Assembly (NCBI GenBank): GCA_030123605.1
Contig: CP126123.1
Location: forward strand, 1,364,001-1,428,000
DNA from: Nitrospira sp.
Lineage (GTDB): Bacteria > Nitrospirota > Nitrospiria > Nitrospirales > Nitrospiraceae
Direction: 5' to 3'
Length of the DNA stretch: 64,000 bases
Shown here: piece after piece, positions 1 through 64,000 of the stretch
Layout: each line of letters opens with the position of its first letter
Position numbering within the stretch: position 1 is the stretch's first letter
The notes under the pieces: generated by a model
Told to the model about the DNA's origin: nothing
Database searches by the model: none
Seen by the model: the letters and a program-made list of their open reading frames with translations, nothing else
Made by a program: the position numbers and the translations under genes

Positions 1-205
1 CCACGTGACAACCCAGCACGCTGGCAAGCCGCAACGCGACCGCGGTCGTCGGGAGGTATTGATTGGCTTCAATGGCACAGACGGCCTGCCGCGTGACCAA
101 GGCCCCGTCGGCAAGTTGACCTTGAGAGAGGCCCTTGGCCATCCGCAGGGCGCGCAGGGAATTGACGACGTTCGAAGTGGGCTCGGCTTTGTTTTTTTCT
201 CCCAT
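1..205 (-). CDS. XRE-family helix-turn-helix regulator (partial)
   Basis: Only the first 68 codons are present; the gene runs off the left edge on the minus strand. The visible part is an XRE/Cro helix-turn-helix: LRMAKGLSQGQLA forms the first helices and TRQAVCAIEANQYLPTT the recognition region (about residues 17-55). The ATG is at 203-205. In many bacteria this kind of HTH is fused to a periplasmic-binding-protein-like effector domain and regulates oxyanion uptake. The nearby TOBE and ModA-type genes make that plausible here, but the effector part lies outside the window, so it is inference. Confidence 0.75.
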   Translation of the reverse strand, partial: MGEKNKAEPTSNVVNSLRALRMAKGLSQGQLADGALVTRQAVCAIEANQYLPTTAVALRLASVLGCHV

Positions 206-601
206 CGCGGTATGCCTGTACCATGATAGATTTATATGTGTCAACTATTCTGAATCATTTTCGATGCAATTTATTTCCAGACGACATATCACACCCGTGG
301 CCGACACGCGAGAACCATGCTCCCTCTCATGCAACGGACGATGCAGGCTGAAATGCCGCGCATTCGCGTACGCCCACTTTCCATGAATCTCAACGATTGC
401 GGTGCGGCACGCTCTCCGGAACGGAGCCCTTCTGGACCGTCCTGTCATGCGGCTGACGGAAGACGCACAAGGAGAACGCGGAATAGGAGAGAGCGTGTTC
501 TGTATTCTTGACATTATTTAAAATTTCCTGATAGCATCTCGATCACGCCCATACCCGAGCGAATACGGTCGGGTGGCCGATCACGGCAGAGGAGACAATC
601 G
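206..601. other. Intergenic region between divergent genes
   Basis: No convincing gene in 396 bases; the short reading frames lack ribosome sites and family resemblance. The ends carry promoter-like TTGACA hexamers: one on the minus strand at 239-244 facing the XRE gene, one on the plus strand at 508-513 facing the zinc-ribbon gene. Confidence 0.6.
508..536 (+). promoter_or_regulatory. Candidate sigma70-type promoter for the zinc-ribbon gene
   Basis: TTGACA at 508-513 is followed by an A/T-rich spacer and a weak -10 (GATAGC, 530-535). The stretch TTGACATTATTTAAAATTT resembles the sequence at 2281, suggesting a shared promoter type. The -10 match is poor, so confidence is low. Confidence 0.35.
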
Positions 602-859
602 ATGAAAGTCTTGCGACGCAGTCGTTTGGCGGTCAACGCCTGTCCCGGGTGCAATGAAGACAGACTGGTATCGAACGGAGCCTTCTGGATTTGCGACGTC
701 TGTCGGTATGCCGTCACCTCTACGGCATTGGCAATGGATCGCGCGATGAGAGATGCGCCCCTTCGACATTCCCCTCGCACCCTCCCTCGTGACATCGAGA
801 TTCGTGCAGGCATCCGGGAAGCCCAATTGGCTGTCGAGCCGGCATGGAGCGGGCGCTAG
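602..859 (+). CDS. Small zinc-ribbon protein
   Basis: An 85-residue protein with CPGC near residues 17-20 and CDVC near 33-36, the four cysteines of a zinc ribbon. The rest is polar and not recognisable. GAGGAGA lies 7 bases before the ATG, which supports the start. The stop codon TAG (857-859) coincides with the first bases of the dispersed element that follows, so the C-terminus may have been reset by the insertion. Function unknown. Confidence 0.6.
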   Translation: MKVLRRSRLAVNACPGCNEDRLVSNGAFWICDVCRYAVTSTALAMDRAMRDAPLRHSPRTLPRDIEIRAGIREAQLAVEPAWSGR

Positions 860-1065
860 CAGGATGTGGAAAAACTCATTTGGGGTCCTGTAGCCGCCAC
901 AGATATCGAGATGTGAGGCGGATACTGAACAGCCATGCAGGATGCGCAAAAAGACCGTCCGGCAAAGCCGCAGCGAGCGAAGAGGCGAATCGTACTCTGG
1001 GCCGTACGGTGAGCCTCCGAGCGAGGCGAGAACGCCGCTGGCGGCCATTTTCCGCATCTTGTTAG
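858..1065. repeat. Dispersed terminal-inverted-repeat element, copy 1
   Basis: About 208 bases. The left end reads AGCAGGATGTGGAAAAACTC and the right end TTTTCCGCATCTTGTTAG, imperfect inverted repeats. Inside are a second GCAGGATGCGCAAAAAGACC block and the right-hand core GCCGTACGGTGAGCCTC. The same order of blocks recurs at 1805-2124 and 42957-43341. This copy lacks the middle segment present in the other two. No transposase; it looks like a non-autonomous MITE- or REP-like element. Confidence 0.8.
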
Positions 1066-1131
1066 GAGAGAGCGGAACAACGATGGCTGCATAGACAACC
1101 GGAAGCGGACATTCGCGCAAGGAGGTCGCCC

Positions 1132-1746
1132 ATGACGATGACGGCATCTCTCCCCTACAGAAAACCGGCCGCTGAAGATCGACGCACGCCTTCTGTTCTC
1201 TTCAAGAACAAGGTGGTCGGAACGGTCATCGCCTACCACCGATCGCAACTACACCGGATACGATACCGCGCACGCATGGCCGACGGCTCCACCATCACAT
1301 TTCTCTCCTGCACACTCTCCGTCCGGCCCGACTCTCTGGATATCGGCCAACAGGTCACTCTCGATATCCCACCTCGCGATGTCATCTTGGCCCCTCCTCG
1401 GTGGGTGAGTCCGCTGGAGAACAATTGCTGGCCCGCCCGCGTCGTCCTTTCGGCTGACCACGGCCTCAGTTCCTTGCTGGTGGTGAAGATCCTCGGCAGC
1501 CCATGGACATTGACGAGCACAAAACAAGTGTTTTGGTTGAATCGTCGGCTGCATGCGTGGGATCGAGTGACCGTCTACATTGCTCCGGAGTCCTGTTCCG
1601 TCGTGCGCCGTTATCCCGGCGATCTCCGCCTCCGCCCGCGTCTCCTCACCGAGGCATTCTACAGCCCCGCAGCCGCTCCGACCGTCAAGGGGTCGGCCAG
1701 TCGCCCACCGCACGGACCTCCATTCTTCCATGCAGGTTCGAAATAG
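1132..1746 (+). CDS. Stand-alone TOBE-domain protein, molybdate-binding-like
   Basis: A 204-residue protein preceded by AAGGAGG. The middle (about residues 60-155) resembles the C-terminal TOBE region of ModC ATPases. It has an IPPRDVILAPP stretch, as in the ModC pattern I(A/P)ARDV, and then a second TOBE half around LLVVKILGSPW. There is no ABC ATPase part. Free TOBE/Mop domains bind molybdate or tungstate or act as sensors. The ModA-type protein at 4296 and the XRE regulator at the left edge support an oxyanion context. The C-terminal 30 residues are low-complexity. Exact ligand and role are inferred. Confidence 0.6.
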   Translation: MTMTASLPYRKPAAEDRRTPSVLFKNKVVGTVIAYHRSQLHRIRYRARMADGSTITFLSCTLSVRPDSLDIGQQVTLDIPPRDVILAPPRWVSPLENNCWPARVVLSADHGLSSLLVVKILGSPWTLTSTKQVFWLNRRLHAWDRVTVYIAPESCSVVRRYPGDLRLRPRLLTEAFYSPAAAPTVKGSASRPPHGPPFFHAGSK

Positions 1747-1804
1747 GAGTACGTCCTGATCCATCACAGGTTTCGGCGGACCTTCAAATCCTCACGCCGG
1801 TCAC

Positions 1805-2124
1805 CTAACAGGCTGCGGAAAAACTCATTTTGGCCCCTGAAGCAGTCGTCAACACCGAGGTTTGAGACGACTCCACATAGCCACGCAGGATGCGCAAAAA
1901 GACCATCCAGCAAGGCCGCAGCGAGGCGCACGGCGCGGGGAAGAACGAGCGCCACGCCCGTGCACGCCGCCGAGTCGGTGAAGCCGCGGTGCCTTCGAAG
2001 CAAATCGTCACCGTCTTATCTGCTCTCCCTGAGCCTGCCGAGACAGGCTCTGTGCCCAGGGCCGTACGGTGAGCCTCTGAGCGAGGCGAGAACGCCGCTG
2101 GCGGATTTTTTCCGTATCCTGTAA
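1805..2124. repeat. Dispersed terminal-inverted-repeat element, copy 2
   Basis: About 320 bases, running from CTAACAGGCTGCGGAAAAAC to TTTTTCCGTATCCTGTAAG. The ends are imperfect inverted repeats. It shares with copy 3 the middle segment containing CCTGAGCCTGCCGAGACAGG and with all copies the right core GAGAACGCCGCTGGCGGA. No credible coding sequence is inside. Confidence 0.85.
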
Positions 2125-2351
2125 GGCCTGTCCTATAAATCCGGTTCGCGCAGGATCTCAGCGACGTTCACCCCGAGCGCGACTGGTACCGGGTCGTTAT
2201 CAAGAGCACGGGGCCGAACTTGCGAGACCTCTCCTCTCGACCTGTTCCATGCCCCGGAATATTCGCATGCAAATTATTTGTTGACATTCTTATTAAAGTT
2301 AATTATTTTAATCTTCATCGGAATTATAGACATTAACAAGGAGTCGAGCGT
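2125..2351. other. Leader region of the YezD-porin-ModA cluster
   Basis: No gene. The second half turns sharply A/T-rich and carries the promoter described at 2281. The rest shows nothing I can name. Confidence 0.5.
2281..2314 (+). promoter_or_regulatory. Candidate sigma70-type promoter, YezD-porin-ModA cluster
   Basis: A perfect TTGACA at 2281-2286 is followed by an A/T-rich run with -10-like hexamers (TTATTT at 2303, TAATCT at 2309). The motif TTGACATTCTTATTAAAGTT resembles that at 508. It lies about 40-70 bases before the YezD start, a sensible distance. Confidence 0.45.
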
Positions 2352-2519
2352 ATGCCATCGATAGCCTTTACAGCGTCCCAGGAAGAAATCAGCGACAAAG
2401 ACCTCGCCTACATCACAACGGCGCTCAGGGGTATTCGATTCGGGTCCGTGGAAATCGTCATCCATGACTCCCGCATCGTGCAGATCGAACGGAAAGAAAA
2501 AGTACGCCTCGAGCGCTGA
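2352..2519 (+). CDS. YezD family (DUF2292) small protein
   Basis: A 55-residue protein beginning MPSIAFTASQ. The body matches the YezD pattern: LAYITTALRGIRFGSVEIV followed by HDSRIVQIERKEK. AAGGAG lies 8 bases before the ATG. YezD proteins are of unknown biochemical function but are often found beside sulfate, sulfonate or other oxyanion uptake genes. Here a porin and a ModA-type binding protein follow, matching that pattern. Confidence 0.8.
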   Translation: MPSIAFTASQEEISDKDLAYITTALRGIRFGSVEIVIHDSRIVQIERKEKVRLER

Positions 2520-2646
2520 CCATGCTCGTTTAAGGATTTTGTCCGGCAACCGGGTGCCAGATCACTGAACCCGCGCCCATTTACATTCATCGATCGGGGA
2601 ACTGACCGGACGACCGGAAGTTCTCATGTCATGGAGGGAGCAAGAC

Positions 2647-4257
2647 ATGAGAACGTTCGGTATGGCCATATCGTTCGTCTTTGCGGCAGCCCTGCTTTCA
2701 GCGGCACCGGCACCAGCCGTCGAGGAAGGGCAGCTCGTCAAGAAGGACGGCAAGTGGGAGTATGTCTCGACGGAAGACCCCGGACTGAAATACCTCTATC
2801 TCAAAGGCATCATCACACAGCAGGAGTACGAGCGTGGTCTCAAGGTCCTTGAGACGAAAGAATACGCGGCGAAACCGAACTACAGCATCGACGTCAACAA
2901 CGGACTGAACATTCGAGTCGGCTCGAAGTTCTTGCTGAAGATGCGGCTGCTCACTCAGGTGAGATACACCTACCACACCTATAATGAAGGATGGGCGACG
3001 ATCGGTGATTCCAGAAACCCGGAGGTTCTAGGAGGACAGGTCGAATTCAGAGCTGTCAGAAAGCAGAGTAACACCAGTGATTTCACGGTACCCCGAGCCA
3101 GACTCCAATTTCTGGGTTACGCGTTCGATCCCGACCTTCGGTACAATTTTTCTGTCGCCTTTGAGCAAACCGAGTGGGATCAAGAAGGCGGCAGTGGGCG
3201 AGCCAGCATTCTCGATGCGTATGTCTCTTCCTGGCACATTCCCTGGGCGACGATCCAGGTCGGGCAACAGCGGGTGTGGTTCAACCGCGCGCTCATTTCT
3301 TCGATGGCGACGTCGTCTTTTGCAGACAATTTGATCGTGCAGAACGCCTTCGCCGCCAACCAAGTGAACCGACGTGACATCGGCATCAATATCTTGAGCG
3401 ATGAAGATCAGTACAAATTCAACTATGCCGTCGGCGTCTACAATGGCACCGGTCGAAATCTGGCGGAGGAAGGCGTCGCCGTCAGCCAAGCATTACCCAA
3501 CAACAATAGTATTCCCGCTGCCCAGCGGCGCACCTTCAACTATGACACGCGCTTTCTTACAGGCGAAATGATGTACACCGTCCGCCTCCTCTATAAAGTC
3601 TCCGGCAATCCTGGGTATGGCCAAGGAGACATTCTGAATTCCCGCACTCCGCAAATCGCCCTTGCGGCTGGGTATGCGTATAACCCCGCGCAGAACTATC
3701 TCAGCTCGATCCGATCCGATATCGTCGATCGCTACTATCGCCAACAGGTAGCCAAGAACTTCAACGGGAGGCTGCTTGGGGGAGGCGTGTATGATTTCCA
3801 GACCTACGAAGTGGATGTCATCGCTAAGTATCAGGGATGGTCATTACAAGCGGAAGGTTACTATCGTCATCAACGTGTGCGTTCCCATGACTCAGGCACC
3901 ATCGCCTTCGATCCGACAACCGTGCCGATCGGCCCGCAAGTCGAGTTAGGACAGGCCTATGGATGGTACGTCCAGGCCGGCAAATACATCATTCCACGGA
4001 AGCTCGAATTGGCCGTACGCTATGGCTTTATGGATCCGTCAACGAGACAGACGCACGACCTCACCAAGGAATTCGGCGTCGCGCTGAACTACAGCTTCGA
4101 CGGCACATACAACAACCGCCTGATCATCGATTACACGAACTTCACGATCGGCAGCGGAGGCAGTGCTCCCGACCGTGCCCCATTTGAATCGCTGCCGGGA
4201 TTCGGACGCGACCTCGTCGAAAATCGAATCAACGTGCAGTACCAATTCTACTTCTAG
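2647..4257 (+). CDS. Phosphate-selective porin (OprO/OprP family)
   Basis: A 536-residue outer-membrane protein. The ATG at 2647 has GGAGGG 8 bases upstream and opens straight into a signal peptide (MRTFGMAISFVFAAALLSAA, cleavage near APA-VEE). The frame can be extended to 2626 but without a ribosome site. After a short N-terminal segment the protein alternates polar and aromatic residues as in a beta-barrel and ends ...NVQYQFYF, with the terminal aromatic used by the BAM machinery. OprO/P porins pass phosphate, pyrophosphate or other anions. The downstream binding protein suggests an anion that both handle. The specificity-determining lysines cannot be judged by eye. Confidence 0.8.
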   Translation: MRTFGMAISFVFAAALLSAAPAPAVEEGQLVKKDGKWEYVSTEDPGLKYLYLKGIITQQEYERGLKVLETKEYAAKPNYSIDVNNGLNIRVGSKFLLKMRLLTQVRYTYHTYNEGWATIGDSRNPEVLGGQVEFRAVRKQSNTSDFTVPRARLQFLGYAFDPDLRYNFSVAFEQTEWDQEGGSGRASILDAYVSSWHIPWATIQVGQQRVWFNRALISSMATSSFADNLIVQNAFAANQVNRRDIGINILSDEDQYKFNYAVGVYNGTGRNLAEEGVAVSQALPNNNSIPAAQRRTFNYDTRFLTGEMMYTVRLLYKVSGNPGYGQGDILNSRTPQIALAAGYAYNPAQNYLSSIRSDIVDRYYRQQVAKNFNGRLLGGGVYDFQTYEVDVIAKYQGWSLQAEGYYRHQRVRSHDSGTIAFDPTTVPIGPQVELGQAYGWYVQAGKYIIPRKLELAVRYGFMDPSTRQTHDLTKEFGVALNYSFDGTYNNRLIIDYTNFTIGSGGSAPDRAPFESLPGFGRDLVENRINVQYQFYF

Positions 4258-4295
4258 TGCCTCACAGAGGGCAGCGCGAGCATCAGGAGGACCAC

Positions 4296-5120
4296 ATGAC
4301 AGGACGGCATGGTTTCGTTGGAATCGCGGTTTTTTTCAGCGTGCTGATAGGGACCGGCTGGAATCCCTCGCCCGTGCAGGCGCAGCCCGAGACATTAACG
4401 ATCGCTGCCGCGAATAGTCTCAAGGATGCGCTGAGGAAGGTCCTTCCGCTCTTCGAAGCCCAATACCCGGAGAGTACGCTGCGGATCGTGTACGGGCCCT
4501 CGCAAACCCTCCGCACGCAGATCGAACAGGGCGCCCCCGTGGATATCTTCCTCCCATCGTTGTCCGAGGAGATCGATCAGCTTGAAAAAAAGGGGTTGAT
4601 CGTTCAGAACACCAAACGCATTTATGCCGGCACATCCTTGGTCCTCATCGCAGGGGCGACGTTCCCCGCGCCGATCACGTCCATTCAAGAATTGCATACG
4701 ACCCCCGCGCGCCGGATCGCGATCGGAGATCCCAAAACCTCCTCCGTGGGAAAGGTCGCAGCGCAATTCCTCCAATACAGCCGGCTCGAACCGAAACTGA
4801 AATCTCAATACGTCTTCGGCGAACACTCCCGGGCCGTGCTCGATCTCGTCGCAAACGGCGACGCTGAGATCGGCATCGTCTATCGAACGGATGCCGCGTT
4901 GAACAAGAAGGTCCGGATTCTCGATACCGCGCCGATCGAGTCTCACGCGCCGGTCCACTATGGAGTGGCACTCCCCTGGACGGCGAAGAACATCTCGGGA
5001 GCCGACGATTTCGTCAAGTTCTTACTGACGCCGCACATTCAGACACTCCTACAACAATATGGATTCGACCGCGTATCATCCGATGACGGCGCGGCTCGGT
5101 CGCAGGAGGGACAGCGATGA
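4296..5120 (+). CDS. modA: Molybdate-type ABC transporter substrate-binding protein
   Basis: A 274-residue exported binding protein. The ATG at 4296 has AGGAGG five bases upstream. A signal peptide (GIAVFFSVLIGTG... ending VQAQ) precedes LTIAAANSLKDAL, the usual ModA start. Other ModA features follow: the VYGPSQTLRTQIEQGAPVD region, the hinge IAIGDPKTSSVGKVA, and NGDAEIGIVY. No permease (ModB) or ATPase (ModC) gene is nearby, so it is an orphan component in this window. Its stop overlaps the next start (ATGA). Molybdate is the likeliest ligand; tungstate or a related oxyanion is possible. Confidence 0.8.
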   Translation: MTGRHGFVGIAVFFSVLIGTGWNPSPVQAQPETLTIAAANSLKDALRKVLPLFEAQYPESTLRIVYGPSQTLRTQIEQGAPVDIFLPSLSEEIDQLEKKGLIVQNTKRIYAGTSLVLIAGATFPAPITSIQELHTTPARRIAIGDPKTSSVGKVAAQFLQYSRLEPKLKSQYVFGEHSRAVLDLVANGDAEIGIVYRTDAALNKKVRILDTAPIESHAPVHYGVALPWTAKNISGADDFVKFLLTPHIQTLLQQYGFDRVSSDDGAARSQEGQR

Positions 5121-5836
5121 AACCGATTCGAGAACATCGAGGACCATGGGCTGTGCGCGCCATCTCCATGATCATCGGGTTGTCCATCGCCGCCGGCTGC
5201 GCAAGCCCGCCGCTCGTGCCGAAAAAGACGATTCACCAATCGGGATTGAACACCGTGTGGCTGGAACCGGATCCGGACTCGACGTCCAATACCCACCCGA
5301 TCTCCTTGACGCCGACCGAGGTCGGTACGTTACTGCGAGGCGTTCGGTCGTGGGAACGACGCAATGTGCTTCACCGGTTGCTTGCCGGACAGGCCGATAA
5401 GACCAGAACGTTTCGGGACGAAGAAATTGCCATCCTCGCCCCTTCCCTGTCCAAGGCCTTGGCCCAAGCCTCTCCCTCGGAGCGAATCTATTTCCATCTG
5501 AGTCATCCGACCGAACAAGGCAACGAGGAGACGACCACGGGCTGGATTTCGGTGAGAGGCCCCCTTGTGTACCTGTCTCTCAGCGAGGCCCACGACCAGC
5601 ATAGCCCTGGTCCGGACATCAGTAAATATGACCGTCAAATGCCGAACGTGCCGGAGGTCTCACCGGAATTCGACGTGACCTTCGAGCCCGAGGAATTCCT
5701 CGTCAAGGTGAGTTCTGTCGGGCGCCTGTTCGCCCCCGATCAGCGCGAAGAACTGCAGATCCGATACCGCGAAGCCCTGTCTTCCATGCCCATCCAACCG
5801 GGACTGGAGCGAGGAGGAGAACGGCCGCAGCCGTAA
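5117..5836 (+). CDS. Lipoprotein of a two-member paralogous family
   Basis: A 239-residue protein starting in ATGA overlap with modA and preceded by AGGAGG. The signal ends in the lipobox IAAGC, so it should be lipidated at Cys about residue 27. The central pattern LTPTEVGTLLRGVRSWERR then TFRDEEIAILAPSLSKALAQA is clearly shared with the lipoprotein at 32688-33431 (LSHEQVRRLLMGL, MFRDAEIAILVPQLVEALRLA). No enzymatic motif. Function unknown; co-expression with modA is likely from the overlap. Confidence 0.7.
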   Translation: MKPIREHRGPWAVRAISMIIGLSIAAGCASPPLVPKKTIHQSGLNTVWLEPDPDSTSNTHPISLTPTEVGTLLRGVRSWERRNVLHRLLAGQADKTRTFRDEEIAILAPSLSKALAQASPSERIYFHLSHPTEQGNEETTTGWISVRGPLVYLSLSEAHDQHSPGPDISKYDRQMPNVPEVSPEFDVTFEPEEFLVKVSSVGRLFAPDQREELQIRYREALSSMPIQPGLERGGERPQP

Positions 5837-6010
5837 GTCGCATGCGATGGGAAAGGTCTCCGAACCGAATAGACCGGAGAGCGAAACTGTGACAGGTGCG
5901 CATGATTGGTGATACTGTGTCATCGATACATCAGCCGCCGCTGTCGAAAACGAAGGGTGGTTCGGCGGGGCTTGACGCCGAACCTCTCCTTCCGGTTACA
6001 GGAGGACGTC

Positions 6011-6403
6011 ATGTTCGGTCCCATTACGATCCCATTCGGAGCGAAGATGCTGTTCAACACCGTGAAACTCAAACCCGGTGTCACCTTCGACGACGTGGAG
6101 TTGGCTGTCGGGGAACTGTGCAGTATCGTGAAAGATACCTACGGCGGGGACAAGGGAGGCTTCATCGCCGGGCAGGTGTTCAAATTTTCCGGCTTCATTT
6201 CAGACGAAGGCTCCCTCAACCAGTCGAGGGACGCCGAGCAACATTACGCCATCGTGACATACTGGCGCTCATATACGGATCACGAACGATCCCACGCCGA
6301 CCAGGTCTTCCGCCACACCTTCGCCAAAGTGGTGTCGATGTGTTCGGAAACGAAGGAACTGGGGTATGACCTGTTGTGGCAGGGCGAAGTCCAGAGCCGC
6401 TAG
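6011..6403 (+). CDS. Small protein, possibly dimeric alpha/beta-barrel fold
   Basis: A 130-residue protein. The ATG at 6011 has AGGAGG upstream; the longer frame to 5906 has none. The sequence alternates strands and helices (MLFNTVKLKPGVTFDDVELA; AIVTYWRSYTDHERSHAD), as in stress-responsive or antibiotic-monooxygenase-like dimeric barrels, but no cofactor residues can be asserted. It sits alone between a lipoprotein and a kinase gene. Family assignment is tentative. Confidence 0.6.
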   Translation: MFGPITIPFGAKMLFNTVKLKPGVTFDDVELAVGELCSIVKDTYGGDKGGFIAGQVFKFSGFISDEGSLNQSRDAEQHYAIVTYWRSYTDHERSHADQVFRHTFAKVVSMCSETKELGYDLLWQGEVQSR

Positions 6404-6466
6404 CGGCGGCTCTGACTGGCACGGAACAGGGCACTATGGTACGGTAGGCCCTCACACGAGGCCTGC

Positions 6467-8005
6467 ATGCGCTGGCTCCACGACCGCTCGATCGGACAAA
6501 AATTCTTCATCTCCTTCGGGGTCATCCTGACCCTCCTGGCCCTGAGTCTGACGGCCCTCATCTTCTACCTCAGCCGCATCAACAGCTACGTCGATCGCCA
6601 TAAACGCATCACCGTCCCGGCCATCGTCACCGCGGCCACCATGCAACGCGCCGTCTACGAACTGGACATGACCTTCCTCTCCCTGGAACAACTGGGGAAG
6701 GAAGCGGACGTGGCCCAAGCCGTCTCCCGCTTGACGGTCCAGGACGAACGTCTCCGCCGCTTGCTGGAATTGTATCGATCCACCCATGCCGCTCGCACGC
6801 ATCCGATTCTCTTCGGCATGTTGACGGAGCACCATCGGGTGGACCTGGCCGATCAAGAAGATCGCGCCATCGCCGGGATCGAACAGGCATTGCACGAATT
6901 GAATGTCCTGTGGAAACCCGACGCTTCGCTATCACAGGCACTAGCCGCAGGCGACCGCCTCCCCTTCGTCAATGCCGACAGATTGTTGACTCAGCTCATG
7001 GAAGATCTGGACCGACTGGTCCAGGCCCATACGGACATCGACGCGGAAATGAAAGTGGAAGGCGATTTGCTTCTGCACCAAGCCCGGCTGATTGCGCTGG
7101 GCCTGGTGGCAATCCTCGGCCTGGTGATCACCGTCATCTATCTCTCGGTCAACCGGCAGATCGCCAGACCGCTTCAGCGGCTCGCGGTCACGGCCGACCG
7201 CGTCGCCCACCACGACCTCACGGCTCACTTCGAATCCTGGGCCAACCGCGATGAGGTGGGCACGTTGGCCGCCTCCCTCTCTTCCATGGTGATCAGCCTG
7301 CGCGAACAGACCGCCGCCACCGCCCGGAAGACGAAAGAACTCGAAGCCTTCACCTATTCGGTCGCACACGACCTCAAGGGCCCCTTGCGGGAGATCGAAG
7401 GGTTCTCCTCCTTACTGGAGAAACAATTTTCCGACAGCGGCGAGCCGCAAACCCGTCATCACATCGAGGTCATCCGCCGATCCGCCCTGCGCCTCACGCA
7501 TATGATCGACGCCCTGCTCAAATACTCGCGCCTGGAACAACAGGACCTGCCGCGTCAACGCTTCAACGTGCTGGAGATGATCACCGGCCTCATCACCGAC
7601 CGGTTCAGCGGCCTGCAGGGTCCGAAACACAAGGTTCAGGTCGCCCTCCCCTTTGCCGATCTCTACGGCGAGCCGGTCAGCATTCGGCAGGCACTCGTCA
7701 ACCTGCTCGACAACGCGGGAAAGTTTTCCCGCCTGGCTGCGCCCCCGACCATCACCATCGGCGGCACCCAGACGGCGACCGAACGAATCCTCTGGATACA
7801 GGACAACGGCATCGGATTCGATCAGACGCAGCACGACAAGATTTTTGGTCTCTTTGAGCGATTGCACGGTCCACAGGACTATGAGGGAACGGGGGTCGGC
7901 CTGGCCATCGTGAAACTGGTCATGGACAAACACAACGGAAGGGCCTGGGCCGAATCCACCCCAGGAACGGGCAGTAGGTTCTACTTAGCGTTCCCAACGT
8001 TGTGA
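6467..8005 (+). CDS. Membrane sensor histidine kinase (HAMP-HisKA-HATPase)
   Basis: A 512-residue kinase. TM1 is at about 14-35, a mostly helical periplasmic sensor at 36-200, TM2 at about 205-227, HAMP at 228-280, then HisKA with YSVAHDLKGPLREIEG (phospho-acceptor His301). The ATP-binding domain has the N box ALVNLLDNAGKFS, G1 DNGIGFD, F box FGLFERL and G2 EGTGVGLAIV. It should phosphorylate the sigma54 activator that begins about 76 bases downstream. The sensor domain resembles four-helix-bundle ligand sensors; the signal is unknown. The ribosome site is weak. Confidence 0.88.
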   Translation: MRWLHDRSIGQKFFISFGVILTLLALSLTALIFYLSRINSYVDRHKRITVPAIVTAATMQRAVYELDMTFLSLEQLGKEADVAQAVSRLTVQDERLRRLLELYRSTHAARTHPILFGMLTEHHRVDLADQEDRAIAGIEQALHELNVLWKPDASLSQALAAGDRLPFVNADRLLTQLMEDLDRLVQAHTDIDAEMKVEGDLLLHQARLIALGLVAILGLVITVIYLSVNRQIARPLQRLAVTADRVAHHDLTAHFESWANRDEVGTLAASLSSMVISLREQTAATARKTKELEAFTYSVAHDLKGPLREIEGFSSLLEKQFSDSGEPQTRHHIEVIRRSALRLTHMIDALLKYSRLEQQDLPRQRFNVLEMITGLITDRFSGLQGPKHKVQVALPFADLYGEPVSIRQALVNLLDNAGKFSRLAAPPTITIGGTQTATERILWIQDNGIGFDQTQHDKIFGLFERLHGPQDYEGTGVGLAIVKLVMDKHNGRAWAESTPGTGSRFYLAFPTL

Positions 8006-8081
8006 GAGTGATGCGTTGTTCGTGACGCATCCGGATCAAGGCGACACACGAGAGACACGCGCCGCGAAACGAAATCACGCC

Positions 8082-9422
8082 ATGCACATCCTCGTCATCG
8101 ACGATGAAGAATTCGTGCGCCTCGTCGTGGAACAGGCGCTTCGCGAAGAAGGCTGCGACGTGCAGACGGCCGCAGGCGGGCAACAGGGCATCGATCGTCT
8201 CCGTGCCGCTTCATTCGACTGTGTCATCACCGATCTCCGCATGCCCGGCATCGATGGATGCGCGATCATCCGTTGGGTGAAAGACCATCAACCGGATGTC
8301 GATGTGATCGTGTTGACCGGCCATGGCGATGTGAAGGATGCCGTCGCAGCCATCAAAGACGGCGCGTGGGATTTTCTCATCAAAGACACTCCGTTCGACG
8401 GCACAGCCGTCAAGGCCACCCTCGCCAAACTCAGGACGGTCCGCGGACTTCGACGCGAGAACCTGGCCGCCCGTCACGGAGGCTATCGGCAGGATGCGAT
8501 CGTCGATGGTGTAAGCGACGCCTGGCGGGCATTGCAGGCCCAGATCGCTCGGGTCGCCCCCTCGCAGGCTCCGGTGCTCGTTCAAGGAGAAACCGGTTCC
8601 GGGAAAGAAGTCGTGGCGCGTCTGCTGCACGCCCGGAGTCGCCGAGCCGAAGGGCCCTGCATCGCCGTCAATTGCGGAGCGATCAGTCGCGAGTTGCTGG
8701 AGAGCGAATTATTCGGATATGAGAAGGGCGCGTTTACCGGCGCCGTGGCGGCAAAGCCCGGGCTGCTCGCCGCCGCCGAGGGCGGATCACTGTTTCTGGA
8801 TGAAGTCGGCGAAATGCCGGGGCCGATGCAGGTGAGCCTGCTGCGGTTTTTGGATTGCAACGAATACCGTCCCGTCGGCAGTACGCGCACCCTTCGGGCC
8901 GATGTCCGCATCATCTGTGCGACCAATCGGGACTTACAGGAACTGGTGTTACAAGGCCGGTTTCGCGACGACCTCCTCTATCGCATCAACACCGTCACCC
9001 TGCCGGTTCCGCCCTTGAGGGAACGGCGCGAGGACCTCCCGACCCTCGTCGGCTATATGCTGAACAACCTCCACATGCCGGGACCGACGGTGCGAACGGT
9101 CTCTCAGGAGGCGCTCGAACTCCTGACGGCTTACCGCTGGCCCGGCAACATCCGCGAGTTGCGCAATGTCATCGAACGCATCGTGCTCATGAGCCCGAAC
9201 CGCGGACCGATCACCCGTGAAGAGGTACTGCAGGTGCTTCCTCGAACACCATCGACGCCCCCCGATGATCCCGCTCAGCTTCCGCTCGACGAGATCGAAC
9301 GGCTGCACATCGAACGTGTGCTCAAGGCCAACGGCGGCAACAAAACCAAAGCCGCCCAGACCCTCCACATCGACTACAAGACCCTGCTGGCCAAACTGAA
9401 GAAGTATGAACTCGGAAACTGA
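8082..9422 (+). CDS. NtrC-family sigma54-dependent response regulator
   Basis: A 446-residue regulator. The receiver (1-120, phospho-acceptor Asp51 in CVITDLRMPG) is followed by an AAA+ domain with Walker A GETGSGKE, the sigma54-contact loop GAFTGA, Walker B SLFLDEVG, and a C-terminal Fis-type HTH (KANGGNKTKAAQTLHIDYKT). I start it at ATG 8082, where the receiver begins; a TTG further upstream would add an unlikely extension. Partner of the kinase at 6467. It needs sigma54 promoters, none of which I could place confidently nearby. Confidence 0.88.
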   Translation: MHILVIDDEEFVRLVVEQALREEGCDVQTAAGGQQGIDRLRAASFDCVITDLRMPGIDGCAIIRWVKDHQPDVDVIVLTGHGDVKDAVAAIKDGAWDFLIKDTPFDGTAVKATLAKLRTVRGLRRENLAARHGGYRQDAIVDGVSDAWRALQAQIARVAPSQAPVLVQGETGSGKEVVARLLHARSRRAEGPCIAVNCGAISRELLESELFGYEKGAFTGAVAAKPGLLAAAEGGSLFLDEVGEMPGPMQVSLLRFLDCNEYRPVGSTRTLRADVRIICATNRDLQELVLQGRFRDDLLYRINTVTLPVPPLRERREDLPTLVGYMLNNLHMPGPTVRTVSQEALELLTAYRWPGNIRELRNVIERIVLMSPNRGPITREEVLQVLPRTPSTPPDDPAQLPLDEIERLHIERVLKANGGNKTKAAQTLHIDYKTLLAKLKKYELGN

Positions 9423-9476
9423 GAACCCTCTGGTGAGATCCACGCGGGATTCTCTGTCGCGACAGGCACTGCTCCG

Positions 9477-11873
9477 TTACTTTTTCTGTTTGGCGCGCGC
9501 CAACGCGAGGGCGAAAGCGCCGCTGGGTTGAGGCTCGCGCGACGCCGAGCGCTGCTGATCGGTCGAGCGACGATCGCGTGTTTGTTGTGTGCCTCCCGCG
9601 CGGGGGCCCGACTGCGGCGATGCGACCGGTGCATCGTCGGTACGCATGGTCAAGGAAATCCGTTGGCGAGGCCCATCGACCGCCAGCACCTTCACCTTGA
9701 CGATCTGCCCAGGCTTGACGACTTCGTGCGGATCCTTGACGAATGTGTTCGCCAGTGCGGACACATGGACCAGTCCGTCCTGATGCACGCCGATGTCCAC
9801 AAAGGCTCCGAAGGCCGCCACATTGGTCACCACTCCTTCGAGCACCATGCCGGGCTGCAGATCGGCAAGGGATTCGACACCGTCCCGAAACGTCGCCGTC
9901 TTGAATTCCGGACGCGGATCGCGGCCGGGCTTTTCCAACTCCGTCAAGATGTCGCGAACCGTCGGCAGGCCGAAGGTCCCGTCGGTGAATTCGGCCGGAG
10001 ACAATCCCTGCAGCGCCACAGGTCTGCCCATGACCTCGCCGATTTCTTTGTTGAGTCGGATCAATATACGTTCGACTACCGGATAGGCTTCCGGGTGCAC
10101 GGCGGATCGATCCAACGGATTGTCGCCCCCGTTGATGCGCAGAAACCCCGCCGCCTGCTCGAACGTTTTTTCGCCCAGACGCGGTACTTTGCGGATCGTG
10201 AGGCGATTCAAAAAAGGACCGTTGGCATCGCGGTACTCCACGATATTTTGAGCCAACGTTCGATTCAGGCCCGAAACCCTGGCCAGCAACGGGGCCGAGG
10301 CCGTATTGACGTCCACCCCCACGGCGTTGACGCAGTCTTCCACCGTCGCATCGAGCGATCGCGCCAGAGCGCGCTGGTTCACGTCATGTTGATATTGACC
10401 GACGCCGATCGATTTGGGTTCGATTTTGACCAGCTCAGCCAACGGATCTTGCAATCGCCTGGCAATCGACACGGCGCCGCGCAGACTGACATCCAATGAC
10501 GGAAACTCGGCTGCGGCAAAGGCGGACGCCGAATAGACCGAGGCACCAGCTTCGCTCACCACGATCTTGGCCACCTTCTGTTCCGGCCGCTTCTCCATCA
10601 CCAGCTTGATCACTTCAGCGGCAAACTTGTCCGTTTCACGGCTGGCGGTCCCGTTGCCGATCGAGATCAGTTCGACCCCATGCCGGATCACCAACTGCGC
10701 GATCGTCGCCAGCGAACCTTGCCGGTCGTTACGCGGTTGATGCGGATAGATCGTCGCCGTCTCCAACAATTTTCCGGTGGCGTCCACGATCGCCACTTTG
10801 CAGCCGGTGCGCAGACCCGGATCAAGACCAAGCACGGCCTTGGGGCCGGCAGGCGCCGCCAGCAGCAGCTCATGGAGATTGCGGCCGAAAATCTTGATGG
10901 CCTCCGCTTCCGCCGCTTCACGCACCTGCAGCAGCAGCTCGGTGCTGAGGTGCATATGTATCTTGACGCGCCAGGCCCAGTAACAGACATCCGCGAGCCA
11001 CTTGTCTGCGCGACGGCCGCGATGCTCAATGCCGAAATGAGCGGCAACCACAGCGGCACAGGGGTGCGGCACCAAGGCTTCAAGGCTCTCACCCAGGCCC
11101 AGGTCGAGCTTCAGCACCCCCAGCGTGCGACCTCGAAACAGGGCCAGCGCGCGATGCGAGGGAATGGTGCGGATAGTCTCCGAATAAGCGTAGTAGTCGC
11201 GAAACTTTTCTTCTTCGGCCGTCTCTTTCCCCGGTACCACCGTGGAAGTCACGATGCCTTCGTTCCACAGTTTTGTGCGCAGGGTGGCGAGCAGATCGGC
11301 GGTTTCGGCGAAACGCTCGACCAGAATATCACGGGCCCCCTCGAGCGCAGCCTTCGCATTGGGAATGTTGACGGCCTCGACTCCTTCGACCGCCGCGATC
11401 ACCTTTACGTACTTGGCGGCTTCCTGCTCCGGGTCGAGCGTCGGATCGGCGAGCAAGGCATCGGCCAAGGGTTCCAACCCCGCCTCACGAGCCATCTGGG
11501 CCTTCGTGCGGCGCTTGGGCTTGAACGGCAGGTAGATGTCTTCCACCGCCTGCTTCGTGGCGGCCTGCTCGATGGCACGGCGTAGCTCGTCCGTCAACTT
11601 GCCCTGTTCTTCGATCGACGCCAGGATCGCCACGCGCCGCTCTTCCAATTCGCGCAAATACAACAGGCGCTCTTCCAAGGTGCGCAGATGCGTATCGTCC
11701 AGATTGTTGGTGGCCTCCTTGCGATAACGCGCGATGAAGGGCACCGTGGCCCCACCGTCCAGCAGCGCCACCGCCGCCGCAATCTGCGGCGAGCCGACGC
11801 CCAGTTCCTTGGCAATGAGATCGACGATGGTCTTCTGTGCCGCTGCTGAAATAACTGAGGTACTAAGGGACAT
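9477..11873 (-). CDS. tex: Tex family RNA-binding protein
   Basis: A 798-residue protein of normal length for Tex. Order: N-terminal helical Tex region, YqgF/RNase H-like fold ([20 protein letters not shown]), helix-hairpin-helix region ([20 protein letters not shown]), and C-terminal S1 domain ([21 protein letters not shown]). The tail is low-complexity and basic. Tex binds RNA and affects transcription or elongation. It converges on the sigma54 regulator with a 54-base gap. Confidence 0.93.
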
Positions 11874-12221
11874 GGCTGGCAGTTACCGGACTTTCCGCAA
11901 ACAGCGCCTTGCTGCATGACACTCGTCGTGCCACCAGGCGCTGTCTTGCTATTGAAGGTTGCAGTTTGTGGATGAGGAACTGACTATTGTTCCGTCAACA
12001 TCGAACGATGAAATAGGCTGGTGGCACCAAGGGCGTTTCCGACTGTCGGGAGCCATGCCTGAAAAACGTGGCCTCACCTGCAAGGCCCGCGAGGGAATCT
12101 AACAGAAGAGCCGAGGAACGTCCAGATAGAAGATCCTCCCGGACCGGTACCAGGCTCACAGAAAAGGATTTCTCGCGACAGGAGCATGTAGCCCCTGCCG
12201 GCGACACTCACGGTGGAACCA
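11874..12221. other. Intergenic region upstream of tex
   Basis: 348 bases with no supportable gene. A weak TTGACG hexamer lies on the minus strand (11993-11998) in front of tex, without a clear -10. Confidence 0.5.
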
Positions 12222-12434
12222 TCACCAGATGGAAATGACGCCTTCTTCCACGGTTCCGCCGCGAGGCGCGTTCCGCAACGACGGTCGCACAAGGCGGTTG
12301 TGGCAGATCACTGAATCCTCGACATTTCCACAATTGACGCAGCGGCTGCCGAATTTCCCGACACGCACGTCTTCATGCGTCACATCATACAGCGATTCAA
12401 CCAGCATGAACCCATCGCAACGTGTGCATTTCAT
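12222..12434 (-). CDS. Small zinc-ribbon protein
   Basis: A 70-residue protein starting MKCTRCDGFMLVE with CxxC near residues 3-6 and a second CVNC about 30 residues later, a two-knuckle zinc ribbon. The ATG at 12434 has AAGGGGG about 6 bases upstream; the longer frame has no ribosome site. It is divergent from the three-gene operon at 13079 and shares its upstream region. Role unknown. Confidence 0.65.
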   Translation of the reverse strand: MKCTRCDGFMLVESLYDVTHEDVRVGKFGSRCVNCGNVEDSVICHNRLVRPSLRNAPRGGTVEEGVISIW

Positions 12435-13078
12435 CAATGCCCCCTTTCGATAGACCCTCCTGCGTCGTTCCCTGCCCTCATGTTGGGAAAGCAGTTCCAT
12501 GTTGATGCAGGGCACATACCAGGGCCGATGCATCACAATGGAGACACCAAATCGTTGTAATGACGAGGGCTTTGCGTGAAGAACCACCAGACGGAGTCCT
12601 GCTATCGTGCGAAATCTCACGGTTCTTCACGGTGAAACCGTACGAGATCGTGATATGTCGCGAGTCGTTCTCTCTTTCCGCCTCTCGGGTGAAGAGGTGA
12701 TGGAGATCTGATCAGCGCCCTGCCTATGAAGGTCGTTGCTTTGATCCGCATAGGTGCTCCCCCTCATTTGTAGGCTATCCGTTGTATCTCTTTTGATAAC
12801 ATCGGATCCGCCGTTCAGATACAGTTCGACCTCATCCCCCATGTGTATGGAATACACGTATTACGTATCCGGCGAGAAAATCAGCACAATGGTTTTCCGT
12901 CGTCTTGGCACACCATTTGCGCACGAATTCACTATTCGAACGAGTAGGACTTCGGTCATGCACACCGGAACGACAGGCTTCCGCATCCATCAACAGCAAT
13001 GGACCTCTTGTCATCGGGTGCGAGTGACTGTAGGTGAGACCCGCCGCAGCCCTCTCTTGCTTACAGTCGGAGACTCGT
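12435..13078. other. Divergent control region of the TPR/SIR2-TIR/STAND operon
   Basis: 644 bases without a supportable gene, visibly more A/T-rich than the housekeeping genes. It holds an imperfect palindrome ATACACGTATTACGTAT (12852-12868). Near the operon start, GACTGTA (13026-13032) and TACAGTC (13062-13068) are inverted arms that could fold just before the ribosome site. No clear -35/-10 pair. Confidence 0.45.
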
Positions 13079-15076
13079 ATGAAGCCACATGCTTTTGTCG
13101 TCATGCCGTTCGGCGTGAAGCCAGACAGCCACGGCAACGAGATTGATTTCAATCGTATCTATGCCGAGTTGATCAAGCCCGCACTTGAAGCCGCAGGCCT
13201 GGAACCCTTTCGGGCCGACAAGGAATTGCGTGCCGGCGACATCCGCACCGACATGTTTCAGGAACTCCTCATCGCCGACCTGGTGGTGGCGGACCTCACG
13301 CTGAACAATCCCAACGTCTGGTACGAGCTGGGCGTGCGCCACGCGCTACGCGCCCGCGGCGTCGTCCTGATCTCCGGCGGACAAGTGCCCACCGCCTTCG
13401 ACCTCTATACCGATCGCAAGCTCCGCTACAGCGTCAAGGACCATGGACCGGATCCCACCACCTTGGAACAGGACAAGCAGAACCTGGTCGATATGGTCAA
13501 GGCCACGATGGAGTCGTGGCACGGCCGCAAGGTGAGTCCGGTCTACCAGCTCATGCCCAACCTCCAAGAGCCGGACTGGAAATCGCTCCGCATCGGCGAC
13601 GTGCAGGAATTCTGGCAACAGCATGAAACATGGGAGAACCGCATTGCCTTGGCGCGAAAGGCCGGACGGATCGGCGATGTCCTGGTCCTCGCGGACGAGG
13701 CGCCGGTCGCAGCGTTTCGAGCCGAGGCCCTGATCACCGCCGGGGAAGCTCTACGCAAGGCCGAACGGTTCAGCTTCGCGCTCGAACAGCTCGAACGCGG
13801 CCTGGCGGTTGAACCGCACCATCTCAAGGGCTTGCGCGAGCAGGGCATCTGCCTGCAACGGCTGGCCTTGGCCGGTCGTCCTGGCCATTCACTGGACCGT
13901 GCGCGCGCGCACTACCGTAAGGTCTTGGAGCTCTGTCCGCTAGACCCGGAAATCTGGGCGTTACTCGGCCGCGTCGATAAGGATGCCTGGATCGCAGCCT
14001 GGCGCCGATCCGGTCACAGCCTGGAGCAGATGCGAGATGAAGCGGCCTACGAAGATGCCCTGCTGCGCGCGGCGATCGAAAGCTATGCGACCTCCTATCG
14101 GCGCAATCCCCACCATTATTACTCCGGCATCAACGCGCTCACCTTGATGCACCTCTATCGGCACCTCACCAACGACGCCCGCTACGATAGAGAAATGGAA
14201 ACCATGGCCGGAGCGGTACGCTTCGCCGCCGAACATGAACCGGATGAGAAGCAGTTGTTCTGGGCCCACGCCACGCTCGGTGATTTGGAACTGCTGGTCG
14301 GCCGGCCGGAGAGCGTCAAAGCTGCCTACAAGGAAGCTCTCGCGAAGAACGACAGGGATTGGTTCGCGCTGAACTCCAGCTACGCGCAGTTGCAAATTCT
14401 CAAGGATCTGGGCTTTCGACCGGAGAACGTCGAGGCCGGCATCGCCACCTTCGACCGCGCCTTACAAAAGCTGACGCAGCCCGAAGCACGCCGGCAACCG
14501 CGGCTGGTCTTCCTCTTCAGTGGCCACATGATCGACAGGCCCGACCGCCCCACCAAGCGGTTCCCAGCCGAGAAGGAATCGGTCGCGGCCCGGAAAATCG
14601 CCGAGGCCTTGGATTCCTTCGGTGCCGGTCCGGATGACCTCGCGCTCGCTCAGGGAGCCAGCGGCGGGGACTTGCTGTTTCTCGAAGCCTGCCGGCAACG
14701 TCACGTGTCGCTGGAACTCTTGCTGCCGCTCCCGGAGCCGGAATTCATCCAACGCTCGATCCTCCCCTCCGTCGGCGGCGACAGGTGGCGTGAGCGTTTC
14801 TACCGACTCAAGGTCGGCCTGAAGAATGACCCACACATCATGCCGGACGAACTCGGCCCGCTCCTTCAGGACATGAACCCGTTCGAACGTTGTAATCAGT
14901 GGCTGCTCTATACCGCCTTGTCCCACGGCCTCAGCCGGGTACGATTCCTCTGCCTCTGGGACGGGGGCGGCGGCGACGGACCGGGCGGTACGGCGCACAT
15001 GTACAACGAAGTGAACCGCCTCACAGGTCAGGTGACGTGGATCGACAGCCGAACACTCTTAGACCTCGCGAAGTGA
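13079..15076 (+). CDS. NDT/TIR-like + TRAFs-binding TPR + SLOG-like protein
   Basis: A 665-residue protein, first of a three-gene operon. Residues 1-140 resemble the nucleoside 2-deoxyribosyltransferase / TIR-like fold: HAFVVMPFG, IADLVVADLT and NPNVWYELGVRHA, where Glu83 is the candidate catalytic residue. Residues about 190-460 are helical repeats of the TPR / TRAFs-binding (DUF4071) type, with LLGRVDKDAW and YYSGINALTLMHL. Residues about 475-600 look like a SLOG nucleotide-ligand domain: FLFSGHMID and AQGASGGDLLFLEACRQRH then LLLPLPEPEF. The stop is 7 bases before the next gene. Enzyme-like ends around a TPR scaffold suggest a nucleotide-signalling or effector protein. The activity is inferred from fold resemblance only. 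Confidence 0.75.
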   Translation: MKPHAFVVMPFGVKPDSHGNEIDFNRIYAELIKPALEAAGLEPFRADKELRAGDIRTDMFQELLIADLVVADLTLNNPNVWYELGVRHALRARGVVLISGGQVPTAFDLYTDRKLRYSVKDHGPDPTTLEQDKQNLVDMVKATMESWHGRKVSPVYQLMPNLQEPDWKSLRIGDVQEFWQQHETWENRIALARKAGRIGDVLVLADEAPVAAFRAEALITAGEALRKAERFSFALEQLERGLAVEPHHLKGLREQGICLQRLALAGRPGHSLDRARAHYRKVLELCPLDPEIWALLGRVDKDAWIAAWRRSGHSLEQMRDEAAYEDALLRAAIESYATSYRRNPHHYYSGINALTLMHLYRHLTNDARYDREMETMAGAVRFAAEHEPDEKQLFWAHATLGDLELLVGRPESVKAAYKEALAKNDRDWFALNSSYAQLQILKDLGFRPENVEAGIATFDRALQKLTQPEARRQPRLVFLFSGHMIDRPDRPTKRFPAEKESVAARKIAEALDSFGAGPDDLALAQGASGGDLLFLEACRQRHVSLELLLPLPEPEFIQRSILPSVGGDRWRERFYRLKVGLKNDPHIMPDELGPLLQDMNPFERCNQWLLYTALSHGLSRVRFLCLWDGGGGDGPGGTAHMYNEVNRLTGQVTWIDSRTLLDLAK

Positions 15077-15083
15077 GGGGAAA

Positions 15084-16469
15084 ATGGATGAGGCAGGATG
15101 GAAGAGATTAATGGCCAAGATTCGAGAGAACAATGTCGTCCCGCTCATCGGGTCTCGACTTCTGGTTGGAGCCGATGGGCGGACGTCCCTGCAAGCTCAG
15201 GTCATAACGCACCTTTTACAGAATTATGGCGAGAGGTCGGAAGGGATTGCACTTCCACCCTTTCGAGAAATCAACGAGGTAGTTTCACGGTTAAAGAAGA
15301 AGATCAACCCGGTAGACCTTTGCGACGACATACGTAGCGCGATCCATGCGGTGATCAATGCAGAAGACTTTAGGGTACCGGAACCCATCTCCCAATTGGC
15401 AGCGATAACTAGCTTTCGCTTCTTTGTGACCTTGACCCCGGACGACCTGCTCGCCCGTTGTGTGAAGCAACAGAGACGTTGCCCAGTAAACGAGATCATC
15501 CATTCGCTGGATCCAGTCGAGCGCGACGGAACTGACCTGCCCAGTGATTGGGGAACGAGACATGGAGAGGTCAATGTCTTGTACCTCTTTGGAAAAGCGC
15601 ATGCCGAGTCCACGTTCGCAATTCACGACGAGGATGTCCTGGAGTACGCCCATAAGGTGATCACCGATGGGCGTCTGACATTGAAGCGAATTCTCGGAGT
15701 ACTTCATGGGAAGAGTCTGCTGCTGATCGGGTGTAATTTTCCGGAATGGCTGAGTCGGTTCTTCCTCCGTGCGATTAACCGGAGTCGGCTCAGTGAAAAA
15801 TATAGGCGCTCATGGTTGATCGAACAGTTGAAGCAGGAAGAAAGCTTTACCCGCTTTCTCGATAGCTATGGCACGGACACCGAGGTGCTCTCGGATCTTT
15901 CACCGGTTGAATTTGTCGCAGAACTGTACCGCCGTTGGATGAACGAACATGGGACTGTTGCGCAGGAACCTGTGCCCTCAACGGAAGAGTCGGTGCCAGG
16001 CGGAACAATGTTTTTCATCAGCTATTCTCGACAAACGGATCAGGCTCAAGCCGAATCCCTGCGACAATCCCTACTCAATTTGGGTATCAGTGAAAACGAG
16101 ATCTGGTTCGACCGTCACAGCATCGAACCGGGCGAGGACTTTCAACAGCGGATTTTCAACGGCATAGGCAGCTGCCGGTATTTCCTGCCGTTGCTGTCGA
16201 GATCTTGTAACGATCGAGAAGAAGCCTTTGTGTTCAAAGAGTGGGAACGGGCGGACGATCGCTTACCAATAAACCGCGATTTCCTCTTCCCGATCATTGT
16301 CGATAAGGATTTCAACCCCGGACTCTATACCGCCCCGATTGTACCGATTTGGAGAGACAAAAGACGCATCGACTTTGCCCACGCACCCGACGGCGTGCCG
16401 GACGAGAGGCTGAAAAAGAAACTGAAACAATTGATCCAAGACAGTCGATGGGAGAGCAAGGCAACGTGA
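15084..16469 (+). CDS. Degenerate SIR2-like domain fused to TIR domain
   Basis: A 461-residue protein with GAGGGG just before its ATG. Residues 10-290 follow the SIR2_2 layout: NNVVPLIGSRL (nucleotide loop), FFVTLTPDDLL (where active SIR2 enzymes have TTNYD), VNVLYLFGKAH (normally HG) and KSLLLIGCNFPE. The usual catalytic Asn and His both appear replaced. Residues 308-430 are a TIR domain: MFFISYSRQTDQ, EIWFDRHSIEPGEDF, FLPLLS and FVFKEWERA, with a conserved Glu386 in the expected catalytic position. Active TIR domains cleave NAD+. The gene is lower in G+C than its upstream neighbour (26 of 60 bases in 15241-15300). Likely the toxic effector of the operon. Confidence 0.78.
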   Translation: MDEAGWKRLMAKIRENNVVPLIGSRLLVGADGRTSLQAQVITHLLQNYGERSEGIALPPFREINEVVSRLKKKINPVDLCDDIRSAIHAVINAEDFRVPEPISQLAAITSFRFFVTLTPDDLLARCVKQQRRCPVNEIIHSLDPVERDGTDLPSDWGTRHGEVNVLYLFGKAHAESTFAIHDEDVLEYAHKVITDGRLTLKRILGVLHGKSLLLIGCNFPEWLSRFFLRAINRSRLSEKYRRSWLIEQLKQEESFTRFLDSYGTDTEVLSDLSPVEFVAELYRRWMNEHGTVAQEPVPSTEESVPGGTMFFISYSRQTDQAQAESLRQSLLNLGISENEIWFDRHSIEPGEDFQQRIFNGIGSCRYFLPLLSRSCNDREEAFVFKEWERADDRLPINRDFLFPIIVDKDFNPGLYTAPIVPIWRDKRRIDFAHAPDGVPDERLKKKLKQLIQDSRWESKAT

Positions 16470-19400
16470 TCACCTTGTCCGAACCCCACACCGAACTGAA
16501 CGCTCATAACCCATGGCCGGGTTTGGATGCGTATGAAGAAGCCTCTCACGCCTTTTTCTTCGGTCGAGACGAGGAAGCTGCGGAGATGTTTCGGCTCGTT
16601 CGATTGGCACCGTTGACGGTTGTCTATGGGAAATCGGGCCTTGGCAAAACGTCCCTCCTTCAGGCCGGGCTCTATCCGGAACTGCGAAAGCAGCACTATT
16701 TACCGGTCCATGTGCGGCTGCAATTCGCGAACATCGGAATGGTCTCACCACTTCAACAGGTCATGCGGCGACTCACAGAGGAAATGGACCGAGGAAACAC
16801 TGAATACCCTCAGCCTCGCGATGGAGGCAGCCTGTGGGAATATTTGCATCGTAAGGATCTGAAAATTTGGAGTTGCGATAACTTTCCGCTTACTCCGGTC
16901 TTGGTGTTCGACCAGTTTGAAGAGCTGTTTTCGCACAAAACCGGCGATCCTGAGCTAATCACCGATGTTATCTACGGTTTGGCGGACCTTATAGAAAATC
17001 GCATCCCGCCTGAACTTCTCAAAGAAGGAGCAAGGGCCGTCAGATCATCGTTGGACCTTCGCTCTCAGCACTATCGCATCGTACTTTCTTTCCGCGAAGA
17101 TTTTTTGCCTGAAGTGAAAACTTGGGAAGAGCAGATCCCTTCGCTGTTGCGCAATTGCCTGCGGCTCAATCCGATGTCAAGGGATCGCGCGATCGAGGCG
17201 GTCTCGCTGGCCGGGAAAGCGGTACTCGACGCGGAAGTGGCACCATTCATCGTCGATTTAATCGGCAGACGGGACCATGCATCTGACACAGCCAATCCGT
17301 CCGAAATGGTCGTTGAGCCCGTGCTGCTGAGCCTCTGTTGTTCCCGGCTCAACGCTCGACGGACCGACGGCACAAAGATCGACCAGGTATTGGTCGAGCA
17401 AACCGGCCAGGATATCTTGGACGGTTTCTATCGAGAAGCTCTCGACGACGATGCGGTGAAGGGCCCACCCGATGTCGCATTGTTCATCGAGAACTACCTG
17501 ATCCAAGGCGATCACTTTCGAGGCGACTACCCAAGAGAGGAAGCGCTCAACAAGAATTTACTCGCTGAGAAACAGTTGGCCGCACTCACTGACAAGCATC
17601 GCCTGTTGCGGATCGTGCCTCACCCCGACACCACGCGCGTGGAGTTGATCCACGATCGCCTCGTTCCCGTGGTGCGGAAAGCCAGGGACGAACGTAAGAT
17701 CAAACAGCACCAGGAAGAACAGGAACGTTTGGCTAGGCTGGCTCAGGACGAGCGTGACAAGGAACGGGCCAGGAGCGAAGAGTTGCAAGCCGAACGTGAT
17801 ACGGCTCGCCATAGCCTCAAGATTGCGAGGCTTATGCGCAATATCGCGGCCGTGACGGCGATTCTGAGCTTGGTCGTGATTGGGTGGGGTCTTCGGGAGC
17901 GAGCAGAAAAGGAACGTGCGAAACAGAGCATCACTGTCGCCGTGAATACGGCACGGCTCGCCGAAGGACGTTTGGCTCTGGGGACAGGCATGGAACCCTT
18001 GGAGCAGACCATATATCGAGGGCTCGCTGCCTATCGATTGAGTCTGCGGCATCAAGGATTGGCGGAGGTCCGAGCAGCAAGCCTGACTATGCTCCATTCG
18101 GTCATGGAACGTACGGCGCATCTACATAAAGCCTTCACAGTTCACGGCCTCGTGCCGACGCCTGCACTCGCATACAGTCCCGACGGTAAGACAATTGCTG
18201 TCGGTGGAGAGGACGGCTTGATCCGTTTGCTCGATGCTGAAACCTATCATGAAACCGGCAAATTGGATTGCGGACAATCGGCCCCGGAATCCGTCTGGTC
18301 CCTCGCCTATAACAGCGGCGGCACGCGTTTAGCAGCCGGATATTCGACCAATGACGACAAGGTCACTGGGAACGGTTTGGTCTGTGTATTCGATGTGGAG
18401 CATCGTAAACAACTACACCGGTTCGAAAAGGATGGAGTGGGCGACATCTATAGCGTGGCCTATGGTGGTACGCCTGAAACGGAGTTTATCGTCTCCGGCG
18501 GAACCGACAAGATGCTACGGTTATGGGACATTAAAACCGGCAAGCCTCGCGAATTCTCCCACAAAGATAAGGTGATTGCCGCGGCAGTCAGTCATGACAA
18601 CGGATTGGTAGCCTCTGGTGGAGACGACGGTATCATCAGACTGTGGGACCGTGACACACTCGCGGAACAGCCGGGGGAATTGCATGGACATGGGGCCACG
18701 GTGCAGCAAGTGGTCTTTTCACCGACCGACCAAAATCTCCTGATTTCAGCCGGGGATGATGGACTCATCATTGCCTGGAATCTCACGGAACGTTGTCGCA
18801 CACAGCAGAGTACGCAACAGCCAGTCAAGATTGTCAATTTTGCCTTGGGTCCGGATGGGCTAATCGCAGCCGCAAGTGCCGATGGATACGTGCGGGTTTT
18901 CCGCCTTTTAGAAAATGTGACACCCTGCACCAACCCCAAGGGAAAGGCGATCACATCTCCTCCTACTCCGGAATTCTTGATGATTCAGGATGGGGAGTTT
19001 CCTGGACATGGTGGGTTCGTCTTGGGGACAGCCTTTAACCCTGAAGGAACTCGACTGGCATCTACCGGACAGGATGGATCGATTCGCATTTGGAGCGGCA
19101 AGAGCCCTGGGTTTTCGCTTGCGCAGTTGGATTTAAGTTCAGGTGCGGAAGTGGAACACACATCCTCAAGACCAGGCAATGTCACCACCCTCGCGATCAG
19201 TCCGAACAGTGAATCCATAACCGTGGGAGACGACAACGGCACCATCTATCTGTGGAACTCAATTCATCAGCCTGATTTCAACCCGGTCACATTAAAGGCA
19301 GATCGGCATTGGCACGCGCACGACAAGGCAATCCGTAGCCTGGCATTCTTACGAATCGGTAATCAATCGATGATTGTGTCCGGAGGCGACGACGGCGTGG

Positions 19401-20242
19401 TCAAACGTTGGGACGCTGCCTCTCAGGATGGCATCGGTCCGGATATGGAGGATCAGGCCGAACCGATACGATCAATTGCCGTATCGCCGGATGAAAAATT
19501 GGTGGCTGCAGGAAGTACAGATGGAACGATCCGTCTTTGGGATATCGCGACCGGCAAAAGGATCCGGCGGCTTGAGAAACCCTCCTATGCGCAAGAGGAT
19601 TATGAACTCTATACCGTCAGTTTCACCGGCGACGGCACCTACTTGGCCGTAGGAGACAGTTACACCGGTTTGCGTATGCTCGATGTTACGAAGCCGGAAT
19701 ATGAACGCATCCTTCAAGGGCACACAGAGCCCGTCAAATCCGTGTCCCGTGGCGGAGCGAGATGGTTGCTCTCGGCAGGAACCGATGGTCGACTGCTGGA
19801 ATGGGAGCAGAGCGCCTTGACGCAACCGCCGATCAGTGGCTTAAGGAAGCATGATGAGTTTAAGTCACGACTGGGATATCGTGACCCTACACCGCTCACG
19901 TCCATCGACACGAGCAGAGACGGGAAGCTGATTTTGATCGGGGGGCATCGGGGGCGTATTGAACTGTGGGATGGAGATGAACAGGTGCAGATCTCTGCAC
20001 ACTTCCTCGGTCATCAGACAGCCGATATTCAGGCTGTGGCATTGGCACCGGATAGGAGCTTCTTCGTCACCGCTGATACGTCGACAGTCCTCCTCTGGCC
20101 CGGGCCTGATCAATGGGCTAACATCATTTGCTCAAAGCTCGATAAAAACATGAGTACCGATCAATGGCACAAGTGGGTATCAAAAGCCATAGACTACGAA
20201 ATTCAATGCCAAGGCTTGCCGCCGCCGAATGAGCAATCGTAG
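16448..20242 (+). CDS. STAND NTPase (nSTAND1-like) with TM segment and WD40 propellers
   Basis: A 1264-residue protein overlapping the SIR2-TIR stop. A GTG at 16466, overlapping that stop as GTGA, is an alternative start. NPWPGLDAYEEASHAFFFGR begins the nSTAND1 module. Walker A is GKSGLGKT (61-68) and Walker B VLVFDQFEELF (151-161), followed by helical STAND regions to about 440. A coiled, charged stretch precedes one hydrophobic segment (AAVTAILSLVVIGWGL, about 465-481). From about 565 to 1215 I count 14 WD40-type repeats (for example GGDDGIIRLWD, GSTDGTIRLWD), enough for two seven-bladed propellers. STAND proteins are ligand-triggered switches that oligomerise. Here it is the probable sensor and activator of the two upstream proteins. 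Confidence 0.85.
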   Translation: MGEQGNVITLSEPHTELNAHNPWPGLDAYEEASHAFFFGRDEEAAEMFRLVRLAPLTVVYGKSGLGKTSLLQAGLYPELRKQHYLPVHVRLQFANIGMVSPLQQVMRRLTEEMDRGNTEYPQPRDGGSLWEYLHRKDLKIWSCDNFPLTPVLVFDQFEELFSHKTGDPELITDVIYGLADLIENRIPPELLKEGARAVRSSLDLRSQHYRIVLSFREDFLPEVKTWEEQIPSLLRNCLRLNPMSRDRAIEAVSLAGKAVLDAEVAPFIVDLIGRRDHASDTANPSEMVVEPVLLSLCCSRLNARRTDGTKIDQVLVEQTGQDILDGFYREALDDDAVKGPPDVALFIENYLIQGDHFRGDYPREEALNKNLLAEKQLAALTDKHRLLRIVPHPDTTRVELIHDRLVPVVRKARDERKIKQHQEEQERLARLAQDERDKERARSEELQAERDTARHSLKIARLMRNIAAVTAILSLVVIGWGLRERAEKERAKQSITVAVNTARLAEGRLALGTGMEPLEQTIYRGLAAYRLSLRHQGLAEVRAASLTMLHSVMERTAHLHKAFTVHGLVPTPALAYSPDGKTIAVGGEDGLIRLLDAETYHETGKLDCGQSAPESVWSLAYNSGGTRLAAGYSTNDDKVTGNGLVCVFDVEHRKQLHRFEKDGVGDIYSVAYGGTPETEFIVSGGTDKMLRLWDIKTGKPREFSHKDKVIAAAVSHDNGLVASGGDDGIIRLWDRDTLAEQPGELHGHGATVQQVVFSPTDQNLLISAGDDGLIIAWNLTERCRTQQSTQQPVKIVNFALGPDGLIAAASADGYVRVFRLLENVTPCTNPKGKAITSPPTPEFLMIQDGEFPGHGGFVLGTAFNPEGTRLASTGQDGSIRIWSGKSPGFSLAQLDLSSGAEVEHTSSRPGNVTTLAISPNSESITVGDDNGTIYLWNSIHQPDFNPVTLKADRHWHAHDKAIRSLAFLRIGNQSMIVSGGDDGVVKRWDAASQDGIGPDMEDQAEPIRSIAVSPDEKLVAAGSTDGTIRLWDIATGKRIRRLEKPSYAQEDYELYTVSFTGDGTYLAVGDSYTGLRMLDVTKPEYERILQGHTEPVKSVSRGGARWLLSAGTDGRLLEWEQSALTQPPISGLRKHDEFKSRLGYRDPTPLTSIDTSRDGKLILIGGHRGRIELWDGDEQVQISAHFLGHQTADIQAVALAPDRSFFVTADTSTVLLWPGPDQWANIICSKLDKNMSTDQWHKWVSKAIDYEIQCQGLPPPNEQS

Positions 20243-20274
20243 GAACTTGGAGGCGTGATACAAACGAATCCTCG

Positions 20275-20293
20275 CGAGTTGAGGACCTCAACT
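20275..20293 (+). terminator. Hairpin after the STAND gene
   Basis: GAGTTGAG and CTCAACTC form an 8-base stem with a 3-base loop, 33 bases after the stop of the STAND gene. There is no T run, so it may be a weak terminator or an RNA-stabilising hairpin. Confidence 0.4.
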
Positions 20294-20380
20294 CCGACTC
20301 ATGCTGACTGCCGTGAAGATGCACCATGAGGGAACAGGTGAACGTGCGCCTCGATAAATGCGGCCTGCGCCGGCTGGGAC

Positions 20381-20677
20381 ATGGCCTGCCGCATGGTGGG
20401 TGAATGCCGTTTCGGTGCGCCGATCGACCGCGAAATCGGCGACATGGTGCTTGCGGCAGACGCGCACAGCTCCAACTGGACCAGCGCGAAACAGTTCGCC
20501 TATGTGCGCTACAACTCCGACATCAGCCAGACCGGCCTAAACGCGTTGAGTCTCGGGAACCTGTCGGCGAAAACCGTGCGGGTGATGGATTCGGTGCAGC
20601 ACATCGAGGACATTCAGCTGGTGGGCAAGGCCTACGCCCAGAAACATGTCCGCCCAAGCTATTTCTTCCCCACTTCC
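20381..20677 (+). pseudogene. C-terminal fragment of a patatin-like phospholipase
   Basis: An open frame reads CRFGAPIDREIGDM, then FAYVRYNSDISQTGLNALSL and MDSVQHIEDIQLVGKAYAQK. This is the pattern of the C-terminal end of bacterial patatin-like lipases (vRYNaeL...GLdaLgL...MDSv). The catalytic half (GxSxG, DGG) is absent and the frame runs without a stop into DNA that codes for trmL on the other strand. I read it as a decayed remnant. Patatin lipases are common effectors in defence systems, so its position just behind the operon may not be chance. Confidence 0.45.
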
Positions 20678-21142
20678 CTACAGGCCCCTTTCAAACTCAA
20701 CCTGCCGCCACGCTTCATAGATGACCACGGCAACCGCATTGGAGAGATTCAGGCTGCGGCTTCCCGGCAGCATCGGGACACGGATGCGTTGCTGGTCGGA
20801 TACGCTGCCGAGGAGCTCCGGCGGCAATCCACGGCTCTCGGGGCCGAACACAAACACATCGCCCTCGACATAGGTGGCCAAGTCGTACCGTTGCGTGCCC
20901 TTGGTAGAGACAGCAAACAGCCGTCGGCCTGTCATGCGTTCGGCACATTCCGCCCAACCGTCATAGATCGCGATGGTCGCGAATTCGTGATAATCGAGTC
21001 CGGCGCGGAGCAACTGCTTATCCTCCAGCGTAAAACCCAGGGGTTTGACCAAATGCAGCCTGGCGCCCGTATTGGCGCAGAGGCGGATGATGTTGCCGGT
21101 GTTGGGAGGAATTTCCGGTTGATAGAGGATGACGTCGAACAT
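20678..21142 (-). CDS. trmL: tRNA (cytidine/uridine-34-2'-O)-methyltransferase
   Basis: A 154-residue SPOUT methyltransferase of the TrmL size. It starts MFDVILYQPEIPPNTGNIIR and has the knot motifs VFGPESRGLP and IRVPMLPGSRSLNLSNAVAV. I use the ATG at 21142; an upstream extension lacks family similarity. TrmL methylates the wobble ribose of some leucine tRNAs. Confidence 0.92.
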   Translation of the reverse strand: MFDVILYQPEIPPNTGNIIRLCANTGARLHLVKPLGFTLEDKQLLRAGLDYHEFATIAIYDGWAECAERMTGRRLFAVSTKGTQRYDLATYVEGDVFVFGPESRGLPPELLGSVSDQQRIRVPMLPGSRSLNLSNAVAVVIYEAWRQVEFERGL

Positions 21143-21273
21143 GGAGCCTGTCACAAATCGGCCTGTCGATGTGAGATGACTGCGCACTGTACCACGTGGG
21201 CTGTTCACGACCCCATAGAGATTTCAGGATTCAGGCAGGACGAACAGCGGAAGAAACGGATAGGTGCGGGTCA

Positions 21274-21840
21274 TCAATCTGCTTGTGATCGTGATGCCTC
21301 CTGCCTCTGTGACCACGCCAGCCTCAGGGCGCGCAGCGTTATAAACCCGGCGCAGGCCGGCAGCCAGATCCACTTCGCCTCGCTGGCGAGGACGCGAACC
21401 GCCTGGTCGCCGAAAAATTCCTGAATGCCGATCGGAGACACGGCGACCGGTCGAACCATAAAAAAATATCTGGTCGTTTCGAACGGAGAAAAGAACGCCA
21501 CGCCCAACCCTCCGTCCGTCATCGCATCGAGGACGCCATGGGAGGCGGCGCAGAGGAAAAAATAGAGCCCCATCCCCGCCATCACCGCCCCGGATTCCCG
21601 CCGATAACGAAGGACGACCAGCAGGGCGCTCACCAGAGCGGCAAAGGTCAGTGAGTGTGTCAGCCCGCGATGACCCCACAGATCCCCGTACTGAACACCG
21701 TACCAGAATCCGATCACATCGACATCCGGCAGAACCGAACACCCAATGCCCAGCAGGAGCGCGCGGCGATCCATCACGTGACTGTGAGACAGTTTGCCCA
21801 GGGTCAGTGCGACGAGGGCATGTGAGAAGGCTGAGGCCAT
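21274..21840 (-). CDS. Membrane-bound metal-dependent hydrolase (YdjM/DUF457 family)
   Basis: A 188-residue membrane protein with several hydrophobic segments and the conserved histidine/aspartate pattern of the family: FSHALVALTLG, SVLPDVDVIGF, GHRGLTHSL and ASHGVLDAMTDGG. These residues are thought to bind metal. Family members are usually annotated as inner-membrane hydrolases; the substrate is unknown. Confidence 0.8.
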   Translation of the reverse strand: MASAFSHALVALTLGKLSHSHVMDRRALLLGIGCSVLPDVDVIGFWYGVQYGDLWGHRGLTHSLTFAALVSALLVVLRYRRESGAVMAGMGLYFFLCAASHGVLDAMTDGGLGVAFFSPFETTRYFFMVRPVAVSPIGIQEFFGDQAVRVLASEAKWIWLPACAGFITLRALRLAWSQRQEASRSQAD

Positions 21841-21929
21841 TCGATCATTCGGGTCGTCTGTGAGGATTTGCCGGCCGCCGATCTTTCGATCCTACCATCT
21901 CCGCCCCAGTGCGGTTAGTCCGGCAGACA

Positions 21930-23180
21930 TCATTTCGGCGCAGTGAGTGCGTCCTGGGCGACATGACCACTCATGGACTTTTCGGTGATGTTCTGTTGAA
22001 TCTCCAAGGCGATGACGATCGCCAGCTGGTCCGCCGAAAGCGCACCCATGGGCAATCCCTTGCTGTCGCGATAAAACGGATCGTCCGACCCCGCCGTCCG
22101 ATAGGTGTTCACCAAAATCTGTGCCGGTTGAATGTGATGGTCGCGTTCCCCCACCGATACGGCCTTCTCTTCCGGAAGCACCCGCGTTCTCGTGGCCCAG
22201 TCCCGCTGATCGATCTTGACGAACGACACGTTCCAAATTTTTCCATTGAGCAGGCTTCGGACTGCTTTCGGCGTCTGTTCCAAAAAATAGGGATCCCGCA
22301 CGATCTTCTGCAAGGCTTCCCTCACCCGAATCTCGTAGAGCTTCGTGGTGGAATCCGGTTGAGCCGGTGGAACCAACGTGGTGGTTCCCGCCTCGTAAAA
22401 CGGCTGCCCCTCCAGGCTCTTCTGGTCGTCCACGGTTCTCAGGTAGGTGTCGAACAATTGCTGCAGCACTTGCGCGCGGTCGTCCCCCGACAGGGCCAGA
22501 ATTTCTTGGTCCGGACGGATCGGAGCCTTCTTCAGATCCCGTTCGACCGAGAGGGTGCTGGCCTTCGGAGCGGTATCCGCCTTACTGATGACCCATTGAA
22601 ACTCCTTGGCCAACACCGGCGCCAAGTTATCGGGATGGTGTAAGTATCCCTTGTCCTTCAAGAACGAGGCGCTGATCAACAAGTTGACCTTGCCCGGATG
22701 TATTGTTCGAGCGACTAGAAAAGGAAAGGTCTTCCCCTCCTGATTGACGACGGTGGGTTCGATGATGACCTGGTGGAGCGCCTCCTTCTTGAGGCTCTCA
22801 TCGAACCGCGGATAGTCGGTCCGATGTTGCAGCATGAAGGTGAAGGTATCGATGACGGTTTGCACGGCTGCGTCGGGGTGAGCCTGGCCGAGTTCCCCAC
22901 CTCCAGCCGTGACCTTTCCGTGATCCAGAAACACCTTAAAGGGCGCGCCTGGGATCCGGTACCCTGGACCGATCGTCTCATGAACCTCTTCCCCCGCGTG
23001 ACGCTCATGCCCTTGATGATTCGCGCCAGCCGGTAGCGCAAACAAGACAGCCGATCCGATCACCATGAAGCCGATCATCGATACAGGAAAGGCTGCGCTT
23101 CTCCTCCAAAGGCCGACCGCATCGTTTTCCCGATGACAGCGCCCTGAATCTGCATCTGTATAAAAGGATTGTTCGCCCAT
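21930..23180 (-). CDS. Exported protein of unknown function
   Basis: A 416-residue protein with AGGAGG 6 bases before ATG 23180. A hydrophobic stretch (SMIGFMVIGSAVLFALPAGA) at about 34-53 follows a long charged N-terminus and is likely a signal or anchor. A His-rich segment (HQGHERHAGEEVHE) follows. The rest is soluble, with no motif I recognise. It forms a minus-strand group with the epimerase upstream but with a 139-base gap. I cannot assign a role. Confidence 0.7.
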   Translation of the reverse strand: MGEQSFYTDADSGRCHRENDAVGLWRRSAAFPVSMIGFMVIGSAVLFALPAGANHQGHERHAGEEVHETIGPGYRIPGAPFKVFLDHGKVTAGGGELGQAHPDAAVQTVIDTFTFMLQHRTDYPRFDESLKKEALHQVIIEPTVVNQEGKTFPFLVARTIHPGKVNLLISASFLKDKGYLHHPDNLAPVLAKEFQWVISKADTAPKASTLSVERDLKKAPIRPDQEILALSGDDRAQVLQQLFDTYLRTVDDQKSLEGQPFYEAGTTTLVPPAQPDSTTKLYEIRVREALQKIVRDPYFLEQTPKAVRSLLNGKIWNVSFVKIDQRDWATRTRVLPEEKAVSVGERDHHIQPAQILVNTYRTAGSDDPFYRDSKGLPMGALSADQLAIVIALEIQQNITEKSMSGHVAQDALTAPK

Positions 23181-23319
23181 TCTTTCCTCCTTCCACGACG
23201 CGACGCATCACGGCCTGCAGACCGATGGTCTTCCTGGTTATTCTACACATTCCTTGATCAGGTTGAGAGGAAGAAGAACGAGGACTGTGAGGTGTGGGCG
23301 TGGGGCGCGGAAGACTCTG

Positions 23320-24282
23320 TTAGAGTCGCCCTCGACTCCGCCGGTGCTTGACCAGATAGCGGCCGACGAACGTGTCGTCCGGCAGCAGTCGTTTCAAACC
23401 CCAGTCAGGATGGTTGAACGCGTCGGTCGCGCAGGTCATCGGCTCGATGGCCAAGGCGCGGCGTGGGACATCGGATATGGCATCGCCGGTATAGACTACA
23501 AGCGCGGAAAACGAGCGATCCATCACGATGTCGATCGCGCGGCCGTTCCCTCCATGGCGCAACGATGTCGTCGCCATCCCTTCCCCATCGCGTTCGAATC
23601 GCACATAGCAGTGATTGAACCGACGGCTGCCGATCGGCCGATAGTCCCGGAAATCCCATTCGCCGCCTGCCACCTCGAACACGTGGCCGGTCGGCACGAG
23701 CCGTTCGTCGAATTCCAGATAACCCGCAGCGGGGATCTTGGTCTCTGCCTCATCGACCAGCGCCGTGCCGACGGTGAAATAGGGATGAAACCCCACACCG
23801 ACCGGCGCAGCATGACGCCCCACGTTCTGGACCGCAAAGGAACAGGAGAGCCCCTGATCATCCACACCATACGTGATGCGAACGGCGAGGGAGAAGGGAT
23901 ACCCCCGCGTGCCATAGAACTCGGCATCGAGACGCACGTCGAACGAAACGCGATTCGAATCGACCTGATGGGTCTTCCAGGGTAATGTCCGGACGAATCC
24001 ATGGATCGCGTTCGGACCTTCCTTGTCGTTGCGTTCGAGTTGCAACGCCTGGCCGTCGAATGAATAACGGCCTTCGGCGATGCGACCAGGAAAGGGGATG
24101 AGGACGTCGCCCTGCCCGCCCTTCTTCCGGTTGCCTCCCGAATAGCCCCAGACGATGTCGGTCTCGCTGCCGTCGGCTTCGAGCAGGTAATACCGTCGCA
24201 ACGCAGCGCCCCAGGGCGAAACCACCGCTCGTTGGCGGTCGAAGGAGAGGAAGATTTCGCTGTCCGGCGTGACATCGATCAT
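23320..24282 (-). CDS. Aldose 1-epimerase (mutarotase) family
   Basis: About 320 residues with the galactose-mutarotase fold signature: VLIPFPGRIAEGRYSFDGQ, NAIHGFVRTLPW (catalytic His), PVGVGFHPYFTVG (second His) and a late acidic residue in ALAIEPMTCATDAFN. It interconverts alpha and beta anomers of sugars or acts on a phosphosugar as YeaD-like proteins do. I start at ATG 24282; a TTG at 24297 is also possible. It lies just downstream of PPi-PFK on the same strand. Confidence 0.85.
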   Translation of the reverse strand: MIDVTPDSEIFLSFDRQRAVVSPWGAALRRYYLLEADGSETDIVWGYSGGNRKKGGQGDVLIPFPGRIAEGRYSFDGQALQLERNDKEGPNAIHGFVRTLPWKTHQVDSNRVSFDVRLDAEFYGTRGYPFSLAVRITYGVDDQGLSCSFAVQNVGRHAAPVGVGFHPYFTVGTALVDEAETKIPAAGYLEFDERLVPTGHVFEVAGGEWDFRDYRPIGSRRFNHCYVRFERDGEGMATTSLRHGGNGRAIDIVMDRSFSALVVYTGDAISDVPRRALAIEPMTCATDAFNHPDWGLKRLLPDDTFVGRYLVKHRRSRGRL

Positions 24283-24340
24283 AGTGGTCTTGAGCAATGC
24301 GCTGGTTCCGATCGAGCGATCGTGATCCCTGTTCCTGGCG

Positions 24341-25600
24341 TCATGACCTCTCTGCGACCAGGTATTCGAACCGACTGCGAAAGGCTTCCGGCGACAACCC
24401 GACGGTCGTCGCGAGGCGAGACAGTTCTTGCGGGTGGTTCACGTCATCCGGAGCGAGACGAATCATGTATCGGCGGGCAATGACATAAGATTCCGAGTCC
24501 ACGTCCACCATGCGCACCCTGGTGCGGCCCGTGGCAGGGTCCAGAATCTGGTCGAACGGGATCGGAATGAACCGGCCGTTTTGGATCGACACCATCGCGG
24601 CATTGCCCCCGTCCAGGAGAAACTGCGCCGCGCAATATCCGAGGTCACGGGTGTATTCCATGTCGAACGAAATAGGGTCGGCACAACGGAGTTCGTAGCC
24701 GATGTTTTTATCGACGAGCGTGATCTTGATGCCAAGTAATCGCAATTCCTTTTCCACCGCCCGTTTGAGCGCAGACCCGAAGTTGATCTCAGACAACCTC
24801 ACATGTCCGTGTTGGTCCCGCTCCACATCTTCCAATCCGCTGAGATCCTGCTGATCGAGGATTTCTACCAGGCCTTCCGCCAGCACCGCCACGCCGTCCG
24901 ACCTCCCGGCACTGAGCCGTTTGATGACCGCTCCGGCCAGGATATCGACCAAGGTTGTGAGGCGGATGGGCCTGCGCCGAAATTCCTCTGGGATGACGGT
25001 CAGCGTCGCGCCGGCCGCCTTGCCGATTCCCAGGGCCAGATGCCCGGCCTTGCGGCCCATCGTCACGACGAAGTACCAGCGCGAGGTCGTCTCCGCATCG
25101 ACCATCAAACTTTTTACGAGTTCGACGCCGATATGGCGGGCGGTTTGGAACCCGAACGTGGGAATCCCGTGCGGAAGGTCCAGATCGTTGTCGATGGTCT
25201 TGGGCACATGCACCACCTGGAGCCGACCGGCCGCCCGTTGCTCCACCTTCAGCGCGGAAAAGGCCGTGTCGTCTCCTCCGATCGTGATCAGTCTCGTCAC
25301 GCCGAGTTTGTCCAGAGTCGCCAGACAGGCATCGAGATGCTCGGTCTTTTGTGTGGGATTCGCGCGCGCCGTCCCAAGGTAGGACCCACCACTGAAGTGA
25401 ATGCGGCTGATGGCCTCGATCGAGAGGGGCCTGACCTTGCTCGCATTGCCCTCCATAATCCATTTGAACCCGTCCAGGATGCCGACGACGTCACAGCCGC
25501 CGAGAATGCTCCGGATCGTGGCGGCCCCGATCACGCTGTTGATGCCAGGCGCAGGACCACCCCCGACGAGAATGCCCACGACCGGTCGTTGTTGGCTCAT
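24341..25600 (-). CDS. pfp: Diphosphate-type 6-phosphofructokinase
   Basis: A 419-residue PFK. The decisive residues are GGDDT at 108-112 and PKTIDND at 133-139. ATP-dependent enzymes have Gly in place of the second Asp and of the Lys; GGDD with PKTIDND marks pyrophosphate-dependent enzymes. MGRKAGHLALG and IPEE are the sugar-phosphate region. The enzyme phosphorylates fructose 6-phosphate reversibly using PPi and can serve glycolysis or gluconeogenesis. A single-copy symbol is given by function; alternatives are pfkA-type names. Confidence 0.88.
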   Translation of the reverse strand: MSQQRPVVGILVGGGPAPGINSVIGAATIRSILGGCDVVGILDGFKWIMEGNASKVRPLSIEAISRIHFSGGSYLGTARANPTQKTEHLDACLATLDKLGVTRLITIGGDDTAFSALKVEQRAAGRLQVVHVPKTIDNDLDLPHGIPTFGFQTARHIGVELVKSLMVDAETTSRWYFVVTMGRKAGHLALGIGKAAGATLTVIPEEFRRRPIRLTTLVDILAGAVIKRLSAGRSDGVAVLAEGLVEILDQQDLSGLEDVERDQHGHVRLSEINFGSALKRAVEKELRLLGIKITLVDKNIGYELRCADPISFDMEYTRDLGYCAAQFLLDGGNAAMVSIQNGRFIPIPFDQILDPATGRTRVRMVDVDSESYVIARRYMIRLAPDDVNHPQELSRLATTVGLSPEAFRSRFEYLVAERS

Positions 25601-25785
25601 AGTGATGTCCTTTCCTGCCCTCTCCCGTTCCTCTCGTCCTATGAGGAATGTCGATTCAACCGAGTCACCTGACAGAACGGTTCGACACCGCGCCGCACGG
25701 ATACCGACTGCCTCCTGCTAAGGATCTCGGACGAACGCTGATGAGGTGGACCCTACACCGAGAAGGAGAGAGCGTCAAGCAGGGC

Positions 25786-25811
25786 GATCACCGAGGTCGG
25801 TGATCCTTTTT
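25786..25811 (+). terminator. Intrinsic terminator, plus strand, no gene upstream
   Basis: GATCACCGA and TCGGTGATC form a perfect 9-base stem with a 2-base loop, followed by CTTTTT. The upstream gene is on the other strand, so this would end a plus-strand transcript starting within 25601-25785, possibly a small RNA. Confidence 0.6.
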
Positions 25812-25978
25812 GGCATCTTTTCGCGCCGTCAAGAACATGGTTGCGTCGGCCCTACACGATACAAACAAAGAGGAGTGGCCGAACCGACCCTCACTGGGCG
25901 CATCGGACCAGAACCCTCATGGTCCCTCCACGCTCACGCGAATCTCATCCAGGAAGGTAGTCTGAATCGGTCTCCCAT

Positions 25979-26026
25979 TGCGCGCGTCCAACGAGGGTCT
26001 TCTGAGACCGCGCGTTGCGCGAGCAT
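25979..26026. repeat. Short palindromic repeat family, copy A
   Basis: The core CGAGGGTCTTCTGAGACCGC followed by GCGTTGCGCGAGC is very similar to the sequences at 41887-41923 and 41978-42025. GGTCTC just before and GAGACC inside are inverted, so it can fold. REP-like intergenic element. Confidence 0.6.
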
Positions 26027-26057
26027 AGGAGACCAATCAGGCTACCCTTGCCCTCTC

Positions 26058-26097
26058 CTCTGGAATTTCTCCCCTCCTCTCTGGAATTTCTCCAGAG
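26058..26097. repeat. Short tandem repeat with hairpin
   Basis: CTCTGGAATTTCTCC occurs twice within 40 bases, the second time as part of a perfect hairpin CTCTGGA/TCCAGAG. It precedes the receiver-RND operon by about 150 bases and may be regulatory or a slippage product. Confidence 0.5.
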
Positions 26098-26243
26098 GTT
26101 CGGTAATCAACGTCGGACATGATTCGCTCCTTCATTCCCTCGCACGCCTTAGTTTCAGCGGCTTGCGTGATTGAGCAAACGGACGTTGTTTGCGGCACAG
26201 TCCCTGCTTTCCTTCTTCACAGACTTCAGCGGACTCGTACGCC

Positions 26244-26672
26244 ATGCCCCCTTCCATCCTGCTCATCGACGACAGCCCCGGCGAATGTGAATTGTTTCGT
26301 CAGGCGCTGACACACGCAGGCTTCTCCGACCGGCTCGAGATGGCCGAAAGCGGCAGGTCTGCCCTGGCCTATTTGCACGATCATCCGGCAAGCGATGAAC
26401 CGGGATTGATTCTCCTCGACTTAAAACTGCGCGGTGAACACGGAGCGGATGTGCTGACATGCCTCAAACAGGATGCGCGTTATGCGCACATTCCGATCGT
26501 GATTCTCACCAGCTCCGACGACACCGCGGACGTCCGCGCTTGCTACCAGGCAGGAGCGAACGGCTATGTGGTGAAACCGGGGCAATTCCAGGACCTCGTC
26601 GCGCTGGCCCTGCATATGTGGAAATTCTGGATCGAACATAACTGCACGTTACGGACGGCGACCCCATGCTGA
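26244..26672 (+). CDS. Single-domain response regulator (Rcp1-like)
   Basis: A 142-residue receiver with no output domain. ILLIDDSPGE holds the acidic pair, LILLDLKLRG the phospho-acceptor Asp, VILTSSDD the Thr/Ser and VVKPG the Lys. It resembles the stand-alone receivers often partnered with bacteriophytochrome-type kinases. It overlaps the RND pump start by 7 bases, so it is co-translated with the efflux operon, though no kinase is adjacent. Confidence 0.85.
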   Translation: MPPSILLIDDSPGECELFRQALTHAGFSDRLEMAESGRSALAYLHDHPASDEPGLILLDLKLRGEHGADVLTCLKQDARYAHIPIVILTSSDDTADVRACYQAGANGYVVKPGQFQDLVALALHMWKFWIEHNCTLRTATPC

Positions 26673-29600
26673 CCCGCGCGGCCCTCAAAAACCCCTACGC
26701 CGTCTTCGCGCTCTGCATGATCGCGTTGATCCTGGGCGGCGTGTCGTACCAGAAAATGCGTGTGGACATCTTTCCGGAAATCAAGCTGCCGTCGATTCTC
26801 GTCACGACCTTCTACCGCGGCTTGAGCCCGAGCGAAATGGAGGGCGCGATTACGTTTCGATTGGAGCAACGTTTCGTCGAAGCGAGTTATGTCGAACATA
26901 TCGAATCCCAATCGCTCGCCGGCATGAGTTACATCAAGGTGTTTTTTCAGCCGGAGTACGGCATCGATGCGGCCCAATCGGAGTTGACCAGTCTGGCCTA
27001 CAGCGTCATCCGCACGCTTCCTCCCGGTGTCTATCCCCCCTCTGTCTTCAAATTCGGCGTGTCCAGTCTGCCGATCGGGTTGCTCTCCGTTGCCAGCGAT
27101 TCCCTGGGTGCCAAGGAGATTCGCGATCTGGCTTACTTTACCGTGCGCGGGCAAATCGCCAGTATCCCGGGGATTTCCTTCGGCCCTCCGCTCGGCGGGA
27201 AAGTACGGCAGGTGACGGTCTTTCTCGATCAACAGCGGTTGCTCGCCCGCGGCATCTCGCCTTCCGACGTGGTCAACGCACTCAATGCCCAGAGCGCCAT
27301 CATCCCGGCAGGGAACGTCAAACTCGGCGATCTGGACTATTTCGTCTACTCCAATAGCCTCATCGACGTCGTGGACAAGATCAACGACATCCCGATCAAG
27401 GTCGTGAACGGCACCCCTGTACTGGTGCGCGACATCGGCACGGCTGCGGACAGTGCCGCGGTCCAGACCTCGATCGTGCGTGTGAACGGCCGCGAAGCGA
27501 CCTACATTCCGATCACCAGGCAAGAAGGCGCCAACACGCTGGAAGTCACCGACGGGATTCGCGCCAAACTCTCCACACTCACGGAAATTCCATCCGGCAC
27601 CACCGTCAAGTTTCTGTACGACCAGTCGCTCTATATCCGCCAGGCCATCGCCAATTTGCAGAAAGAAGGGCTCCTTGGGGCAGGACTGGCCGGCCTGATG
27701 ATCTTTCTCTTCCTCGCCAGCGTGAAGGCGGCGCTGGTGGTCGGATTGGCTATTCCCCTGTCGCTCACGACCGCGTTGGTGGCGCTGTATCTCACCGACC
27801 AAAGCGTGAACATCATGACGTTGGGAGGGTTGGCGTTGGTGATCGGGACCTTGCTGGACAACAACATCGTGGTGCAGGAAAACCTGCACCGGCATTTGGA
27901 GATGGGAAAGGACGGGCGCTCGGCGGCTGAAGACAGTGCGACGGAACTGACCCTCCCGATCCTGGTCGCGACGATCTGCATCCTGATCGTGTACCTGCCG
28001 ATTATGTTCTTCACCGGCATCATCAAATATCTCTTCGTCCCGCTGGCCATGACGGTCGCCTTCGCCATGCTGGCCGACTATGTCGTTTCGATGTCGGTCA
28101 CTCCGGTCGTGTTGAGTTGGCTCTATCAAACCGGCCACGGCAAGTCCCCGGAGCATGACGCCTCGACCGATCAAGGCTGGTTTCGGTATGTCCTTGCGAT
28201 CTACGAGCCATTGTTGAAGGCCGGCGTACATTTCAAACCGCTCGTCATCGGGATCGCCGTCCTGGCCCTGCTCGGCACCGGAGCCTTCGTGATTCCCCGA
28301 CTCCATAGCGAATTCTTTCCGAAAGTCGATGCGGGGAATTTCACCATGCACGTCGTGGCGCCGGAAGGATCGCGCATCGAAAAGACCACCGCCATCGTGG
28401 GTCAAATCGAACAACTGATCCATGACACGATCCCCAAAGACGACCTGGAGGAAGTGATCTCCAATACCGGCCTGTATTATGGCGATGCCGCGCGGTTTGC
28501 TCCGAATACCGGAAACCACACCGCATTCGTGCTGGTCAATCTCGTCACCGGCCACCGAGGCCGCACGGACGACTACATCGCGCTGTTGCGCAGCAAGCTT
28601 AAGGCCTCCCTACCCGGCGTGGAGGTGGCGTTTCAAACCGGCGGCATCATCAGCGATGTCTTGAACTTCGGCCTCAAGGCCCCGATCGACATTCAAGTGA
28701 AGGGACCCAACCTCGACATCATCAGGCCGGTGGCGGAACGGATTCAGCAACAGATCGCCCAGGTCCCCGACACGGTCGATGTGCGGATCAAGCAGGGTAA
28801 GAGTTATCCGGAACTGCACATCGATGTGGACCGGACGAAGGCCGCCTACTACGGTATCAACCAGAATCGCGTGGTCGTCGATGTCATCACCGGCATCAGC
28901 TCAAACCTGGCGCTCTCCCCAAACTATTGGCTGGACCCGAAAACCGCCAACGGCTATTTCCTCCTGGCGCAATACCCAGAGCAATCGCTCACCAGTACCG
29001 AAGACCTGCTGAATATCCCGATCATCGGCGCCCGTACCCCGCTGCTGCCGACCGCCAGCCTCACAGGCGGCGGCATGCTCGGTTCGACCATGGCCCTGCA
29101 GAACACGCCCTTCGCCGGACGGCAGATGGAGATGACCAGTGGATTCTACAGCTCGAGCGATGATCGCCGCGGGCCGCCCGTCATGCTGCGCGATGTGGCG
29201 TCTCTCAACTTCAAAACCGGTCCCGATTCAGTGGACCATTATGATCTCTCGCGCTTGATCAATGTGCTGGTCACACCGGTAGGAAACGACCTCGGCCGGG
29301 TCGCCCGGGATATCGAGAAAGTCCTGGCCGGCATTACCTTGCCGAAGGACGTGACCGTCCAACTGCGCGGCGAAGTGGCCAACATGCGGAGCGCGATCCA
29401 GAACTTCGCCTTGGCCCTGCCCCTCGCCGTGGTGCTGATCTATCTGGTGATGGTAGCCCTGTTCCGCTCGTTCATCGACCCGCTCATCATCCTGGTGGCG
29501 GTCCCGCTGGGCTGGATCGGTACGGTGCTGATCCTGCACCTCACCGATACGTCGGTCAATGTCGAGTCGATGATCGGCACCTTGATGATGATGGGTATCG

Positions 29601-29935
29601 TGGTCTCGAACAGCATTCTGCTCGTGGATTTTGCCAATCGGATGGTCCGCCACGGCGCGACCGCCGAACATGCCGTGTTGGAGGCGGGCCGGCGGCGCAT
29701 CCGGCCCATCCTCATGACGGCGCTCGCGACCATCCTGGGCCTCTTACCGCTCGCCCTCGGTTTCGGTGAAGGCAACGAAACCATGGTTCCCTTGGCCCGC
29801 GCGGTGGTCGGCGGGTTGGCGGTCAGCACGATCATGACGTTGATGGTCGTCCCGGTCATGCACTCGATCGTCCTCCATCGCCGGGAACGGGCTCCGCTCT
29901 CCTCGACCCCCGGTGCGACCTCGGAGGAAATTTGA
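26666..29935 (+). CDS. RND efflux transporter permease (AcrB/HAE1-like)
   Basis: A 1089-residue inner-membrane pump of usual length, with 12 predicted TMs and two large periplasmic loops. TM1 begins in AVFALCMIALILGG. In TM4 the proton-relay motif reads GTLLDNNIVVQEN, so the classical Asp-Asp pair is Asp-Asn. In TM10 it reads MMGIVVSNSILLVDFAN, so the classical Lys is Ser. It lies in one operon: receiver, pump, adaptor (29935, one-base overlap), TolC (31233). Substrate unknown; heavy-metal CzcA motifs are not obvious. Confidence 0.9.
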   Translation: MLTRAALKNPYAVFALCMIALILGGVSYQKMRVDIFPEIKLPSILVTTFYRGLSPSEMEGAITFRLEQRFVEASYVEHIESQSLAGMSYIKVFFQPEYGIDAAQSELTSLAYSVIRTLPPGVYPPSVFKFGVSSLPIGLLSVASDSLGAKEIRDLAYFTVRGQIASIPGISFGPPLGGKVRQVTVFLDQQRLLARGISPSDVVNALNAQSAIIPAGNVKLGDLDYFVYSNSLIDVVDKINDIPIKVVNGTPVLVRDIGTAADSAAVQTSIVRVNGREATYIPITRQEGANTLEVTDGIRAKLSTLTEIPSGTTVKFLYDQSLYIRQAIANLQKEGLLGAGLAGLMIFLFLASVKAALVVGLAIPLSLTTALVALYLTDQSVNIMTLGGLALVIGTLLDNNIVVQENLHRHLEMGKDGRSAAEDSATELTLPILVATICILIVYLPIMFFTGIIKYLFVPLAMTVAFAMLADYVVSMSVTPVVLSWLYQTGHGKSPEHDASTDQGWFRYVLAIYEPLLKAGVHFKPLVIGIAVLALLGTGAFVIPRLHSEFFPKVDAGNFTMHVVAPEGSRIEKTTAIVGQIEQLIHDTIPKDDLEEVISNTGLYYGDAARFAPNTGNHTAFVLVNLVTGHRGRTDDYIALLRSKLKASLPGVEVAFQTGGIISDVLNFGLKAPIDIQVKGPNLDIIRPVAERIQQQIAQVPDTVDVRIKQGKSYPELHIDVDRTKAAYYGINQNRVVVDVITGISSNLALSPNYWLDPKTANGYFLLAQYPEQSLTSTEDLLNIPIIGARTPLLPTASLTGGGMLGSTMALQNTPFAGRQMEMTSGFYSSSDDRRGPPVMLRDVASLNFKTGPDSVDHYDLSRLINVLVTPVGNDLGRVARDIEKVLAGITLPKDVTVQLRGEVANMRSAIQNFALALPLAVVLIYLVMVALFRSFIDPLIILVAVPLGWIGTVLILHLTDTSVNVESMIGTLMMMGIVVSNSILLVDFANRMVRHGATAEHAVLEAGRRRIRPILMTALATILGLLPLALGFGEGNETMVPLARAVVGGLAVSTIMTLMVVPVMHSIVLHRRERAPLSSTPGATSEEI

Positions 29936-31221
29936 TGGACGAACGGACAACTACGCCTTCGCACTCCAAACCAACCGGCCGCAGATCCTTCTGGATCGGA
30001 GCCGTCATTCTGCTTTTCCTGGCAATCGGCGGGTACCTCTACTCGTACGACGGCAACAAGGGCGCGCCAGCCTCTTCAGTCAATCCAGGCGACAACCGGG
30101 AGGAACAGGGGACAGGTCAATCTTCGTCGGGAGGCGACTCGTCGCCGGTCGATGTCCAAGTGACCAAACCGACGCGCCGCGACCTCGTCTATACGGTCAC
30201 GCTTCCCGCCAACATCTCGCCGCTCTATCAAACCACGCTCTATGCCAAGGTCTCCGGCTACCTGAAATGGATCGGACCGGACAAGGGTGATCAGGTGAAG
30301 AAACACCAGGTCGTCGCCATCATCGATGCGCCTGAAGTGGAAGAGCAGTATCAGCAGGCCGTCTCGGACTTCAAGATCAAAAAGCTGACCTACGAGCGGC
30401 TGGTCAAGGTGTGGAAGGAATCGCCGGACGTGATCGCCAAGCAGGACGTGGACGTGGCGGAGGCGGCTTATCAAGGAGCCAAGCACCTCGTGGAGCAACG
30501 CGTCGCCATGCGCGACTATACCAAGGTCCGCGCGCCCTACGACGGGACCATCACCGCGCGCTTCGCCGACCCCGGCGCACTGATCCAGATCGCCACCTCG
30601 TCGGCCACCGGCGCAATTCCTCTCTTTACGATCATGGACCTCGACACGGTCCGCGTCTATACGAACGTACCGCAGGGCGACAGCCCATGGATCGTCCCGG
30701 GTAAGACCAAGGCGACCGTCATGGTTACGGAACTGCCGGGCCGTGCCTTTACCGGTACCGTCACCCGTTCGACCCTTGCGCTCGATCCTGCAACCCGTAG
30801 CCTGCTGGTGGAAATCGACCTGCCTAACGGAGACCACGCACTGCGGCCCGGCACCTTCGCCGAAGCGGCCCTCGACCTGCGCGAAATCCCTCAAGCATTG
30901 GTAGTCCCGCCGCAGGCGATGAACAGCAACCACAAAGGCAAAACACTCTTCGTGGTCGAACAGGGCAGAGCCACATCGATTCCCGTCCAGACCGGCATCA
31001 GCGACGGACGTTGGATTGAAATCACGTCCGGTTTGCGTGGCGACGAAGAGGTCGTGGTGGTCGGCAAGCGCAAACTCTTGGACGGCATGCCGGTCCAACC
31101 GTCGCCGTTCAATCTACCGGAGGCCAAACCGTCCCAACAAAAATTCGACCGGCGTGCGCCGGGCGGCAGTCCACCGCCGCCGACCACCGTCACCGCACCG
31201 AACCAGGCAACGCAGAAATAG
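29935..31221 (+). CDS. RND efflux periplasmic adaptor (MFP)
   Basis: A 428-residue adaptor with a GGAGG site before the ATG. One N-terminal TM anchor (FWIGAVILLFLAIGGYLYS), a linker rich in Ser/Gly, then the barrel-sandwich lipoyl-like halves (TTLYAKVSGYLKWIGPDKGD; YTKVRAPYDGTITARF), the coiled-coil hairpin (about 140-200) and beta-barrel. The C-terminus is Pro-rich. It bridges the pump and TolC. Confidence 0.92.
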   Translation: MDERTTTPSHSKPTGRRSFWIGAVILLFLAIGGYLYSYDGNKGAPASSVNPGDNREEQGTGQSSSGGDSSPVDVQVTKPTRRDLVYTVTLPANISPLYQTTLYAKVSGYLKWIGPDKGDQVKKHQVVAIIDAPEVEEQYQQAVSDFKIKKLTYERLVKVWKESPDVIAKQDVDVAEAAYQGAKHLVEQRVAMRDYTKVRAPYDGTITARFADPGALIQIATSSATGAIPLFTIMDLDTVRVYTNVPQGDSPWIVPGKTKATVMVTELPGRAFTGTVTRSTLALDPATRSLLVEIDLPNGDHALRPGTFAEAALDLREIPQALVVPPQAMNSNHKGKTLFVVEQGRATSIPVQTGISDGRWIEITSGLRGDEEVVVVGKRKLLDGMPVQPSPFNLPEAKPSQQKFDRRAPGGSPPPPTTVTAPNQATQK

Positions 31222-31232
31222 GGAGATCGCCA

Positions 31233-32672
31233 ATGAAATATTTGCTTCATCGCACGACCGTCCTGACGCTGATAGCCTTTTCCGTGACCGCGACCGTCAC
31301 AATCGGCTCTCACGCCATGGAATCGGAACCACCGGCCACCTTGCCGAACGGCAGTTTCCTCGGCGTGCAGCAGGCGGTCGACATCGCCGTCAAACATCAC
31401 CCGATCCTCCTCGAAGGCGCGGCGAACCTGAAGGCATCCGAAGCGCGTACCGAACAGGCGCGTTCCCTCTACTATCCGCAGGTCTATGCGAACGCCGACG
31501 CCGCTGCCGGATCGGCCCGCATCAATGCCCGATTCGTGACGCCGGCCGGCGGATTACTTCAACCCAACCTCAGCCAATATGCGGTCGGCGCCCAGGCGAG
31601 CCAACGGATTTACGATTTCGGCTATACTCAAAACCTGGTGGAATCGTCGAACCTGTTCCGGCGCGCGAGTGAGCAGGATATCAGCGCCAGGCGGGCCCTC
31701 ATCCTCTTACAGGTCCAGCGGGCGTACCTGACGAGTCTGAAGCGACATCGCTTGGTCCAGATCGCGGAAGAAACCGTCCGGGAGCGCGGACAAATCGTCG
31801 GCCAGATCGAAACCCTGTACCGGCAACAACTGAAATCCAAGCTCGATTTCGACCTGGCGCGGGTCGAACTGGTGAACGCCCAATCGTTGTTGGTGCGCAG
31901 CCGTAACGATCTCAAATCCAGCTTCGCCGACTTGAACCGCACGATGGGTATCGCCGGCGCGGAGGATTACGTGCTCGAAGACATTTCCGTCGAAGTACGG
32001 CCGCAGAAAACGCTGGAGAGTCTGATCGGCGAAAGCCTGTCTCATCCCGAGGTCAAGCGAGCAAAGGAACAGAGGGCCTCGGCAGAAGCCAGACTCCGCG
32101 CCATGAAACGACAATACCTCCCGACCGTCTCGGCGATCGCCAGCGGAGGGAGCTTCGACACCTTCGATCCGAATCGTCAGGTCCCGACCGGCGGGTGGTG
32201 GGCAGCCGGCGCATTGGTCTCCATGCCGATCTTCACCGGGTTCCTGATCGAAAACCAGGTGCGTGAAGCGAGCGCCCAACAGGCGGCGGCGGAGGCGGTC
32301 AGCCTGAACATCGAACAGGCGCTGACACAGCAGGTAACGAACGCCTACCTCGATACGATCACCTTCGCACAACAGATCACATTGGCGGAGGAACAGGTCA
32401 AGACGGCCCAGGAAGCGTTGCAACTCTCACGACAGCGTTACAAACTCGGGCTGGGCACGGTCGTCGAAGTCACGCAATCGGAAGTGGCGGTGACGGCGGC
32501 GCAAACCCGCCTGGCTGAAACACAATATGACTACAAGATCGCCGAGGTCACGTTGGCCTACACATCTCAAGGCGACGGAACCGGCCGCGTTCAACTGCTG
32601 AGCCGTTCGGTGGGCAGGGACGGCCCCGTAACCCGGTTCAGCCGCCTGCATGAACCGGCCGATGGAAAATAG
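31233..32672 (+). CDS. TolC-family outer membrane efflux protein
   Basis: A 479-residue exported protein with AGGGAG before the ATG, a signal peptide (about 1-30, ending SHAME-like), and two OEP repeats rich in long helices (for example TEQARSLYYPQVYANADAAA and QQVTNAYLDTITFAQQ). It ends the RND operon. The signal cleavage site is uncertain. Confidence 0.92.
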   Translation: MKYLLHRTTVLTLIAFSVTATVTIGSHAMESEPPATLPNGSFLGVQQAVDIAVKHHPILLEGAANLKASEARTEQARSLYYPQVYANADAAAGSARINARFVTPAGGLLQPNLSQYAVGAQASQRIYDFGYTQNLVESSNLFRRASEQDISARRALILLQVQRAYLTSLKRHRLVQIAEETVRERGQIVGQIETLYRQQLKSKLDFDLARVELVNAQSLLVRSRNDLKSSFADLNRTMGIAGAEDYVLEDISVEVRPQKTLESLIGESLSHPEVKRAKEQRASAEARLRAMKRQYLPTVSAIASGGSFDTFDPNRQVPTGGWWAAGALVSMPIFTGFLIENQVREASAQQAAAEAVSLNIEQALTQQVTNAYLDTITFAQQITLAEEQVKTAQEALQLSRQRYKLGLGTVVEVTQSEVAVTAAQTRLAETQYDYKIAEVTLAYTSQGDGTGRVQLLSRSVGRDGPVTRFSRLHEPADGK

Positions 32673-32687
32673 CGGTCGATGGAGGGA

Positions 32688-33431
32688 TCAAATGCTCTGG
32701 CCGGGAAAGACCCTGGCGAGGTCGATGACGAGTTCGTCCTTGGAATTGGCCAGCAACCCGTCCCACAGGCTGGTGCTTTGATGAATCACTGCCTGGTCGA
32801 GATCGAAAAACAGATCGAACCCTTTGGAGACCACGGGGTTCATGGGGTAGCGCCGATCGTAGATCATACCGTAGGCCGGAATCCCGTACACCGTCTGCCA
32901 ATTTCCCAGAATGAAGTGGAGCTCGGTGCCCCTGATATAGAGTCCGCCCGACGTAATGATGCGCTTGATCGACGTTTGCGGTTGGCTCAGATAGTAGGTC
33001 ACGCGCTCGTTCTCCCGCGCCAACCGCAACGCTTCGACCAATTGCGGCACCAGGATCGCAATTTCCGCATCACGAAACATCGGCAATCGGCGAGCATTGC
33101 CGGACAACCAGCGCTGAACGGTCGCCTGGTGTTCCTGCACCGTGAGTCCCATGAGGAGCCGCCGCACCTGTTCATGAGACAGCGTGACCGGATGGGTGAA
33201 ATGGCCGGGCGGCCATTCCGGCAACACATTGGCATCCGATTCGAGTCGGACGAAATTGACTGGGTCTTCGTAGACCGTGCGGGACGGAACTTGAGGAATG
33301 GCGCAGCCGGCGATGAGCGTCGCGGCGACGTACAATGGCAAAAGAAAAAAGGCAAAAATGAATGACGCCGGTCTCCCGGCGCCATACTCTTCACTTCGTA
33401 CTGTGTGCTTCGTGCTTCGTACGTCCATCAT
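32688..33431 (-). CDS. Lipoprotein, paralogue of the one at 5117
   Basis: A 247-residue protein with a lipobox LIAGC after a hydrophobic stretch (FIFAFFLLPLYVAATL). It shares RDAEIAILVPQLVEALRLA, the HPVTL...LLMGL block and GGLYIRGTELHF with the other lipoprotein. The annotated ATG overlaps the cyclophilin stop (ATGA) but the first 22 residues look like decayed intergenic DNA, so a later start is possible. Converges on tolC. Confidence 0.65.
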   Translation of the reverse strand: MMDVRSTKHTVRSEEYGAGRPASFIFAFFLLPLYVAATLIAGCAIPQVPSRTVYEDPVNFVRLESDANVLPEWPPGHFTHPVTLSHEQVRRLLMGLTVQEHQATVQRWLSGNARRLPMFRDAEIAILVPQLVEALRLARENERVTYYLSQPQTSIKRIITSGGLYIRGTELHFILGNWQTVYGIPAYGMIYDRRYPMNPVVSKGFDLFFDLDQAVIHQSTSLWDGLLANSKDELVIDLARVFPGQSI

Positions 33432-33937
33432 TCCGTGACAGAGACCGTCATTTCAATGCGCTCCAGCGGATTATCCCGCCCGTCGCGTTTCACATTGACC
33501 ACCTTATCGACCACATCCAATCCGCTCTGCACTTCACCGAACACGGTATATTGCCAGTCCAGAAAGTTGGCGTCGTTGACACAGATGAAAAACTGCGACC
33601 CGGCGCTGTCCGGATCGTTGGCACGCGCCATGGACAGGGTGCCTCGCTTATGCGGCTTGCTGTTGAACTCCGCCTTGACCTTGTGTCCCGGTCCGCCCAT
33701 GCCGTGCGAGGCGCGATCCGGATTCTTGCTGTTCGGATCGCCGCCCTGAATCATGAACCCCGGAATCACACGGTGGAACGTGGTGCCGTCGTAGAACCCC
33801 TGCTTCGCCAGATCCACAAAGTTCTTCACATGGTTGGGCGCCACGTCGGGAAACAATCGCAGGACGATTTGCCCCCACGGCTCGTTTTTCGAGGTCACGG
33901 TGATGGTCGCTTGCAGTGAACCGGCTTGTGCAGTCAT
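33428..33937 (-). CDS. ppiB: Peptidyl-prolyl cis-trans isomerase, cyclophilin type
   Basis: A 169-residue cyclophilin with FHRVIPGFMIQGGDP, GTLSMARANDPDSAGSQFF and FGEVQSGLDVVDKV. The catalytic Arg and the Gln/Phe pocket residues are present. No signal peptide, so it is probably cytoplasmic. AAAGGA lies upstream of the ATG. Confidence 0.93.
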   Translation of the reverse strand: MTAQAGSLQATITVTSKNEPWGQIVLRLFPDVAPNHVKNFVDLAKQGFYDGTTFHRVIPGFMIQGGDPNSKNPDRASHGMGGPGHKVKAEFNSKPHKRGTLSMARANDPDSAGSQFFICVNDANFLDWQYTVFGEVQSGLDVVDKVVNVKRDGRDNPLERIEMTVSVTE

Positions 33938-33954
33938 CTCATATCCTTTCCTAC

Positions 33955-35031
33955 TCAGTTAAACCGGAAGGGCGCGACGGTCTCCCCTTCCAACCCCCGA
34001 CTCACCGCCGTCCAGGTGAGGCCGTCGTCATCGCTGCGAAAGACCCCTGAACTGGTTCCGGCATAGAAGCCGCCCTTCTCACTCTCGATCAACACTTGAA
34101 CGGACAGGTTGCTGAGCCCCTTGTTCAAGGGCACCCATTGTCGTCCTTTGTCGATGGTCTTGAAAATCCCGCGGCCCGTGGCCACGTAGACCCCGCGATC
34201 GTTACTGATCAGCCCGCGAATCGAATCATTCGGCAGGGCGCGGCTGATCGGCAACCAGGTCTTTCCGCCATCGCCGCTGCGAAAGACACCGCCGTCGAAA
34301 GTCCCGGCATAGAGTCCCTGCTCCTTGTCCACGGCCAACACCCGAATGAAATTCTCCACGAGCCCTTCGTGATCCCGTAGCCCCTGCCGAAGACGCGTCC
34401 ATCCCGGCGTGCGTTCCTTATAACTATGGACCCCCTTGCCGGACGTGCCGGCATACAGGGTCCCGTCGTCGGTCTTCGCGAGCGCATGGACCAGAATTTC
34501 GTCCAACCCCGTGGTCACGACCTTCCACTGGTCTTGAGCGGTATTCAGCAGATAGACTCCGTCACCGGTGCCGGCATAGAGCCCCTTCGCATCCATCATC
34601 AACGCTTTGATCTCCAAACGCTTGAGTCCCTTATTGACCGGCTGCCAGCTCTTTCCTGCGTCACGCGAACGGAACACCCCGCCGCGAAAGGTCCCGGCAT
34701 AGATGGTGCCGTCCTTGGCCGTCGTGAGGCACAGCACGAAGAGGTCCGTCAACCCCTCGTTGACCGCGGCCCAGGAATCGCCACGATTGCTGCTTCGAAA
34801 AATGCCCATGCCGAACGAGCCGGCGTAGACCACTCCTCCGACACCGGCCGTCAAGGCCTGAATACTGGTGTTGCCGATATCGGCAGGGCTCGCGGGAGCC
34901 TGCCCTGGATGGCCCCTTTCCAAGGTCGGCGGTCCGTCACCGGAGCTCCCGCTCGGAGGAGAGACCGCCTGCGCAGAGCCGTTCATGGTACCGAGGGCAA
35001 GGACCGCCAGAACCAGGATAACACGCAGCAT
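33955..35031 (-). CDS. Exported beta-propeller (BNR/YCF48-like repeats)
   Basis: A 358-residue protein. The ATG at 35031 has GGAGGG 8 bases upstream and leads into a signal peptide (MLRVILVLAVLALGTMNGSAQA). About seven repeats follow with (V/L)YAGT..GVFRS.D.G..W, as in sialidase-like or photosystem-assembly-like propellers. It is likely a periplasmic binding or scaffold protein; catalytic residues of sialidases are not visible. Confidence 0.8.
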   Translation of the reverse strand: MLRVILVLAVLALGTMNGSAQAVSPPSGSSGDGPPTLERGHPGQAPASPADIGNTSIQALTAGVGGVVYAGSFGMGIFRSSNRGDSWAAVNEGLTDLFVLCLTTAKDGTIYAGTFRGGVFRSRDAGKSWQPVNKGLKRLEIKALMMDAKGLYAGTGDGVYLLNTAQDQWKVVTTGLDEILVHALAKTDDGTLYAGTSGKGVHSYKERTPGWTRLRQGLRDHEGLVENFIRVLAVDKEQGLYAGTFDGGVFRSGDGGKTWLPISRALPNDSIRGLISNDRGVYVATGRGIFKTIDKGRQWVPLNKGLSNLSVQVLIESEKGGFYAGTSSGVFRSDDDGLTWTAVSRGLEGETVAPFRFN

Positions 35032-35067
35032 GGCAGGGCCCTCCTTCAAAAAACCGGACAGCGCCCG

Positions 35068-35838
35068 TCACCGGACTCGGTGGCCGGCAGTTCCTATCGG
35101 TATATCAGGATCGAGCGGCAAATTCACGCCTGCAGGAGGCCCGGCGCTTCGCCCGAACAGTTTGGCGCCGATGATGCCGATCTCATACAGCACCATGAGG
35201 GGCACCGCCATCAGCAGCATAGTGAACAAGGTGGCGTCCGGCGTCACGATCGCCGAGATGATCAGCGCCGCCATGATGGCATGTTTACGATACTGCGCCA
35301 GCGTCGCCGCGGAGACCACCCCCACCCGCGACAACAGCGTCAACACCAACGGCAACTCGAAGGCGCAGCCGAAGATCAGCAAAAATTTCACGTTGAAGTC
35401 GATATAGGTCCCCACACCCAAGGCCGGGGTGATGTCGCGGTCCATCCCGAAGCTGACGAAGAAATCGATGACGAGCGGCAGAATGACGAGGTTACAGAAG
35501 ACCAACCCGAGCGCAAACAGCAAGGCGGCCAGCAGGAACAGGGGAATCGCCCAGCGCTGCTCCTTCGGGAGCAGCGCCGGCTCGATGAACTTCCAGACGT
35601 GGTAAAAAATGATCGGCAGGCTCACGATGAGGCCGGCCAGAAACGACACCTTGATGGAGGCAAACAGCGCTTCCGTCGGCCCGTAGAACACCAATTGGTT
35701 GGGAAAGGGACGATTGAGCCAGGCCACCATCTCGGCCGAGTAGGCAAACGCTGCGGCAAACGCGAGGCCCAACGTCGCCGCGATGATCAACAGCCGCTTC
35801 TTGAGCGACTGAATATGGGCGGCCAGTGGTGCGAGCAT
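35068..35838 (-). CDS. tatC: Sec-independent translocase subunit TatC
   Basis: A 256-residue, six-TM protein with TatC landmarks: FYGPTEALFASIKVSFL, HVWKFIEPALLPKEQR and GTYIDFNVKFLLIFGCAFELP. The N-terminal family motif HLxELRxRL reads HIQSLKKRL here, so the acidic residue that contacts the twin-arginine signal (Glu15 in E. coli) appears to be Ser. No tatA or tatB in the window. It is the TatC of the genome or a variant copy. Confidence 0.9.
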   Translation of the reverse strand: MLAPLAAHIQSLKKRLLIIAATLGLAFAAAFAYSAEMVAWLNRPFPNQLVFYGPTEALFASIKVSFLAGLIVSLPIIFYHVWKFIEPALLPKEQRWAIPLFLLAALLFALGLVFCNLVILPLVIDFFVSFGMDRDITPALGVGTYIDFNVKFLLIFGCAFELPLVLTLLSRVGVVSAATLAQYRKHAIMAALIISAIVTPDATLFTMLLMAVPLMVLYEIGIIGAKLFGRSAGPPAGVNLPLDPDIPIGTAGHRVR

Positions 35839-35938
35839 CGTCTGCCTGAATCAGCGACCCGACTCTTCGTCTCTCGATCGCGGGTCTGTCCGCCGCGAGC
35901 ACCGGCGCCGCGAGATCGGTTCGGTCCCTCGACTTCCG

Positions 35939-36157
35939 CTAGCGAAACGATCGAATGAGTTCGGCCATCTTGTCTTTGGTGGCCAGTTTCTCTTTTTGCA
36001 ACTGTTTCTTCAGCACTTCTTCCGCCGGTGTCAGGACATGCCGCCGCTGCAAATCCGCCAACTCCGCATCCAGGCGATGGTGAGATTCCTCAAGCGTTCG
36101 GAATTCCGTGCTGGATTGCCGTAACCGCTCCGTGATCGCAGTCTCCGTCTGCTGCAT
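35939..36157 (-). CDS. YdcH family (DUF465) small helical protein
   Basis: A 72-residue, all-helical coiled-coil protein: ESHHRLDAELADLQRRH and KKQLQKEKLATKDKMAELIR follow the DUF465 pattern. AGGAGG lies just upstream of the ATG. Function unknown in the family. It precedes tatC in a minus-strand run. Confidence 0.85.
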   Translation of the reverse strand: MQQTETAITERLRQSSTEFRTLEESHHRLDAELADLQRRHVLTPAEEVLKKQLQKEKLATKDKMAELIRSFR

Positions 36158-36175
36158 ATCGCACCTCCTGGTTGA

Positions 36176-36724
36176 CTACACATGCCCATGGATAACCGTT
36201 GTGTCGCCCGGCTCCGGAAGGTCATGCTGCCGCACACAAAGAGGCCCCGCTTGGAGCGGCGTCATCTCCATCAGCACCGCATCCTCGTCGGGATTGACAT
36301 AGTAACGAGTCCGTGTGGCAGTGTGGCGAAATCCCAGCCGGTGATAAAGAGCCCGAGCCTCGTGATTCGACACGCGTACTTCCAGCATAGCCCGATTCGC
36401 ACCCCGTTCCAACCCGGTTCGTAATGCCGTACAGACCAGACGCGTCGCGACGCCCTGTCGGCGGAACCGAGCGAGCACGGCCAGGTTCATCAACCGCACT
36501 TCTTCGAACACGATCCAAAAACAGACATAGCCTGCAAGCACGAGAGACCCTGACGGAGGATCAGGGCACTTCGCGAGCAGAAAATTGGCAAATGGATTAC
36601 CGGACAGTTCCGCCGCCAACATTTTGCGCGTCCAGGGTGAGGAGAAGCAAGCCTGTTCGATGACCAGCACCTCATCGAGCGCATCGGGGTCGGCCGGTTC
36701 GATCAGCACCCTCTCCACAACCAT
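36176..36724 (-). CDS. rimI: Ribosomal-protein-alanine acetyltransferase (RimI-like GNAT)
   Basis: A 182-residue GNAT enzyme. LDEVLVIEQACFSSPWT is the RimI start, RRQGVATRLVCTAL the acetyl-CoA loop, and ARALYHRLGFRHTATR the C-terminal part. It sits next to tsaB, as in many genomes. It acetylates the N-terminal alanine of ribosomal protein S18 in known relatives. The C-terminal 25 residues are longer than usual. Confidence 0.88.
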   Translation of the reverse strand: MVVERVLIEPADPDALDEVLVIEQACFSSPWTRKMLAAELSGNPFANFLLAKCPDPPSGSLVLAGYVCFWIVFEEVRLMNLAVLARFRRQGVATRLVCTALRTGLERGANRAMLEVRVSNHEARALYHRLGFRHTATRTRYYVNPDEDAVLMEMTPLQAGPLCVRQHDLPEPGDTTVIHGHV

Positions 36725-36763
36725 CTCTTCTCGACCTCCCGCACGACCACCTGCACCATCGAC

Positions 36764-37570
36764 CTATTTTCTGGTGCGTGCGCCGGCACTTCCACGATCG
36801 ACAGGCCGCCGGCTTCGCCCCCTCTTGCTCGCCACCCGTTGCCGCCGCCGCTCGACCGCCGACAGCCCCTGCAGTTCGTCGAACTTCACTTCCGCTTCGG
36901 TCCGTTGTCCATAGAGTGGGGCCGGGCATTGCCCCGCCACCTCGCCGCGCTCAAACCGCAGCCTCGCCGCGAAGGCCACGCTGACTGCAGAGGGACGCTG
37001 CATTGCCGACACAACCTCCTGCGGTTTTCCTCCGACGGACTCGATGGCCTGCCGGATCTCCTGGCCGTAAGCTTGCCAACCATCCCCGAACAACGTACAG
37101 GCTGCTGCGCCTTGCAGCGCCTGAGCGACCGATGACGGAGGCCCCACCTGTTCGCCCATGTGTCGATGCAGCACAGCCCCAGGCAGCCATTCGTAAGCGG
37201 CCCAATAGACTTCATTCTTCCGGCTCTTGAGCACAGGCACCAGCAGTCCCGACCGAGTGCGCAGATTCCAAGCCATGGCTTCCAAGGTCGGTACCGGTAC
37301 CACCGGCGTTCCCATGACCGACCGAAAACCCAACAGGGTCGCCAGTCCCACCCGCAGGCCGGTGAACGACCCTGGCCCGATCGACAGGGCCAACCCCTGC
37401 AGATCCCTCAACGACAGTCCCGCATCCTTGAGCACCCGGTCGATGGCGCCCATCAGCCTGCGCGCATGGGAGCCCTCGGCATCTTGTTCGACCAGTGCCA
37501 GCACCCGATCGTCTTGTAACAGTGCCACGCTTTGCCAGGCAGTCGCCGTATCGATCGCCAGAAGATGCAT
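36764..37570 (-). CDS. tsaB: tRNA threonylcarbamoyladenosine biosynthesis protein TsaB
   Basis: A 268-residue ASKHA-fold protein: MHLLAIDTATAWQSVALL, SIGPGSFTGLRVGLATLLGF and PVLKSRKNEVYWAAYE match TsaB. I use ATG 37570; the longer frame adds nine residues. TsaB scaffolds TsaD/TsaE for t6A synthesis in tRNA. The C-terminal tail (about 40 residues) is Arg-rich and longer than usual. Confidence 0.9.
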   Translation of the reverse strand: MHLLAIDTATAWQSVALLQDDRVLALVEQDAEGSHARRLMGAIDRVLKDAGLSLRDLQGLALSIGPGSFTGLRVGLATLLGFRSVMGTPVVPVPTLEAMAWNLRTRSGLLVPVLKSRKNEVYWAAYEWLPGAVLHRHMGEQVGPPSSVAQALQGAAACTLFGDGWQAYGQEIRQAIESVGGKPQEVVSAMQRPSAVSVAFAARLRFERGEVAGQCPAPLYGQRTEAEVKFDELQGLSAVERRRQRVASKRGRSRRPVDRGSAGARTRK

Positions 37571-37593
37571 CGCGGACGCCGCCCTCCTACCAA

Positions 37594-38469
37594 TCATACC
37601 CGCCCGAGGTCGCCAGGCTTGAGCGGTTCGTTCGGAATCAATTCGTGAAAGGTCACCTGCAGGCTGCCGGATCCTTGCCCGTCGGTCATGCGAATGGCAA
37701 AGGGGCGCATGATCCGCCTGTCCGCAGCGGACGCTTGGACGGTTGCAGCCTGAGTCCCATCAGGCGATCCCACCGCCCGATAGTCGTCGAACTGCATCGT
37801 CGCTTCAATCTCACCGGCCGGAGAGACCCGTTCTTCCTGCACGACCAACAGATTGCGCCGTTCAAACCAGATCCGTCTTGTCACCACCGGCAAGGTTCCA
37901 TTCTGCGCCGCGCGCGCCAAGACATCCAACCTGTAACGGTCGCCGTCTTCCGCCAACCGTACCTGTTCCTGCGGACCCACGGCCTGTGTGCCGATGATCC
38001 CGCTCATCGCCCAGACACTCAACTGAAACGGGCGTGTCAAATTACCCAAACGATCCGCCTCGGATGGCCGACCGATCACCTCGCGCCCCATGGTCGGCAG
38101 CCGGAGCTTGAACTGATCATCGATCTGCACGAACTCGAACAACTCGCTTCCCACAGCCGTGAAACCGCGCAACCGGATGGCATCGGGATGTTGATAAAAC
38201 ACGGTGCCCTGCACCCGTTGGCCGATGGGCAAGAAGCCGCCCGTCATCTTCGCGCTGAACAATCCCTTGATCGTCTTGATCTCACCGGCCTGCGCCTGCA
38301 GCAACGCGGTCAGTTGTTCAACCGTCGCCTGTTTGAGCGGAACGTCATCGCGCGTGGGGAACAGACCGCAACCGGCGAAATTCAACATGAAAAGTAACCA
38401 GGCACAGGTAAGGTACCTCCTCCTTTGTGCTTGTTCCCTTTTACTTTTTCCCTCAGGCCAGTACCGCAT
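37594..38469 (-). CDS. DUF4292 / LolB-like lipoprotein
   Basis: About 291 residues with a signal ending in lipobox FAGC. The body alternates strands as in LolB/LolA-type lipid-binding half-barrels (KGLFSAKMTGGFLPIGQRVQ; AIRLRGFTAVGSELFEF). DUF4292 proteins are likely envelope lipid carriers, but no activity is shown. The start overlaps the end of radA by about 17 bases; an ATG at 38490 is also in frame. Confidence 0.78.
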   Translation of the reverse strand: MRYWPEGKSKREQAQRRRYLTCAWLLFMLNFAGCGLFPTRDDVPLKQATVEQLTALLQAQAGEIKTIKGLFSAKMTGGFLPIGQRVQGTVFYQHPDAIRLRGFTAVGSELFEFVQIDDQFKLRLPTMGREVIGRPSEADRLGNLTRPFQLSVWAMSGIIGTQAVGPQEQVRLAEDGDRYRLDVLARAAQNGTLPVVTRRIWFERRNLLVVQEERVSPAGEIEATMQFDDYRAVGSPDGTQAATVQASAADRRIMRPFAIRMTDGQGSGSLQVTFHELIPNEPLKPGDLGRV

Positions 38470-39814
38470 CAAGCGCGTCTCCGACTTCATGAATCCCGAT
38501 CAATTCAATGCCCTCGACTTGCTCCAACTTCGCCACATTCCGCTCCGGCAACAGACAACGTTTGAATCCCATCTTCGCCGCCTCACGAATCCGCAGCTCG
38601 GCCTGGCTGATCGCCCGAACCTCTCCCCCTAACCCGACCTCTCCCATCACGAGCGTCGTAAAATCGATCGGGCACTCGCGCAGGCTCGACGTGACCGCCG
38701 CCACAATGCCCAAGTCGATGGCCGGCTCGTCGATGTGGATTCCGCCGACCACGTTCACATAGACATCCTGCCCCGAGAGGTGCATGCCTAACCGCTTTTC
38801 CATCACGGCCAGCAACAGCGAGAGGCGATTGGGCTCCACCCCGTTGGCCATCCGCTTGGGCATCGCGTAATTGGTCCCGGACACCAGCGCCTGCAATTCG
38901 ACCAAGATCGGCCTCGTCCCCTCCAGGCTGGACACCACCACGGAGCCGGTGCTCCGTTGCGGCCGCTCGGCCAGAAACAACTCGGAGGGATTGCCGACTT
39001 CCTCCAGCCCTCCCTCCTTCATTTCGAAGACCCCGATCTCGTTCGTCGAACCGAACCGGTTTTTCACCGCCCGCAGAATGCGGTAGCTGTGGCTCTTGTC
39101 CCCTTCGAAATACAACACCGTATCGACGATATGTTCCAACAGTCGCGGCCCGGCAATGGCGCCTTCTTTCGTGACATGGCCGATGATGAAGACCGGCACA
39201 TGACTGCGCTTGGCGAACCACATCAGTTGCCCCGCCACCTCCTGCACCTGGCTGATGCTCCCAGGAGCGGACGTAAGCTGTTCCGTATAGACCGTCTGGA
39301 TCGAATCCACCACCACCGCCGCCGGCTGCACCGCCTGGATGGACTTGAGAATCTGTTCAAGCGACGTTTCTCCGAGAATCAGCAACTGCTTGCCGCCGAT
39401 GCCCAGGCGCTGGCCCCGCATCTTGATCTGACGGGGAGACTCTTCGCCCGAGACATAGAGCACCTGCTCACCGGCCGTCGCGAGGAGCGGCAAGGCCTGC
39501 AACAACAGCGTGGTCTTGCCGATGCCGGGATCGCCGCCGATCAACATCACGGAGCCCGGAACCACCCCTCCGCCCAGGACCCGGTCGAACTCGCTCATGC
39601 CGGTTCCGCACCGCGGTTCGCCCACGATTTCGATGTCGGAGATCGGCACAGCCGATGCCGCCGTCATATTCGGCATGGTTTGGCGGCCTTTGGGAGTCGC
39701 AGGCTGGCGTTCTTCCTTGAAGGTATTCCAACCCGCGCAGTCGGGGCAACGTCCGAGCCAGCGAGGCGCCTGGTGCCCGCAGGCCTGGCAATGAAACGTG
39801 GTCTTCGCCTTCAT
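38453..39814 (-). CDS. radA: DNA repair protein RadA
   Basis: A 453-residue protein with an N-terminal C4 zinc finger (CQACGHQAPRWLGRCPDC), RecA-like ATPase (Walker A GGDPGIGKTTLL, LYVSGEES), the RadA-specific KNRFG motif and a C-terminal Lon-like domain (VYVNVVGGIHIDEPAIDLG). It promotes branch migration in recombination. ATG 39814 is preferred to the adjacent TTG. Confidence 0.95.
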   Translation of the reverse strand: MKAKTTFHCQACGHQAPRWLGRCPDCAGWNTFKEERQPATPKGRQTMPNMTAASAVPISDIEIVGEPRCGTGMSEFDRVLGGGVVPGSVMLIGGDPGIGKTTLLLQALPLLATAGEQVLYVSGEESPRQIKMRGQRLGIGGKQLLILGETSLEQILKSIQAVQPAAVVVDSIQTVYTEQLTSAPGSISQVQEVAGQLMWFAKRSHVPVFIIGHVTKEGAIAGPRLLEHIVDTVLYFEGDKSHSYRILRAVKNRFGSTNEIGVFEMKEGGLEEVGNPSELFLAERPQRSTGSVVVSSLEGTRPILVELQALVSGTNYAMPKRMANGVEPNRLSLLLAVMEKRLGMHLSGQDVYVNVVGGIHIDEPAIDLGIVAAVTSSLRECPIDFTTLVMGEVGLGGEVRAISQAELRIREAAKMGFKRCLLPERNVAKLEQVEGIELIGIHEVGDALDAVLA

Positions 39815-39929
39815 CAACCTTGCCTCACACAGAGGACCCTATTCAAAGGCATCGTAAAGGAAATGGCAGAGAAAAAGGAAGGAGGTGATGAAGACAGAAT
39901 ACAGCCAGCGGAACGACGGGTTGGACGAG

Positions 39930-40850
39930 TCAGTGGTATGTGATGCTGCGCTCACGGACGTGAGATTGCTTGAGGATCTCATCTGTACCGACCGCTTCAT
40001 ACCATTCGGCGGTTTCCTTGATCCAATTCCCCGTCGCATCGTATTCATAACGATAGACCTTCCGGTCGGTAATCCGTCCGTCGGCATCGAAGATGCGCTC
40101 TTCGACCTGGTTACCTCGCTCGTCGTAACGGAATTCTGACCGGCCCTGTCGTCGGCCCTTCAGGTCCGACACGACCTTTTCACGGACCTTTCCTTGATCG
40201 TCATAGGTCGTAGCCACTTCATACCCCACATCGAATCGATCAGACGTCACCACCTGATTCCCGGCGGCATCGTACCGATAGTTGCGTTCGAATCGCTCTC
40301 GTATCTCACGTCCCTTGTCGTCGTAGGCAAACAGGTTGCGATTGATGACTCGTATGGCATTGTAGTGAAGCCCCTTCGTCCGCCGGTGCGCCTCGTCATA
40401 GTCGTACAGGGAGGCATTCTCAAACGTACCGTCCCCCCAGACCGCCACTTCAGCCGATCGATCGCCGCGGTCGTCGTAACCGTACCGCGTTTCCTTCACC
40501 AGTTCGCCCTGCCCGTCCCGCACTGCCTCGGAGATCCTTCTGCCGATCTGGTCATAACCGTAGAGAAAGCGGAGCGGCCACAACCCATGAGATTGCCCCA
40601 CCCCACCTTGAATGCGTTCGATCAGGCGTCCCTGTGGATCATAGCGGTCGGTTTGCACCAACAAACTTTCTCTGGTTTCGACGGACCGGACTGCTCCCAC
40701 CAAACCTTCTTCTTCCTGATCGGACGGTTCCGCGGAAGCGGCCGGCAGGGCAAGAGCAGCACAGAGCAGAGTGGTGATCAAAAACAGAACGTGCGAGGGA
40801 CAGGGAAAAACCAGCAGGCACGGAGGCACGGCGAGATCTCGTCTCAGCAA
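39930..40850 (-). CDS. Exported YD/RHS-repeat-like protein
   Basis: A 306-residue protein with a hydrophobic N-terminal signal (LFLITTLLCAALALPAASA). About ten short repeats follow of the form YDxxGRxxE / YGYDDRGDR / FRYDERGNQVEER, typical of RHS or wapA-like YD repeats. It is far smaller than RHS toxins and has no toxin end, so it is probably a surface or periplasmic repeat protein. The start codon is TTG and uncertain. Confidence 0.7.
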   Translation of the reverse strand: MLRRDLAVPPCLLVFPCPSHVLFLITTLLCAALALPAASAEPSDQEEEGLVGAVRSVETRESLLVQTDRYDPQGRLIERIQGGVGQSHGLWPLRFLYGYDQIGRRISEAVRDGQGELVKETRYGYDDRGDRSAEVAVWGDGTFENASLYDYDEAHRRTKGLHYNAIRVINRNLFAYDDKGREIRERFERNYRYDAAGNQVVTSDRFDVGYEVATTYDDQGKVREKVVSDLKGRRQGRSEFRYDERGNQVEERIFDADGRITDRKVYRYEYDATGNWIKETAEWYEAVGTDEILKQSHVRERSITYH

Positions 40851-40890
40851 GTGGCTCGACCGGAATCGTGTGGGCAGCAGCGTCTGATTC

Positions 40891-41670
40891 CTAGTCGACG
40901 GAAGCCAACGACCCGAGAATATGGTACCCCCCGTCGACGTAGATCACCTCTCCGGTGATGCCGCGACCCAATGGACTGACCAAAAACAGCGCCGTATCGC
41001 CGACCTCGCCCTGCTCGGTCGCCCGTCGGAGCGGGGCAAAGGCTCGGTGGTGGTCGACCATCTTGCTGATTCCGGATACGCCGCGCGCCGCCAAGGTCTT
41101 GATCGGCCCGGCAGAGACCGCATTGACTCGGATATTCTTCGGCCCTAGGTCATGCGCAAGGTAACGTACCGTCGCCTCAAGCGCTGCCTTGGCCACGCCC
41201 ATCACATTGTAGTGCGGCACCACCCGCTCACTTCCGAGATAGGTCAACGTGACCACCGATCCGCCCTCCGTCATCAACGGCACAGCCGCCCGCGTGACCG
41301 CCACGAGGGAATAGGCGCTGACATCGAGGGCCGTTGCAAAACCCTGGCGCGTGGTGTTCAGAAATTCCCCCGTGAGTTCTTCCCGCGGGGCGAAGGCAAG
41401 GGAATGCACCAGAAAATCCAACCGCCCCAATTTTTGTCCGGCGGCTTTCATCAGCGCGTCGATCTGGCCGTCATCTCCGACATCACACACAGAGACAGCA
41501 GCGCCGGGCAGGGTCTGGACCAACTCCTCGACGTTTTCACGCAACCGCTCGTTCTGATAGCTGAACAACAGTTGAGCGCCTTCACGCGCCGCAGCCTGCG
41601 CGATCGCCCAGGCGATACTATGTTTGTTGGCCACACCGATGATGAGGCCCTTTTTCCCCTGTAACAACAT
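40891..41670 (-). CDS. fabI: Enoyl-ACP reductase (NADH), FabI type
   Basis: A 259-residue short-chain reductase. GLIIGVANKHSIAWAIAQAA is the FabI nucleotide loop, VHSLAFAPREEL the conserved region, and YNVMGVAKAALEATVRYLA carries the catalytic Tyr-x6-Lys. GPIKTLAARG forms the substrate lid. It performs the last reduction of fatty-acid elongation. GGAG lies before the ATG. Confidence 0.94.
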   Translation of the reverse strand: MLLQGKKGLIIGVANKHSIAWAIAQAAAREGAQLLFSYQNERLRENVEELVQTLPGAAVSVCDVGDDGQIDALMKAAGQKLGRLDFLVHSLAFAPREELTGEFLNTTRQGFATALDVSAYSLVAVTRAAVPLMTEGGSVVTLTYLGSERVVPHYNVMGVAKAALEATVRYLAHDLGPKNIRVNAVSAGPIKTLAARGVSGISKMVDHHRAFAPLRRATEQGEVGDTALFLVSPLGRGITGEVIYVDGGYHILGSLASVD

Positions 41671-42043
41671 ACCGACTCCTACTCCTTCAATGAGATGAGC
41701 CCCTGTCGGGTACTGAACATAACATGATTCATTCTTGGAATGAATGACCTTCGAACCATCTTCCGTCGCAGAACAGCGCGCTTACACCCACGTTCATGGT
41801 CTCAGTCAGAGCGGCTGCGGGCCCTTTCCGCTGCGCGCCACCTTCTTACCCTCCCAACCCCGGCCGCGTCGAGACGTGCCCTTTGCCCAAGCGAGGGCTC
41901 TCTGAAGCCGCGCTTTGCGCGAGCTGCCACACTCTCAGCGTCATCTCATACAAGGTGTTGTCCTGGTAACCATGAACTGCGCGCATCGGACGAGCACCTT
42001 CCGAGGTGCGCGTTCTGCGAGCACATGGCTACCAGGACAACAC
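41671..42043. other. Intergenic region rich in palindromes
   Basis: 373 bases without a supportable gene, between fabI and the exported protein, both minus strand. It contains repeat copies B and C and the long inverted repeat at 41954-42044. Confidence 0.6.
41887..41923. repeat. Short palindromic repeat family, copy B
   Basis: CCAAGCGAGGGCTCTCTGAA followed by GCCGCGCTTTGCGCGAGC closely matches copy A at 25979. The left half of the unit is diverged here. Confidence 0.5.
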
Positions 42044-42044
42044 C
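41954..42044. repeat. Long inverted repeat enclosing repeat copy C
   Basis: GGTGTTGTCCTGGTAACCATG (41954-41974) is matched, with one mismatch, by its reverse complement at 42024-42044. The 49-base loop is a copy of the short palindromic family (TGCGCGCATCGGACGAGCAC ... GCGCGTTCTGCGAGC, 41978-42025). The right arm abuts the stop codon of the next minus-strand gene, so the structure could act as a transcript end. Confidence 0.8.
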
Positions 42045-42916
42045 TACAACTTCTTTCGCACCTCTTTCCAATCCTTCGCCGCCTTGGCTTTCCGGGGTAA
42101 TTCGCCTTTGGGCAATTCAGGCACCACAACCACGTCCATCCGATGCTGGAGCAACAGTTCCGCAAAGGACCTGGTACGCCCGATACCGGTTTTCATCGCC
42201 GTCCAGCCATCCTGCTTGAAGGCATCGAGCGCGGCACTCAGGCCTCCGGAAACCGGCATCAGGACGAGACCGGAAGGAAACCGGTTGGAGGCCAGCCATC
42301 GGCGGATGACTTCGACTGAAGCAACCTCCGTCGGCGATTGATCGCCTCCCGGCAGATAGACCAGATTGTAGTAATACTGAGTCAGACGCGACAGTTCTTC
42401 CGCCGCGCCCGCAGCGGGCTGGGCCGACGGTCCCAACCCCTTGCCGGTCGATGCGGTGGAACCAGGGGACGATGTTGAACCATCGGTCTGCATGAGCGCA
42501 GCGACCTCGACCAAAAGAATCGGACGCCGACGCTCCCACACGAATAACGTCGCTTCGGCCTTCCCCGCCTCAACCGGCGAAGGATCATCAACCGTCACAC
42601 TGACGGCGTGAGTCCCTCGCATTTTGGGTCTATAGTCGAAAAAGGCCTGGCCACCGTCATTCGTTTTGGCCGTCGCCACCGGCTTACCGTCGATGCGCAA
42701 TTGAAGCGAAACACCTCCCACTGCCTGGCCGCCTGAATGGGTTGTCCCGGTCAACTGGGCTTCAATCCGAACAGCTTGATTCGGCAACGTCAAGGCATCC
42801 TTCACGGTCAGGCTGCCGGCAACTTTATCGGCAGCCTCAACCGTAACGCCGGCGGTCCAACAGATGAAGAGCGTCGTCAGGAAGCGGCGCAGACCAAGGC
42901 GGAACGATATTGTCAT
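42044..42916 (-). CDS. Exported protein with Ig-like domain, unknown function
   Basis: About 290 residues, signal peptide (FLTTLFICWTAGVTVEA), then a strand-rich domain (about 35-125; VSLQLRIDGKPVATAKTNDG) like bacterial Ig-like or carboxypeptidase-regulatory folds. A linker rich in Ser/Gly follows and then an alpha/beta region (VEVIRRWLASNRFPSGLVLM; MDVVVVPELPKGELP) that recalls HAD-like folds. GGAGAG precedes ATG 42916. Its promoter region is squeezed between the start and repeat copy 3. Confidence 0.65.
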   Translation of the reverse strand: MTISFRLGLRRFLTTLFICWTAGVTVEAADKVAGSLTVKDALTLPNQAVRIEAQLTGTTHSGGQAVGGVSLQLRIDGKPVATAKTNDGGQAFFDYRPKMRGTHAVSVTVDDPSPVEAGKAEATLFVWERRRPILLVEVAALMQTDGSTSSPGSTASTGKGLGPSAQPAAGAAEELSRLTQYYYNLVYLPGGDQSPTEVASVEVIRRWLASNRFPSGLVLMPVSGGLSAALDAFKQDGWTAMKTGIGRTRSFAELLLQHRMDVVVVPELPKGELPRKAKAAKDWKEVRKKL

Positions 42917-42956
42917 AAGTCTCTCCCGACCTCTCAGAAGCATCACGGGCCTCGCT

Positions 42957-43341
42957 TAGCAGGATGCGGAACAAGCCGATTGTTATGCAAGACGCCGTGA
43001 TCCGTTCACGTGCCGTGTTGGTGTCGGTCTCGCCTGCAGGATGCGAAAAAAGGCCGTCCAGCAAGGCCGCAGTGAGTTCCACGGCGCGAAGCAGCATGAG
43101 CGCCATGCCTGTGCGCGCCGCCGAGTCGGTGAGGCGGCGGTGTCTTCGAGGCAAATCGTCACCGTCTTACCCGCCTCCCTGAGCCTGCCGAGACAGGCTC
43201 TGTGCCCATGGCCGTAGGGTGAGCCTCTGAGGTGCGCGAGACGACGGATAAGTCGTCTCATGATTGCGCACGGGCGCGAGTTGGTGAGCGCCCAGTGTCT
43301 TGCGAGAACGCCGCTGGCGGACTTGTTCCGCATCCTGTTAG
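42957..43341. repeat. Dispersed terminal-inverted-repeat element, copy 3
   Basis: About 385 bases from TTAGCAGGATGCGGAACAAG to CTTGTTCCGCATCCTGTTAG; the ends are near-perfect inverted repeats. It shares the order of blocks with copy 2. Relative to copy 2 it carries about 70 extra bases (43232-43300), which include the perfect hairpin GAGACGAC/GTCGTCTC. The right end supplies the stop codon of the next minus-strand gene. Confidence 0.85.
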
Positions 43342-43595
43342 GCGAGGAGGCCGCGATCACGGCTGACGGTGAGATAGGTGTCACCCATGCAAAACAGGAT
43401 CAGACCGATCAACGGCACGAGGGCGAGCGGCAAGACAGAGGCCCACAGAAAAATCAGCAGGATGCCGGCCAGGAGCAGGGGACCGCCTCGTTTTTCCCCG
43501 ATATAGAGGTGGCCGAGGCCGGGCAAGACGGAGAGTGCGGCGGCGCGGTAGGCGTGGGAGGTTTTCTCCAACGGATCCATGTCTGTCATGACCAT
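43338..43595 (-). CDS. Small membrane protein
   Basis: An 85-residue protein with two hydrophobic segments: AYRAAALSVLPGLGHLYIGE, then LLLAGILLIFLWASVLPLAL and LIGLILFCMG. The first resembles the TM2-domain / DUF5683-like pattern (PGLGHLYxG). The stop codon TAA (43338-43340) lies in the terminal repeat of the adjacent element, so the C-terminus may be shortened. Function unknown; an ATG at 43589 is also possible. Confidence 0.65.
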   Translation of the reverse strand: MVMTDMDPLEKTSHAYRAAALSVLPGLGHLYIGEKRGGPLLLAGILLIFLWASVLPLALVPLIGLILFCMGDTYLTVSRDRGLLA

Positions 43596-43622
43596 CAGCG
43601 GAGCGGCACCCCGGCGCCAAGG

Positions 43623-44090
43623 TTAGGCCTTCAGCGCAGCGAGCACCTCGTTGACGTGGCCCGGCACCTTCACCTTTCGAAAGAGGGCCTTGAGCCGCCC
43701 GTCGGCGTCGATCACGAAGGTGCTCCGCTCGATGCCCCAGTACTTGCGGCCGTACATGCTCTTCTCTTTGTACACTCCATAGGCCTTGCAGATCGCCGCA
43801 TCTTCATCGCTCAGGAGCGCAAACGGCAACTCGTACTTGGCGATGAACTTCTGGTGCGAAGCTTTCCCATCCATGCTGACCCCGATCACAACCGCCCCCG
43901 CCTTCTTGATCGGCGCCAGGTTGTCTCGAAAGTCGCAGGCCTCTTTCGTGCAGCCGGAGGTATCGTCCTTGGGATAGAAATACAGCACCACTTGCTTGCC
44001 CTTGAGCCCCTTCAACGACAACCGGTTCCCCTCCTGGTCCGGCAGGGAAAAATCCGGCGCCTTCGCTCCCACCTCCAACCCACTCGTCAT
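43623..44090 (-). CDS. bcp: Thiol peroxidase, BCP/PrxQ family
   Basis: A 155-residue peroxiredoxin. YFYPKDDTSGCTKEACDFRD carries the peroxidatic Cys and, five residues on, the resolving Cys of PrxQ-type enzymes. GIERSTFVIDADG is the conserved C-terminal part. It reduces peroxides using thioredoxin. Confidence 0.94.
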   Translation of the reverse strand: MTSGLEVGAKAPDFSLPDQEGNRLSLKGLKGKQVVLYFYPKDDTSGCTKEACDFRDNLAPIKKAGAVVIGVSMDGKASHQKFIAKYELPFALLSDEDAAICKAYGVYKEKSMYGRKYWGIERSTFVIDADGRLKALFRKVKVPGHVNEVLAALKA

Positions 44091-44136
44091 CTCGCGGTCT
44101 CCTCTCCAACCCTATATACGGTCACCCATTCCTGGG

Positions 44137-44577
44137 TTATCGCGGTCCACTGCCGATCATCGGCCGTCTGGTCCCATAGGGATGTTCCTTGGGCGGTCCC
44201 TTTTGGGCTTGAGGACTGCCGAAGGGACGCAGTGCAGGGGAATCCCAAATCACCTTGTCGCCTGGCGCGAGATTCGCCGCTTCGATGAACTGCTGGCGGG
44301 CCGTTTCCGTCTCGCCCAGCGCATTCAACGCTAGCGCATAGTTGTAGTGCGCCTGTCCGGAGTCCGGTGCCGCCTTGATGACCTGCCCGAAATAGTCCTT
44401 GGCCTCCGCCATTTGGCCGGTCTGGAACGCCTGCGTCCCCTGACTGTTCAACGTAACCGCCTGAGCATTCGCTCCGTAGGCCAGTTCCAGGGGAACCAAC
44501 GGCTTCGGTTTCGAATGGGTACAGGCCGGAAACGACAGCATCGCCACAGAAAGGGCGATCCATACGGTAAATCTCAT
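44137..44577 (-). CDS. TPR lipoprotein
   Basis: A 146-residue protein, signal with lipobox FPAC, then two TPR units (GTQAFQTGQMAEAKDYFGQV; AHYNYALALNALGETETARQ). The C-terminus is Pro/Gly-rich. It is likely an envelope scaffold; no partner can be named. Confidence 0.78.
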   Translation of the reverse strand: MRFTVWIALSVAMLSFPACTHSKPKPLVPLELAYGANAQAVTLNSQGTQAFQTGQMAEAKDYFGQVIKAAPDSGQAHYNYALALNALGETETARQQFIEAANLAPGDKVIWDSPALRPFGSPQAQKGPPKEHPYGTRRPMIGSGPR

Positions 44578-44619
44578 GACATGACCTCGTCGGGGTTATC
44601 TTCGCGTCCTATTGCCCTA

Positions 44620-44895
44620 TTATGGTTTGGCGTGTTTCTTCTGTTCTTCTTCGACTGCTTTCCGATACATCACGTCCCATTCGGCGCTCCCTTCCACGAT
44701 TTTCCGGGAATAGGAGGCGAGTCTGGCCCGCACCTTTCGATCGATCTCCGCTTCCAATACCAATTCTGCCGCAAGCACCCGCTTGATTTCCCGCAAGACC
44801 TTCCCATCATCCTCATTGAGCCGGCATTGGGGGTTCTTCTTCAATGCTCCGAGGATGAGATGGGAAAGGTGACTGGTCTTGTCTTCGCTTAACAA
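44620..44895 (-). CDS. DUF507 family protein (first of two)
   Basis: About 91 residues: LLSEDKTSHLSHLILGALKK at the start, and LREIKRVLAAELVLEAEIDR then KVRARLASYSRKI match DUF507 (small helical, unknown function). I start at TTG 44895 because the homology begins there; an ATG at 44949 adds 18 residues read from what looks like intergenic DNA. Confidence 0.75.
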   Translation of the reverse strand: MLSEDKTSHLSHLILGALKKNPQCRLNEDDGKVLREIKRVLAAELVLEAEIDRKVRARLASYSRKIVEGSAEWDVMYRKAVEEEQKKHAKP

Positions 44896-44985
44896 CGCCG
44901 TTCCAATTTTGTTTATGAGTAGTGAATGCGCCGTTGTGGACGACGGCATTCACAATTCAGCGTTCGACATTCAGAATTCCACGCC

Positions 44986-45267
44986 TTATAAAATGATGCC
45001 TCGCTCGCGCACCAGCTTCTGTTTGATCATCGTGAACATCTTCTGGTAATCGACCTGCCCCTGCTCGATTTGCCGTTCGTACGTCTGCATCAATCGACGG
45101 ACTTCGGCGTTCACGCGATCCTCGACCGCGAGTTCGTCGGTCATCGTCTGTTCCAGTGATTCACGAAGCGCCTTCCGATCCCCGATCACCTCCAGATATC
45201 CCAACTCGTGTAATCGGGCGATCAACGACTCCGCCATGTGGTGAATACGCTCTTTGGCCAGCCTCAT
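44986..45267 (-). CDS. DUF507 family protein (second of two)
   Basis: A 93-residue helical protein, MRLAKERIHHMAESLIARL and then EVRRLMQTYERQIEQGQVDY, the usual DUF507 layout. It lies upstream of its paralogue on the same strand with about 90 bases between. Tandem DUF507 pairs are seen in several delta-proteobacterial-like and Nitrospirota genomes. Confidence 0.82.
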   Translation of the reverse strand: MRLAKERIHHMAESLIARLHELGYLEVIGDRKALRESLEQTMTDELAVEDRVNAEVRRLMQTYERQIEQGQVDYQKMFTMIKQKLVRERGIIL

Positions 45268-45316
45268 CGCTTCGCGCTCCCGCCTGACGACTCCCTTGCC
45301 GATTGACCTACCCGCC

Positions 45317-45727
45317 TTACCCGGCCGGCGCCCCCTGTTCGATCCGTTCCACTCGGATCGTGCCGGCGTTCATCGCCTGACGCAGGATCGCCGCATCACC
45401 CAGCACACGCCCCACCACATTGACCCGATCCGCCGGCACAGGATCGGTACCCATGCTCATCGGAGTCCGTCCGAAAAAAATCGCCAGCACTTGGCCGGCA
45501 CCCCAAAAGGCCACATCTCCGACCTTCACTTGGGTCGTTGCCGTCTCTCGGTGGTCCTTCACGCCCGCAATCTTAAAATAGAACTCTTCGCCCCAGACAT
45601 TCAACGGCCCTTCGGCCGGCAAGGCTTGGTAAATTTCCTCCGCCGTCTTGGTGCCTTTCAATTCCGCATCCAGCTGAACGCCGCCGACTCTGATTCGAAT
45701 CCGCCTCACGCTTCCGTTCGTGCTCAT
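45317..45727 (-). CDS. Cyclophilin-like-fold protein (TM1367 type)
   Basis: A 136-residue protein, ATG 45727 with AGAGGA upstream. RIRIRVGGVQLDAELKGTKT and TAEEIYQALPAEGPLNVWGE, then VKVGDVAFWGAGQVLAIFFG, follow the small cyclophilin-like family (DUF3830/TM1367). No isomerase residues are evident; function unknown. Confidence 0.75.
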   Translation of the reverse strand: MSTNGSVRRIRIRVGGVQLDAELKGTKTAEEIYQALPAEGPLNVWGEEFYFKIAGVKDHRETATTQVKVGDVAFWGAGQVLAIFFGRTPMSMGTDPVPADRVNVVGRVLGDAAILRQAMNAGTIRVERIEQGAPAG

Positions 45728-45860
45728 GATTCCTCTTGTGCCCCTTGATCCGCAACCGTTCCGAACAATGACGAAACACCGCACCAGTCGCGGACTCTAA
45801 CTTGTTTATCCCTTGAAATCAAGGCTACAATCCGCGGCAGGCGCCGGCGCCGTCTCATCC

Positions 45861-46634
45861 ATGTTGACCTCGACCTTCGTCCATCTGAACGGCATCGGTC
45901 CTTCCACCGAGCGGCGGCTCTGGGAAGGGGGGATTTCTGATTGGACGACCTTTCGCCGGGAGGCTCGTCTGCCCGGTATTTCGTCGTCCCGGAAAGTCCT
46001 GTACGATGCCGACCTCGCCGCGGCGCAGGAGCATCTCGATCGGCGCAATGCCCGATACTTTGCCGACTGCCTTCATGCACGCGACCACTGGCGGCTGTTT
46101 CGGACCTTCGGCGAGCGGGCGCTGTACCTCGACATTGAAACGACCGGACTCTCTGCGCAGGAGGGCCAGGTAACCCTCGTCGGCCTGTATCGCAATGGGC
46201 ACATGCGCACGTTGATCCGAGGCGATTCACTGACCCGGGACGTGCTGCAGGAGGAACTCGATCGAGCGGATATGTTGATCACGTTTTTCGGGAGCGTGTT
46301 CGATATCCCCTACCTGCAGACATCCTTTCGCGGGTTGCAGGTCTCTCTTCCGCACTTCGATCTCTGCTTCGCCGCCAGACGGATAGGATTGCAGGGCGGC
46401 CTGAAACAGATCGAACGCGAGTTAGACATTGCCCGGGATTCCGACCTGCATCACCTCGACGGAATGGAGGCGGTTCGTTTGTGGCAGCAGTATCAAACCG
46501 GCGATGAGGCGGCTCTGGACACGCTCATCCGCTACAATGCCGCGGACACCGGCAACCTTGAGCCGCTGGCGGAATGGGTCTACGATCGGTTGGCCGCACG
46601 ATATGGCCCTGGGTCTTTGGCGTCGCTGAGATAG
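45861..46634 (+). CDS. RNase H-like nuclease (YprB type)
   Basis: A 257-residue protein. ALYLDIETTGLSAQEGQVTL is the DEDD exonuclease motif I, ITFFGSVFDIPYL motif II, and RYNAADTGNLEPL motif III. An N-terminal helix-hairpin-like HLNGIGPSTERRLWEGG lies at about 7-23. It is likely a 3'-5' exonuclease of the YprB/RNase_H_2 family. I use ATG 45861; a longer frame exists. Confidence 0.82.
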   Translation: MLTSTFVHLNGIGPSTERRLWEGGISDWTTFRREARLPGISSSRKVLYDADLAAAQEHLDRRNARYFADCLHARDHWRLFRTFGERALYLDIETTGLSAQEGQVTLVGLYRNGHMRTLIRGDSLTRDVLQEELDRADMLITFFGSVFDIPYLQTSFRGLQVSLPHFDLCFAARRIGLQGGLKQIERELDIARDSDLHHLDGMEAVRLWQQYQTGDEAALDTLIRYNAADTGNLEPLAEWVYDRLAARYGPGSLASLR

Positions 46635-46655
46635 CACAAGGAGATGCGGAGAGGC

Positions 46656-47444
46656 ATGTGGGAGTGGTCGGTCTACGGCGGGACAGATCGAGGGTTGGTT
46701 CGTCCGACCAATCAAGATACGTTTCTGGTCGATCATCGGCACCGACTCTGGGCCGTGGCCGACGGTATGGGAGGCCATGCGGGAGGAGACATCGCCAGCC
46801 GACTGGTCACGGACACCCTCGCGGATCTCGCGCCGAGCCTTTCTCACGATACCTCAGACCAAACCGTCACAGTGGATGAGGGCGCCGTCGCGCTCCTCAC
46901 GACCATGGTACAACGTGCCCATAGGGCCGTTCGACAGTACGCCGTTCAACATCCACCGCTGCAAGGGATGGGAACGACGCTGGTCGTGGCGCATCTCCTG
47001 CCGCTTCCTCGACCCCGTGCGATCATCCTGAACGTCGGTGACAGCCGAGCCTACCTGATCAGAGAAGCCGCCATTAGGCCGATGACGCGTGACCATACGT
47101 TGGTCGAAGAACAGGTCCGTGACGGACTCCTCACGCCGACGCAGGCAGCGTGCCATCCGGACCGCCATGTGTTGACTCGGGCCATGGGGCTTGGTCTCGC
47201 CATCGATGCCGATGTCTTCCACTGCGAGCTACGCGATCGGGATCTGCTGCTGCTCTGTTCGGACGGCCTCACGAAAATGTTGACCGATGAGTGCATTCTC
47301 CGTACAACCATGCTGCACCGACACGATTCCGCCGGAGTGACTCGCGCTTTGATTCAGGCGGCGCTGGATGAAGGGGGGATCGACAATGTGACCGTAGTCG
47401 CCTGCACCGTGACCGGTACGACCGATCCGGCAAATAGACATTGA
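46656..47444 (+). CDS. PP2C-family serine/threonine phosphatase
   Basis: A 262-residue phosphatase: VRPTNQD, AVADGMGGHAGGD, GMGTTLVVA, NVGDSRAYL, LLLLCSDGLT and GGIDNVTVV are all present, so the metal site is intact. The ATG at 46656 has GGAGAGG upstream; ATG 46644 is the alternative. No cognate Hanks kinase is in the window. Confidence 0.9.
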   Translation: MWEWSVYGGTDRGLVRPTNQDTFLVDHRHRLWAVADGMGGHAGGDIASRLVTDTLADLAPSLSHDTSDQTVTVDEGAVALLTTMVQRAHRAVRQYAVQHPPLQGMGTTLVVAHLLPLPRPRAIILNVGDSRAYLIREAAIRPMTRDHTLVEEQVRDGLLTPTQAACHPDRHVLTRAMGLGLAIDADVFHCELRDRDLLLLCSDGLTKMLTDECILRTTMLHRHDSAGVTRALIQAALDEGGIDNVTVVACTVTGTTDPANRH

Positions 47445-47510
47445 CAGCACCTCAGAACAACAGGTAGCTTCGTCAAGTTACGAGGTCCCGTGGACATTCT
47501 TTCGCGCGCT

Positions 47511-48431
47511 ATGAACACGAACACACTATCATGTAGACATCGACCCTCTTCTCTTCCGACATGGAGCCGGGTCTTTCTCTTCTCGCTTATCAGCATAATA
47601 TTTTATGGATCATTCGCCTGGGCCGGCGAGCCACTCGACCCGGAAGCGACCTTGCGCACCCTCGTACAGGCGAACGCAGATCGGGATCTCGCCACGATGG
47701 CGAAATATATGTCGCACGATACCGACGCCATCGGCTACACCATCGACGGACGCAAGTATGTGGGCTGGCCTGCGTTCGCATCCGAGATGCGCAGCGAATT
47801 CGACTCGGTGGCTAAATTGGAGATTCCGATCACGAGCCTTCATCTATGGAGCAACGGCAATGTAGCCTGGTTCGCGATGGAATTGGACTATATCCGATAT
47901 GTCAACCCCGGTGATCTCAGCCAACACATGGTACTTCCGTTGCGCGAGACGGGGGTTTTGGAACGGCGGGATGGCCGCTGGATCCTTGTGTCCTGGCACG
48001 AATCCGCTCGGCAACCCGGAGGCGGATTGACCGTGGCCTCGGCTCCCACAACCGCCCTCCTCCATCGCACCGCCGATGGTCAGGCGACCGCAACGGACGG
48101 CGTCGACTTGAGCGGGGAATGGGAAGTGACCGAGATCGAGGACAACAAGAAATACGTCGCCACCCTGGATGCACAAGGCAACGGTTCCTATACCTGGCAG
48201 GGAGGGCAGTTTTCCACCACCAGTTTCAAAGACCGCCGCTGGCAAGGCATCTGGAAACAAACGGGAAATGATCGAGAAGGTGCCTTTGAAATCGTGCTTT
48301 CCGAGGACGGCACGGAAGCCAAGGGCATCTGGTGGTATGTTCGTGTCGGTACGAGAAACAATATCCCGCCCCGGCAACATGGCGGCAGTTACGCCTGGAA
48401 ACGTCTCACGCCACCTCCGGCGACGCCGTAA
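47511..48431 (+). CDS. Exported SnoaL/DUF4440-like protein
   Basis: About 306 residues. A signal segment (VFLFSLISIIFYGSFAWA) is followed by an NTF2-like domain, about 45-165: LRTLVQANADRDLATMAKYM, MELDYIRYVNPGDLSQ and GRWILVSWHESARQ. A second part (about 195-306) is strand-rich with several Trp residues (GSYTWQGGQFSTTSF). The second half is not recognised. A GTG at 47490 is an alternative start. Confidence 0.72.
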   Translation: MNTNTLSCRHRPSSLPTWSRVFLFSLISIIFYGSFAWAGEPLDPEATLRTLVQANADRDLATMAKYMSHDTDAIGYTIDGRKYVGWPAFASEMRSEFDSVAKLEIPITSLHLWSNGNVAWFAMELDYIRYVNPGDLSQHMVLPLRETGVLERRDGRWILVSWHESARQPGGGLTVASAPTTALLHRTADGQATATDGVDLSGEWEVTEIEDNKKYVATLDAQGNGSYTWQGGQFSTTSFKDRRWQGIWKQTGNDREGAFEIVLSEDGTEAKGIWWYVRVGTRNNIPPRQHGGSYAWKRLTPPPATP

Positions 48432-48505
48432 CGATGGGCGGCACTTCCTTACATTTTGATCAGCTGACGGGCGACCGGTTTGGTTCAAAACCAGGAGGAA
48501 CGGCT

Positions 48506-49507
48506 ATGAATCGTGTGTTGCTGTCGATTGCCATGGTGCTTGGGATGACTAGTGCAGTCTACGCCGACAGCGGCCACGATCACCATGCGATTCCGACCAT
48601 GCCCAGTATGGGCGAAACTAAGATCACGATCGACGACCACACCGTCACCCTTACGTTCGGGCCGATCGACCTTCCGACCGGTCATGACGGCGAGCTGGCC
48701 TCCAGCATGCCGAAGAAGGTGTTTCAGCTGCCGGAGGATACCTATCTGATCGGATACAAGTCCGAGGTGTTCACCAAGGACGGGCGGCCTCTCCCGAAGA
48801 ATTATCTCCACCACATCCTCATGCTGAACAACGACAAACCGAGCGTATCCTGTGACGGGGAACCGTTGTTTTTTGCCGGCGCGGGATTGGAAATGACGGA
48901 AGCCCGGTTTCCGGAAGGGTACGGGGTGAAGTTGGCGAAGGGGCAAAACCTCATGTCCATCGTCGCCTTCTACCACAAGGCCCCGCCCACAAAAGACGTG
49001 ATGGCTCGGTTCACCATGTATGTCGCCCCGAAAGGCGCGAAGGTGCAGGAAATGGATGTCTACCAGGTGGGCGTCAACATCGTCTGCTACAGCAAGTTCG
49101 GCCAGCGCGGCGCGGATCAGACCGATGAGGGAATCGAGATCAAGCCCGGCGTCTCGGTGCTGTCGGCCCCGTTGAAGTTCAGCATGGACGGGTGCGTCAA
49201 ATTCGCCTACCCTCATGGCCACGATGAGTTACTCATGATCGCGCTCGAGAATAAGACCACCAAAGAAACCCTGCTGCGGACCGTCCCGGATGTGGATGCC
49301 GACGGGACTTTCCGCGACTTCAAACCTCACCAGGTGTATCGGAACGACAACGGGTTTTCGGTCACCAAACAGGACGACTACGAGATGGTCATGGTGCACC
49401 ACCACCCTCTACAGAATCCGAACATTCATCATGGCATGGGAAATTATCTGCTCTATATGACTCCTGGTTCGTGCCTGCAGGCTCCCCATACGGCTGCGGC
49501 GCATTAG
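48506..49507 (+). CDS. Exported His-rich protein, possibly PHM/DBM-like copper fold
   Basis: A 333-residue protein with AGGAGG upstream, signal peptide ending VYADSG, then HDHHAIP. YLHHILMLN and MVMVHHHPLQNPNIHHGMG are His-rich clusters. HHILM plus the late HHH and GNYLLYMTPGSC recall the copper-binding histidine pairs of peptidylglycine or dopamine monooxygenases, but overall length and spacing are not checked. Periplasmic metal binding is likely; the reaction is inferred weakly. Confidence 0.6.
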   Translation: MNRVLLSIAMVLGMTSAVYADSGHDHHAIPTMPSMGETKITIDDHTVTLTFGPIDLPTGHDGELASSMPKKVFQLPEDTYLIGYKSEVFTKDGRPLPKNYLHHILMLNNDKPSVSCDGEPLFFAGAGLEMTEARFPEGYGVKLAKGQNLMSIVAFYHKAPPTKDVMARFTMYVAPKGAKVQEMDVYQVGVNIVCYSKFGQRGADQTDEGIEIKPGVSVLSAPLKFSMDGCVKFAYPHGHDELLMIALENKTTKETLLRTVPDVDADGTFRDFKPHQVYRNDNGFSVTKQDDYEMVMVHHHPLQNPNIHHGMGNYLLYMTPGSCLQAPHTAAAH

Positions 49508-49831
49508 GCGGCGGTCTTCGTCGCCCACAGGGTGCGACGAAGACGGTTGGCCACCTTGATTCTCTCCCCCGCGCATGGTCCGTGAGACAACCTGATGGTC
49601 TCACGTTGCACTGCCGACGCCTCTCAAACAATTTTGTGCCCACATTCAGCGGCTTGACCAATTTCGATCGGTGTAGCTCGCTCTTCCCCTACCGAAGTAG
49701 AATCGTCCCCTCAGGCAGCGGACTGTGTTTCTCAGGAAGTCGTATGATATTGAACCACTCATGTTCGCCGAACAGCTTCCGCAGGACACAATTGTCCCTC
49801 TGATAGGGGAGAGCTTGTTCATCACCGTACG
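49508..49831. other. Intergenic region before the signalling cluster
   Basis: 324 bases without a supportable gene. It holds the strong hairpin at 49514 and a second small one (GTGAGAC, 49582-49588, and GTCTCAC, 49598-49604). No clear promoter can be named. Confidence 0.55.
49514..49544 (+). terminator. Strong hairpin after the His-rich gene
   Basis: GTCTTCGTCGC and GCGACGAAGAC are perfect 11-base inverted arms with a 9-base loop, 7 bases after the stop. There is no T run, so termination may be Rho-dependent or the hairpin may protect the transcript. Confidence 0.5.
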
Positions 49832-52800
49832 ATGCGGTCTCCCGGACGCTTCTGTAACGATATCTGGGTGGCGGCGCACAGTTTCATGAGAACCATGAAA
49901 TCTCCCATGTCGTTACCTGAACTGACGCTCAACATCCTCATCATCAACGAACACCCCGACGAGATTAAGCTGATATCTTCCGGCCTGAGGGAATTCTTCT
50001 CCGGCTGCCGCATTGAAGCCTGTTATTCCTCTGAAGAAGCTCTCACCTTCGGTCAGCGGAATGAGTGGCACATCATCCTGATCGATCAGAACTTGAGGCC
50101 GGAAAACGGTCTCAGCATCCTCGGACCTCTCCGCCGCCATGCTCCCAATGCGGCGATCATCCTTCAAACGGATCACAGTGATTCACAGACGGCCGTCCAA
50201 GCGTTACAAAGCGGAGCGGACTTTCTTCTCTTCAAGAATTCACCCGGTTTTCTCACAGAATTACTGTTTTATGTGCAGGAAGCCTTGGAGAAACACGACC
50301 TCCAAATGAAGTTGGATCGGACATTTCAGCGGCATCTGCGGGTCATTGAGACGTTGAGCGACATCCTGTATGAACTCGACCGGGAGGGCCGTTTTGCCTA
50401 CATCAGTCCCGGCGCCGTCGCCCTGCTCGGCTATACCCCCGAAGAACTCGCGGGCCGACACTATTCGATCCTGCTCCCTCCCTTGCAGGAAGGCGCCGGG
50501 CGGTTTCGACTGAATGAACGTCGGGCCGGCAGCCGCTCTGTCCGCAAGCTCGAACTGATGCTCCAACGAAAAACACTTCGCGATCTCTCGACCGCCGCCG
50601 TGACGGTGGAAGTTACAGCCAAGGGGCTCTACGACAACGCCGACCGCTATAGCGGCACTATCGGGGTACTCCGAGATCTTTCGCAGCAGAGGGAACAGCA
50701 AGACCGCCTCGCCCAATTGGAATCCAGGCTTCGAGAAACCGACCGCCAACTCGCCCTCGCTCGAGAGGCCGCCCGGGTCTCTCGCCAACTGCAACAACCT
50801 CTCGCCACGCTCCTACAAGACTCTCAACGACTTCTGAACACAATCCAACAGAGCAAGATCGAACAACATGTCGAAACCATGGTCGCCAAGGCTTCGCAGG
50901 CCAGCCGACTGAGCCGGAGACTGGTACAAACCATCCATGCACAACCCGTCGGGATGGAACTCCTTGCCCTCAATGAAATCCTTCAGACCGTTGTCCGTTC
51001 GATCCGGCATGAACCGAAGGCCACGGAGCTTCTGCTGACATCACGCTTCGCTGCGGATCTTCCGATGATCTTGGGGCGGCCTGACTCGATCGAAGATCTC
51101 GCACGAATCTTGTTCGCCTATGTACGACGACAAGCCTCCGATACTACTACCCCTCTGCATCTCGTCCTGCAGACTGAATCGCTAACCTTGCCGGACAATG
51201 TGGCCAAACCGGGCGACAACACGTTCGGTTCAGGAATCACTCTGACCTATACAACCTTTACCATCCAGGACATTACAGAGGACACGGTGTCTGCCTCGTA
51301 CCGGTGGCCCGATGACCACCGATCGGCCGAAGATTTTCTGCGAGCCCATCGGATCGTCCAGGCCCATGGCGGCTCCATCGAAATCGAGAGCCCTATTGGC
51401 AAGGGATTGACGGTCAGAGTCCGAATTCCGGCTCAAACCGACCTCACGGCTTCTCCGGCCGACCGCGAGAATTCCGAATCTTCAGCACCCACAGACCTTA
51501 CCGCTGGAACCGACGTGCTTCAAGCGGGGCTTTCGAACATCGTCGCACGGCCGCATGACCGGCGTCGTTTCACACGCAGACTGCTTTCACTCCCGGTTGA
51601 ACTCTCCATCGGAAACACGCCCTTCCGAGGTGTCCTACGAAACATCAGCGACGAAGGAGCGCTCCTGACCGTCCAAGACCTGTCTTCCCCCATTCATCTG
51701 CAACCGGCGTACGTCGCGATCAAGACGCCGATCAGTTTTCTGGAACTTCACGGTGTGGTGCATGAACGTCTCGCCGCATCAGCAGAAACGGCGTTTCCCA
51801 CCGTCAGGGACCTCGTCATAATTTTCACGATCCTCGCGGAACGTGACCGGAACGTCCTCCATTCGCTGTTCGACGGCTTGCAGGATGGTTCGGCAACCGT
51901 GACGTTCGAAGCCTTGATACTTCCGTCCTTCACGACTGCAGAGAGCAACTCGGCCGATGCCATCTCATCCGGCGAAATGTCGAACGATCGGCGTGAAACG
52001 GTTCGTCTGGCAGTCGCTCTTCCCGTTCGACTCAGCGGCTTGGAGCAGAAAATGGATCGTCCGGTCGACTTGATCATGAATCTCAGCCGAGACGGAGCCT
52101 GCATCGAACCGTCCGACCATTCCGAATTTCTCGCGGTTCACCAGATTATCCGATTGATACCCGTCGGCCCGACCGCTCATCCCGCCGGTACAGCACCCAC
52201 GGAGGAATCGGAACAGCCCTGGGTCGGGCGTGTCGTCAGGACGAGTCCGCACCGAATCGGCATGCCCCCTCGCCTCATGCCGAAGGGAGAGGAACGATTT
52301 CGTGTTGGAGTGCGCTTTGAGTACCTGTCTCTCGCACAGGAACTTCGACTTCAAAGCGTCATCGCACCAGAAATGTTCACATCACAGGACCTCGCCGAAC
52401 CGATCGCCGATGCCCCCATCGTGACCGTTTCGCACCGTCTTCGAAATCGCGAGGGGCAGGGGATCGTGTTATGCCATGATTCCCCACGACAGGCCGAGGC
52501 GACGAATCTTCCGGTCGTTCTGCTCTCCCCAGGGTACGGAATGACTCAAGGGGCCTATGTGGCCTTCGCCTACTTCCTTGCCGGCTCCGGCCTTCGAGTC
52601 CTGCGGTACGATCACAGTCACCACATCGGCCTCAGCGACGGCGACCCATCACAGACGACGTTCACTTCGCTGGAGGACGATCTCGATACCGTGCTGACCT
52701 ATACACGGAAAGAATGGCCAGGGGCACCCCTCACCCTGTTGGCTCCGGACCTCCTCGGACGAATCGCGCTGCGGCGACAGGACTGGCATAGGATGATTCG

Positions 52801-54115
52801 CCGCCTCATCCTCATCAATCCCACCCTGGATCTCCGGCATTGTCTCACCACCCTTCATCAACGTGATATGCTCCAGGACCATCTCACGGGCATCCGGTTC
52901 GGAACAGGCAACCTCCTGGGACTGCCCCTCAATATCGACCGCTTCTTGAGCGACGCCGTTGCCGCACACTATGTGACAGTAAGTACCCTTCATGAGGATC
53001 TCGCGCACTGTCGCACCGACGTCGTATTTCTCACCAACGGGATGGATACTCCTGAGTCACCGATACCGAGCGCGCCATCGGCACTGTTACAGGACACGGT
53101 GAACCTCCTCGGAACCAGAGGCAGTCGCGTGAGCCTGCCGTCTCTCCTCCTGATTGCAGGGGATGTCGCACCCAAGATTCTGCGCGCGAGTTGGCAACGT
53201 CTCCGGCAGCTGTGTTGTCCGCCCGACACATTACCCTCTCCTCCTCCTGCAGTCCTGCCGACCGCCTCTCGGGCCATCGCCGTTCGCTCTCGATTCGAGC
53301 GTGATCAATTACGCGCTAAGTATCCGGTCGGCGCCACCAGAGAACGATTGTGGACCATTCAAACCGGTCTCACTTCGGCCTTGGATGAACTGCCGGCCTA
53401 TTGGCAATATATCGACCATCTCTACCAACTCTCCCAGCCGCTCGACGAAAGATGTACCTTGCTTGATGTGGGGTGCGGACTCCATTCCTTTTCCCGATTG
53501 CTCCTCTTGAACCTCTCCTACCGCCTCCGCGCTCAGACCTGGCACCACGGCCGCACCATTCGGTACGTGGGAACGGATTTCTCCGTCCCCACACTTCGTG
53601 CGGCACAAGCCGCCATGAATGAGGCCGCAAACCAGATGGATAGTTTGTTTTCTGGGCGCATTTCCGCTCCGACGCCAGCCGCACAGAGCTGGGTGCTCGG
53701 TCGGTCCACGGAAGCCCTTCCCTTTGCAGATCGTTCATTCGATCGCATCGTCGCGAATCTCTCGCTTAGCTTCGCCGCCTCCCCGCTCCATACTCTTCGG
53801 GAACTCGTCCGTGTGCTCCGGCCCGGCGGGAAATTGATCCTCAGCGCCTTCACTCCCACCGCGGATCTGGCGCTCTTGTACCGTCCTCATCTGCGAGAAC
53901 GGGGGATCGACGAATTCACGGGAGACGTCCGCCTGACTTTGAATTATATGGCTCAGATTTGCCAAGCTCTGCGGGTCGGACGACTCCACGCATTCGAAGA
54001 AGACACCTTCATTGCGCGCCTCTCACAAATCACTCCCGTTCCTGCGAAACTCATGCGTGCGCTCTCCGGACAGATTCTCCTCGCCGTCGCTGAAAAACTT
54101 GATTCCTCTGGCTGA
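49832..54115 (+). CDS. Fusion: receiver-PAS-pseudokinase-2xPilZ-LuxD-like hydrolase-methyltransferase
   Basis: A 1427-residue protein. Receiver at about 33-150 (HIILIDQNL, Asp85). PAS at about 165-295 (YISPGAVALLGYTPEELAG). A kinase-like core at about 305-545 has VSRQLQQPLATLL where the phospho-acceptor His should be and lacks clear N and G boxes, so it looks inactive. PilZ1 is near 575 (RRRFTRR, NISDEGAL), PilZ2 near 717 (RRETVR, NLSRDGA), both with the c-di-GMP motif. An alpha/beta hydrolase at about 870-1150 has VLLSPGYGMTQGAYVAFAYF and VLRYDHSHHIGLSDGD, as in LuxD thioesterases. A class I methyltransferase at about 1200-1400 has LLDVGCG, STEALPFADRSFDRIVANL and LRPGGKLIL. The start is uncertain (ATGs at 49832, 49886, 49895, 49907). 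Confidence 0.85.
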   Translation: MRSPGRFCNDIWVAAHSFMRTMKSPMSLPELTLNILIINEHPDEIKLISSGLREFFSGCRIEACYSSEEALTFGQRNEWHIILIDQNLRPENGLSILGPLRRHAPNAAIILQTDHSDSQTAVQALQSGADFLLFKNSPGFLTELLFYVQEALEKHDLQMKLDRTFQRHLRVIETLSDILYELDREGRFAYISPGAVALLGYTPEELAGRHYSILLPPLQEGAGRFRLNERRAGSRSVRKLELMLQRKTLRDLSTAAVTVEVTAKGLYDNADRYSGTIGVLRDLSQQREQQDRLAQLESRLRETDRQLALAREAARVSRQLQQPLATLLQDSQRLLNTIQQSKIEQHVETMVAKASQASRLSRRLVQTIHAQPVGMELLALNEILQTVVRSIRHEPKATELLLTSRFAADLPMILGRPDSIEDLARILFAYVRRQASDTTTPLHLVLQTESLTLPDNVAKPGDNTFGSGITLTYTTFTIQDITEDTVSASYRWPDDHRSAEDFLRAHRIVQAHGGSIEIESPIGKGLTVRVRIPAQTDLTASPADRENSESSAPTDLTAGTDVLQAGLSNIVARPHDRRRFTRRLLSLPVELSIGNTPFRGVLRNISDEGALLTVQDLSSPIHLQPAYVAIKTPISFLELHGVVHERLAASAETAFPTVRDLVIIFTILAERDRNVLHSLFDGLQDGSATVTFEALILPSFTTAESNSADAISSGEMSNDRRETVRLAVALPVRLSGLEQKMDRPVDLIMNLSRDGACIEPSDHSEFLAVHQIIRLIPVGPTAHPAGTAPTEESEQPWVGRVVRTSPHRIGMPPRLMPKGEERFRVGVRFEYLSLAQELRLQSVIAPEMFTSQDLAEPIADAPIVTVSHRLRNREGQGIVLCHDSPRQAEATNLPVVLLSPGYGMTQGAYVAFAYFLAGSGLRVLRYDHSHHIGLSDGDPSQTTFTSLEDDLDTVLTYTRKEWPGAPLTLLAPDLLGRIALRRQDWHRMIRRLILINPTLDLRHCLTTLHQRDMLQDHLTGIRFGTGNLLGLPLNIDRFLSDAVAAHYVTVSTLHEDLAHCRTDVVFLTNGMDTPESPIPSAPSALLQDTVNLLGTRGSRVSLPSLLLIAGDVAPKILRASWQRLRQLCCPPDTLPSPPPAVLPTASRAIAVRSRFERDQLRAKYPVGATRERLWTIQTGLTSALDELPAYWQYIDHLYQLSQPLDERCTLLDVGCGLHSFSRLLLLNLSYRLRAQTWHHGRTIRYVGTDFSVPTLRAAQAAMNEAANQMDSLFSGRISAPTPAAQSWVLGRSTEALPFADRSFDRIVANLSLSFAASPLHTLRELVRVLRPGGKLILSAFTPTADLALLYRPHLRERGIDEFTGDVRLTLNYMAQICQALRVGRLHAFEEDTFIARLSQITPVPAKLMRALSGQILLAVAEKLDSSG

Positions 54116-54220
54116 AAAAAAAGCTCACGGCTATACTTCATTCACGCACTCCGAACATCCGGCGGATAAAGCGACACCCTGAACATCTGGTGTCTGGAGG
54201 AGTTTGTTCTGCGCGGTACC

Positions 54221-55504
54221 ATGACACTCCACGAACACAGTCGGCACACCTCTATCCTTCCAGGTTCTGTGGATCTCATCAGAATAATCGGTGACTTCGC
54301 CGAGAGGATGGGACAGGCGACGGATCTCACGCGCCTCGGTGACTGTATTCTGGCTGCCATCTCGCAACCCATTCACCTCCCCTCGGCGGCCATCTGGATA
54401 CGAGAGTCCGACCCCCTGCAGTACCGTCTGCTGACATCCATGGGATCACAGGCGCCTTCGGTATTACCCTCCGTATTGCCCGGCGATCATCCCCTCGTTA
54501 CAAGCCTTTCGAAGACGATGCACATGCTCCGATACGACCAGCAACCTTCCTCCACGACCGACGCGGCCATGGCTACGGCGCGTGCAGCAGTCTGCTTTCC
54601 GCTTCAAAACCACACCGGCTTGCTCGGTCTGTGTACCTTCGGCCCGATCGACAAGGACGTTCGTTGGGACGAAGAAGCGTTGGTGGTCGTCGAGACGATC
54701 GCACGTATCGCCTGCAATGCCTTGACCCATCACATGACTCAGGACGATCTGCGCCGGGCCGCCACGTTGATGAGACGGACCGATCGCCTGCGCTCGCTGG
54801 AAATCATGGCGGGCGGATTTGCCCATGAAATCCGTAACCCGCTCACCTCGATCAAGACCTTTGTGCAGTTGGCTCCGCAACGCCAGCACGATCCGGTGTT
54901 CATCGAGGAATTCAGCCGCCATGCCATCGAAGATGTCCATCGCATCGAAGGCTTGCTCCACGAGATCCTCGACTATGCCGGCTACATGGCTCCGCAACCG
55001 ACCGACGTGGACCTCAACGAACTCGTCGCGTCCTCCCTGTGTTTCGTGTCGGCCACGGCGTCGCAGCGCGGGATCCGCCTGCGGACAGTCCTGGCACCAC
55101 GGTTGCCCCTCCTCTCGCTCGATCGTCAACAGATCAAGCAGGTTCTCCTGAACCTCTTGCTGAACGCGCTGGAGGCCATGCCGGACGGCGAAGGGAGTAT
55201 TTGTGTGCGGACGCGCGTGATCCCGCGTGGCGGCGGCACGACGTGGGTACAGATGCAGGTCGAGGACCAGGGATGCGGCATTGCGCCGGATCACTTGGAC
55301 CATATCTTCGATCCGTTTTTTACGACGAAGCATTCCAACAGCGCTGGCAACGGCTCGGGCCTGGGCCTGACGACCGCCCACCAGATCGTCCGCGAACATG
55401 GAGGCGAGCTGTCGGTCGAAAGTCGAGTCGGTGCCGGAGCCACGTTTTCCGTGAATCTTCCCGTACCGGATGAGCGAACCACAGCCTCAGCAGCATTGGA
55501 GTAA
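54221..55504 (+). CDS. Cytoplasmic GAF-type sensor histidine kinase (NtrB-like)
   Basis: A 427-residue soluble kinase. A GAF-like sensor spans about 20-170. HisKA has MAGGFAHEIRNPLTSI (His202). The ATPase has QVLLNLLLNALEAM, VEDQGCGI, FDPFFTTK and GSGLGLTTAHQIV. No TM segments. Its stop is one base before the sigma54 activator, so the two form a pair. The signal is unknown; GAF often binds small molecules. Confidence 0.9.
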   Translation: MTLHEHSRHTSILPGSVDLIRIIGDFAERMGQATDLTRLGDCILAAISQPIHLPSAAIWIRESDPLQYRLLTSMGSQAPSVLPSVLPGDHPLVTSLSKTMHMLRYDQQPSSTTDAAMATARAAVCFPLQNHTGLLGLCTFGPIDKDVRWDEEALVVVETIARIACNALTHHMTQDDLRRAATLMRRTDRLRSLEIMAGGFAHEIRNPLTSIKTFVQLAPQRQHDPVFIEEFSRHAIEDVHRIEGLLHEILDYAGYMAPQPTDVDLNELVASSLCFVSATASQRGIRLRTVLAPRLPLLSLDRQQIKQVLLNLLLNALEAMPDGEGSICVRTRVIPRGGGTTWVQMQVEDQGCGIAPDHLDHIFDPFFTTKHSNSAGNGSGLGLTTAHQIVREHGGELSVESRVGAGATFSVNLPVPDERTTASAALE

Positions 55505-55505
55505 C

Positions 55506-56918
55506 ATGAAAAAACGGGTACTGCTCGTCGATGACGAACCGCGGGTTCGCGCATCGTTGAAGACGGTGTTGGAACCGACGTACGAAGTTCTTGAAGCGGT
55601 CGACGCCGCAGAGGGGCTTCAGATTTTTAAGCGTGAATCCCCCAACCTGGTCCTCCTGGACGTAATCCTACCGGGGACGGACGGCCTGACGACGCTTCAA
55701 ACGATGCGCAGCGAAGATCGCACCGTACCGGTCATCATGCTGACCGGCACCAAATCGGTCAAGACGGCCGTGGACGCCATGAAGTCTGGCGCAGCCGACT
55801 ATCTGTCCAAGCCGTTCGACGTGGAGGAACTACGGATCGTCATCGACCGCACGCTGAGCAAACAAGAATTGGAGCAGGAAGTCCGGCAGCTGCGAGCCCA
55901 GGTGGTGCAGCGGTATGCCTTTCACAACCTGATCGGAAAAAGCCCGTCCATGCAGGAAATCTACGCCAAGATCGAGCAGGTGGCCGACAGCCGCACCACC
56001 GTCCTGGTCACCGGCGAGAGCGGAACCGGAAAAGAACTCGTCGCCAAGGCCATCCACTATAACAGTGCGCGGCGAGAACGCCCGTTCGTGGCGCTCAATT
56101 GCGCCGCGTTGCCGGAGACGCTCATCGAGAGCGAGCTGTTCGGGCACGAAAAAGGTTCCTTCACCGATGCAACGGCCCGACGGGTGGGGCAATTCGAACT
56201 CGCCCACAGCGGGACACTCTTCCTGGACGAAATCGGCGACCTCACTCCGGCGACGCAGGCCAAGCTGTTACGCGTGTTACAGGAACGCGAGTTCATCCGG
56301 GTCGGAGGGGTACAACCCATCAAAGTCGACGTACGGATCGTCGCCGCCACCAACAAAAATCTCGATGAACTGGTTCGGAAAGGCCTTTTCCGAGAGGACC
56401 TCTATTACCGCATCAACGTCATCGCCCTGTACCTGCCTCCCTTGCGGGAGCGGGGCGAAGACATCGCTCTCCTTGCCAAACACTTTCTCGCCAAGCGGAT
56501 CGAAGAGGAGAAACGCCCTCCTCAAGAATTCACCAAGGAATCGTTGGAATTGATCTCACGTTATCCCTGGCCCGGCAACGTGCGCGAGATGGAAAACATC
56601 ATCGAGCAGGCCTTCATTTGGTCGAAGGGCTCCGACGTGATCACTCCTGAGCATTTACCGACGATCCTCCGGACCGACACCAGGTCGACCTCCCTGCGGG
56701 ACGATACGCTGGCAGGACGGCTCTCCCTGGAAAAAGCCGTGATGGAATTCGAACGCGACATCATTTTGGACGCACTCAAGCGCACCAATTACGTCCAAAC
56801 TCACGCGGCGACGATGTTGGGGATCAGCCGGCGCATGCTGAAATATCGCATGGATACCTTGGGGATCAGCAGACCCGATCACGAGCCGAATCCTGATCCT
56901 TCACTGACTCAGGAATGA
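55506..56918 (+). CDS. NtrC-family sigma54 activator with GSFTDA loop
   Basis: A 470-residue regulator with GGAG before ATG 55506. Receiver with Asp52 (LVLLDVILPG), AAA+ Walker A GESGTGKE, Walker B TLFLDEIG and C-terminal Fis-type HTH (TNYVQTHAATMLGISRR). The sigma54-contact loop near residue 217 reads GSFTDA instead of GAFTGA; the critical Thr is kept. Partner of the kinase at 54221. Confidence 0.9.
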   Translation: MKKRVLLVDDEPRVRASLKTVLEPTYEVLEAVDAAEGLQIFKRESPNLVLLDVILPGTDGLTTLQTMRSEDRTVPVIMLTGTKSVKTAVDAMKSGAADYLSKPFDVEELRIVIDRTLSKQELEQEVRQLRAQVVQRYAFHNLIGKSPSMQEIYAKIEQVADSRTTVLVTGESGTGKELVAKAIHYNSARRERPFVALNCAALPETLIESELFGHEKGSFTDATARRVGQFELAHSGTLFLDEIGDLTPATQAKLLRVLQEREFIRVGGVQPIKVDVRIVAATNKNLDELVRKGLFREDLYYRINVIALYLPPLRERGEDIALLAKHFLAKRIEEEKRPPQEFTKESLELISRYPWPGNVREMENIIEQAFIWSKGSDVITPEHLPTILRTDTRSTSLRDDTLAGRLSLEKAVMEFERDIILDALKRTNYVQTHAATMLGISRRMLKYRMDTLGISRPDHEPNPDPSLTQE

Positions 56919-57129
56919 CACAGGGTGACACAAGGTTGTTCTACACACTGTCTCATTTCCTCAACGGTCTGTTCCTTTCGGCGAACGGTCGGTCGTTGCG
57001 TCACAAATAACTAGTGGCCTGAACGATCCAGACCTGCTATATATTGGCCGAATAGGAGAAGAGAATGAACGGTACAGGTCTTGCGTTTCATTTTCCTTGA
57101 AGCGCACAGTGCATTGAGGAGCATCCCGT

Positions 57130-58284
57130 ATGGGTACCCATACGTCCGATGAACACACGGTCCATAAGCCGTCGGTTCTAGTCGTCGATGATGAAACAGG
57201 TCCTAGGGACGCGCTCAAGGTCATTCTCCGTCCCTTTTTCACGATCCATTCCGCCGACAACGCCAAATCCGCCCTGCAAGTGTTGAAAGATCGGCACATC
57301 GATCTCATCACCCTCGATCAAAAGTTGCCCGATCGCCAGGGCCTCGACCTGCTCCAGGATATCAAGCAGGACCACGCAGACATCGAAGTCATCATCATCA
57401 CCGGCTATGGAAGTTTGAAGTCCGCGATGGAGGGGATCAGACACGGTGCGGCAGGATACCTACTCAAACCCTTCAACGTCACCGAACTCCTCACCTTGAT
57501 CAACCAGACGCTGGAAAAGAAACAGCGCTTGGATTACTTGCGATCGTTCTTGAAGACATCGACGGCTCTATGGGGGACGGAGCAGGAGGTGACCCAAGCC
57601 TGGAAGGACGTACGGTCCAATTATTTCGCCATCGGCAAATCTTCTGCCGATACGACAGCCGGCACGGGCGACGTCGCAGCCTTGATCCCTTTGCTCTCCG
57701 ATCTGCTCGAAGCCAAGGATCGTCAACTCTTGAATCACAGCAGTCGGGTCAGTTTCTATGCCTCACTCCTCGCCAACCAGTTGCACCTGCCCATCACGGA
57801 ACAGAAAGCGCTGGCGTTGGGAGCGTTCCTCCACGACATCGGCAAGATCAGCCTGTCCGACTACAAGTATTCAGCGGATGATGACGATGACTGCGAGCGG
57901 AACAGCGCCCGCATCAAAGACCATTCCGAGGCCGGCGCCCGCATGCTGCTGCCGCTGGGTTTTCCGGCAGAGGTGGGACAAATCGTCGCGTACCATCACG
58001 AACGATTCGACGGGATCCGCAATCCTCAGGGGTTACGGGGAGAAGGGATCCCCCTCTTGGCACGCATCGTCGCCATTGCGCAAGCGTTCGATAACCTGAC
58101 AGTCGATATTCCAGGACACCAACCGCTCTCCATCGACGAGGCGATTCGGCAAATTACCCTGCAAGCCCATACCGCCTTCGACCCGACGCTGACGTCGCTG
58201 TTCGCCCGCGTCGTGCAGGAATGTAGATCCTCCCTTCCCGCTCTGGCGATTGCGACCACTCCGAGGACGACGACAGACCCCTAG
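57130..58284 (+). CDS. Response regulator with HD-GYP-like output, degenerate
   Basis: A 384-residue protein, GAGGAG upstream. The receiver (1-130, Asp63) includes ITLDQKLPD, IIITGYGS and LLKPF. An HD domain (about 190-350) has HSSRVSFYASLLA, LHDIGKI and AYHHERFDG. The phosphodiesterase motif HHExxDGxGYP reads HHERFDGIRNP here and the later IADxFDA reads IAQAFDN. So the HD metal site is kept but the GYP and a metal-ligand Asp are changed. It may hydrolyse another substrate or only bind. Its stop overlaps recN's stop. Confidence 0.85.
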   Translation: MGTHTSDEHTVHKPSVLVVDDETGPRDALKVILRPFFTIHSADNAKSALQVLKDRHIDLITLDQKLPDRQGLDLLQDIKQDHADIEVIIITGYGSLKSAMEGIRHGAAGYLLKPFNVTELLTLINQTLEKKQRLDYLRSFLKTSTALWGTEQEVTQAWKDVRSNYFAIGKSSADTTAGTGDVAALIPLLSDLLEAKDRQLLNHSSRVSFYASLLANQLHLPITEQKALALGAFLHDIGKISLSDYKYSADDDDDCERNSARIKDHSEAGARMLLPLGFPAEVGQIVAYHHERFDGIRNPQGLRGEGIPLLARIVAIAQAFDNLTVDIPGHQPLSIDEAIRQITLQAHTAFDPTLTSLFARVVQECRSSLPALAIATTPRTTTDP

Positions 58285-59975
58285 TCCGGCTCGGATCGCT
58301 TACCCTTCACACCGCCGATCATTTCTGCCGCCGCCGCGCGCGCACCCCTCGTCACCGTCACTCCGGCCAGCATCCGTGCAATTTCCTCTTCCCGTTCGCT
58401 CTGCGTCAGCATCCGAACCTGCGTGACGGTCCGCTTCTGCCGAACCTGTTTCTCCACCAGATAGTGCGCATGCGCCTGCGAGCCGACCTGAGGCAGATGT
58501 GTCACACAAAAGACCTGGTGATGGCGACCAAGATCCCGAAGCCGCATGCCCATCACCTCGGCCACCGCGCCACCCACACCGGCATCCACTTCATCGAAAA
58601 TCAAGACAGGAACATGATCGCTCTCGGCCAGAATTGTTTTCAGCGCCAACATCACCCGAGACAGTTCCCCCCCGGATGCCACCCGTGCGAGCGGCTTGAG
58701 CGGTTCACCGGGATTAGCGGAAAACATGAATTCCACGGTATCCTGCCCCGTCGGGCCATAGGCGGTCTCATTGGACGACGAGACCGCCACCGTGAAACCC
58801 GTACGGTCCATGCGCAGCGCGCCCAATTCCTTCGTCACCTGAAGCGCGAGTTTTTTCGCGGCCTCGGCCCGCTTGCGAGACAGACGTTCGGCCAGTTCAC
58901 ACATGCGGCCTGCACCTTCCTCGACGGCACCGGCCAACGCGTGCAACTGAGTTTCCGCCCTGTCCAACTGGGCCAATTGGGTACGCAGGGATTCCTGCAG
59001 GGCCAGCATCGCATCCAACGATCCGCCGTACTTCTTCGTCAGCCGATGCAGACGATCCAGCCGCTGCTCGATCTCCGTCAACCGCACAGGATCGGCTTCC
59101 ACCCGGTCGCGGTAACGTCGAACCTGATCGGCCAAGTCCCGCAACGAAACAGCCGCCTCATCCAAAGGCCGCGACCATTCGGCCGTCGTGGCATCGACCG
59201 CTTCTATTTTCGACAGCACCTTCCGCGCGGAGGCCAACTGGCTGAGGACACCCTGGTCGCCTGCATAGAGCAATTCATGGAGGTGATCGGACAGGTCTCC
59301 GAGTTGTTGGCTGTGCATGAGGCGTGGACGTTCTTGGTCGAGCCGTACATCTTCTCCCGCTTCGACCCCGGCATCGGAGATTTCCTGAAATTGAAAACGC
59401 AACAACTCTTCCCGTTCCCGTCGCTGTGCGATCTGCTCAGTCACTGCCTGCAACTCCGCCACCCGTTCACGCCACGTCTGAAAGGTGGCTTGGTACTCTC
59501 GGCGAAGGGAATCCAGGCGGCCGAATGCATCCAATGCCTCCAACTGAGCGGGTTGTGACAGCAGCGACTGTTGATCATGTTGCCCATGCACGTCGACCAA
59601 CGCCCCTCCCAATTCCTCCAGAAGATGAACGGGGCAGAGGTTGCCGTTGAGATAGGTCCGGTTTCGCCCCGTACGGGTGATGACTCGGCGAATGAGGATG
59701 TCCCTGTCGCCGGAACGGGCAAACCCCTTCGCCTGCAGCAGCTGAAGAATCGGATGGTCCTGCGTCAGGACGAACGCCGCTTCAAGATCGGCTTCCTCAG
59801 CCTGGGCTCGGATATGATCGGTAGAGGCGCGGCCCCCGACCAACAGGGTCACCGCATCAATGAGGAGAGATTTGCCGGCTCCGGTTTCACCGGTGAATAC
59901 GATGAAACCGGAATCGAACCGAATGGTCAGCTGCTCGATCACGCCGAAGTTCGAGATGCGCAGCTCGGTCAGCAT
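58281..59975 (-). CDS. recN: DNA repair protein RecN
   Basis: A 564-residue SMC-like ATPase of normal length. MLTELRISNFGVIEQLTIRF begins it, Walker A is GETGAGKSLLIDAV, and then a long coiled coil. SGGELSRVMLAL is the signature and VLIFDEVDAGVGG Walker B. It acts in double-strand-break repair. Downstream of trxA in a minus-strand operon. Confidence 0.96.
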   Translation of the reverse strand: MLTELRISNFGVIEQLTIRFDSGFIVFTGETGAGKSLLIDAVTLLVGGRASTDHIRAQAEEADLEAAFVLTQDHPILQLLQAKGFARSGDRDILIRRVITRTGRNRTYLNGNLCPVHLLEELGGALVDVHGQHDQQSLLSQPAQLEALDAFGRLDSLRREYQATFQTWRERVAELQAVTEQIAQRREREELLRFQFQEISDAGVEAGEDVRLDQERPRLMHSQQLGDLSDHLHELLYAGDQGVLSQLASARKVLSKIEAVDATTAEWSRPLDEAAVSLRDLADQVRRYRDRVEADPVRLTEIEQRLDRLHRLTKKYGGSLDAMLALQESLRTQLAQLDRAETQLHALAGAVEEGAGRMCELAERLSRKRAEAAKKLALQVTKELGALRMDRTGFTVAVSSSNETAYGPTGQDTVEFMFSANPGEPLKPLARVASGGELSRVMLALKTILAESDHVPVLIFDEVDAGVGGAVAEVMGMRLRDLGRHHQVFCVTHLPQVGSQAHAHYLVEKQVRQKRTVTQVRMLTQSEREEEIARMLAGVTVTRGARAAAAEMIGGVKGKRSEPD

Positions 59976-59993
59976 GCCGCTGAACGTCAGGCG

Positions 59994-60341
59994 CTAGGCA
60001 GCGCCGGAATTTTGCGTCAGGAGTGAATCGATGATTTCTTTGAACTGGCGCTTCGGCCGCGCGCCCACCAACCGCTCGACCGCCTGCCCGTTCTTGAAAA
60101 ATAAAATGGTCGGAATACTCATCACCTGGTAACGGCCCGCGATTTCAGGATTCTCGTCCGTATTGAGCTTGCGGACCTTGATCTTGCCCGCATATTCCTT
60201 CGCCAATTCATCGACGATCGGGGCGACCATCTGACAGGGTCCGCACCAGACCGCCCAAAAATCCACCATCACGAGGTCGGATGATTTCATGACATCATCG
60301 TCCCACGTCGTATCGGTCACTTTCAACGCATCACCTGCCAC
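59994..60341 (-). CDS. trxA: Thioredoxin
   Basis: A 115-residue thioredoxin: VDFWAVWCGPCQMVAPIVDE holds the WCGPC active site and VMSIPTILFFKNGQ the cis-Pro loop. I start at GTG 60341 because AAGGAGG lies 6 bases upstream; a further GTG at 60359 is possible. It reduces protein disulfides. Confidence 0.95.
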   Translation of the reverse strand: MAGDALKVTDTTWDDDVMKSSDLVMVDFWAVWCGPCQMVAPIVDELAKEYAGKIKVRKLNTDENPEIAGRYQVMSIPTILFFKNGQAVERLVGARPKRQFKEIIDSLLTQNSGAA

Positions 60342-60452
60342 AGTACCCCTCCTTCTCACGCTTCCGAAGCACGCTCGTTCTCACGATCCCTGCCCCGAAT
60401 CCTCATCAAGACAATCGTCTCATCCTATAACAGGATTTTGCGGAGAGTCAAA

Positions 60453-61052
60453 TCACGGGCCCTCCCATCGCCACTCCGGTGGAACACCCGACCACCAGTC
60501 GGTCGGCCGCGCCTGCCGCCAGGCCGCCTGCTCCTGCCACAGTCGGTTCACCGAGGCTTCATCCAATCGTGCCGCCATGGCGGCAGTGACATCCGCCTGC
60601 CGCTGCACCGCCTGCTGGATGAGTTCCTTGGCGATACGCGCCAGCACATCCGGCGGATCGACCAGATCCTCCGGTCGGCCGGTCGCCAAATTCAAATAGA
60701 GCTGCTCCACCCGCACCCATTGATCCGCGACAGCCAGGTGTTCCAGATACCCGTTGAGCGCATGGTACACATAGGTGAGGTAGACATAACTCTGGGCGGA
60801 GGGGGAGGCCTGTACTTCCGCCTGACAAGCCTCCACCGCACGCCGATAGTCGCCTGCCTTCAGAAACACCTTGGCGCGTTGAAGGGACGACAGTCGTTCC
60901 GTCGCCTCCAGATTGAACGGAAAGGTGGACTGTACCGCGACGCTCAACAGGAATCCCGCGATCATAACGAACCGCCGCCAATCGATGTCGAGAGGCCCTG
61001 CTCCGGCTCGCTCCGGCACCACAGCACTGGTTGCCCGCGATCCCTGGTCCAT
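60453..61052 (-). CDS. TPR-like protein, unknown function
   Basis: A 199-residue protein whose start overlaps the lptD stop by one base (TGATGG). An N-terminal hydrophobic stretch (FVMIAGFLLSVAVQSTFPF) at about 29-47 may be a signal or anchor. Helical repeats follow: AKVFLKAGDYRRAVEACQAE, YVYLTYVYHALNGYLEHLAV. The tail is Trp-rich (WWSGVPPEWRWEGP). Translational coupling to lptD suggests an envelope role, but this is inference. Confidence 0.72.
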   Translation of the reverse strand: MDQGSRATSAVVPERAGAGPLDIDWRRFVMIAGFLLSVAVQSTFPFNLEATERLSSLQRAKVFLKAGDYRRAVEACQAEVQASPSAQSYVYLTYVYHALNGYLEHLAVADQWVRVEQLYLNLATGRPEDLVDPPDVLARIAKELIQQAVQRQADVTAAMAARLDEASVNRLWQEQAAWRQARPTDWWSGVPPEWRWEGP

Positions 61053-63544
61053 CAGTACCGTCCCATGGGCATCGACTGCGGGGGCAAGGGATTCTGGGAA
61101 TAGCCGTAGGGCCCGCCAGGCGCAGCCCAGGGCAGACCGCGATCCCCGACCAACAACGGGCCCAGAATCGTCCGCGCCACAATCGTGCCGAAATTCTCCG
61201 TCCATCCGATTCCCGTCATGCTGAACATGAAGGAGTAACTTTGGCGATCGGGAAATTGTAAATAATACAGCCCGAGCGACCAGCACTTGCAGGGATTTTG
61301 ATAGAGCGCCACCAGGTCATATTCAGGACTGCGGCCGCCTTTGATATCGTAATAGCCTTTCGCCCCGACAGTCCAGCCCCAAGGCGTTCGAAATCCTCCT
61401 CCGGCCGTGACGAACTGGATTTCGTTCGTGGGAGCATAGACCTCGTTGAAGGAAATCGGGTTCCAAATGTCACCGCGCCGAACCCGGTTGCCGTCCCGGG
61501 TGAATCGTTGCCCCACCTCGACGTACCAATAGTTGGATTGCTGCACCCGGAGATCCGTATTCCACTGACTGAACGTGCCGCGATAGGGATCCAGGAACGC
61601 GTCCACCGTCAGGTACGAATTCGTCGGAGGCAGGATTTGCCCGCTGGTCACGTTCTGCCCGAGCGTATTATCGAGGGTCGGAGGCCGAAAGAATTCCGGC
61701 GCGGTGTTGCCGATCACCGCACGCATCCAGAGGTCCGACAGTTTCCGACCCTGGACCTCCACCGTCGCAGGCTGCAACGGCTGCGTCAGGGACCCCAGAA
61801 AGGGCAACACGCCGGGAGTAAAGTCCCTGGCGCGCGTCTGGACCGCGCCCACATGGTAACTCTGCGCCAACGTCAGATCCAGCCAATTGAACGTCTTTCC
61901 GTTGAGCTGCTGTTCCAGTAATTTCGTCCGAAGCGAATAGGTCAAGAGGTTTTTCTTCGGGATGTCGTCGATCTGATCGATTTGCGCGATCTTGGATTGG
62001 TCGCTGCCAGGTACGTATTCGTACAGCACGCTCGGCTCGATCGTGTGCAGGAAGGTTCCCCCCTCGCTCCCGGCGAAGCGGCGGCTCAGTCTGGAAGTGG
62101 CGTCGATCGCGCCCCAGAACGTCTCGCGATGGAGAGGACTGGCCTCTTGCGCCCCACGGGTGTAATAGACCTCCCTGAATTTGAAATGCGGCGTCAGTCC
62201 GACCACGTGCCCGATGTCGATCACGCCGGTGGTGATCCCCGGCATCAAATCCATCCGGTTCACCGCAAACCCCTGTTCGCGATAGAAGTTCACGAAGTTA
62301 CTGTCGAAGTTCAGGAGAAACGGGGTCCCGAAGGGCGAGGTATTCGGCAACACGTATCCGACCTCCGGCAGGCGCTGAAACGTGTCGGGGCCGCCGAAGT
62401 TGAGCGGTTGGAGATATTGACCGAGAAAATAGGCGCTGCCGTACGGTAACCGTTGCGTCGCCAGCAAACTGGACTCGCCGCTCGGCGAGGCCCGTTGCGC
62501 TCCCGAATTGCTGAGCTGTTGGAGATATTGCCGGTCCGACACGAAAGCCGCCTGCCCTCGCAACAGAAGCGTCTCCGTCACCTGCTGGACATGCTGCCCG
62601 CTGATCACGCCCCGCAGACGCCGCGCATCCTGACTGGTTTGATCCACTCCCGCCACATTCGGCAGCTGGGTCTGTTGCAGGAAACTTGCGAACCACTGCC
62701 CGCGCGATCTCCTGTCCAGGTAATAGCGATAGAGCAGGTCGCTCCCGTACCCGAGCTTCGAATAGTAGGAAGGCGAGATCGTCAGGTCCTGGCTGGGGTT
62801 GATCGCCCAAAAATACCCCTGCTGATAATGCAGGCCGAACCGGTTGTCGTAGCCGGGCGTGGGGATCAGGAATCCGCTGCTGCGCGTGGTGAGCGGATAG
62901 GTCAAGGTCGGCACCGGAATGACCGGTTTGTCGAGCACGCAGAGCCATCCCCGCTTCATGCCGACGCTCTCGGCCGTGTTCACATCGAGGTCGTCGAACT
63001 TGAACCGCCAAGCCGGCAGTTCGCCGTCTTTGGCATCGCAGTTGGTGAAGGTGCCTTCCTTGAGGCGGTAATGGTCTTCGGACAACCGCCTGATGATCCG
63101 CCCCGTGAAAAACGAGTTGCTGTGCCGGAGGTACATCGACCCGTGGGTGACGACGCCGGCCTCCGTATTCACATTCAATTCCAGCCGTTCCGACGTGAGG
63201 TCGGAATTCGGATCGGTGAGATGCACATGGCCCGTCGCTACGAGCGTGCCGGGCAAGGTGTTGATCGTGACGTGATCGGCTGTCAGTCGAAACGGCCCCT
63301 GCGTGACCACCACCGACCCATCCGCTTCATACACATCCTGCTCTTGCAGGTGGTCGATACGCTCGGCAGTGACATTCAGGGGCTGGTTCGTCGGCGAGGG
63401 CGTGGTCACCGTCGATTGCGCCCAGGAAGATTCGCGCGTGAGAAACAGGCAGAGGAACAGGCACAGAAAGAGGGCCGATGCCGAGCGACCGATCACCCGC
63501 CGCAGTCCGGAAGCCGAGTCGCGGTCTGGCCCCATCTCAGCCAC
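61052..63544 (-). CDS. lptD: LPS-assembly outer membrane protein LptD
   Basis: An 830-residue protein with a signal peptide (FLCLFLCLFLTRESSWAQ). The N-terminal OstA/jellyroll part is TAERIDHLQEQDVYEADGSV and VTINTLPGTLVATGHVHL. Then FTNCDAKDG and the long barrel, for example LTYPLTTRSSGFLIPTPGYD. It inserts LPS into the outer membrane, so the organism makes LPS or a similar lipid. Its start overlaps the folC stop. Confidence 0.93.
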   Translation of the reverse strand: MAEMGPDRDSASGLRRVIGRSASALFLCLFLCLFLTRESSWAQSTVTTPSPTNQPLNVTAERIDHLQEQDVYEADGSVVVTQGPFRLTADHVTINTLPGTLVATGHVHLTDPNSDLTSERLELNVNTEAGVVTHGSMYLRHSNSFFTGRIIRRLSEDHYRLKEGTFTNCDAKDGELPAWRFKFDDLDVNTAESVGMKRGWLCVLDKPVIPVPTLTYPLTTRSSGFLIPTPGYDNRFGLHYQQGYFWAINPSQDLTISPSYYSKLGYGSDLLYRYYLDRRSRGQWFASFLQQTQLPNVAGVDQTSQDARRLRGVISGQHVQQVTETLLLRGQAAFVSDRQYLQQLSNSGAQRASPSGESSLLATQRLPYGSAYFLGQYLQPLNFGGPDTFQRLPEVGYVLPNTSPFGTPFLLNFDSNFVNFYREQGFAVNRMDLMPGITTGVIDIGHVVGLTPHFKFREVYYTRGAQEASPLHRETFWGAIDATSRLSRRFAGSEGGTFLHTIEPSVLYEYVPGSDQSKIAQIDQIDDIPKKNLLTYSLRTKLLEQQLNGKTFNWLDLTLAQSYHVGAVQTRARDFTPGVLPFLGSLTQPLQPATVEVQGRKLSDLWMRAVIGNTAPEFFRPPTLDNTLGQNVTSGQILPPTNSYLTVDAFLDPYRGTFSQWNTDLRVQQSNYWYVEVGQRFTRDGNRVRRGDIWNPISFNEVYAPTNEIQFVTAGGGFRTPWGWTVGAKGYYDIKGGRSPEYDLVALYQNPCKCWSLGLYYLQFPDRQSYSFMFSMTGIGWTENFGTIVARTILGPLLVGDRGLPWAAPGGPYGYSQNPLPPQSMPMGRY

Positions 63545-64000
63545 GAACAGGTGAGAGGGAACAGCCTCGGAGAAGGGCCTTGACTTCGCCGACCAACATC
63601 AAAGAGCCGGTGACACAGATCAAGTCGGAAGGAGAGGCAGAACGCTTCGCGCAGGCAAGCGCATCCGCCGGCGTCGCCGCCACCTCTGCGAAGGGTGCGC
63701 AGTCACGAAGCAGGTCGCGGAGATCCGCCCCCGTCGAGGCTCGAGGCAAATTGGCTTGCGTGAGGATCAATCGATCGATCAGCGGCAACAACGGCGTAAG
63801 AAATTCGCGCGGATGTTTGTCGCGCATCATCCCAAGGATCAGGCTCACCCGTGCAGTCGGCCTCGCGCGTCGCCACTCGGCCAGGTACTCTGCGAGCACG
63901 ACTGCGGCGGCAGGATTGTGCGCTCCGTCCAGCATGACCGTCGGCGCGTCACCGACGATTTCCAGCCGTCCTTCCCACGCGACGTGCTGCAACCCGATGC
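63537..64000 (-). CDS. folC: Folylpolyglutamate / dihydrofolate synthase FolC (partial)
   Basis: The C-terminal part (about 154 residues) of FolC; the start is beyond the window's right edge. HVAWEGRLEIVGDAPTVMLD and GAHNPAAAVVLAEYL (Mur-ligase-like LDGAHNP motif), LILGMMRDKHP and VTGSLMLVGEV are the family's end. It ligates glutamate to folates. The frame stays open to base 64000. Confidence 0.9.
   Translation of the reverse strand, partial: IGLQHVAWEGRLEIVGDAPTVMLDGAHNPAAAVVLAEYLAEWRRARPTARVSLILGMMRDKHPREFLTPLLPLIDRLILTQANLPRASTGADLRDLLRDCAPFAEVAATPADALACAKRSASPSDLICVTGSLMLVGEVKALLRGCSLSPVRG

Follow-up and report, generated by a model that had tools for sequence, protein, structure and literature searches.

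A candidate outer-membrane path for oxyanions in a Nitrospira, conserved in the Nitrospiraceae

Sequence comparison and structural modelling support a dedicated outer-membrane path for oxyanions in Nitrospira sp. (GCA_030123605.1), conserved in the Nitrospiraceae, whose components are encoded by a four-gene operon: a small YezD protein, a porin (PorW), a ModA-family periplasmic binding protein and a lipoprotein (LipW). We lean towards reading the four as the front end, in outer membrane and periplasm, of sulfate and/or sulfonate acquisition, on the evidence of gene content, modelled fold, promoter and synteny. The initial annotation had proposed a dedicated molybdate path; the path stands, with its OprP-fold porin, binding protein and lipoprotein conserved in the family, while molybdate does not stand as the likeliest cargo. 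The operon lies in a window of 64,000 nt, the whole stretch of DNA analysed (contig CP126123.1, positions 1,364,001-1,428,000 of the forward strand). Passage of sulfate and molybdate across the outer membrane is usually ascribed to general porins, and the nitrite oxidation of these bacteria depends on molybdenum. A promoter-conserved module of porin, ModA-type protein and importer would make the choice between two competing oxyanions at the outer membrane directly testable. Searches of the open-access literature gave no match for a sulfate-selective porin or a molybdate porin, and among the matches listed for Nitrospira, molybdate, porin and sulfate there was no paper on this cluster.

All four genes were found on the forward strand behind one strongly conserved promoter, as first annotated. 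The promoter (2279..2322) consists of a TTGACA -35 element, about 17 bp, a TATTTT -10 element and then TCATCGGA, and an alignment of upstream regions shows the element to be common to relatives. The search pattern TGTTGACA-N26-31-TCAYCGGA has a single match per genome in 25 of 29 same-genus genomes, located at the window-type locus in 24 of the 29; the same pattern read backwards, used as a control, has 0 matches, so that the true pattern is far above chance. The element was not found before the regulator gene that heads a divergent molybdate operon (below) in any of four stretches, scanned for it, in which the operons lie apart (G000, G013, G014 and G021), nor before the separate sbp-cysTWA operon of the window's own genome; the promoter thus links the window operon to neither regulon. 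The former absence counts in favour of a sulfur role for the window operon, the latter against it.

The YezD gene (2352..2519) encodes a DUF2292 protein (PF10055, 62.7 bits against a cut-off of 22, E 2.3e-17) that appears from its sequence to be a relative of the sulfur-starvation protein OscA, scoring 56.6 bits with the OscA model NF033785, under its cut-off of 85. Of 48 distinct loci, at least 19 have a DUF2292 gene at the head of the module; it precedes the porin gene in at least 17 of the 22 loci from outside the genus genome set versus 2 of 26 within the genus. YezD is missing from 27 of 29 genus genomes, most of the genus keeping the porin without it; this absence and the score under the OscA cut-off count against a sulfur role. 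According to excerpts of two papers, OscA (DUF2292-type) and sbp of Pseudomonas corrugata 28 form one transcriptional unit, clustered with genes for sulfate ABC transporter components and overexpressed after chromate, and the title of the study they cite names a sulphur starvation response (Viti et al. 2009, as cited in PMC2996968 and PMC3596284). The window operon is like that unit in that a small DUF2292-type gene precedes the gene of an oxyanion-binding protein; it differs in that the excerpts mention no porin, ModA-type protein or lipoprotein, and in the sub-threshold OscA score of its YezD.

PorW (2647..4257, alternative start 2626) is predicted to be an outer-membrane barrel of the OprP/OprO type. 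Its AlphaFold model, built from alignment A4, is of moderate confidence (mean pLDDT 67.7) and has 16 long strands by our own count, and its best PDB match is OprP (2o4v, E 3.4e-16, TM 0.65 by target length), with OprO second. No Pfam porin match was found for PorW, PF07396 being absent at E<=1, and the protein is therefore named OprP-like by fold and not as a member of the Pfam family. Its paralogue in the molybdate operon, PorU, has a PF07396 match of 50.3 bits (cut-off 20.9). The barrel fold is what PorW shares with OprP and OprO of Pseudomonas aeruginosa, the two kinds of structure that the model matches best in the PDB; 12% identity, an extra N-terminal stretch in PorW and another gene context separate it from them. 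A PorW homologue is present in 27 of the 29 genus genomes.

The binding protein (4296..5120, alternative start 4257) scores 157.6 bits with the ModA model TIGR01256 (cut-off 62.5), and among the PDB matches listed for it 15 of 15 are named molybdate- or molybdenum-binding or transport proteins. In an alignment it keeps the equivalents of S12, S39 and Y170, the side-chain ligands of Escherichia coli ModA; all three are kept in 30 of the 33 rows of that alignment, in which some genes are entered twice. With these residues kept, molybdate may still be the cargo, and both they and the ModA score count against a sulfur role. Three CysTWA-linked orthologues (L167, L170 and L180) have lost at least one of these ligand residues. 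Two of them with replaced residues, L170 and L180, nevertheless reach 141.8 and 135.4 bits with the ModA model; a family score therefore cannot by itself identify the ligand, nor does the database label "ModA" settle the cargo.

LipW (5117..5836) belongs to a lipoprotein family of the Nitrospirota and has an invariant, lipobox-like Cys28; its start at 5117 overlaps the end of the preceding gene, whose stop is at 5120, by 4 bp. Of 295 phylum genomes, 107 have a match to the family, and members are also present elsewhere in these genomes. LipW has no PDB fold match at E<=0.001, and so we infer its docking role.

The synteny comparison proposed in the initial annotation showed the module to be conserved. 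Among the 48 distinct loci in which the sequence runs on for 800 bp or more downstream, the window's own included, 32 have sulfur-uptake genes 3' of LipW on the same strand (14 CysTWA, 11 a lone Sbp and 7 SsuABC-like), and 16, one of them the window's own, have no sulfur gene after the module. The gap between match edges is about 33-631 bp, measured in some loci to an Asp/Glu racemase gene that stands first. NCBIfam names for these genes are all over cut-off (Sbp TIGR00971, 479 bits; CysT TIGR02139, 433; CysW TIGR02140, 408; CysK TIGR01139, 439; SsuA_fam TIGR01728, 177), as is that of the lone Sbp of N. defluvii (TIGR00971, 215 bits). That the slot is filled by three different cassettes speaks for an association formed more than once, and against one inherited accident. 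Genome G172 lacks PorW, the ModA-family protein and LipW at this position but retains YezD, the racemase and SsuABC; no second porin was found anywhere in that genome. The window module is thus akin to CysPTWA and SsuABC importers in having such genes, lone Sbp counted, directly behind it in those 32 loci, and differs in that its own genome encodes the importer elsewhere, as a separate Sbp-CysTWA at ~191-195 kb, 1.2 Mb from the window operon; the lack of a sulfur gene behind LipW in this genome counts against a sulfur role. The usual CysPTWA and SsuABC operons are not known to include a porin or lipoprotein.

A divergent molybdate operon lies mostly beyond the window edge. In L005, a longer stretch in which the window starts at 18001, ModB (5113-6096; TIGR02141, 229 bits, cut-off 182.6) and a ModC-type ATPase (4034-5128; below the modC cut-off) are encoded on the strand opposite to the window operon, ~12-14 kb before the window. 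The initial annotation had reported no permease or ATPase and an orphan ModA; the window operon itself indeed contains neither, but both are in the divergent operon, the window starts inside a larger cluster, and the reported absence was an artefact of the window edge. We accordingly rejected the idea that the genome neighbourhood has no transporter. Likewise, the XRE regulator noted at the window start (1..205, reverse strand, running on outside) does have an HTH_3 domain, but it is only the N-terminus of an XRE and PBP_like protein that heads the molybdate operon. The full protein has 410 aa (L005 17012-18244; PF12727, E 1.5e-59) and resembles the C-terminus of the molybdopterin biosynthesis model NF011068 (202.9 bits, under the cut-off of 534). 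Beside ModB and ModC this operon encodes a porin, a lipoprotein and two ModA-type proteins of its own; its porin, binding protein and lipoprotein are paralogues, within the same genome, of those of the window module. In four genomes (G148, G161, G172 and G262) the molybdate operon is present but the window module is absent from that place; each of these genomes as a whole gave a single porin match.

In the reading that we favour, PorW would pass a sulfur oxyanion across the outer membrane, the ModA-family protein would capture it in the periplasm, LipW probably holds the binding protein at the membrane or the porin, as a tether or docking site, and an ABC importer would complete uptake, encoded in the same gene run in many relatives (CysTWA or SsuABC-like) and reached in the window's own genome by delivery to the distant Sbp-CysTWA; sulfur limitation would be expected to induce the operon, next to which the separate molybdate operon lies in head-to-head orientation. 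That PorW, the ModA-family protein and LipW instead feed molybdate to the divergent operon's ModBC, as extra receptors, we consider unlikely, though it draws on the ModA score, the kept ligand residues and the names of the PDB matches, on ModBC, ModA and a molybdenum-storage-like pair within 14 kb, and on a ModB or ModC homologue in the same stretch as the module in 41 of 48 loci, which makes linkage to molybdate genes at least as frequent as to sulfur genes. The likeness to a ModABC importer is in family score and ligand residues; the difference is that permease and ATPase belong to the divergent operon, together with a ModA of that operon's own. Since that operon adjoins and is equipped with a porin, a lipoprotein and ModA-type proteins itself, molybdate is not the likeliest cargo of the window operon, and the L170 and L180 scores speak against taking the family match as proof of it. 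The sulfur genes in 32 loci, the kinship of YezD to OscA, G172 and the four genomes with the molybdate operon alone together point to a sulfur front end and not to a molybdate one.

A dual or guarding role, in which the ModA-like protein clears periplasmic molybdate and so spares the sulfate importer competition, or serves both oxyanions, the systems being kept together as the anions compete, would account for a molybdate-type binding protein with ligands mostly kept inside sulfur operons that already hold Sbp or SsuA, and for adjoining molybdate and sulfate systems in many loci; the three CysTWA-linked orthologues without one or more ligand residues help to make it improbable. Mere chance neighbours, sharing a place by synteny only and serving another anion such as phosphate, would suit OprP, a phosphate porin, as best fold match and the lipoprotein family members elsewhere, but with three different sulfur cassettes in the same slot this is very improbable. 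Returning to the sulfur front end, a wider possibility, tentative and on balance doubtful, is that many Nitrospiraceae have two back-to-back oxyanion import systems, for sulfur and for molybdate respectively, each having an OprP-like porin, a ModA-family protein and a lipoprotein of its own that derive from one duplicated module, so that anion choice would start at the outer membrane, the sulfur-side ModA-family protein being retuned to sulfate or sulfonate or guarding the sulfate importer. One module per anion is not universal, which counts against the sulfur reading: in G287, G219, L164-L166, L169, L170, L173 and L180 the molybdate side has a different porin, and neither LipU nor ModAu was matched on that side.

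The TOBE-like accessory protein (1132..1746, forward strand), flanked by two copies of a dispersed repeat, probably lies outside the operon proper. Its PF08402 score of 18.9 bits is under the cut-off of 21, and two of five relatives exceed it (23.9 and 23.6 bits), so that the TOBE assignment is weakly borne out. Of the 24 genus genomes with stretches examined, 6 were found to carry the gene, and we rejected it as a fixed component of the path. The storage or sensing function suggested for it is not supported; the molybdenum-storage-protein-like pair (MosAB) outside the window is the better storage candidate. MosAB was in turn rejected as a common cluster component: 67 of 118 family genomes have some match, strong only in G000, the best elsewhere among the 118 having E 1.1e-7. 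A search for nifD found no match in the window's own genome, so nitrogen fixation through the nifD family does not account for the pair.

On the other side of the operon, and on its strand, are a histidine kinase gene (6467..8005; HAMP, HisKA, HATPase_c), which adjoins the operon in many relatives though not in all, and, as its partner by synteny, a sigma-54-type response regulator (8016..9422; Response_reg, Sigma54_activat and HTH_8, scanned from 8085).

The window (bases 1364001-1428000 of a single-contig genome of 4.3 Mb) carries on its plus strand, at 2352-5836, four consecutive genes found by gene calls and domain searches, for a YezD/DUF2292 protein (PF10055, E 2.3e-17), a porin, a ModA-family protein (TIGR01256, 157.6 bits against a cut-off of 62.5) and a lipoprotein. 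The spacing makes one operon likely: 38 bp separate the porin gene from ModA, and the ModA and lipoprotein genes share 4 bp where one stops and the next starts. The Pfam search found no porin domain in the porin. A model built from an alignment of 31 sequences (mean pLDDT 67.7, pTM 0.66) has 16 long strands, counted by eye; its top PDB match is OprP (2o4v; E 3.4e-16, TM 0.65 by target length), with OprO also among the best and general porins matching with weaker E-values. OprP is 12% identical to the window porin; the likeness is one of predicted fold. Domain scores, this model and the conserved promoter pattern described below bear out the genes and promoter of the initial annotation.

Four ModA-type genes were found genome-wide. 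Two lie shortly ahead of the window start, in stretch L005 (window start, L005 18001). A regulator there, at 17012-18244, is transcribed opposite to the window operon. It is the XRE gene previously placed just before the operon; the full protein joins an XRE-type HTH to a PBP_like domain. Its strand also encodes a ModA-type protein, a paralogous lipoprotein, a paralogous porin (PF07396, 50.3 bits against 20.9), a TOBE-like protein (weak match, below cut-off), a second ModA, a CbiQ-like protein, two amino-acid-kinase-fold proteins, an HTH+TOBE protein, ModB and ModC, with an EF-hand-like gene (by eye) amid them on the plus strand. By NCBIfam, ModA (212.6 bits) and ModB (229.4 bits) score above cut-off; the ModC ATPase is of the molybdate/tungstate type and falls short of the modC cut-off. 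The window operon therefore faces a molybdate operon head to head, and the initial annotation, sound on genes and promoter, erred in reporting no permease or ATPase: ModB and ModC lie before the window start.

Of 29 genomes of the same genus, 27 have a porin homologue. Neighbourhoods were compared in 24 of the 29 (27 stretches; G002, G007, G008, G015 and G020 left out): the porin-ModA-lipoprotein order is kept in 23, the exception being G028, without the porin, and all 24 have the molybdate operon, on a different contig in G009 and with ModC cut by a contig end in G024. Among 14 genomes of other genera, picked from strong lipoprotein matches, the module lies next to a ModB/ModC set in 10 and the molybdate operon occurs alone in 4. 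In two of the 10 (G287 and G219) the porin on the molybdate side is a different one, and neither LipU nor ModAu, the lipoprotein and ModA of the molybdate operon, has a match there; several named loci are alike. The two systems are separable, since G148, G161, G172 and G262 lack the window module at that place but keep the molybdate operon (one porin found in each genome-wide; ModA and lipoprotein absence judged within the stretches). The G172 locus retains YezD, a racemase, SsuABC and a kinase/regulator pair with porin, ModA and lipoprotein gone, so YezD there goes with sulfur. Full-length porin matches (E below 1e-200), among those listed from 295 phylum genomes, fall within the family only; the lipoprotein family reaches further, to 107 of the 295 (up to 10 matches per genome). 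A third member of it, at window 32688-33431 (minus), is 29% identical to LipW, the window operon's lipoprotein, and adjoins a peptidyl-prolyl-isomerase-like gene (by eye).

Loci were classed by same-strand genes up to 3.5 kb after the lipoprotein. From 73 stretches, 10 without a LipW match were dropped; the other 63 gave 50 loci distinct by lipoprotein DNA, and the 48 with at least 800 bp beyond that gene were counted. CysTWA follows in 14, a lone sulfate-binding protein in 11, SsuABC-like genes in 7 and none of these in 16. Sulfur sets occur downstream in 14 of 26 own-genus loci versus 18 of the 22 remaining (9 of other genera and 13 named loci, genus unchecked). YezD precedes the porin in at least 2 of the 26 and at least 17 of the 22, at an E-value limit of 1e-5 that overlooks copies which are short or score weakly, G135 and L168 being examples. 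NCBIfam models back the names of the sulfur genes. Among models listed, the CysA-like ATPase passes only the broader sulfate subfamily model; the Ssu-type ATPase (best 25 models) and permease match sulfonate, taurine and nitrate models, none reaching its cut-off. Cysteine synthase comes next in several CysTWA loci. Within the genus, two of 29 genomes have DUF2292, each a single copy at this locus, and an intergenic stretch of L158 holds an apparent decayed YezD remnant, read by eye. NCBIfam relates YezD to OscA, below cut-off; passages of two papers place Pseudomonas OscA in one unit with sbp and link it to sulfur starvation (PMC2996968, PMC3596284).

We lean towards the window operon being a front end for sulfur oxyanions, in preference to a path for molybdate. 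LipW would then serve in docking, and cargo might be handed to a distant Sbp-CysTWA importer of the same genome (L185 7262-11187; labels by eye, permeases also by sequence match), beside which lies an Rrf2-like gene (to 11626, by eye). That the operon carries molybdate seems rather doubtful. The strongest point for molybdate is that the window protein has lost no ligand residue: equivalents of S12, S39 and Y170, which we take to be the ligand positions in E. coli ModA numbering, are intact in 30 of 33 aligned rows, this protein included (some genes are listed twice). The changed rows are L167, L170 and L180, and CysTWA follows in all three; since L170, with all three residues replaced, still scores 141.8 bits as ModA, the family score, judged from these sequences, does not fix the cargo. 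A guard or dual role is improbable, and some other cargo very improbable. Another ModA-family protein, on stretch L006 (9549-10385, minus), is 41% identical to the window's and keeps the ligand residues; RND-efflux-like genes adjoin (by eye).

Aligned upstream regions of relatives conserve TTGACA, about 17 bp, a TATTTAAT-like -10 and then TCATCGGA. The pattern has a single match per genome in 25 of 29 genus genomes and lies at this locus in 24, G004 having its match elsewhere and G020 being counted because its match, on a contig with the paralogous porin, was taken as the same locus split; read backwards as a control, it gave 0 matches. In G010, G013 and G016, with 24-32 kb between the two porin genes, the element goes with the window operon. 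It was found neither before the HTH-PBP gene in four scanned stretches with the operons apart nor before the genome's own sbp-cysTWA operon.

Nitrospira nitrite oxidoreductase requires molybdenum, and two ORFs of 1158-1159 aa in the window's genome, whose match to a type II DMSO reductase model stays under the cut-off, would fit that need. nifD had no match in this genome. A MosA/MosB-like pair of molybdenum storage proteins lies at L005 7505-9186 (minus), about 9-10.5 kb ahead of the window; one of the two, an amino-acid-kinase-fold protein, matches the Azotobacter molybdenum storage protein at E 1.9e-65. The pair was probably acquired, since among 118 family genomes only the window's own has a strong match. 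Between ModA and the storage genes sits the CbiQ-like gene (9259-10563, minus; PF02361), whose product has an extra membrane-like half by eye.

On either side of the TOBE-like gene lie copies (window 856-1066 and 1805-2130) of a dispersed repeat that resembles a REP or MITE element and has 60 matches genome-wide, several being fragments of one copy. A small protein at window 602-859 has zinc-ribbon-like cysteine pairs by eye, with Pfam matches below cut-off, and its gene accompanies the TOBE-like gene in six loci.

What the first reader, a model, noticed from the sequence alone, without database searches (positions are those of the whole stretch)
49832..54115. Giant fusion linking c-di-GMP PilZ domains to a LuxD-like hydrolase and a methyltransferase
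Receiver, PAS, a pseudokinase core, two PilZ domains, an alpha/beta hydrolase and a class I methyltransferase lie in one continuous 1427-codon frame. I know of no described protein with this order. It would put two enzymes under phospho-relay, small-molecule (PAS) and c-di-GMP control, perhaps to make or remove an acyl/methyl-ester signal or modify a lipid.
Basis: partly seen in the sequence, partly recalled or inferred. Interest (0 to 1): 0.85.

Follow-up and report, generated by a model that had tools for sequence, protein, structure and literature searches.

The report
Dead-enzyme signalling hub in Nitrospira
This very large Nitrospira protein is real and conserved, but the hydrolase inside it has lost its catalytic residues; it looks like an ancient lipid-processing enzyme turned into a multi-input regulator, while its still-intact relatives sit next to seven-helix membrane sensor kinases in several bacterial phyla, like makers and receivers of an unknown lipid signal.

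Summary
The 1427-codon frame is real, unbroken and not an assembly artefact. Full-length orthologues occur in 27 of 29 genomes of the genus (52-89% identical; in the other two the gene lies on two contigs) and in many other Nitrospiraceae genera at 30-48%. The domain order REC-PAS-degenerate kinase-PilZ-PilZ-LuxD-like hydrolase-methyltransferase is confirmed.

"Two enzymes under control" is not supported. The LuxD nucleophile Ser is Asp in all 29 genus orthologues, and the acid and His are gone. The kinase His is lost across the genus. The methyltransferase lost its third motif-I Gly and a Lys invariant in all 67 intact relatives. Both c-di-GMP motifs and the receiver Asp are kept; all domains are under purifying selection.

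Intact relatives, in Nitrospirota and five other phyla, lie directly before, or are fused to, a HisKA_7TM kinase in 64 of 65 testable loci. The giant's neighbour kinase is homologous to that kinase but has no membrane part; the NtrC-type regulator and REC-HD gene behind it are shared with intact operons.

Best reading: a former acyl-processing enzyme from a possible synthase/7TM-receptor pair became a c-di-GMP- and phosphorylation-dependent pseudoenzyme partner of a soluble kinase and sigma-54 activator. Function is inferred, not shown.

The parts
49832..54115 (+). giant gene, 1427 codons; probable true start near Met26 (49907)
49934..50239 (+). receiver domain; phospho-acceptor D85, T113 and K135 kept in all genus orthologues that cover it
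   Evidence: PF00072 52.2 bits; residue counts
50339..50677 (+). PAS domain
   Evidence: PF00989 33.4 bits
50702..50956 (+). DHp-like helical region without the H-box His (R318, invariant in the genus); 78% mean identity
50957..51466 (+). degenerate ATPase-like region, poorly conserved (45%) and low-confidence in the model
51557..51931 (+). PilZ 1, RxxxR (R578, R582) and NxSxxG (N604, S606, G609) kept 29/29
51980..52381 (+). PilZ 2, RxxxR (R721, R725) and N750, G755 kept 29/29; S752 in 24/29
52415..53236 (+). LuxD-like alpha/beta hydrolase fold, catalytic triad lost
52748..52750 (+). D973 at the nucleophile position (Ser114 of LuxD)
53372..54112 (+). class I methyltransferase domain; D1212 and D1249 kept, third motif-I Gly is H1218, invariant Lys is T1341
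54221..55504 (+). soluble histidine kinase (no TM segment), 45% identical to the C-terminal part of the 7TM kinase beside the intact paralogue
55470..56918 (+). NtrC-type sigma-54 response regulator, 71-82% identical (AAA part) to the one in intact operons
57130..58284 (+). REC-HD protein (HD-GYP-like, GYP motif altered), conserved fourth gene

Best explanation
The giant is a pseudoenzyme regulator. Its C-terminal half descends from a PilZ-controlled acyl hydrolase-methyltransferase that in its intact form is encoded directly before a 7TM-GAF histidine kinase, possibly as maker and receptor of an acyl-derived signal. In the giant lineage the hydrolase lost its catalytic triad, the methyltransferase drifted, and the neighbouring kinase lost its membrane sensor. 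The protein gained or kept receiver, PAS, dimerisation-helix and two c-di-GMP-binding modules. It most likely acts on the adjacent soluble kinase and NtrC-type sigma-54 activator, integrating phosphorylation, c-di-GMP and perhaps a bound acyl or SAM-type ligand. Shown here: residue losses, residue retention, operon conservation and common descent of the gene pairs. Inferred: c-di-GMP binding, contact with the kinase, ligand binding, and any signal.
For: Triad S-D-H of the intact forms maps onto LuxD S114/D211/H241 and is replaced in all giants. ABH of the giant is still predicted to fold as LuxD (1THT, Z 25.2, 275 aligned). PilZ motifs and REC Asp kept; per-domain dN/dS 0.00-0.44 in six pairs (one value 0.74, PilZ 2) and 70-81% identity in REC, PAS, DHp, PilZ 1, ABH-N and MT. 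Same operon layout (ABH-MT gene, kinase, sigma-54 RR, REC-HD) in intact and dead forms. Giant plus HK and intact paralogue plus 7TM-HK are paralogous as pairs in the same genome. Eight genomes of g2, g6 and g10 that hold the dead giant and no intact form lack the 7TM kinase.
Against: On the tree, loss of the triad needs only one change, so its coincidence with 7TM loss is one event, not a statistical correlation. L144 has lost the nucleophile but keeps a 7TM kinase in the operon, behind an inserted PilZ-KAS III gene. No interaction data. The MT domain in the window's genus keeps D1212 and D1249 and could still bind SAM or act. A few related giants keep the H-box His.
Confidence: 0.6

Rival explanations
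1. A c-di-GMP-regulated methyltransferase with a dead hydrolase as substrate-binding or scaffold domain: PilZ, REC and PAS control methylation of an acyl or other small molecule.
For: MT domain passes Pfam (44.7 vs 21.2 bits), is 74% identical across the genus with dN/dS 0.10-0.28, and keeps D1212, G1214, G1216 and D1249.
Against: H1218 replaces the third motif-I Gly and T1341 replaces a Lys invariant in 67/67 intact forms. In sister genera with the same architecture the SAM-ribose Asp is often G, E or R and motif I may be broken, so methylation is not the shared function.
Confidence: 0.22
2. One reading: both enzymes active under phospho-relay, PAS and c-di-GMP control.
For: Both folds present in one frame; all domains under purifying selection.
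Against: Nucleophile, acid and base of the hydrolase replaced in all giants.
Confidence: 0.05
3. The hydrolase has changed chemistry to an Asp nucleophile, as in haloalkane dehalogenases or epoxide hydrolases.
For: Asp at the nucleophile position is invariant in 29/29 genus orthologues and in 23/24 of the aligned giants; L079 combines Asp with retained Asp and His.
Against: That mechanism needs the His base, absent in the giants; the nucleophile position also became Asn or Gly in relatives, which looks like decay.
Confidence: 0.06
4. On the ancestry (compatible with the best explanation of the giant): the intact ABH-MT/7TM pairs are membrane-lipid remodelling enzymes with a membrane-stress sensor, not signal synthase and receptor; the giant is then a regulator derived from lipid homeostasis.
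For: No ligand known; LuxD-type enzymes act on acyl-ACP generally.
Against: In different lineages the partner of this 7TM-kinase family is an ABH-MT, a PilZ-KAS III, a PilZ-like acyl-ACP reductase or a PilZ-like CADD/TENA-type enzyme, the pattern expected of swapped ligand makers, though not proof.
Confidence: 0.3

Closest known systems
LuxD myristoyl-ACP thioesterase (1THT, PF02273)
   Same: fold and sequence family of the hydrolase domain; intact relatives keep S114/D211/H241
   Different: the giant has none of the three catalytic residues and is fused to PilZ, REC, PAS and MT domains
Phc quorum-sensing operon of Ralstonia (phcB methyltransferase, phcS kinase, phcR REC plus HK, phcQ REC; PMC8578825)
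   Same: methyltransferase gene beside a sensor kinase and receiver proteins, as in the intact relatives
   Different: no LuxD domain, PilZ or sigma-54 activator named in Phc; homology to PhcB not tested; signal of the Nitrospira family unknown; the giant's own kinase is soluble
RetS/GacS-type kinase partners (from memory)
   Same: a degenerate kinase-like protein that could act on a neighbouring kinase
   Different: RetS is a membrane hybrid kinase; the giant carries pseudo-hydrolase, MT and PilZ domains; contact not shown
PilZ-domain c-di-GMP receptors
   Same: RxxxR and (D/N)xSxxG kept in both PilZ domains
   Different: no described PilZ receptor with this domain order was found in the papers searched

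Membership tests
LuxD acyl-ACP thioesterase/acyltransferase | LuxD-type alpha/beta hydrolase fold | tested here: met
   1THT best match, Z 25.2, 275 aligned; PF02273 33.2 vs 20.3 bits
LuxD acyl-ACP thioesterase/acyltransferase | Ser-Asp-His catalytic triad | tested here: not met
   D973 for Ser, acid and His replaced in all genus orthologues
LuxD acyl-ACP thioesterase/acyltransferase | NCBIfam NF052253 cut-off (420 bits) | tested here: not met
   34.6 bits
Class I SAM-dependent methyltransferase | Methyltransf_11 domain above cut-off | tested here: met
   44.7 vs 21.2 bits
Class I SAM-dependent methyltransferase | complete motif I (GxGxG) and acidic residue after strand 2 | tested here: inconclusive
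   D1249 kept, third Gly replaced by H1218; the third Gly is not essential in every class I enzyme (own knowledge)
PilZ c-di-GMP receptor | RxxxR and (D/N)xSxxG motifs | tested here: met
   both domains
PilZ c-di-GMP receptor | binds c-di-GMP | not testable with these tools
   needs ITC or similar
Histidine kinase | phospho-acceptor His in the H box | tested here: not met
   R318 at the His position of VSRQLQQPL, invariant in full-length genus orthologues
Histidine kinase | HATPase_c domain | tested here: not met
   13.9 vs 26.4 bits; N and G1 boxes not seen in the alignment
Response-regulator receiver | phospho-acceptor Asp, Thr/Ser and Lys | tested here: met
   D85, T113, K135 in 27/27
Autoinducer synthase beside a membrane kinase (Phc-like organisation) | adjacent kinase with membrane sensor | tested here: not met
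   window kinase has no TM segment; met for intact relatives
Autoinducer synthase beside a membrane kinase (Phc-like organisation) | makes a diffusible signal sensed by that kinase | not testable with these tools
   needs chemistry and reporter assays

The most novel reading that the evidence does not exclude
The giant is a retired signal synthase that became a receptor or regulator, and its intact relatives are part of an undescribed, multi-phylum, largely c-di-GMP-gated lipid-signalling family: interchangeable acyl-processing enzymes (LuxD-like hydrolase-methyltransferase, PilZ-KAS III, acyl-ACP reductase, CADD/TENA-type enzyme) paired with HisKA_7TM kinases.
Probability: 0.3. Interest if true: 0.88.

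Novelty: new variant of a known kind. Interest (0 to 1): 0.7.

Why it matters
It turns an apparent bifunctional enzyme into a documented case of enzyme-to-regulator conversion inside one operon, with intermediates preserved in relatives. It also points to a conserved pairing of acyl-processing enzymes with 7TM kinases, many carrying PilZ domains, across Nitrospirota, Omnitrophota, Opitutaceae and others. If these pairs make and sense lipid signals, nitrite-oxidising Nitrospira would have a signalling route linked to c-di-GMP and sigma-54, relevant to biofilm and floc formation.

Tried and rejected
Sequencing-fusion artefact: rejected by 27 full-length genus orthologues and many in the family. 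Sigma-54 promoter upstream of the giant: no consensus match in up to 450 bp upstream of the orthologues. Tree test of triad loss versus 7TM loss: gives one independent event only, so no statistical claim is made. Acyl-ACP reductase of the Omnitrophota cluster in the window's genome: no match. N-terminal structure model: mean pLDDT 58.8, REC and PAS usable, ATPase-like region not. In one search only model residues 283-575 (the hydrolase) were tested well; MT and PilZ folds were not separately searched. Literature: no paper found on this architecture or on LuxD-methyltransferase/7TM pairs; the library lacks most subscription journals. In one search the L187 reference read the end of the giant, not the kinase, and was not used.

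Full report
Observation. Window 49832-54115 (+) is one frame of 1427 codons. Pfam finds REC, PAS, two PilZ stretches, a LuxD-type hydrolase and a class I methyltransferase; the kinase ATPase match is below its cut-off. The genome is a single 4.32-Mb contig. The genus contains Ca. Nitrospira defluvii: G001 has the length of FP929003.1. All 29 genomes of the genus hold the gene, 27 as one frame and two split by contig breaks. In 147 genomes of the family 108 match, many as full-length frames of 1390-1460 aa at 30-48% identity. In a phylum sample full-length forms occur only in this family. The first ~18-25 residues are not conserved.

The hydrolase is dead. Every genus orthologue has Asp where LuxD has Ser114 (LAPDLLGR); the region of the acid carries an insertion and no conserved Asp, and the His region has no conserved His. 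Intact relatives carry all three residues; a profile of 19 of them matches LuxD 1THT (E 1.3e-37) with S114, D211 and H241 aligned. That these three are LuxD's catalytic triad is from memory. Across 121 non-redundant ABH-MT frames, 67 have the triad (L166 counted as intact after allowing a one-column shift) and 54 do not; the nucleophile is Asp, Asn or Gly in the latter. The predicted structure of residues 561-1427 (mean pLDDT 77.9) still has LuxD as its best PDB match (Z 25.2). The domain is not simply decaying: ABH-N is 71% identical across the genus and dN/dS there is 0.13-0.31 in six pairs.

The methyltransferase is altered. In 67/67 intact forms motif I has its third Gly, the acid after strand 2 is Asp, and a later Lys is invariant; in the genus giants these are His, Asp (one Glu) and Thr (one Arg). 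In other genera the acid is often Gly, Glu or Arg and motif I may be broken. SAM binding in the window protein remains possible.

What is kept. The receiver keeps D85, T113 and K135; both PilZ domains keep RxxxR and N..G in 29/29 genus rows (Ser of PilZ 2 in 24/29) and both Arg pairs in 24/24 aligned giants. The DHp-like helix is 78% identical but lacks the His in the genus; several giants of another genus keep it. The ATPase-like region is the least conserved of the folded domains except PilZ 2.

Ancestry and neighbours. The same genome has an intact PilZ-hydrolase-methyltransferase (830 aa frame, PilZ 2 partly deleted). Intact ABH-MT also occurs with one PilZ-like region in the sister family, alone (549-584 aa) in an f37 genome, Omnitrophota and a Deltaproteobacteria MAG, and in Nitrospinota, Opitutaceae and Margulisiibacteriota. 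Of 67 intact forms, 62 are directly followed by a HisKA_7TM kinase, 2 are fused to it, 2 are at contig ends and 1 (L171) lacks it; of 54 dead forms, 51 lack it, 2 are at contig ends, and 1 (L144) has it behind an inserted gene. The loci were fetched by ABH-MT sequence only. For 32 of the dead genus loci only about 1.5 kb downstream was held, but the kinase there is the short soluble form wherever it was read in full. In 19 of 20 family giants with enough downstream sequence, the next genes are a ~425-500 aa kinase and a receiver protein; where compared, the kinase is homologous to the 7TM kinases' C-terminal part, the sigma-54 regulator is 69-93% identical to the window's, and a REC-HD gene follows. 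The window kinase has no TM segment; its best relative in its own genome is the 7TM kinase beside the intact paralogue (336 bits, next 145). So the two pairs descend from one pair. Eight genomes of three other genera that hold only the giant lack the 7TM kinase.

Limits of that argument. On a 75-row tree built without the triad columns, triad loss needs only one change (three lineages are unresolved), so the coincidence with 7TM loss is a single transition. L144 shows that the nucleophile can be lost while a 7TM kinase stays in the operon; there a PilZ-KAS III gene has been inserted next to the kinase.

Function of the intact form. In Omnitrophota the ABH-MT gene lies among ketosynthases, FabA- and FabG-like genes, a PlsC acyltransferase and an acyl-ACP reductase-like protein, together with the 7TM kinase and a receiver protein. 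In two family genomes without an adjacent ABH-MT, the 7TM kinase follows a PilZ-like acyl-ACP-reductase protein (G040) or a PilZ-like CADD/TENA-type protein (G042) (PilZ in these two is weak or by eye). This recalls synthase-kinase operons such as phcBSRQ, where PhcB makes 3-OH MAME and PhcS senses it (PMC8578825). It is an analogy; no signal has been shown and homology to PhcB was not tested.

Conclusion. The most likely role is a pseudoenzyme regulator acting with the adjacent soluble kinase and sigma-54 activator, with c-di-GMP and phosphorylation as inputs.

Noticed in passing
L077 / L143 (8906-13903): Intact PilZ-hydrolase-methyltransferase fused in one frame (1666 aa) to the 7TM histidine kinase, a Rosetta-stone link between the two.
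   Followed up: partly
L144:4243-5841: PilZ-KAS III (FabH-like) gene inserted between a nucleophile-lost ABH-MT gene and its 7TM kinase; possible replacement partner enzyme.
   Followed up: partly
L196:6917-8713 and L195:4495-5775: 7TM kinases of the same family preceded by a PilZ-like acyl-ACP reductase (G040) and a PilZ-like CADD/TENA-type protein (G042).
   Followed up: partly
L112:7820-17468, L110: Omnitrophota clusters: acyltransferase, cyclase-acyl-ACP reductase, ABH-MT, 7TM kinase, receiver, two ketosynthases, FabA/FabG.
   Followed up: partly
L104:2128-5172, L118:11699-14734: Kinase beside the Nitrospira intact paralogue carries two successive 7TM regions.
   Followed up: partly
window 57130-58284: REC-HD protein with the HD residues but GIRNPQGL where HD-GYP proteins have the GYP motif; activity unclear.
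   Followed up: no
upstream of 49832 and orthologues: Short inverted repeat of the form TCCC-N-GGGA about 60-120 bp before the conserved start in many orthologues.
   Followed up: no
L109 / L102: MAG contig titled Nitrospira japonica falls in another family (f37) of the phylum; its name is probably wrong.
   Followed up: no
L084:1200-3428: 743-aa REC-PAS-PilZ-methyltransferase without the hydrolase domain.
   Followed up: no
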